Notes under the pieces: model-generated
Seen by the model: the letters and a program-made list of their open reading frames with translations, nothing else
What the model was told of the DNA's origin: nothing
Databases searched by the model: none
Shown here: piece after piece, positions 1 to 21,242 of the stretch
Layout: each line of letters starts with the position of its first letter
How positions within the stretch are numbered: the first letter of the stretch is position 1
Source of the DNA: a virus
Strand: one strand, 5' to 3'
IMG/VR virus record: IMGVR_UViG_3300036945_000020
Coordinates: 1-21,242 of that record
DNA: 21,242 bases
Position numbers and translations under genes: made by a program

Positions 1-308
1 ATCAACTGAAAAGGTACAGACAGGCCAGCAAGAACACCTTCAACGATACCCGCTGCTCGGCCGAAGCTGAACATCGAGGACACACCTTGGCCTGGCATGG
101 CGTGAACCTTCTCGATAAGGGCGTTGATTTCTCCACCTACATGTGGGCGTAGGCTATCTGCCAGCATGTGCGCGTCAACTTGATTGACGACACGCGGTCC
201 GCGCTTGACCTTCAAGGTAGGCATGTCGATGATGACAAGTTCTCGGCTATCCTTATCCAGAATAGCAACAGCCCCGAACGCGCCAGGATCAATACCCATG
301 AACTTCAT
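1..308 (-). CDS. RuvC-like Holliday-junction resolvase, 3' part cut by window edge
   Basis: Only the first 102 residues are in the window; the gene runs off the left edge. The start opens with MGIDPGAFGA (residues 4-13), the first-strand signature of RuvC/RNase H-fold resolvases, with D7 as the first metal-binding acid. A second acid, E66, sits in LIEKVHAMPGQG, matching the E-x-V/Q-x-x-PxQG element of the family. The remaining catalytic acids would lie beyond the edge. The ATG at 308 is preceded in frame by a stop (312-314), so no longer start exists; the Shine-Dalgarno is weak. The known role of such phage enzymes is to cut branched DNA before packaging or during recombination. It follows the 43-aa basic gene after 17 bases. 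Product class is confident; whether the protein is complete cannot be judged. Confidence 0.85.
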   Translation of the reverse strand, partial: MKFMGIDPGAFGAVAILDKDSRELVIIDMPTLKVKRGPRVVNQVDAHMLADSLRPHVGGEINALIEKVHAMPGQGVSSMFSFGRAAGIVEGVLAGLSVPFQL

Positions 309-325
309 AGGCTATGTGTATAGTA

Positions 326-457
326 TTAGAAGCTAGTTCGCAAGTGACTGCGTGGCCCCAAAGACTTACGGTGGCGAAGCCCGTTGGGTTTGTGGCGACG
401 CTTTGCTTTTGGCTGCGGACGCCACGACATATCCTTAGCACCACTCTTCTTGGCCAT
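326..457 (-). CDS. 43-aa basic protein of unknown function
   Basis: A short reading frame of 43 residues starts at ATG 457. That start shares one base with the stop of the upstream 993-aa gene (TGATG). A good AAAGG Shine-Dalgarno lies 7 bases upstream. The product is very basic: it starts MAKKSGAKDMSW and continues with dense Lys/Arg/His through RHKPNGLRHRKSLGPR, with no acidic run and no membrane segment. I do not recognise a domain. The coupled start and ribosome site support a real gene; the basic composition would suit nucleic-acid binding, but that is inference. It could be fortuitous, since it is short. Confidence 0.6.
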   Translation of the reverse strand: MAKKSGAKDMSWRPQPKAKRRHKPNGLRHRKSLGPRSHLRTSF

Positions 458-3438
458 CACTTGCCTTTCGTGTATACCTTATAATCGCCGGGGTCTGTGA
501 ACTGAGTACCGACGGGGAGTGCGTCATACTGTTCTTGGTTCTTGAGAAGAGGGGCCTTGCTCAACTGGCGCAGCAACGTATCGGCCTTCATGCCAGTAGT
601 GCTTTCGACTTCACGATTTAACATAATCTTTTCTTCGCGGTTCATACCCTTATACTTCTTTAGCAAAGAAAGTTCTGGGTTCTCCGCGTTGAACTTAGCG
701 TTGGCTGCTTCACGCGCCTTGCTGTAAATCTCTTTGATTGCTGCGGACTTGCCGACGTTATCAAGGTTCTGATACTCAGGAGACTGCAACAACGGTGCGA
801 TCCCGCGCTCGGCGATGATGCCGAGGTCGCGGTTTACAAGGCGGTCGATAGCAACCTCGCCAGTCTTTGACCCTACATCGTAGGCAGTAAGGCCAAGTTT
901 ATCCAACTCGCTCTCGACAATGTTCTTGGGCGGACGGATTGTGGCTCCAAGAAGCTGACGCAACGCCGGGTCTTCAGTGGTCAACGGCCCTTCACGCGTG
1001 GCGGATACCGCCGCCGGAACACCCATTGCCTGCTGCGCTCCAGGGATTGGACGCACAAGAGCGGCAAGTGGGTTGTCCTTAGTGTCACGGTAGACCGCTT
1101 CTTCCGGATCGTACTGGGCGTAGAAATCTTTGAACGTGCTGAACGGCTGAAGGAAACCAGCACCTACATCCGCCAACCAACTTGTCGCAATGGTCTTGGC
1201 TTTGTCGAGGTTTCCAGCAGCGCCGGATAAATCCTTGAGAAGCTGATCGGTTACATACAGGCCCGTGCCTGCACGGAACTGCGCGCCGGATAGACCTTGA
1301 AGAATATCTTTCGTCTCGAAGGCTTGATCGAGAGTGTTATCCTGCGCTCGTTTGATGAGGTCGGCGACTAAAAGATATGGAGCCGCAGGGAAGTACGGAC
1401 GAAGGTCAACAGTTTTACCGTTGGGCAAGCGGCCTTCGTACCATTTCTCTCCAGCGTTTTCGCTGTTGCGGAATTGATACGCACCGTACAGCATCGACGA
1501 GCCAACGATAGCTTTCGACACAGCCGACACATCGCCTGTCGCAAACTTGGCGCGTTCGGCTTCAGTCAGCAACTTAGTGAAACCAGCCGGGCTGTAGTCA
1601 AACTGGAACTTTAACGCGTTCATCATGAAGCGCGGAAACGGCATGATAGTTGTACCGACAACACGGGCGACGGTTCCAACCTTACCCATCTTGTCCAGCA
1701 TATCCCCGAACTTATCGGCCACTTCAGATTTGCCGGAGTAAGTGAAGCTAAGGGTATCGTCGAGTGCCTTGGCCCATGCTTCTTCAGGAAGATTTGCCAT
1801 GCCGCCTGTGTCAACAAGTTCATCGAAATCTAAATTAAGGCGTGTCGCTTCTCGGCGTAGATAGACTGGGAACATAGCTTTGCGTGTGGCTGTTTCCGAT
1901 ACGCGGTTGAAAAGGTTTGCAACGTCAACGGCCTTCTCAACTTTTGCGAACGCATCTTTCCTGACTACACGCGAGACATCCGCCGCGTAGGTAGCCGCTA
2001 ATTCTTTTTGTATTTCTGGCTGCACATTCTTCATCTGCTCCCAGAACTTAGTGTTCCGACCGGGAGCAAAACGATCCACAAGAACAGCCGCCGCGTCAAG
2101 TGGGTTAACGCCAACCTTCTCTTTACGGAAAGGATTAGCCGCAGCATTGACCGCGCTATCCATAAGGTTCGTAGCTGCGTCGATAGGCACGCGGCCTGCG
2201 GACGATATGACGTTGCGCATTGTAGTGGCAACGCTCGATACAAGCGCACCGCGATAGGTGTTGGACAGTCGTTTCCAAAAGTCCATACCGTCCGCTTCTT
2301 GAAGGCCAAGTTTAGCAATGTCGGCAGCTTCTTTGGGAACATACCGGCTGGCAATGCTGAACCGCTGCATCACACGAGCGGCATCGCCTAAGCCTTGGCG
2401 TGATCCAGTGATAAGTTCAAATAGGTCTTCGTCTTTAAGGTCATACTTTGTTACGAGTTTAGATACTTCTTCCGCCGGAAGAGTGCCTGCTTTGAAGTGA
2501 CGATAGAAGAACTCGGAGAACGGCATGTCGGCTGGACGTTGCAACCCTGCAAGATTGCTGTAGTCTGCGGCAAAGTTCGCAACCTTACCACCAATTTCAG
2601 CGGTAGGCACGGGCTGCGTCTGACCCTTTACTTGCATAGCCTCGATGGCAGGGATACCTGTTTCGGGGGTAGACGCTGGCAGATCATACGCTGCATTACG
2701 CGGTGCTACCGCAGGCACAGGGATTTCCGCTGCGGCCACGGGGGGTTCCGGTAACTCAACAGCCTTTGCTATTGTGCTTGGTACGACAGGGGGTGGGGCA
2801 ATAGGGGTAGCAACAGCAGCCATCTCTGGGGAGAGCGCTGTCTCTGGAACTACTGCCGCTAATTCATCTGCAACTGCGATAGGGCCAGTAGCTAACCGGC
2901 TGATACCCGCGCTAAGTTCTGGCGCTACACGCCTAACACCGGCTGCGATTGGTCTACCTGCAAATGGTAGAACAGTAAGCCCAGTGTTTAAGTAATCTGT
3001 ACCTGTTCCGCGACCTAGTAAAACGTCACCGATACTGGTTTCGATTGCGTTAAGGCCGATAAGGCTTTCGATGTTTGAAACTACATCTTGGCCGTACTGA
3101 GCAGCGCCGCGTTCATCAAAACCAGGAAGCAGTCCGGCTACATTCGCAACGCCAGAAGAGATTGCATCGTAGATGCCACCCGTAATTGTAGTCGGGGTGA
3201 CTGCGGTTAGTTCTGGTTGCCGGTTTGTGGTAACAACATCCTCGCCCGTTACTGGCGAACGTGCGACAATCGGCGCTGCGAGTGTAGGGCCTTCATAGTT
3301 CTTTGCAAGCCAAGCGTCAGCCGCAGCTTTAAGTTCGGCGTCATTGCTAAGCGAAGTTACGCCGGGGAGCGTGATCGTCTCCCCAGTGGTAGGAATTTCC
3401 AGAAATACTGGTGCGCCTTTTGGCTTAGTCTCAGCCAT
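457..3438 (-). CDS. Large putative internal virion (ejection) protein, 993 aa
   Basis: The largest gene of the window, starting at ATG 3438 after an AGGA Shine-Dalgarno (AGGATTATAA then ATG). The first 190 residues include hydrophobic, Gly-rich stretches (about 85-105 and 155-170). Residues about 190-280 are an Ala/Pro/Val-rich linker of low complexity. The rest is largely helical, with segments such as MRNVISSAGRVP and PFPRFMMNALKFQF and a possible hydrophobic stretch near AAPYLLVADLI. I see no lysozyme or transglycosylase motif and no signal peptide. Size, position after the tail-nozzle and two smaller helical genes, and the T7 gp14-15-16 and P22 gp7-20-16 precedents suggest the largest of a set of proteins ejected with DNA. 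This is inference from context; the family was not recognised with certainty. A polymerase or enzyme role is not supported. Confidence 0.6.
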   Translation of the reverse strand: MAETKPKGAPVFLEIPTTGETITLPGVTSLSNDAELKAAADAWLAKNYEGPTLAAPIVARSPVTGEDVVTTNRQPELTAVTPTTITGGIYDAISSGVANVAGLLPGFDERGAAQYGQDVVSNIESLIGLNAIETSIGDVLLGRGTGTDYLNTGLTVLPFAGRPIAAGVRRVAPELSAGISRLATGPIAVADELAAVVPETALSPEMAAVATPIAPPPVVPSTIAKAVELPEPPVAAAEIPVPAVAPRNAAYDLPASTPETGIPAIEAMQVKGQTQPVPTAEIGGKVANFAADYSNLAGLQRPADMPFSEFFYRHFKAGTLPAEEVSKLVTKYDLKDEDLFELITGSRQGLGDAARVMQRFSIASRYVPKEAADIAKLGLQEADGMDFWKRLSNTYRGALVSSVATTMRNVISSAGRVPIDAATNLMDSAVNAAANPFRKEKVGVNPLDAAAVLVDRFAPGRNTKFWEQMKNVQPEIQKELAATYAADVSRVVRKDAFAKVEKAVDVANLFNRVSETATRKAMFPVYLRREATRLNLDFDELVDTGGMANLPEEAWAKALDDTLSFTYSGKSEVADKFGDMLDKMGKVGTVARVVGTTIMPFPRFMMNALKFQFDYSPAGFTKLLTEAERAKFATGDVSAVSKAIVGSSMLYGAYQFRNSENAGEKWYEGRLPNGKTVDLRPYFPAAPYLLVADLIKRAQDNTLDQAFETKDILQGLSGAQFRAGTGLYVTDQLLKDLSGAAGNLDKAKTIATSWLADVGAGFLQPFSTFKDFYAQYDPEEAVYRDTKDNPLAALVRPIPGAQQAMGVPAAVSATREGPLTTEDPALRQLLGATIRPPKNIVESELDKLGLTAYDVGSKTGEVAIDRLVNRDLGIIAERGIAPLLQSPEYQNLDNVGKSAAIKEIYSKAREAANAKFNAENPELSLLKKYKGMNREEKIMLNREVESTTGMKADTLLRQLSKAPLLKNQEQYDALPVGTQFTDPGDYKVYTKGK

Positions 3439-3446
3439 TTATAATC

Positions 3447-4361
3447 CTATCGACGGATGATTGGTGCGCCGGTTGCTGGCGGAAGAAGTCCACTAAAGAT
3501 GTTTCCGGATACTGGCGCTTTCTGGCCCGTCTTAATCTGACGTGTTGGGTTCTTTGGATCAAAAGCAACAATCTCTCCACCTTCAACTGTGCGGAACTGA
3601 TACGACGGCGCGCTGCCACCACCTTCACCTCGGCCGTCACCACGAGCAAAGCGCGCCTTATCCAACGCAAGACTGCTGGCTTGATAGGCTGTCATCTGCT
3701 TTGGGATTGACAGAACAAGTGCGTTCGTATCTTCGTCACGAATTTCAATCGCGTTTCCAACATCAATTTCGCGTGTCTTGGCTGGCAACTTCTGATCGGT
3801 AACGACAGATGAACCATCGCCGAATGTCAGTCGCACGTTGCCTGTCGCCGGATCGCGGTCACGGTTAAAGACTTGCTTAGGCCGGAAGGCTTCTGCCTGC
3901 ACCAACTTAAACGCTTCTGCCGTATCTGAATTTTCAAGAACGCCGCGCTGGCCTTCTGGCAAAGCCGAAGCGTATTGCTTGATGAACGCTTTCTGCTGCT
4001 GCTCTCTCTGCTGTGACTGTTGCAACTGGGCAATCTGATACTGAGCGTTCAGCTTATCCATCTGTTGCTTACGCACGCCCTGAAGAACAGCGGCCGGATC
4101 AGAAGCGCCACGGCTACCAGCGGCCTGAAGTACTTGACCAACAGCCGCTATTTTCTGGGCAGTTGATAGTGGGCCGATGCCCCCACTCATGAGAGCCTGC
4201 ATATCCGCAACGTACTTTGCCGTCGGCGAAAGTTCAGGCGCTGCTGAAGCTACTGGCGAAGCCAGAATAGCCGCCGGATCAATAGTGGGCATAGCCGTGC
4301 CACTTGGTTTTTTACCACCAATACCAAGTGAACGCATTAAGGTTTCCATTGCAGACGCCAT
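3447..4361 (-). CDS. Putative internal virion protein, 304 aa
   Basis: The frame is open much further upstream, but the real start is ATG 4361. It sits directly after a near-ideal ribosome site (AAGGGAGGATAAT then ATG), and the longer N-terminus would run antisense-like through the neighbouring gene. The product begins MASAMETLMRSLGIGG. Residues about 60-135 form an Ala/Gln-rich helical region with a strongly Gln-rich coiled-coil-like segment (QIAQLQQSQQREQQQKAF). The C-terminal half is more beta-like with Gly-rich turns (GRGEGGGS) and ends in GAPIIRR. No enzymatic motif is visible. It lies one base from the upstream 282-aa gene and eight bases before the 993-aa gene, so the three are probably made together. 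An ejection or tail-lumen role is inferred from order only. Confidence 0.65.
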   Translation of the reverse strand: MASAMETLMRSLGIGGKKPSGTAMPTIDPAAILASPVASAAPELSPTAKYVADMQALMSGGIGPLSTAQKIAAVGQVLQAAGSRGASDPAAVLQGVRKQQMDKLNAQYQIAQLQQSQQREQQQKAFIKQYASALPEGQRGVLENSDTAEAFKLVQAEAFRPKQVFNRDRDPATGNVRLTFGDGSSVVTDQKLPAKTREIDVGNAIEIRDEDTNALVLSIPKQMTAYQASSLALDKARFARGDGRGEGGGSAPSYQFRTVEGGEIVAFDPKNPTRQIKTGQKAPVSGNIFSGLLPPATGAPIIRR

Positions 4362-4362
4362 A

Positions 4363-5211
4363 TTATCCTCCCTTTGAGAATAGTTCAAGGAGAGTACCAA
4401 TCGTGGACGCAGCCGAACCAACTTGGCCCAGCGTTGACTGGCCCGGTGCAGTTGTCGTTTGCGTGACCGGAGATGGAAGACCCTGCGAACCCATGAGCAA
4501 TGTCTGAAGCTGCTGCTGTGGGAAGCCGCGCTGTTCGAGGAAGTCCTTGTAGGCCAGATCAAGGTTCTGCTGAGCCATGCCGCGCTGTGCTTGGCCTGCG
4601 CCTTGAAGCATTGCAGCGTATGCTTGCTCGTTGCCAAGCGCCTGTTGGCCGTAGCCTGCAAGAGCGGATGCACCCGCAAGCTGCTGACCCGGCAGACCCT
4701 GTGCAAACCCAGCGGCTTGCGTGTATCCCTGATTATACAGGTTCGCCAGCGTCTGCGCTGTATTCAAATCTTCTTCGCCAGCAAGCTGCGCTTCATATAC
4801 CCCACGACGTTCGTTGCCGAATGCCCGCGAAGAAGCAAGCTGAGCCTTGGTCGCAGCGTCACGCTCGGCGCGGTTCTGTGCCAATCGTGCCATCGTGGCG
4901 TCGATGACGTTGGTCTGGAACGGCGACATGAAGCCGGAGACATCTTGCTGAAACTGCTGCGGCGAGTAGCCTGCTGCGCGCTGGGCAACGGCGGTAGCTT
5001 CGTTAAGCTGTGGCATACCAACTTGGTTGGTGGCAGCGCCGATTGCAGTCTGGAACGCCTGCTCTTCAGCAGGACGGAAGCCCGCGATACGCGGCCCTTG
5101 ATATGCCTGATACGGAATAGCCGCAACTTGCTGTGCGGCTCCGTAGTTACGCGCCAAGATATCCTGAATGAAAGGATTTAGTGACTGAGTTTGCGTAGTA
5201 GTTGTCGCCAT
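4363..5211 (-). CDS. Putative internal virion protein, Gln/Ala-rich, 282 aa
   Basis: The open frame could start at a TTG at 5223, but that codon overlaps the Shine-Dalgarno (GGGGA, six bases before ATG 5211), so ATG 5211 is chosen. The protein begins MATTTTQTQSLNPFIQDIL. It is dominated by long Ala/Gln-rich helices with few charged clusters (for example TAIGAATNQVG, ALAGYGQQALGNEQAYAAML) and a central charged helix (RLAQNRAERDAATKAQLASSRAFG). No catalytic motif or signal peptide is seen. Low-charge Ala/Gln helices in a gene immediately after the tail nozzle resemble the small ejected proteins of podoviruses. That role is an inference. The 58-base gap upstream holds no convincing promoter. Confidence 0.65.
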   Translation of the reverse strand: MATTTTQTQSLNPFIQDILARNYGAAQQVAAIPYQAYQGPRIAGFRPAEEQAFQTAIGAATNQVGMPQLNEATAVAQRAAGYSPQQFQQDVSGFMSPFQTNVIDATMARLAQNRAERDAATKAQLASSRAFGNERRGVYEAQLAGEEDLNTAQTLANLYNQGYTQAAGFAQGLPGQQLAGASALAGYGQQALGNEQAYAAMLQGAGQAQRGMAQQNLDLAYKDFLEQRGFPQQQLQTLLMGSQGLPSPVTQTTTAPGQSTLGQVGSAASTIGTLLELFSKGG

Positions 5212-5281
5212 TATATTCCCCAAGCGGACTGACCGCCTAATCCTTCGTTATTAACACAAAAATAAACGGATTGACAGCCCA

Positions 5282-5497
5282 TTAGACGTGCCGCGCTCTG
5301 ACTTGTTCAGAGTGAGTTACATAAATTTCAACATGATGTCCGTCTGCATCGACTAAAATCAATCTAGCGGGTGGATGAATAAACACATCTTCGCCCATCG
5401 TATACTTCATATTCATCGCCTGCTCAATCAAGCGGTTACGCTGCGCTTCATACAGCGGGTCGTATTGCGCAGGGGGAGTTGGGAGTTTTAGCCTCAT
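5282..5497 (-). CDS. 71-aa conserved-looking phage structural-module protein
   Basis: Starts at ATG 5497, overlapping the stop of the gp10-like tail gene by four bases (ATGA), so its translation is probably coupled to it. The N-terminus (MRLKLPTPPAQYDPLYEAQR) is a Pro-rich leader followed by a helix (EAQRNRLIEQAMNM) and a short beta-rich end (RLILVDADGHHVEIYV). Small proteins with this KLPTPPxQYD opening are, from memory, common near tail genes of podoviruses, without known function. No membrane segment is seen. Whether it is a virion component cannot be told from sequence. Confidence 0.75.
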   Translation of the reverse strand: MRLKLPTPPAQYDPLYEAQRNRLIEQAMNMKYTMGEDVFIHPPARLILVDADGHHVEIYVTHSEQVRARHV

Positions 5498-6975
5498 CGA
5501 CGCCCACCCGGTATAGCATTAAGCCGCTGCGTCCCAACCCGCCAATCAGAGTTATCAACGCCAGTCACCCTCATCTGGATTTGTCGGCCATTGAAGCGGA
5601 CAGATGTAGGGTTCGTCAAGGTATAAGGGCCGAAGGTCTGCTTATCGCCATTCGGATAATAGCGCGAAGAGAAGGTCGCGGTCACTTCGCCCTGGTTGCG
5701 TTCGTCGGGGATCATCTCATTGATATACAGGATGTTGTCGCCCTGTCCAATTTGCACCGGCCCTGTCTCGGCGTACACGCTTTCCGTGCCGTGGTTCAGA
5801 CCAATCTCGTGATCGTAGATAAAGCCATCGTCCGTTACCATCAACGGGTTGGCGAACACACCACGGTCGATACCGGCAGAGCGGCCCAAAGAACCAATAG
5901 ACCAGTTGTTCTGGACATAGTTCCAGATAACATAGCGGTTGTTCTCTTGGCTTGAGGCCGATGGGTAGAAGAACCACACTTCATCGAACTGTGAGTTGTT
6001 GACGGCGTAAACCTTGCTGATCTGCGCTTGGTTAATGTCGGAGAATACATAGTCCGACACTTCGCAGGGAACAGCCTTGACGTAGCCATCATACATATAG
6101 AAGCCACGCGAACCCATCCACACGGCGAAGTTATCCTGAACAGCAATCGCATTCGGTCCCGCAAGGCCGCAAGCACGACCCGCAAACTCGGATGTGTATA
6201 CAAATGGCTGGCCGACATAGGATACAACGTGCGCGTCGATATCCGTGAGAACGAGGACTTGGCCGCGAACGCGCTTGGCTGTGATAATTTTACCACCCGT
6301 TTGCAACTCAAGGCTACCGGCAAGGTTCGTCGATGCTGCCGTCCAAATCGTGTTATTCTCAAGATCAGACCATGCAATCTTACGCGGATTGCCAGATGCA
6401 CCAAGAGCAAAAACTGAGCGTTCGTTAGTGACAAGAACGCCTGTGTTAGATACCGGCGCGTTCGTCAACGCTGCGGCAACAGTCGGCGTTGCCGTGTCTA
6501 ACTGCCACTCGTAAATCTTGCCGTCAAAGTTTGAGCAGCCAAGAAGATACTCGCCCCATGTATCAAGTGTCCATGTGGTGGCCGGGGTAACAACACCAAC
6601 GTCTGGGCGCGGCGTGCCGTAAAATCCGTCGCCGTAAAGACCAACGCCGTAGCCGCCACCGACAGATGCATTCGCATTGCCGGGAACAAACCCGACAGGC
6701 GTGATGTCCACAATCACACTGGACTGTGTAATGGCGTAGAGTTTGGAATGTGTGCCAACAGAGATGTAACGGGTGCTGTTGTTAGAGCGCCACGAAATCA
6801 TGCCACGGGCTTTGCCGCTAAGAGCAGTAGTGGTTCGTTCCTGCCATCCACCGACGGGACGCATCATCCCCTCGACCCAGCGCACAAGGTTCACGTCATA
6901 CCACCGGCCAGAACTATCAAGTTCGGTTCCGTTGCGGTATACACCCGGCGGGATACTTATAGGAATGAGCGCCAT
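5494..6975 (-). CDS. P22 gp10-like tail nozzle / packaged-DNA stabilisation protein
   Basis: A 493-aa beta-rich protein without signal peptide. The start MALIPISIPPGVYRNGTEL and the following RWYDVNLVRWVEGMMRPVGG block match the N-terminus of the phage stabilisation family typified by P22 gp10, which forms the hexameric needle-proximal tail hub closing the portal channel. Repeated strand-turn units through residues 60-400 (ISVGTHSKLYAI, VVSYVGQPFVYT, VWMGSRGFYMYDG, YVIWNYVQNNWSIG) fit the known beta-propeller fold. A Gly/Tyr motif GYGVGLYGDGFYG lies at 108-120. ATG 6975 has an AGGT Shine-Dalgarno seven bases upstream. It is separated from the lysis genes by a short gap that may carry a promoter. 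Family call is from pattern recognition, not a search. Confidence 0.85.
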   Translation of the reverse strand: MALIPISIPPGVYRNGTELDSSGRWYDVNLVRWVEGMMRPVGGWQERTTTALSGKARGMISWRSNNSTRYISVGTHSKLYAITQSSVIVDITPVGFVPGNANASVGGGYGVGLYGDGFYGTPRPDVGVVTPATTWTLDTWGEYLLGCSNFDGKIYEWQLDTATPTVAAALTNAPVSNTGVLVTNERSVFALGASGNPRKIAWSDLENNTIWTAASTNLAGSLELQTGGKIITAKRVRGQVLVLTDIDAHVVSYVGQPFVYTSEFAGRACGLAGPNAIAVQDNFAVWMGSRGFYMYDGYVKAVPCEVSDYVFSDINQAQISKVYAVNNSQFDEVWFFYPSASSQENNRYVIWNYVQNNWSIGSLGRSAGIDRGVFANPLMVTDDGFIYDHEIGLNHGTESVYAETGPVQIGQGDNILYINEMIPDERNQGEVTATFSSRYYPNGDKQTFGPYTLTNPTSVRFNGRQIQMRVTGVDNSDWRVGTQRLNAIPGGRR

Positions 6976-7003
6976 TTAATTACCTGTGTCTAAGACTAAA
7001 GTT

Positions 7004-7032
7004 CTTATATCACTTATTTGGAGATTTTTACA
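7004..7032 (-). promoter_or_regulatory. Possible extended -10 promoter before the gp10-like gene
   Basis: On the minus strand a TATAAG hexamer (7004-7009) is preceded by TGA, giving an extended -10 element. A poor -35 (TGTAAA, 7027-7032) lies 17 bases upstream. Transcription would start near 6997, just ahead of the gp10-like gene at 6975, in one of the few gaps of the operon. The 8-mer GTGATATA is shared with the much better promoter at 20484-20511. It overlaps the Rz1 stop. The match is only moderate and AT-rich gaps give chance hits. Confidence 0.3.
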
Positions 7033-7361
7033 GCCTCTACCCATGCTTGAACCGTCAAGCGATGCTTGGCGCTGCAATCCGTATACTTTGCGATGACATC
7101 CGCTTCCCAAAGCGCCCGCTCAGGGTCGATCAGTACCAGTGGCGGGTTACTCAGGGTCGGACACTTCGCTGCTAGGTTTGCCGGAGGAAGCGGCATTGGC
7201 GTCACGGACACCGCTTTCGAGCAACCCGCGCAAAGCGTCAGGAGCAGCGCAATCAGCAGCAACGGCAGGAACCGTTTTGTATATTTCACGAATAGTGTTG
7301 GTTCGTTCGGTTGCCACCACATCGGCTTGATCTCGTTCAAATTCGTAGGTTTGCGAAACAT
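7014..7361 (-). CDS. Rz1-like outer-membrane spanin lipoprotein
   Basis: This frame begins inside the Rz-like gene, in another reading frame, and extends 133 bases past its end: the classic nested or overlapping Rz/Rz1 arrangement. A signal-peptide core (RFLPLLLIALLLTL, residues 30-43) is followed by a lipobox-like CAGC, with C47 the likely lipidated residue. The mature part is short and Pro-containing (TPMPLPPANLAAKCP), typical of o-spanins. Three starts are possible. ATG 7361 has a good AGAGG ribosome site nine bases upstream but leaves a long N-region. ATG 7322 is intermediate. GTG 7289 gives the most usual signal-peptide length but has no ribosome site. O-spanins pair with the inner-membrane Rz protein to fuse the two membranes in the last lysis step. 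The Cys at lipobox position -3 is unusual. Confidence 0.8.
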   Translation of the reverse strand: MFRKPTNLNEIKPMWWQPNEPTLFVKYTKRFLPLLLIALLLTLCAGCSKAVSVTPMPLPPANLAAKCPTLSNPPLVLIDPERALWEADVIAKYTDCSAKHRLTVQAWVEAVKISK

Positions 7362-7527
7362 TGTCTACTACCTCTTGTTTCTTGACGCGCAGCTTCTCAG
7401 CTTTTTCCAGCGCCTTTGCGTATGCCGCATCGCACTGCCAATCACGGACTTTATACCCAGAGGCCGCGCCAATAACAAGCGCACCGCCCAGTGCATACAG
7501 CATTATTGGATTAGGCATCAAAGCCAT
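7147..7527 (-). CDS. Rz-like inner-membrane spanin
   Basis: 126 residues with one N-terminal membrane anchor (about 8-25, IMLYALGGALVIGAASG). A long charged helix follows (about 33-85, AKALEKAEKLRVKKQEVV through EFERDQADVVATERTN) and would span the periplasm as a coiled coil. The Cys-containing C-terminal VPAVAADCAAPDALRGLL is typical of Rz proteins. It has two candidate starts: ATG 7527, which overlaps the endolysin by ten bases, and ATG 7518, which shares one base with the endolysin stop (TGATG) and would drop three residues. It lies directly after the endolysin and overlaps the o-spanin gene, so function as i-spanin in Gram-negative lysis is well supported by context and topology. Confidence 0.85.
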   Translation of the reverse strand: MALMPNPIMLYALGGALVIGAASGYKVRDWQCDAAYAKALEKAEKLRVKKQEVVDNVSQTYEFERDQADVVATERTNTIREIYKTVPAVAADCAAPDALRGLLESGVRDANAASSGKPSSEVSDPE

Positions 7528-8129
7528 GCGGCGTACTTCTTCGTCTTGGCCTTGCGGTCATCGAGGCCGTGCGTGCCGCCGTTGATCCGCTTTGTCAGCG
7601 CAAGGATTGCACCTTCGCCTGTGCCTTGGTCACAGATCGACCACAACTTGTTCTTGTCGAAGAACCACAACGCGCTTTCAAAACATAACTCACCCGACAC
7701 AAGATCGGGGTTATCCATTACTTCGGGTCGTCCGATGTAGGCGGCGAATGCTTGATAATTTGCTTTGCCAGTAAGTTGGAGAGCGCCACGTCCACGGAAC
7801 TTCCAGCCATCCCCAGACGCTTCATCACCATTGCCCATGCGATTTGCGTATACCCGATTAGCAATCTTTTTTGGCTGGCGTTCATACGCTTTAGCCATTG
7901 CGTCAGTTGGGAAATACTTTCTAAAAATGCCACGAAGTCCTTTTGCGCCATAATTCAAATTCTCCGAGAATGCTTTGAAGCCGCCACTTTCATGCGCCGT
8001 TTGAGCAAAGAAATGTGCAGCACGATCAGGTGATAGTTTATAAAAAGCCGCAGCTTTCTTAAACGTGCCTGGGCCGAATGCACCATCTGCCGTTACTCCG
8101 ATTTTCTTTTGCAGTTCAACAAGGCTCAC
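7518..8129 (-). CDS. GH19 chitinase-like endolysin
   Basis: 203 residues, start GTG 8129 overlapping the stop of the 55-aa membrane gene (GTGA). An AAGGG ribosome site lies just upstream. The catalytic-site region FFAQTAHESGGFKAFSENLN (41-60) holds the two expected Glu residues, E47 and E56, and the later GDGWKFRGRGALQLTGKANY block is the GH19 hallmark substrate-cleft segment. The N-terminal 30 residues (LQKKIGVTADGAFGPGTFKK) look like a shortened peptidoglycan-binding or Cpl-7-like repeat fused to the catalytic core. Phage GH19 enzymes cleave the glycan strand of peptidoglycan. There is no signal peptide, so export would need a holin, consistent with the membrane proteins encoded upstream. 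Confidence 0.9.
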   Translation of the reverse strand: MSLVELQKKIGVTADGAFGPGTFKKAAAFYKLSPDRAAHFFAQTAHESGGFKAFSENLNYGAKGLRGIFRKYFPTDAMAKAYERQPKKIANRVYANRMGNGDEASGDGWKFRGRGALQLTGKANYQAFAAYIGRPEVMDNPDLVSGELCFESALWFFDKNKLWSICDQGTGEGAILALTKRINGGTHGLDDRKAKTKKYAAWL

Positions 8130-8293
8130 TTATCTTTTCCCTTATTCCACAATTCAAACAATGTTCTGATCTTCTCTTCCGTCACGCCAAGGCGCACATC
8201 CATCTTGGCAAGGACGATGACCAGTGAGATGAACGCAAGAACAAGCGGCCATAGTTGGCCGATCAGTTCAACGGTAGATAAGTCACCTGCCAT
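8126..8293 (-). CDS. 55-aa single-pass membrane protein, holin or antiholin candidate
   Basis: Read by hand. ATG 8293 follows immediately on the stop of the 153-aa gene (TAA ATG), and its own TGA overlaps the endolysin GTG. The product has a short N-terminus (MAGDLSTVELIGQ), one hydrophobic segment (about 15-30, LWPLVLAFISLVIVLA) and a charged helical tail (MDVRLGVTEEKIRTLFELW) ending in GKDK. Its size, single membrane pass and coupling to the endolysin fit a small holin, pinholin or antiholin. It could equally be an accessory membrane protein. No family name is assigned. Confidence 0.75.
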   Translation of the reverse strand: MAGDLSTVELIGQLWPLVLAFISLVIVLAKMDVRLGVTEEKIRTLFELWNKGKDK

Positions 8294-8755
8294 TTATGCC
8301 CCCGGATTACGCCAGTCAGGAAAGTCGCTTTCATCAACTACGCCGTCGTTATTGGCGTCGTAGCGTAGGTCGTTGCGGTACTTCTCCCAAGGCTCCATGT
8401 CATCGTCCTCTTCAGGCTCGTCAATAAAGACAGTGCCGTTCGGATCGCTGTATGGCTTGGGTGCTTCTGGCTCAGGCGCTACCTCTTCTAGCTTCTTGTC
8501 ACGCGCATTGGCGTTGAGGCTCAAGCCACCGAGCAATCCGACGAACGCACCGATGATTGTTTGGAACGCTGGGTTAACCGTGTCAAGAATTGCGGTGCTG
8601 TCCACTACATCATTCGGAACAAATAGACCGATGACGAGTGCCAGCACAACAACGAGTATAACCGCCGATAGCGTGACAATAGCCACGCGAATAACAAACT
8701 CAACGGTATCGTTTACGCCTTCGGCGTTGCTTTCAAATTCTTTTAAGAAACTCAT
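8294..8755 (-). CDS. Two-pass membrane protein with C-terminal EF-hand-like loop, holin-like
   Basis: 153 residues. Two hydrophobic segments are clear: about 19-46 (FVIRVAIVTLSAVILVVVLA and on) and about 62-79 (PAFQTIIGAFVGLLGGLSL). An acidic Pro/Glu tail (about 89-121) follows. Residues 133-144 read DANNDGVVDESD, with D1, N3, D5, G6, V8, D9 and D12 of a canonical EF-hand/dockerin calcium loop. The start ATG 8755 overlaps the stop of the 72-aa gene (ATGA). The second segment resembles, from memory, proteins annotated as phage holins. A calcium-binding loop on such a protein is unexpected. Holin function is inferred from topology and position before the endolysin. Confidence 0.75.
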   Translation of the reverse strand: MSFLKEFESNAEGVNDTVEFVIRVAIVTLSAVILVVVLALVIGLFVPNDVVDSTAILDTVNPAFQTIIGAFVGLLGGLSLNANARDKKLEEVAPEPEAPKPYSDPNGTVFIDEPEEDDDMEPWEKYRNDLRYDANNDGVVDESDFPDWRNPGA

Positions 8756-8970
8756 CGGTCTGCCTTATGATCTAGCTTGTCTTCAATCCGGCGGAGGTGG
8801 AGCATCACCTCATCAAACTTCTTGTCGATGGCGTTGAACTTCTCTTCGCCGTAATCCAGCTTCGTTTCTAGAATTGCGAGGCGATTGCTTAACTGCGTCC
8901 ACACGCCAATAAGGCCGAAGACGCCAGCGATTAAAGTCAGAAGGGTATCAAGGCCGAAACTTGTATCCAT
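8752..8970 (-). CDS. 72-aa membrane-anchored coiled-coil protein
   Basis: One N-terminal hydrophobic segment (about 9-25, LLTLIAGVFGLIGVWTQ) followed by an amphipathic charged helix (about 27-70, RLAILETKLDYGEEKFNAID and on to RRIEDKLDHK) with heptad-like spacing. This topology resembles the XhlA/hemolysin-type lysis accessory proteins, though the order of membrane and coil is the reverse of some members. It is the first of three membrane proteins before the endolysin. Start ATG 8970 lies 12 bases after the preceding stop with a weak ribosome site. A role in lysis timing is plausible but unproven. Confidence 0.75.
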   Translation of the reverse strand: MDTSFGLDTLLTLIAGVFGLIGVWTQLSNRLAILETKLDYGEEKFNAIDKKFDEVMLHLRRIEDKLDHKADR

Positions 8971-8982
8971 CGACTGAAGTCT

Positions 8983-9306
8983 CTACCAAGGAAGCGCGGG
9001 ATGCACGACAGGCGGGTTGGCCTGGTCAGCAATCTGTTGCGCTACGCTGGCTTCGTAAGCTGCGACTTGCTCTTCACCAAGTGCGTCCTTAACCCAACCG
9101 ATCACCTGTGCTTCAGTCAGCGAGGCGTAGGGGGCGAACGGTGCATCGGCGTCGAGCGTAACGCCAGCGGAGCCATAGACGCCACCAGCGTGTTCGCCAT
9201 CAACACCGTCAAGACGCCAGTGAACGCAAAATACGACATCGCTTTGGCCTTCAGCTTCGGGGTATGCGTCAAGCTGAACGACGCTCCATGTGTTTGCAAC
9301 TGCCAT
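8983..9306 (-). CDS. 107-aa tail-fibre-associated protein of unknown function (DUF7936-like)
   Basis: Starts one base after the tail fibre stop (TAA A ATG) with an AAGGAAAG ribosome site. The N-terminal half is beta-like (NTWSVVQLDAYPEAEGQSDV, VVFCVHWRLDGVDGEHAG) and the C-terminal half helical (SLTEAQVIGWVKDALGEEQV), ending in the Pro-rich ANPPVVHPALPW. Proteins with the same opening and the same PPVVxPxLPW ending are familiar from phage genomes, where they sit beside fibre genes (DUF7936 as I recall, not searched). A role as fibre chaperone or base component is suggested by position only. Confidence 0.7.
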   Translation of the reverse strand: MAVANTWSVVQLDAYPEAEGQSDVVFCVHWRLDGVDGEHAGGVYGSAGVTLDADAPFAPYASLTEAQVIGWVKDALGEEQVAAYEASVAQQIADQANPPVVHPALPW

Positions 9307-9307
9307 T

Positions 9308-10975
9308 TTACTTTCCTTCTAGTTCGGCGAGACGCGCCCGCACTGATTGCAATTCTTTGACCAGCATCGGGACCAGCTTGGAGTAGTCCACGCCCATAGT
9401 GGCGTCGGGGTCTTCTGGTTGGTTGACTGCCTCTGGCGCGACTTCAAGAAGTTCCTGCGCAATGAAGCCGTAACGCTGCTCACTATCGTCTGCGTTCCAC
9501 TTAAAGCTGCGAACCTGTAATGCGTCGATGAGGCTTGAGGCTTCTGGTGCGTCTACGATGTCGTGCTTTAGGCGAACGTCTGAAGTGACGTTGTACGACG
9601 TGGTTGTACCGCTAACGCCAATCGACCCTACAACGCCATTAGGGTTGTTGAAAACAATAGCATCTACCGCAGATGTGTTTGAAGACACCATTCCTATGCC
9701 ATTAGCTATACCCGAACCAAAGTTGGCGATTGTAACACGCGCTGAGTTAACAACCGTTGTCGTCCCCACCAGCAAGTTGCCGCTGCTGTCGATGCGCATT
9801 TTCTCTGTGTTATTGGTTTTAAACAGAAGATTGTGGTTTGTTGTAGTACCCAGTGACCCCTGCACCCCACCTTCTGCTGACATAAGTATATTGCAAGTAC
9901 CAGCAATTACCGCAGCATCAAACTGCACTTGTAGCCTATACGCTGGCGAACTCGTACCAATCCCGACGTTGCCGCTGCTGTCGATGCGCATACGTTCTGT
10001 GTCGTTAGTCAGCAGCATCATAGCTGTGTTCTGTCGGACAGAGAGGTTCACACCCGCAGCTACCCGCTGGATAATAAACTCGTCGCTAGTGTAACTTGCG
10101 GAGTTACCGTAGCGGATAAATGGCCCGTCAACTTGCAACTTCGCACTCGGCGAACTCGTACCAATCCCGACGTTGCCGCTGCTGGTGATGCGCATACGTT
10201 CTGTGGGGTCGGTTGCGCCGTCCGCAGTGGTCGAAAACAAAAGGCGACCGGGGTAATCATTCGTGCCAGCAGTGGCATCTGCTTCACTACTGATACTTGC
10301 AAATGTTCCTCCAGCGCTGTCGGTAAAGCCTATGAACCCTAGAATTTCACCTGCCGTTATGCTTGTTGCAGCCTCGCCGCGGCCAAGGGCCGCGATGGCG
10401 TGACCAGTACCGCTAAAAGCGTTCCCGACCACCTGAACCCGGCTGTATTGTGCATTGCCGCCTGTAGTGAAAGAACTTGATGCGCCAACAATTAGCTTAC
10501 CACTGCTGTCGATGCGCATGGCTTCCGCACCGCCTTCAACAAAGGCAATAGTGTCGGCTGTGGGGGAGTAGATACCCGTATTGGTATCACCAGTAAAGGT
10601 GTAGGATGGCGTGCCAACCGCACCAAGGGCGTTGGCAATACTGGCGGCCGAGGCCGCGCCGAGGGTAGGCGTAACAAAAGTCGGGCTATTCGACGGAGCC
10701 TTCGCGTTAAGCTGCGTCTGGATGTTTGAAGAAACAGTATCCAAATAGCTAAGTTCGGTTGGGCTGATCGTCGCGCCATTGGCGGACACGTTACCGGCGA
10801 TGGCCAGCGTCTTGCCTGCACCGACATTTAAGCCGACAGATGTTCCTGTACCGGCCGCAGCAAAGAGCGCATCGACTAGATCGAGATCGGTATTAACCTT
10901 TGTCCCCCAAGTATCGGCGGATGCGCCGACTTCAGGTTTCGTTAATCCAAGGTTTGTTGTGGTTGTATCAGCCAT
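9308..10975 (-). CDS. Tail fibre/spike with C-terminal S74 intramolecular chaperone
   Basis: 555 residues. The N-terminus ([20 protein letters not shown], then [17 protein letters not shown]) is the common virion-attachment opening of phage fibres. The shaft is Gly/Ser/Thr-rich and holds four copies of an MRIxSSGxxxxG motif (about 153, 261, 329 and 393). Residues 465-555 are a peptidase S74 domain: SDVRLKHDI carries the catalytic Ser465 and Lys470 spaced as in the K1F endosialidase chaperone. [17 protein letters not shown] and a final coiled coil ([18 protein letters not shown]) complete it. Such domains help the fibre trimerise and then cut themselves off. The start ATG 10975 follows a GAGGAC ribosome site. 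The fibre probably binds the host surface; the receptor cannot be guessed. Confidence 0.9.
9945..10205 (-). repeat. Pair of 57-base direct repeats inside the tail-fibre gene
   Basis: The 57-base segments at 9945-10001 and 10149-10205 differ at only two adjacent positions and encode the RMRI(D/T)[12 protein letters not shown] motif. Shorter, more diverged copies of the core lie near 9776-9800 and 10500-10520. The near-identity at DNA level, beyond what the protein motif demands, suggests a recent duplication or recombination between shaft units. Confidence 0.85.
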
Positions 10976-10983
10976 TTAAGTCC

Positions 10984-11865
10984 TCACGCAGCTTGCTGCC
11001 ATATTTCTTCTGTATCAGAAATTGGCGTCCATGTCTCGTTTGTTGTTGATTGCGGTGTCCAAGTTTCTGCAATTACTTCGGCGGGTGTCCAAGTCTCGGA
11101 TGTATCAGACGCAGCAGTCCACGTTTCTGGCGTGACTGGCTCGGGCTCCCACTTCTTTGTGCCGTTAATCGTGACGCTAGATTGTGCGTTACAGTTGACA
11201 GCGGCAGGGGTCTGGCGAATTACGGACACGCTTGTCGATGATGTCGCATTCGATGTAATGATTACAAGGAACACACCCTGAAGCGATACGCTTACTGACG
11301 ATGTGGCGTTTGATGCAATAGACGCATCAAATACACGATTGACGTTTACCGATACGCTCGATGTCGCTGTGTCCGTTACGCTTGCAAGAGCAATTCTCTG
11401 CGCTGCAACGGATGTCGATGATGTGGCCGTAGATGATACCACAATGTCGGCGTAACGAATAGCCGAGACGCTGACCGACGATGCTGCGCTAACGGCTACA
11501 GCGGCTTTCTGGACGCGGTTAGCAGTGACAGAGGTGGATGACTGCGCGTTAACTGTGATCGAAGCCACAGCCAGCTTCAGCGCAGCTACCGAGACGCTAG
11601 ATGTGGCTGTCGTCGTAACCGCTGCAAACGCAACCCGGTTGGCGGTGACAGTCGTGGACGATGTGGCTGTGGATGTCGCAGATGCAATCCGGACACGCTT
11701 TGCCACAACAGTTGTGGACGATGCCGCGCTAGACGCGACGGAAATACTCTGAACGCGGTTGGCGGTTACGGCAGCACTAGACGCGGCAGTTACTGCAATA
11801 GACGCCTCTTTAGGGTCTATGCCGTAATTACCGCGTCCGTATAGACCACTGCCGTAGCCAGACAT
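10984..11865 (-). CDS. 293-aa repeat protein: eleven 20-residue units plus 10-residue ETWTP units
   Basis: The N-terminus (residues 1-19) is a Gly/Tyr-rich leader with GYGSGLYGRGNYG. Residues 20-239 are exactly eleven consecutive 20-residue repeats, with A at unit position 8, the pair SS at 10-11 and V/I at 14 kept in every unit. Many units end in NRV or similar, and the alternating small/beta-branched pattern predicts regular beta-strands. After EPEPVT, residues 246-293 are four and a half 10-residue repeats of the type xETWTPxxxx. There are no membrane segments or catalytic motifs. It sits between a tail-associated gene and the fibre, so it is probably a virion surface filament, fibre or capsid decoration, but I do not recognise a family. 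ATG 11865 lies four bases after the upstream stop. Confidence 0.8.
   Translation of the reverse strand: MSGYGSGLYGRGNYGIDPKEASIAVTAASSAAVTANRVQSISVASSAASSTTVVAKRVRIASATSTATSSTTVTANRVAFAAVTTTATSSVSVAALKLAVASITVNAQSSTSVTANRVQKAAVAVSAASSVSVSAIRYADIVVSSTATSSTSVAAQRIALASVTDTATSSVSVNVNRVFDASIASNATSSVSVSLQGVFLVIITSNATSSTSVSVIRQTPAAVNCNAQSSVTINGTKKWEPEPVTPETWTAASDTSETWTPAEVIAETWTPQSTTNETWTPISDTEEIWQQAA
10987..11130 (-). repeat. 30-base tandem repeats encoding ETWTP decapeptides
   Basis: Five tandem units encode PETWTAASDT, SETWTPAEVI, AETWTPQSTT, NETWTPISDT and the truncated EEIWQQAA. Trp at unit position 4 is invariant and Glu at position 2 is invariant. They form the C-terminus of the 293-aa protein. 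Confidence 0.85.
11149..11808 (-). repeat. Eleven 60-base tandem coding repeats
   Basis: Residues 20-239 of the 293-aa protein divide into eleven units of exactly 60 bases with no insertion or deletion. The periodicity is visible in the DNA as a recurrent GATGATGT-like string on the plus strand about every 60 bases from 11236 upward. Units are diverged, so the array is old or under selection for variation. Confidence 0.9.
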
Positions 11866-11869
11866 CTAT

Positions 11870-12250
11870 TTAGTCCAGATTGATGTCGAAGTCAGCCGCA
11901 GGAATACGGAGAACGTCACCGCTTGCAATCGTCTTGCTTGTGGTCAACGCACCATAGGCAAGCATATTACCACCAGAAACAGCGTCAGAGATTGCAGCAT
12001 AAGTTACTGTACCCCAAGACGCGCTTGCAGTTGGGAACTCAACCGCCGCTGTATTGGACGCTTGGTTGGCTGTGACGGTGAACGCAATCGTTTGACGTGC
12101 ATAAGAACCACCGGAAACTTCTGTACCGGAGTTAGCTTCGCCGGGATCAGACGTATACAGGCCGACATACAAAGTGGCGGGTGCGGTGTAGGGCGTTGCA
12201 CCGAACACATGGCCGAGAACCTTGTTCTCAAGATAATTAGAAAAACTCAT
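11870..12250 (-). CDS. Tail-associated 126-aa protein (phage tail fibre/Gp80-like)
   Basis: Starts at ATG 12250, overlapping the adaptor stop by four bases (ATGA). The N-terminal helix (SFSNYLENKVLGHVFGATPY) precedes TAPATLYVGLYTSDPGE, a short block typical of small phage proteins often annotated as tail fibre proteins, named from memory. The rest is beta-rich with Ala/Thr repeats (VSGGSYARQTIAFT, WGTVTYAAISDAVSGG) and ends in IPAADFDINLD. No membrane or catalytic motif is present. Its position between adaptor and repeat protein suggests a virion component at the tail or head surface. Confidence 0.7.
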   Translation of the reverse strand: MSFSNYLENKVLGHVFGATPYTAPATLYVGLYTSDPGEANSGTEVSGGSYARQTIAFTVTANQASNTAAVEFPTASASWGTVTYAAISDAVSGGNMLAYGALTTSKTIASGDVLRIPAADFDINLD

Positions 12251-12867
12251 CCGAATGTCCTTATGCGGGGTTTCAGTTTAGACGAACCAATACGCGCACG
12301 CTCATCGGCAATGCGCATATCTTCTACCAGCTTCTCATACAAAGAAGTCCAGATGGCGGTGCGTTCATCTTCCTTTAAGTACGGCGCGGACTGTGCCAGC
12401 GTGCCGTATAGGTAGATGTCTGGGCTTTCAGTCAGAAGCCAGTTAGTCGGCGCTGCGTCAGACAATGGCGTCAGCTTGGAGTAGTAAAGTAGTTCTGCAT
12501 CGTAAGACCCATCGGGTTGCGGCAGAACTTCAAACTGCTGGCCGATGGTTGTAAAGAATAGCGGTTGGCCTGCGGAACTGTAGGCGAAGCTGTCTTCAAG
12601 AAGCTGTTCTGGCGTGACGTAGACCAGTGGTGTAATTGGGTTTGTGTTCAACTGAAACCGGATTGTTTCTTTCCAGTCAGCAGGAACAGAAAAGTACGGC
12701 GTATCCATAGTTGCGGTCGCCCGCGTCACCATCTTACGGTGACGGATTTGGCGGGTCATCTGCGCTTCAGCAAGCGAAATGAAGTTCGGAATAGCAGCCG
12801 TCAGATCAGACCGATTGAGCCAATCGGCGACTGCGGTCTTCAACTCTGAATACGTCGTAATCGCCAT
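12247..12867 (-). CDS. Head-tail adaptor protein
   Basis: 206 residues beginning MAITTYSELKTAVADWLNRS, then PNFISLAEAQMTRQIRHRKM. This helix pattern marks the podovirus adaptor/tail accessory factor family, equivalent in role to P22 gp4 and to the SU10 adaptor, which docks under the portal. The middle is beta-rich (PYFSVPADWKETIRFQL, PLVYVTPEQLLED) and the C-terminal helix is followed by a basic tail (SSKLKPRIRTFG). Its start shares one base with the stop of the 101-aa gene (TAATG). The gene order capsid, small protein, adaptor supports the call. Confidence 0.8.
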   Translation of the reverse strand: MAITTYSELKTAVADWLNRSDLTAAIPNFISLAEAQMTRQIRHRKMVTRATATMDTPYFSVPADWKETIRFQLNTNPITPLVYVTPEQLLEDSFAYSSAGQPLFFTTIGQQFEVLPQPDGSYDAELLYYSKLTPLSDAAPTNWLLTESPDIYLYGTLAQSAPYLKEDERTAIWTSLYEKLVEDMRIADERARIGSSKLKPRIRTFG

Positions 12868-13172
12868 TAAACAGTCCCCGGCCTTGTGCGGAAGTAACGA
12901 TTATCAGGATCGTTCAGCCACTTCTTCATCGCCTCTTGGTCTTTAGTAATACCCTGGCGTTCAAGTTCGTAATACACTGAAATCGGAATGCTGCCAACCT
13001 TTGTCCACTCACCCCAGCGTTCCGGCGCTTCGTTGAACTCACGTTTGTTCTGCTCGATGATTGCTGAAACGTCTTGCTCTTTCGAGATGATCGCTTCGTC
13101 CTTACCGGCATCATAATCATAAAAAGTTTTGACGCCTGTGAAAGCATCGTCGTTGATAAGGCGTTTAGTCAT
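12867..13172 (-). CDS. 101-aa phage protein of unknown function in the head module
   Basis: Starts at ATG 13172 with a GAGGG ribosome site four bases upstream, just past the stem-loop that follows the capsid gene. Helical and charged: DVSAIIEQNKREFNEAPERW, then WTKVGSIPISVYYELERQG, and a conserved-looking end WLNDPDNRYFRTRPGTV. I have seen this ending in other podovirus head modules but know no function. No membrane segment is present. A head-completion role is possible from its place between capsid and adaptor. Confidence 0.75.
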   Translation of the reverse strand: MTKRLINDDAFTGVKTFYDYDAGKDEAIISKEQDVSAIIEQNKREFNEAPERWGEWTKVGSIPISVYYELERQGITKDQEAMKKWLNDPDNRYFRTRPGTV

Positions 13173-13191
13173 AAAACCCTCAATAGTTAGA

Positions 13192-13214
13192 TGAGGGGGC
13201 GTTATGCCCCCTCA
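13192..13214 (-). terminator. Stem-loop after the major capsid gene, possible partial terminator
   Basis: A perfect 9-bp stem (TGAGGGGGC / GCCCCCTCA on the plus strand) with a five-base loop lies 15 bases downstream of the capsid stop. There is no immediate U-run on the minus strand; a TTTT follows only about 15 bases later, so efficient intrinsic termination is doubtful. It may protect or attenuate the capsid messenger to favour high capsid expression. Confidence 0.6.
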
Positions 13215-13229
13215 CCCAATTAGACCTTC

Positions 13230-14192
13230 TTACGAAGTGGTCAAGTCGGCTACGATACCGTGAGCAGCTTGGCTGTTTACCTTCAGGCCATACTCAACAA
13301 GGAGCAAAGCCTTCTCGGCGTCGCCGGTTTTCGCCAAGTCCATTTTCTGGATTGGACGAAGAACTGCCAACGATGCGTAATCGGGATCAACGATGAACGC
13401 ATCGCGGTCACGCTGGAAGCGGTTAGGGACGATGTTGACCGTACCGAAGTCAGACACATAAACGTCGGCTGCGCCGATGATCTGCGCCTGCTGGCCAGCA
13501 GGAACGTCACGGAACTTCGTGGCGATACCGGCGAAAGCAGAAGCGGCGGTCTTGTTGAAAGGACCAACCATCAACATCTTTGGCGTGCCACCCGAAGTCC
13601 AGACCTGCTGGATTACGTTCTTCAGAAGTGCTTCTGTGAACGCACGCTGCGTACCGTCGGTACGAGCAGCAGTTGGGGTCGAGCCAACAGTTGGGTTAGC
13701 ACCGCCTGAACCGAACGAGGTGTTCGAGGTCAACCATGCAGGCAGACCAGCAGTACGACGTGCAGTGGTGGTGTTACCAGCAACCGATGCCTGGTTGGCA
13801 AGAAGAGCGGCTTCCATGTCGCGCTTCAGTTCCGAACCCAGTTTGGCAAGCTGATAGGTCATTTCGTTACGACGACCAGCCTTATCGACTGCTTCAAGCG
13901 TACCGGAGATTACGACGTTCTTCGTGCTGATCTGCGTGTAGTTACCAACGCGTGCGGTTGGTGATACAGCAGTGAACGAAGAGATGTCGTCACCTTCAAG
14001 CGCAGCGTTAGAAGCCGAAGCCGCAGCCAAAGCATCTGTCTGCCACTCGAAGTAGGTGTTCTTGACGCTTTCGCGGCCAATGTTCGAGATGAACGGAGTT
14101 TCTTCTGGCGAGATGTTATAGATAACATTCGACAAGTCTTCACGAATACCGATAGCGGAGTACCGGGTAAAAGTATTTGCTACAATAGCCAT
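13230..14192 (-). CDS. Major capsid protein, SU10-like HK97 fold
   Basis: 320 residues starting MAIVANTFTRYSAIGIREDL. The block SNVIYNISPEETPFISNIG, then YFEWQTDALAAAS, is diagnostic of the SU10-type major capsid family, including DUF5309-like members. Later segments (TYQLAKLGSELKRDMEAALL, PKMLMVGPFNKTAASAF) fit the spine helix and the A domain of the HK97 fold. ATG 14192 has an AAGGA ribosome site nine bases upstream. It follows the scaffold gene by 15 bases and is followed by a strong stem-loop, the usual arrangement for the most abundant virion protein. No protease gene is seen nearby. Confidence 0.9.
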   Translation of the reverse strand: MAIVANTFTRYSAIGIREDLSNVIYNISPEETPFISNIGRESVKNTYFEWQTDALAAASASNAALEGDDISSFTAVSPTARVGNYTQISTKNVVISGTLEAVDKAGRRNEMTYQLAKLGSELKRDMEAALLANQASVAGNTTTARRTAGLPAWLTSNTSFGSGGANPTVGSTPTAARTDGTQRAFTEALLKNVIQQVWTSGGTPKMLMVGPFNKTAASAFAGIATKFRDVPAGQQAQIIGAADVYVSDFGTVNIVPNRFQRDRDAFIVDPDYASLAVLRPIQKMDLAKTGDAEKALLLVEYGLKVNSQAAHGIVADLTTS

Positions 14193-14207
14193 TAGTCCAA
14201 ATCCTTA

Positions 14208-15218
14208 TTAAATGAGTTTATCCAATAAGGCCGCTGCGTCTGCAACACGGCCTGTACGCGCAAGGCGCTGAGACGCTCTCTTTACATCGGTAGAACGATT
14301 ATTGACTTGAGTACCTGAAGAACCTGGGCGAACAATCCGCGCAACCTTCTTTGGCTGTGCCTTTGCTTTTTCCACTTTCTTAGAACCCTTATCAAACATC
14401 ATAGCTTTGCGTAGGATCGAAACGTGAGTAGCTTGGACAAGTGCGCTTAGGTCGCGTTCGCTAAACCCATTGGCCAAAGCCCATTCACGAAGTTCCTTAG
14501 CTTCGCTTTGCATTGTGCCTTCGTCTTTCCATTCAGGAATGACTTCGGTGAGTTTGGCGCGCTCTGACTGCACAATGTCAGCCAATGCCCGCTGTTGCTC
14601 TTTGCTCATCTCTTCCGCAATCCGCTGCTGTTCAGTGTTAATTGCCTGAAGTTTAGCGGCTCGTTCCTGACGAGACTTATTCCAATGCCGTTCTAACCGC
14701 GCCGCCTCAATGGGGTCTTCGTTATAAAGATTGTCCCAGTCAGGCTCAGCCTCGGACTGCATCTCGATTTGCGCTTTAAGCGTCGGGAGCAGTTCCGCGT
14801 ATTGAGCGCGTTCCACACGGATTGCTTCGGCTTCGCTATGGAACGACTTGCGTTCTTCGGCTAATGCCTGGGTTTTCCGTGTATAATCCGAATAACGAGA
14901 ATAACCTTTCCGAAGTTCGTCAAGGGTGACTTCCGTTTCTTCACCGTCAAGTTTAACCTTGATGGTTAGATCGTCAGGAAGTTCCTGTTCGATAACCTCT
15001 TCGTTGTCGTTCTCTTCATCTCGGTCGAACTGTTCGTCTTCCTCTTCTTCCGAGTACTCCTCGGCTTCAGGTTCTTCCGCGTCGTCCTGAGCCTCTTCAG
15101 GCTCTTGCGCCTCGTCCGTGTCTTGGTTGTCCTCATCCGGGCCAAGCAGTTGGTCGATGGCTAGGCTTGCTTCGTGGAGGCCGATCCCAGCATTGGGGTT
15201 GCCGACTTGTTCCGTCAT
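14208..15218 (-). CDS. Scaffold protein
   Basis: 336 residues from ATG 15218. A GTG at 15227 also lies in frame, but it is part of the AAGGTG ribosome site itself, so the ATG six bases later is the true start. Residues about 28-80 are extremely acidic with few hydrophobics. Then comes DLTIKVKLDGEETEVTLDEL with GYSRYSDYTRKTQALAEERK, a signature I associate with podovirus scaffolds. A long charged coiled coil (about 120-230) and a Lys/Arg-rich C-terminus (KGSKKVEKAKAQPKK and on) follow; basic C-termini of scaffolds bind the inner capsid face. It sits directly before the capsid gene. Scaffolds guide procapsid assembly and then leave. Confidence 0.9.
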   Translation of the reverse strand: MTEQVGNPNAGIGLHEASLAIDQLLGPDEDNQDTDEAQEPEEAQDDAEEPEAEEYSEEEEDEQFDRDEENDNEEVIEQELPDDLTIKVKLDGEETEVTLDELRKGYSRYSDYTRKTQALAEERKSFHSEAEAIRVERAQYAELLPTLKAQIEMQSEAEPDWDNLYNEDPIEAARLERHWNKSRQERAAKLQAINTEQQRIAEEMSKEQQRALADIVQSERAKLTEVIPEWKDEGTMQSEAKELREWALANGFSERDLSALVQATHVSILRKAMMFDKGSKKVEKAKAQPKKVARIVRPGSSGTQVNNRSTDVKRASQRLARTGRVADAAALLDKLI

Positions 15219-15242
15219 ATATAGCACCTTTTTATATAAATG

Positions 15243-15473
15243 TTAACTCCTTGATTTGGCGACTAGGCCGTTATCAAGAATTGCCTGTAGGCGGGCTTTC
15301 AAACGCTCAAGTCCTTTGAGCGTGTGAAACATGTCAGAGCGTGCGTCGTCGTCGGCGTAACCCGACATGCGCCACTCTTCAAAAATATCTTTTTCCACTT
15401 GGGCAAACGCTTCCTTGAGAAGTTCATCTTCAAGAAGGCGCTTTGCGTGGTTAGCTTTTGTTATTACGTCCAT
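15243..15473 (-). CDS. 76-aa helical protein of unknown function
   Basis: Start ATG 15473 shares one base with the stop of the 475-aa gene (TAATG). The protein is almost fully helical and charged: MDVITKANHAKRLLEDELLK, then EAFAQVEKDIFEEWRMSGYA, and LKGLERLKARLQAILDNG. It has no membrane segment and no recognised domain. Its place between portal-linked and scaffold genes suggests a structural or assembly role. Small helical proteins of this sort are frequent before scaffold genes of podoviruses. Confidence 0.75.
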   Translation of the reverse strand: MDVITKANHAKRLLEDELLKEAFAQVEKDIFEEWRMSGYADDDARSDMFHTLKGLERLKARLQAILDNGLVAKSRS

Positions 15474-16900
15474 TATATTAGCGGTATCAAAGCGGGGTTG
15501 ATGGTCATCGCGGGCTGTGCTTGGGGTGCAGGAGCATTCGCCGGAAGAAGGCCACTATACTGTGGTTGGAAGAACATAGCTTCTGGGCCGAAACCATACC
15601 GCTCGTAATCTGCAATGTTTGGATTGGCGCGCATGTCTTGGCGTGGGGCGAAGCCTGCGCCTGTGCCTGTACCAAATGGTGAAACATACGGCGTTCCAGC
15701 ACCCGCACCGCCATCTCCGGCCATAAGATTTTGTAGAAGATCGGCCCCGACACTACCAAGGGATAGGAGTTGAGGAAGGGTTAGACCAGTGCCGAGAACG
15801 TCTTTAAAATCAAACTTATTTTTCACAAGCGCGGGATCGGATGTTGGCAAACCAGTCATAGGCAGTTGCGCGAGGACAGAACCAACAGGTAAGCCCGTTT
15901 CGGGTGTAGCGGTAACGACGATTTCTTCAGGCGTTGTCGTAGTGGGTTGCTCCGCTGGTGTGGTCTGCGCTGCGGTCAACGCGCCTGAAAGTATCTCGTT
16001 GACGGGAATGGGGAGTGCCGCGCCAAATGGCAAGCCTGATCCCGACGTGAGCTTAGGCCCTGTTACGGTTAGCCCGTTGTAAGGTACATCCGGGGCGGGC
16101 GCTAAAGGATCGGTTATCTGGGACGACTGATCCGCAATCTTCTCGGCTGGCGTCTTGTAGCCACTTAGCGCACGCGAAGCCGCGTTGCCTGCTTCCGATA
16201 AAGCCGCTTGGCCAAGCGCGCCGCCTGCGGCTTGCGCCGCTTTTGAAAGGGCGGTGACGACGATGTCGCCCCCAACGGCTTGCCCAGCAACTTGACCAGC
16301 CACCTGTCCAGCAGCTTGCCCCCCAGTGTTGCTAAGTGCACCGCCGATAGTCTTATCTAATCCAGTGCCACTTGTTACACCAGCAGTGGCCGCAGCAATA
16401 ACCGCACGCTTCAAGGCATCTTCAAGATCACGGCCCTGTAATCCACTTGAGGCAGCAGAGCCGAGAGCCGCACCCAAAACAGGGCCAACGCCGGGGATGA
16501 ATGTTGCAGCAAACGGAAGGACATAGTCGGCTAAGAAACCAAGACCAGTCTGTTGCGGGGCGGCGCGGGCAACGTCGATATAACGGGTTCCACCCACACT
16601 CCCATCAGGGTTTATTGTGCGTTCACCGGTTTGTATTTTAAAGTTAGCGTCCTTCCCGAGTTCATCGCTGAGGCTCTGGGCAGCAGCAACCGCTCTGTTC
16701 GCACCTTCAACGCCAGAACCGCTGAAGATAACATTGCCCCCCGCGTCCACAAGGCGAACTTCTTGGCCCTCACCAACCCTAAACGTATTGTCGGTTCCAA
16801 ACGCAAGTGGGTCTTTGCCAGCGGTTGGGCCGACAACAGATGTTCCGAATGGTCCTTGAATGGCTCCTCTTGCGCCGAGGGGTATGTCACCAAATGGCAT
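15473..16900 (-). CDS. 475-aa Gly/Ala-rich protein, possible virion or ejection protein
   Basis: Starts one base inside the portal stop (TAATG). Residues 1-112 are beta-like with many Gly (PFGDIPLGARGAIQGPFG, EVRLVDAGGNVIFSGSG). A hydrophobic segment at about 121-153 (FLADYVLPFAATFIPGVGPV and on through ALGSAASSG) has Gly-zipper spacing and is followed by Ala/Gly helices with AGQVAGQVAGQAVGG (197-211). Residues about 316-345 are a Thr/Pro/Glu linker, and the C-terminal part is Pro/Gly-rich and ends NPALIPLI. No signal peptide or catalytic motif is seen. It is not a known head gene by order alone. The membrane-active middle would suit a protein ejected into the envelope, but this is inference. 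Confidence 0.65.
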   Translation of the reverse strand: MPFGDIPLGARGAIQGPFGTSVVGPTAGKDPLAFGTDNTFRVGEGQEVRLVDAGGNVIFSGSGVEGANRAVAAAQSLSDELGKDANFKIQTGERTINPDGSVGGTRYIDVARAAPQQTGLGFLADYVLPFAATFIPGVGPVLGAALGSAASSGLQGRDLEDALKRAVIAAATAGVTSGTGLDKTIGGALSNTGGQAAGQVAGQVAGQAVGGDIVVTALSKAAQAAGGALGQAALSEAGNAASRALSGYKTPAEKIADQSSQITDPLAPAPDVPYNGLTVTGPKLTSGSGLPFGAALPIPVNEILSGALTAAQTTPAEQPTTTTPEEIVVTATPETGLPVGSVLAQLPMTGLPTSDPALVKNKFDFKDVLGTGLTLPQLLSLGSVGADLLQNLMAGDGGAGAGTPYVSPFGTGTGAGFAPRQDMRANPNIADYERYGFGPEAMFFQPQYSGLLPANAPAPQAQPAMTINPALIPLI

Positions 16901-19272
16901 TACATCATTCCTTCTGGTGGGAGTTCAACGGGCGTCTGCATTTCAGTTGGCATCTGTGCTTGCTGAACTGCCTGTGCCATCTGCGCATTCTGCGCGGCTT
17001 GAGCAGCTTGCGTCGCCGCACGATCCATTTCGTTTTGTTGACGAACTAACTCACGGTCGCGCATCATCATCGCTTCAATACCCGCCGTGTTGACCGGCGC
17101 TCCGTACTTGGCTTCAAGTTCAGCAGCCTTAATCATTAGGTCGGCATCAAGTTTGTCGCGCTCACGGTCGTCCTTGCGTAGCATCTCTTCACGCTGCAAC
17201 TCAAGTTCCGCTGCCTTCTTTTGGATGTCCGCACGAATTGCTTCCATCTGAACCTGAGACAACATCTCTTCCGGTGTCGGCTGTGGTGGCGCAGGCGGAG
17301 GCGGAGGCGGCATCATGGCTGGGTCTTTGAAGAACACAGTCGGGTCTTTGTATCCCGCCAGCGCCATCATCTGCGCCAACGTATTGTAGTAGCCCTGCAT
17401 GTCAACCAACGGAGCGCCCGTCTGCATCAACATCTCTTGCTTGGCTGCGACTTGACCTAAGAACGCCATCTTCTCTTCGTTGCTACCAGTGCCGATAGCG
17501 ACGTTGACAACAACGTCCATGCTCGTGTCCCACACCCGTGGATCAATCGGAACGAACGTATTACGCAGACGCACCATGCGTGGTGCATCTTGGTTCTTGG
17601 CGATAAGCTGCATCGACTTGCGGAACAGACCCTTCATGCCTGTCTCGGCAAAGATGCGGCAGATCAATTCGATATGTTGCGCCGCAGCAGTAATCGTGGC
17701 GGCAACAGCAGCGCGGGTCGAAGACTGAAGCGCGTTTGCATCAAGGCCAGACGCGGCCTTGGAAATACCTGTGCGGTTCTCGCGCAGTTCATCCATGTAT
17801 TGCAACATCGGGAATGCTTGCTGTCCGACGAACGGCATCGTGAACGGCTGAACCATGCCTGGTGCACGCATACGGATGATGCCACCAACTTCAGTGTTCA
17901 TTACGTCTTCAAGATTGACTTGGCCTTCAACAACACCCGTGCGTGGGTGGATCGACTGGGCCAAGCTGTCCAGCGTGTTGCGCAGGATATTCGACTTGAT
18001 AAGCTGAATGTCCATCGTCACGTCGGCAATCGACATACCAAAGAATGTGTGTGGCTCAGGATCAGGGCAGAAGTCTACGAACGGAATAAAGTCGCAGGGT
18101 TCATAATGCAGTATCTTGTTGGCCGAGCCAGCAACGCAGACGCGGCAAAGTTCCGCAATCCCGTCGCCGTCCATGTCAACATACACATAGCCTTCGATGT
18201 AAAGGACTTTGCGCGATGTCGTATCTGTGCGGCCGGTGATCTGAACGAATGCTTGCGGGTTACGATCAAAGGCTTCTTGGTTGCCTTCAAAGTCATCAAG
18301 CGTTTCGTATCCAAGGTCTTGAACCTCATCGAAATCATAGCCCATCTTTACAAGATCGGATACGGTAACGTAACGACGGTGGGCTACAAATTCGGCTGTC
18401 TCGATAGAACGCGCACGGCGGTCAATCAGGAACTCTTCGGGCGGTACGGACTGAACGCACAGACGGCCCTTCTCGACTGTACGAACAACAGTGCAGTCAT
18501 ATGTCGCGGGTGCGGGTGGGGCTGGCATACCCATCATTTCAGGCGGAACCATCGGCACTGGACCGTAGGTAATCTCTACGTCCTTGACTTCGATGTTTTC
18601 ATCGGCCTGAAGAACCGAGAAGGTAGCCTCGTCCAGACCCGTAAAGTAATGGGTCGTGACATCTTTCTCGGTATTCCACCAGACTTTCATGATACCGTTC
18701 TTACGGATCAGGGCGTCCTTGAATGTGGAATAGCATTCGCTAAACAGGTTGTTATCGCGTGTCAGGCAGTAGTTGACATAATCCGTCGCTTGCTGCGCGC
18801 TCTCAATATCTTCTGGGCCGTTCGGCGCAAACTCAACGACGTTGTTCGCCGCGAAGAATACTTTCATGATCGACGGCATCATGGCCTGTACAGTATCCCG
18901 TACATCCATCGACATTGCCTGCGACCGGCCTTCCTCTTCGTTACCGAAAGGTTCGCCCTTATAATACTGGCCTGCAAGCGCACGCTCTGGCGAGATCACA
19001 TCGTCGATGTAATCTTGCGCGTCGTCAATCTCGGCAGTGATAATGTTCTGAAGTTCTTCTTCGGATACAGGCTCTTCTACCTGCTCGTCTTCCATTTCAG
19101 GCTCTTCAATAGAAACTTCCGTACCGTCGGCAAGTTCCATTGAAATTTCATTGGACATATCTTCGCTATCGCCGTTTTCAGAGTTGGCGTTAGGAACCCC
19201 AGTATCCTGGTACATACGGTTGTTCTTAGCCATCTGATCTTTAGTCGGCTTACGATTATTGCGATATGCCAT
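16900..19272 (-). CDS. Portal protein, P22-like
   Basis: 790 residues from ATG 19272, with an AAGG ribosome site. After an acidic N-terminal stretch (about 30-80), the block PERALAGQYYKGEPFGNEEE, then SQAMSMDVRDTVQAMMPSIM and KVFFAANNVVEFAP, is typical of P22-type podovirus portals. The segments KNGIMKVWW, EEFLIDRRARS and DFCPDPEPHTFFGMSIADV also fit. A Pro run lies at about 654-660, and the last 130 residues are a charged coiled coil and Gln/Ala-rich tail, matching the barrel region of long portals. The portal is the dodecameric DNA channel at one capsid vertex, the docking site for terminase and adaptor. It lies after three small basic genes rather than directly after terminase. Confidence 0.9.
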   Translation of the reverse strand: MAYRNNRKPTKDQMAKNNRMYQDTGVPNANSENGDSEDMSNEISMELADGTEVSIEEPEMEDEQVEEPVSEEELQNIITAEIDDAQDYIDDVISPERALAGQYYKGEPFGNEEEGRSQAMSMDVRDTVQAMMPSIMKVFFAANNVVEFAPNGPEDIESAQQATDYVNYCLTRDNNLFSECYSTFKDALIRKNGIMKVWWNTEKDVTTHYFTGLDEATFSVLQADENIEVKDVEITYGPVPMVPPEMMGMPAPPAPATYDCTVVRTVEKGRLCVQSVPPEEFLIDRRARSIETAEFVAHRRYVTVSDLVKMGYDFDEVQDLGYETLDDFEGNQEAFDRNPQAFVQITGRTDTTSRKVLYIEGYVYVDMDGDGIAELCRVCVAGSANKILHYEPCDFIPFVDFCPDPEPHTFFGMSIADVTMDIQLIKSNILRNTLDSLAQSIHPRTGVVEGQVNLEDVMNTEVGGIIRMRAPGMVQPFTMPFVGQQAFPMLQYMDELRENRTGISKAASGLDANALQSSTRAAVAATITAAAQHIELICRIFAETGMKGLFRKSMQLIAKNQDAPRMVRLRNTFVPIDPRVWDTSMDVVVNVAIGTGSNEEKMAFLGQVAAKQEMLMQTGAPLVDMQGYYNTLAQMMALAGYKDPTVFFKDPAMMPPPPPPAPPQPTPEEMLSQVQMEAIRADIQKKAAELELQREEMLRKDDRERDKLDADLMIKAAELEAKYGAPVNTAGIEAMMMRDRELVRQQNEMDRAATQAAQAAQNAQMAQAVQQAQMPTEMQTPVELPPEGMM

Positions 19273-19281
19273 ATTTTAGCC

Positions 19282-19458
19282 TTACTTCTTTTTTGACTTG
19301 CCAGCTTCAGACAAGGCGATAGCTATAGCCTGTTTGCGCGATTTAGCCAAGGGAGCCTTTGCGGGGCCTTTAGGATTTACACCAGCGTGCAGTGTGCCGC
19401 GCTTAAATTCGCCCATGACCTTAGCTACTTTCTTGTCGGCCTTAGTGGGTTTCTTCAT
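19282..19458 (-). CDS. 58-aa Lys-rich protein, DUF6496-like
   Basis: Read by hand: 58 residues from ATG 19458, overlapping the preceding stop by four bases (ATGA), with an AAGGG ribosome site. The sequence KVAKVMGEFKRGTLHAG followed by SRKQAIAIALSEAGKSKKK is a pattern I recall as DUF6496, common in phage and in some bacterial genomes. About a third of the residues are Lys or Arg. No function is known for the family. It is coupled to its upstream neighbour and lies nine bases before the portal gene, so it belongs to the packaging/head operon. DNA binding is plausible from charge only. Confidence 0.85.
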   Translation of the reverse strand: MKKPTKADKKVAKVMGEFKRGTLHAGVNPKGPAKAPLAKSRKQAIAIALSEAGKSKKK

Positions 19459-19607
19459 TTCTTTTTTCCCTTTGCGGTTTTCGCAGCAGCCTTAAACGCA
19501 GCCGCAGTAGGAGCGCCTTTGGTCCCTGGCTTACGCATCTTTTCGCCAGAGCCAGCTTTGATCCGGTCCTTCTTGGCTGCGATGTTGCTGTATAAACCCA
19601 TCTTCAT
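19455..19607 (-). CDS. 50-aa Lys/Ala-rich basic protein
   Basis: Read by hand: 50 residues from ATG 19607, overlapping the upstream stop (ATGA), with a strong GAGGAAA ribosome site. Begins MKMGLYSNIAAKKDRIKAGS and ends in an Ala/Lys tail (AAAFKAAAKTAKGKKK). The motif GLYxNIxAKKxRIxAGSGEKMR is familiar from small phage proteins beside portals, without known function. It resembles histone-like tails in composition. A DNA-binding or packaging role is inferred only. Confidence 0.8.
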   Translation of the reverse strand: MKMGLYSNIAAKKDRIKAGSGEKMRKPGTKGAPTAAAFKAAAKTAKGKKK

Positions 19608-19894
19608 TTTGACTTTCCTCTATTTCTTGCAGAGATAGCTTTGGATTTGGACTTCGCGTCTGCTTTAGATGACGCACCCCACGCTTGCAGCGATAGGAGT
19701 AGGCGGGTCGGTTCGCCTTTCGCATTACGCTCCGGCCCCGGTGTGTTCCCCATACGCGCTAAGAATGATGCCCTCCGTGGATTATCACCTGATTTGACAG
19801 GTGCTTTCAAGTTGGTTCCTTCGATCTTCTTGAAGTGGCTACGCCCCGCTTCGTTTAGACCGCCCTTTGGATTTTGAAAACGCTTCGCAACCAT
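19604..19894 (-). CDS. 96-aa basic protein, DUF6321-like
   Basis: The frame opens further upstream (ATG 19936, within the HNH gene), but ATG 19894 lies four bases past the HNH stop and gives the family-like N-terminus MVAKRFQNPKGGLNEAGR, so it is preferred. The core LKAPVKSGDNPRRASFLARM, then GNTPGPERNAKGEPTRLLLS and LQAWGASSKADAKSKSKAIS, is a pattern I recall as DUF6321 in aquatic phages. The product is strongly basic with a Lys/Ser-rich tail. No catalytic motif is visible. It is the first of three coupled basic genes between the nuclease and portal. Confidence 0.8.
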   Translation of the reverse strand: MVAKRFQNPKGGLNEAGRSHFKKIEGTNLKAPVKSGDNPRRASFLARMGNTPGPERNAKGEPTRLLLSLQAWGASSKADAKSKSKAISARNRGKSK

Positions 19895-19898
19895 GCAA

Positions 19899-20327
19899 CT
19901 AAACCCGTCTCTTCGGCGCATACGCGCCGCGTTCACTCAAGTACACAATGGCCCGGTAAAGAATATCGGTATTCTCTCTTGCGTGGCCAAGAACTAAATT
20001 ACACATTTGACAAAGTATGCCGCGTATGTCCCCAGTCTCATGGTTATGGTCTACGACACCTGATCTCCGGCCCTTATACTCTAATGTCTCAGGTATTTCT
20101 ACCTTACAAATACCGCAAGCAAAATTATGGTCGGCAATTAGGTTACGATATTCCTCGACGCTAATACCGTACCGGCGTTGGAGGTTACGACCGCGGTTAT
20201 ACTCTGGGTCTGCGTCTCTGAAGCGGCGTTGCTGTTCGCGCACGCACGGCCTACAGGCGCGCCTGTGGGCGTAGAAGTCGTCTATAGTCTTCTCTTCGCC
20301 ACATTTTATACAAGTCTTTGTATCCAC
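19899..20327 (-). CDS. Endonuclease VII-type HNH nuclease
   Basis: 142 residues from GTG 20327, with AGGGAG seven bases upstream. An N-terminal zinc ribbon has C6, C9, C25 and C28. The nuclease core has C71-x2-C74 and C106-x2-C109 around VVDHNHETGDIRGILC, with D93, H94, N95 and H96: the T4 gp49 (endonuclease VII) family pattern. Such enzymes resolve branched DNA; relatives also occur as free-standing homing nucleases, and HNH proteins beside large terminases assist packaging in some phages. Here it is beside the terminase but separated by a promoter/terminator island, so it could be a mobile insertion or a packaging partner. The fold is clear; the biological role is not. Confidence 0.88.
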   Translation of the reverse strand: MDTKTCIKCGEEKTIDDFYAHRRACRPCVREQQRRFRDADPEYNRGRNLQRRYGISVEEYRNLIADHNFACGICKVEIPETLEYKGRRSGVVDHNHETGDIRGILCQMCNLVLGHARENTDILYRAIVYLSERGAYAPKRRV

Positions 20328-20366
20328 AAGTGCGCTCCCTTTGGACGCCTATAGCTTAAAGTTTGT

Positions 20367-20428
20367 AAAAAAGCAAAAAAAGCGGGGTGGCGGCGTTTCG
20401 CTATTACCGGCCTAGCCGCGCACACCCC
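20367..20428 (-). terminator. Rho-independent terminator
   Basis: On the minus strand GGGGTG (20423-20428) pairs with CACCCC (20384-20389) and GCGGC (20415-20419) pairs with GCCGC (20390-20394), leaving a three-base bulge and a 20-base loop. GC and seven U follow (20375-20381), then GC and six more U (20367-20372). A small alternative hairpin (CGGC-TAG-GCCG, 20408-20418) would compete with the inner arm. Structure and U-tracts are those of a strong intrinsic terminator oriented toward the HNH gene. Confidence 0.8.
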
Positions 20429-20440
20429 TTAGCACCCAAT

Positions 20441-20477
20441 GCCCGGCAGGAGAGGGAGAGAGAAAAACCTGCCGAGC
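20441..20477 (-). other. 10-bp hairpin at the predicted +1 with a pyrimidine-only loop
   Basis: The minus-strand arms GCTCGGCAGG (20468-20477) and CCTGCCGGGC (20441-20450) pair over ten positions with one T-G wobble. The 17-base loop (20451-20467) is all T and C on this strand and contains CTCCCTCT, complementary to purine-rich ribosome sites. There is no U-run after the stem, so it is not a terminator. It starts exactly at the predicted first transcribed base. Confidence 0.8.
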
Positions 20478-20483
20478 AAGACA

Positions 20484-20511
20484 AATATATCACATCTTTA
20501 TTCTATGTCAA
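20484..20511 (-). promoter_or_regulatory. Strong sigma70-like promoter with extended -10
   Basis: A perfect -35 TTGACA (20506-20511) overlaps the terminase stop, and a TATATT -10 (20484-20489), preceded by TGA, follows a 16-base spacer. The predicted start is G20477, six bases after the -10. It reads into the hairpin, the terminator and then the HNH gene. It is the best promoter match in the window. Confidence 0.7.
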
Positions 20512-21242
20512 ACAATACCCCGTATATTCCTACGCAGCGCACCCGACTTGTTGGCCATAGAATAGCCGTGCATGATAGTTGATATATCGGTGGCGAGGCA
20601 CAAGCATAGAGCATCCGCCTTATCCGGCGATGGAAGTCCACGCTTCTTCATGCTCTCCTTGCTCTCGATCTGCATCTTGCCTGACGAGGTAAAGGTATAA
20701 CGCGGCGATGCCAACTCGGCGAACAACTGCTCGTCCTTCGGTATCTTTACATCGCGGTTCGCCAACCACCCTTTGCACTTGAACCACAACTCGGCGCGTA
20801 GGTTGGCGTAAGTCCCTTTCATCGCGGGGCTTTCCGCCACGTTGATCCCACGCGCTGGTAGGCCCAGTTCGCGCAGACGGTCAAGGACACCAGCCCCCAA
20901 CCCGATGCTATCGACCAGTATCTCAACTGGCTGCTCGGATGGCGTTAGCGCCTCATACTCGGCAACGACTGCGCCGGTTAGCTGCATCAAGTCTAGACCT
21001 TTCCAAGTCTGTATCTCTTCAACAACCGGACCGCGCCGCTTGGCGAGTGCGCTGGCATCGGAACCCATACGCGCAACGTCTAGGCCCCACACGCTCTTGG
21101 TGTTCTTGGCAATCTTGATCTCACGGTTCATGGCCGCGTCAATCAACTCGACAGGAATGACGGTATCTTCTTCACGCGGCGGGAAGTTACCAAGAACACG
21201 GACGTGATAGGCTGGGCTGTCATCACCGTAACGTAACTGCAT
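20508..21242 (-). CDS. Terminase large subunit, C-terminal nuclease part (cut by window edge)
   Basis: 244 residues are visible; the ATPase half would lie beyond the right edge, and the apparent ATG at 21242 is a coincidence of the edge. The RNase H-like nuclease fold is shown by VWGLDVARMGSD (D55), ILVDSIGLGAGVLDRL (D111) and SPDKADALCL (D207, D210), the usual three-acid site, and by the upstream YHVRVLGNFPPREEDTVIP linker typical of TerL proteins. TerL packages DNA into the procapsid through the portal and cuts concatemers. The stop codon is embedded in the -35 element of the next promoter. No small terminase is in the window. Confidence 0.9.
   Translation of the reverse strand: MQLRYGDDSPAYHVRVLGNFPPREEDTVIPVELIDAAMNREIKIAKNTKSVWGLDVARMGSDASALAKRRGPVVEEIQTWKGLDLMQLTGAVVAEYEALTPSEQPVEILVDSIGLGAGVLDRLRELGLPARGINVAESPAMKGTYANLRAELWFKCKGWLANRDVKIPKDEQLFAELASPRYTFTSSGKMQIESKESMKKRGLPSPDKADALCLCLATDISTIMHGYSMANKSGALRRNIRGIV

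Follow-up and report, generated by a model that had tools for sequence, protein, structure and literature searches.

Introduction

The timing of gene expression in phages is commonly attributed to transcription. A short unit with its own promoter, placed between the terminase gene and the late structural genes of an uncultured phage, raises the question of whether the resulting RNA would control late transcription, assist packaging, or act on messages. The window analyzed here is the whole of IMG/VR virus record IMGVR_UViG_3300036945_000020 (21,242 bases), which holds chiefly the late side of a phage genome, with the minus-strand gene order terminase large subunit (TerL), endonuclease VII, portal, scaffold, major capsid, and tail. 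TerL and endonuclease VII are separated by a gap of 180 bases, in which the unit lies on the minus strand (Table 1). In the reading favored here, to which we assign a probability of roughly 0.5 from the sequences compared, it encodes an independent phage small RNA (sRNA) whose loop would pair with Shine–Dalgarno (SD) sequences and so repress the translation of early genes.

Table 1. Coordinates of the RNA unit and its flanking features in the window
Feature	Position	Strand	Basis or detail
TerL, C-terminal part	20508–21242	−	phrog_2, E 9.3e-13; cut by the window end
TerL stop codon TGA	20510–20508	−	Overlapped by the −35 of the RNA promoter
RNA promoter	20484–20511	−	−35 TTGACA 20511–20506; 16-nt spacer; extended −10 TATATT 20489–20484
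Small RNA, about 102 nt	20375–20477	−	Predicted +1 G20477; 3′ end in U-tract
P1 hairpin, 11 pairs	20440–20478	−	20477–20468 with 20450–20441, plus one U–A pair
P1 loop, 17 nt, all pyrimidine	20467–20451	−	Sequence
Loop core CUCUCCCUCU, proposed seed	20451–20460	−	Complementary to AGAGGGAGAG SD sequences
Three-way junction P2/P3/P4	20384–20428	−	Same structure given by RNAalifold
P2	20428–20423/20389–20384, then 20421–20419/20392–20390 past bulge U20422	−	
P3	20417–20415/20411–20409	−	
P4	20401–20399/20395–20393	−	
P3-to-P4 joining strand GGUAAUA-GCG	20399–20408	−	UAAUAGCG invariant in 44/44 distinct sequences
U-tracts (7 U + 6 U) of putative intrinsic terminator	20381–20375, 20372–20367	−	Sequence
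Second promoter-like site	20348–20376	−	−35 TTGCTT 20376–20371 in U-tract; 17-nt spacer; −10 TATAGG 20353–20348
Recombination endonuclease VII (HNH-type), gene after the RNA	19899–20327	−	PHROG, E 2.9e-31

Promoter and Extent of the RNA

A preliminary description of this DNA had placed a TTGACA box, an extended −10, a hairpin starting at +1, and a structure resembling a terminator in the gap, and all are found there on the minus strand. The promoter scores 11/12 against the consensus, has TG upstream of the −10 hexamer, and is the sole 11/12 promoter-like site with an extended −10 in the window. Across 75 distinct relatives, the −35 is TTGACA in 73 and TTGACT in two, and the −10 is TATATT in 62 (TATAAA, TATAAT, GATAAA, or TAGAAA in the others). 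A U-tract of at least five residues is present in the relatives listed. The RNA is closer to 102 nt than to the 105–110 nt first claimed. A non-coding stretch enclosed by its own promoter and a terminator-like structure is what the sequence of a phage trans-acting sRNA would be expected to contain, and promoter, structure, and conservation together give good support to the earlier proposal of a phage small RNA that is a unit of its own.

Conservation and Range of the RNA

When 2.9 million viral contigs were searched with TerL, 80 loci with 94–100% TerL identity were retained; they were picked by TerL and not by the RNA. In 80/80 of these contigs, a TTGAC(A/T) box, the loop motif (searched as CTCTCCCTC), and the core strand (searched as (R)(R)TAATAGCG) lie directly after the TerL stop, and the loop CUCUCCCUC is kept in every one; the island is therefore present where the preliminary description expected it in close relatives. 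The covariance model R1 matches the window at 20482–20376 with 112 bits and finds a single RNA copy per contig in 11 large contigs of the clade. It gave nothing convincing in the next TerL clade (57–67% identity), and no RNA over the whole records of seven isolated or environmental phage genomes (including phiM5, Manatee Spring phages, C72C1, Venkman, and HTVC106P); a partial match in C72C1 (10.9 bits) was taken as noise. The search found no TerL loci of about 67% to 94% identity.

A sequence pattern in 84,980 species genomes produced 34 matches, which is about the number estimated for chance, and the best R1 score among them was 22.9 bits, compared with at least 91 for real members. A pattern for the 3′ half of the RNA in viral contigs recovered clade members and five chance matches only, and distant blastn of the terminase–RNA region in phage records gave no match. 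No Rfam family matches the RNA, whether the gathering threshold is applied or E values as high as 10 are allowed, and at the same limits the Rfam covariance model of the C4 antisense RNA family does not match it either. In the open-access literature searched, neither this RNA nor any phage RNA that fits a class of early ribosome-binding sites (RBSs) was found described. Judged from these searches, and as far as they reach, the RNA marks one phage clade. It represents a structured family that Rfam does not contain, and the phage group carrying it occurs in dozens of metagenomes.

An RNA that adjoins TerL in invariable linkage might, like phi29 pRNA, be a packaging RNA working with terminase. 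This is highly improbable: the packaging RNA families in Rfam do not match it, TerL relatives at 57–67% identity manage without it, and the fixed loop would have no known partner in a TerL-type motor. Location is the only evidence for the packaging role suggested in the preliminary description.

A different element was observed in the sister clade, which lacks the RNA. Just after the TerL stop, some of its contigs (L325, L330, L287, L290, L296, L298, L329, L343, and L344) carry an optional element whose two ends pair (AACACGCATGGGGATTG ... AGTCYCCAGCCGTGTTGG) and which is absent in near relatives and has no Rfam match in the loci searched. It is possibly a mobile structured RNA element.

Structure and Covariation of the RNA

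The RNA consists of a 5′ hairpin (P1) and a three-way junction (P2/P3/P4), the latter replacing the bulged GC stem of the preliminary description. This P1-plus-junction fold was recovered by RNAalifold on 44 distinct sequences. A folding energy beyond that of shuffled sequences is found for P1 and not for the RNA as a whole. Against dinucleotide shuffles, P1 folding alone gives z = −4.9 in L001, the closest relative, whose RNA stretch is identical to that of the window, and a mean of −5.8 over 44 distinct relatives, whereas the whole 116 nt of the window RNA gives a z of only −1.15, which is unremarkable because the sequence is GC-rich. It is therefore conservation, and not folding energy alone, that settles that the RNA exceeds chance.

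Over the 44 sequences, 97.7% of cells in the whole structure and 99.8% of those in P1 hold standard pairs. The compensatory stem changes expected in relatives are present: double-sided changes occur at 11 of 26 pairs, compared with 5.1 ± 1.5 in shuffles, none of 500 of which reaches 11, and with at most five double-sided pairs in slid-partner controls. Eight of the 11 pairs of P1 change in this way, and in L079, L080, and L076 the P1 stems are wholly different in sequence. Outside P1, double-sided changes are found at two pairs of P2 and one of P3. The three pairs of P4 hardly vary, and P4 is thus backed by conservation rather than covariation; in most relatives it carries an extra variable hairpin, and in the window, L026, and L028 it is reduced to GCG-AAA-CGC. 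In L116:33-181, the P4 hairpin is apparently duplicated in tandem (GACGATGCTGCTCCTTCGT repeated).

The P1 loop is unpaired in all relatives, with a mean unpaired probability of 0.998. A fixed, exposed, single-stranded UC-rich loop on a variable stem is the feature that distinguishes sRNAs with anti-SD loops, and it is present here. The same data bear on whether the unit is a mere pair of terminator and promoter that keeps TerL and the late operon apart, its short transcript being a by-product. The unit does sit between two transcription units, and a promoter-like site lies downstream (see below), but conservation of a 9-base loop, of an 11-pair hairpin with eight compensated pairs, and of a three-way junction with the invariant UAAUAGCG strand would not be expected of a by-product; this explanation is very improbable.

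Complementarity of the Loop to Ribosome-Binding Sites

Perfect 9-base complements of the loop are almost absent elsewhere in the phage genomes, and for this reason RBSs were compared instead. Open reading frames of 12 clade genomes or large fragments were clustered, and start codons were set by a mechanical rule blind to the loop; one family (G001_57), whose start was not placeable, is excluded from the final count. The functions of early genes were assigned by eye from sequences and not by database search. With early and late classes drawn from gene function rather than timing, and fixed once one genome had been inspected, RBSs with at least six loop-complementary bases precede 42/77 early, 29/57 other non-structural (including TerL, recombinase, and endonuclease VII), and 2/136 late structural genes. 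The combined counts (71/134 non-structural vs. 2/136 structural) represent the target complementarity expected of an anti-SD RNA.

The bias recurs in individual families: primase-helicase (11/11), SNF2-like helicase and DNA polymerase A (10/11 each), TerL (10/12), serine recombinase (9/11), and endonuclease VII (9–10/12). A few early or other non-structural families (G001_266, G001_213, TerS, and G001_145) have hardly any loop match. Early and non-structural RBSs often contain GAGGGA, AGGGAG, or GGGAGA, and structural genes have RBSs of the AAGGA-, GGACT-, and AAGGC- types; matches of targets to the loop are mostly 6–9 bp. In the window, one clear loop match is found, at the RBS of endonuclease VII directly downstream, which has a GTG start and the SD AAAGGGAG (AGGGAG:CUCCCU with the loop). 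In a larger set of loci, the RBS of DNA polymerase matches the loop in 50/61. As an observation on the same gene, DNA polymerase A of L459 (3001–5760) contains an in-frame, intein-like insert of about 285 codons, which starts with CFEEDTLVLTERGW and ends with IVHNC, and inserts of similar size occur in L457, L458, L460, and L465; in another reading frame, the L459 insert holds an open HNH-endonuclease-like frame, a homing-type nuclease overlapping the putative intein.

In a single phylogenetic contrast, the TerL RBS matches the loop in 63/70 members of the clade and 0/75 of the RNA-less sister clade, and the whole-genome match rates are 66/435 and 5/354 genes, respectively. The sister clade is without this DNA polymerase, and replication genes are therefore not comparable one to one. 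Sister-clade TerL genes seem to have no recognizable SD before the probable start codon, which qualifies the 0/75 count.

The sRNA might instead act mainly on host messages, or sequester ribosomes or an RNA-binding protein of the host. The bias among phage RBSs would then be a by-product, which could arise because early genes simply use SDs of the GGGAG type. Phage sRNAs with host targets are known, as exemplified by PreS (PMC12197685). Generic pyrimidine loops also favor the purine-rich early RBSs to a degree, and an energy difference as large as that observed arises with 8 of 100 shuffled loops (mean loop:RBS duplex energy, −9.4 for early and −5.2 for late genes). However, the pairing of RBSs with the 16S anti-SD separates the classes far less well (means of −6.0 and −5.4), which means that late genes match the anti-SD nearly as well as early genes do and yet avoid the loop complement. 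The real loop 10-mer ranks second among 210 permutations of the same composition at separating the classes, and third among 1,024 C/U 10-mers; those ahead of it in either ranking are near-identical shifts of it. Given this rank on the one hand and the shuffles that equal it by energy on the other, the specificity of the loop is real yet moderate, and action chiefly on the host is rather unlikely.

A Second Promoter-Like Site before the Late Operon

The preliminary description raised the alternative of a switch on the late operon and compared the unit with HK022 put. The RNA would then be a leader, as with put or at lambda PR′–tR′ (6S): the promoter transcript would stop at the terminator unless a phage factor, or the RNA itself, permitted read-through into the endonuclease VII, portal, and capsid genes. 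The order of elements is that of PR′–tR′, with a strong promoter, a short transcript, and a terminator immediately before the late structural operon, and the terminator is more elaborate and, at UAAUAGCG, more conserved than termination needs. Against this, a second promoter-like site before endonuclease VII persists in nearly all relatives, including those with a rebuilt sequence. Its −35 is weak. Its −10 reads TATANN in 74 of 75 distinct relatives (the remaining contig ends there), at a spacing of 17–18 nt from TTGCTT-like boxes; in the rebuilt stretch of the L077/L079 type, the site is TTTACA-18-TATA(C/G)T. If active, it would start the endonuclease VII–portal–capsid operon independently of the RNA. 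A late operon that apparently has its own start does not require antitermination, which makes obligatory antitermination unlikely.

The RNA structure also speaks against a leader. The P1 stem changes freely and the loop is fixed, unlike an element recognized by its stem such as put, and the distance from P1 to the junction differs among relatives by more than 10 nt. A free stem with a fixed loop fits base pairing better than binding of the stem by RNA polymerase. Both the put-like reading and that of a late-operon switch are thus disfavored by the separate downstream site and the behavior of P1. Regulation as a leader is unlikely overall; the conserved downstream site, if active, would argue against the read-through step that it presupposes.

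At the start region of the second promoter, several sub-lineages (e.g., L065, L077, and L079) contain TTATCCACA, a perfect DnaA-box sequence; other sub-lineages have unrelated sequence there.

Proposed Function of the RNA

Conserved structure, a fixed exposed loop, and a complementarity bias are computed properties of this RNA family, as is the second promoter-like site of its neighborhood. From these, we infer transcription, termination, pairing in cells, repression, and timing as follows for an sRNA directed at early messages. Host RNA polymerase would start the RNA at the strong promoter just after TerL, and transcription would end at the three-way-junction terminator. The 5′ hairpin would display the pyrimidine loop CUCUCCCUCU, which is predicted to pair with SDs of the AGAGGGAGAG type. 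Such putative target SDs lie before early genes of replication and regulation (SNF2-like helicase, DNA polymerase A, primase-helicase, and a regulator), as well as before TerL, serine recombinase, and endonuclease VII, and almost never before structural genes. With increasing amounts of the RNA, ribosomes would be kept from loading on early messages, while the late operon, apparently with its own promoter past the RNA terminator, would stay free for translation. The predicted outcome is a shift of the infection from DNA copying to particle building.

A broader proposal is more tentative, and we hold it as possible though short of probable: the single-loop RNA may be a general early-to-late translation switch that defines a regulon in a widespread uncultured phage group. 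Under the regulon proposal, loop-matching SDs may have been written into most early genes and kept out of structural genes. If true, early and late genes would be told apart at translation by a 100-nt RNA through their SD type, and the list of its targets would be readable from the genome.

Comparison with Known Systems

The closest bacterial parallels are sRNAs with anti-SD regions. The UC-rich anti-SD regions of NmsRA and NmsRB in Neisseria repress several messages at translation initiation (PMC5362039), and SmelA075 and SmelA099 in Rhizobiales have fixed anti-SD CCUCCUCCC loops on more variable stems (PMC3927594). Like these, the RNA described here has a UC-rich single-stranded region in a hairpin loop that is complementary to the SDs of several messages. 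It differs in that it is encoded by a phage, has one such loop rather than several, carries the motif CUCUCCCUC instead of UCC repeats or CCUCCUCCC, and ends in a three-way-junction terminator, and in that its proposed targets are the early genes of the phage itself.

C4 of phages P1 and P7 is an RNA of about 77 nt that is processed by RNase P from a longer transcript and that has three stem-loops and a single main target, ant (PMC5320573, PMC12197685). Both C4 and the present RNA are phage RNAs with a loop or loops pairing around the RBSs of phage messages, which is a prediction in the present case. Unlike C4, the present RNA has its own promoter and terminator, one loop, many proposed targets, and no Rfam match.

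At lambda PR′–tR′, a strong promoter yields a short, terminated 6S RNA just before the late operon, and the present unit has the same arrangement. The 6S RNA is an Hfq-dependent phage sRNA (PMC12197685). In contrast to lambda, the terminator here is followed by a promoter-like site that belongs to the late operon itself. HK022 put is a pair of stem-loops of about 70 nt that binds the zinc-binding domain of the RNA polymerase β′ subunit and suppresses termination (PMC9378689). In both cases, two RNA structures closely follow a phage promoter, but the second structure here is a three-way junction ending in U-tracts, and the sequence of the P1 stem is unconserved, so the stem features of put are lacking.

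In the virulent Pseudomonas phage PAK_P3, the intergenic sRNA1 and sRNA2 are proposed to act by pairing and translational silencing (PMC4933390); the present RNA resembles them, by description, as an intergenic phage sRNA with a proposed action by pairing. Precedents thus exist for each element separately, namely the UC-rich anti-SD region, the fixed loop on a variable stem, and phage antisense action at the RBS.
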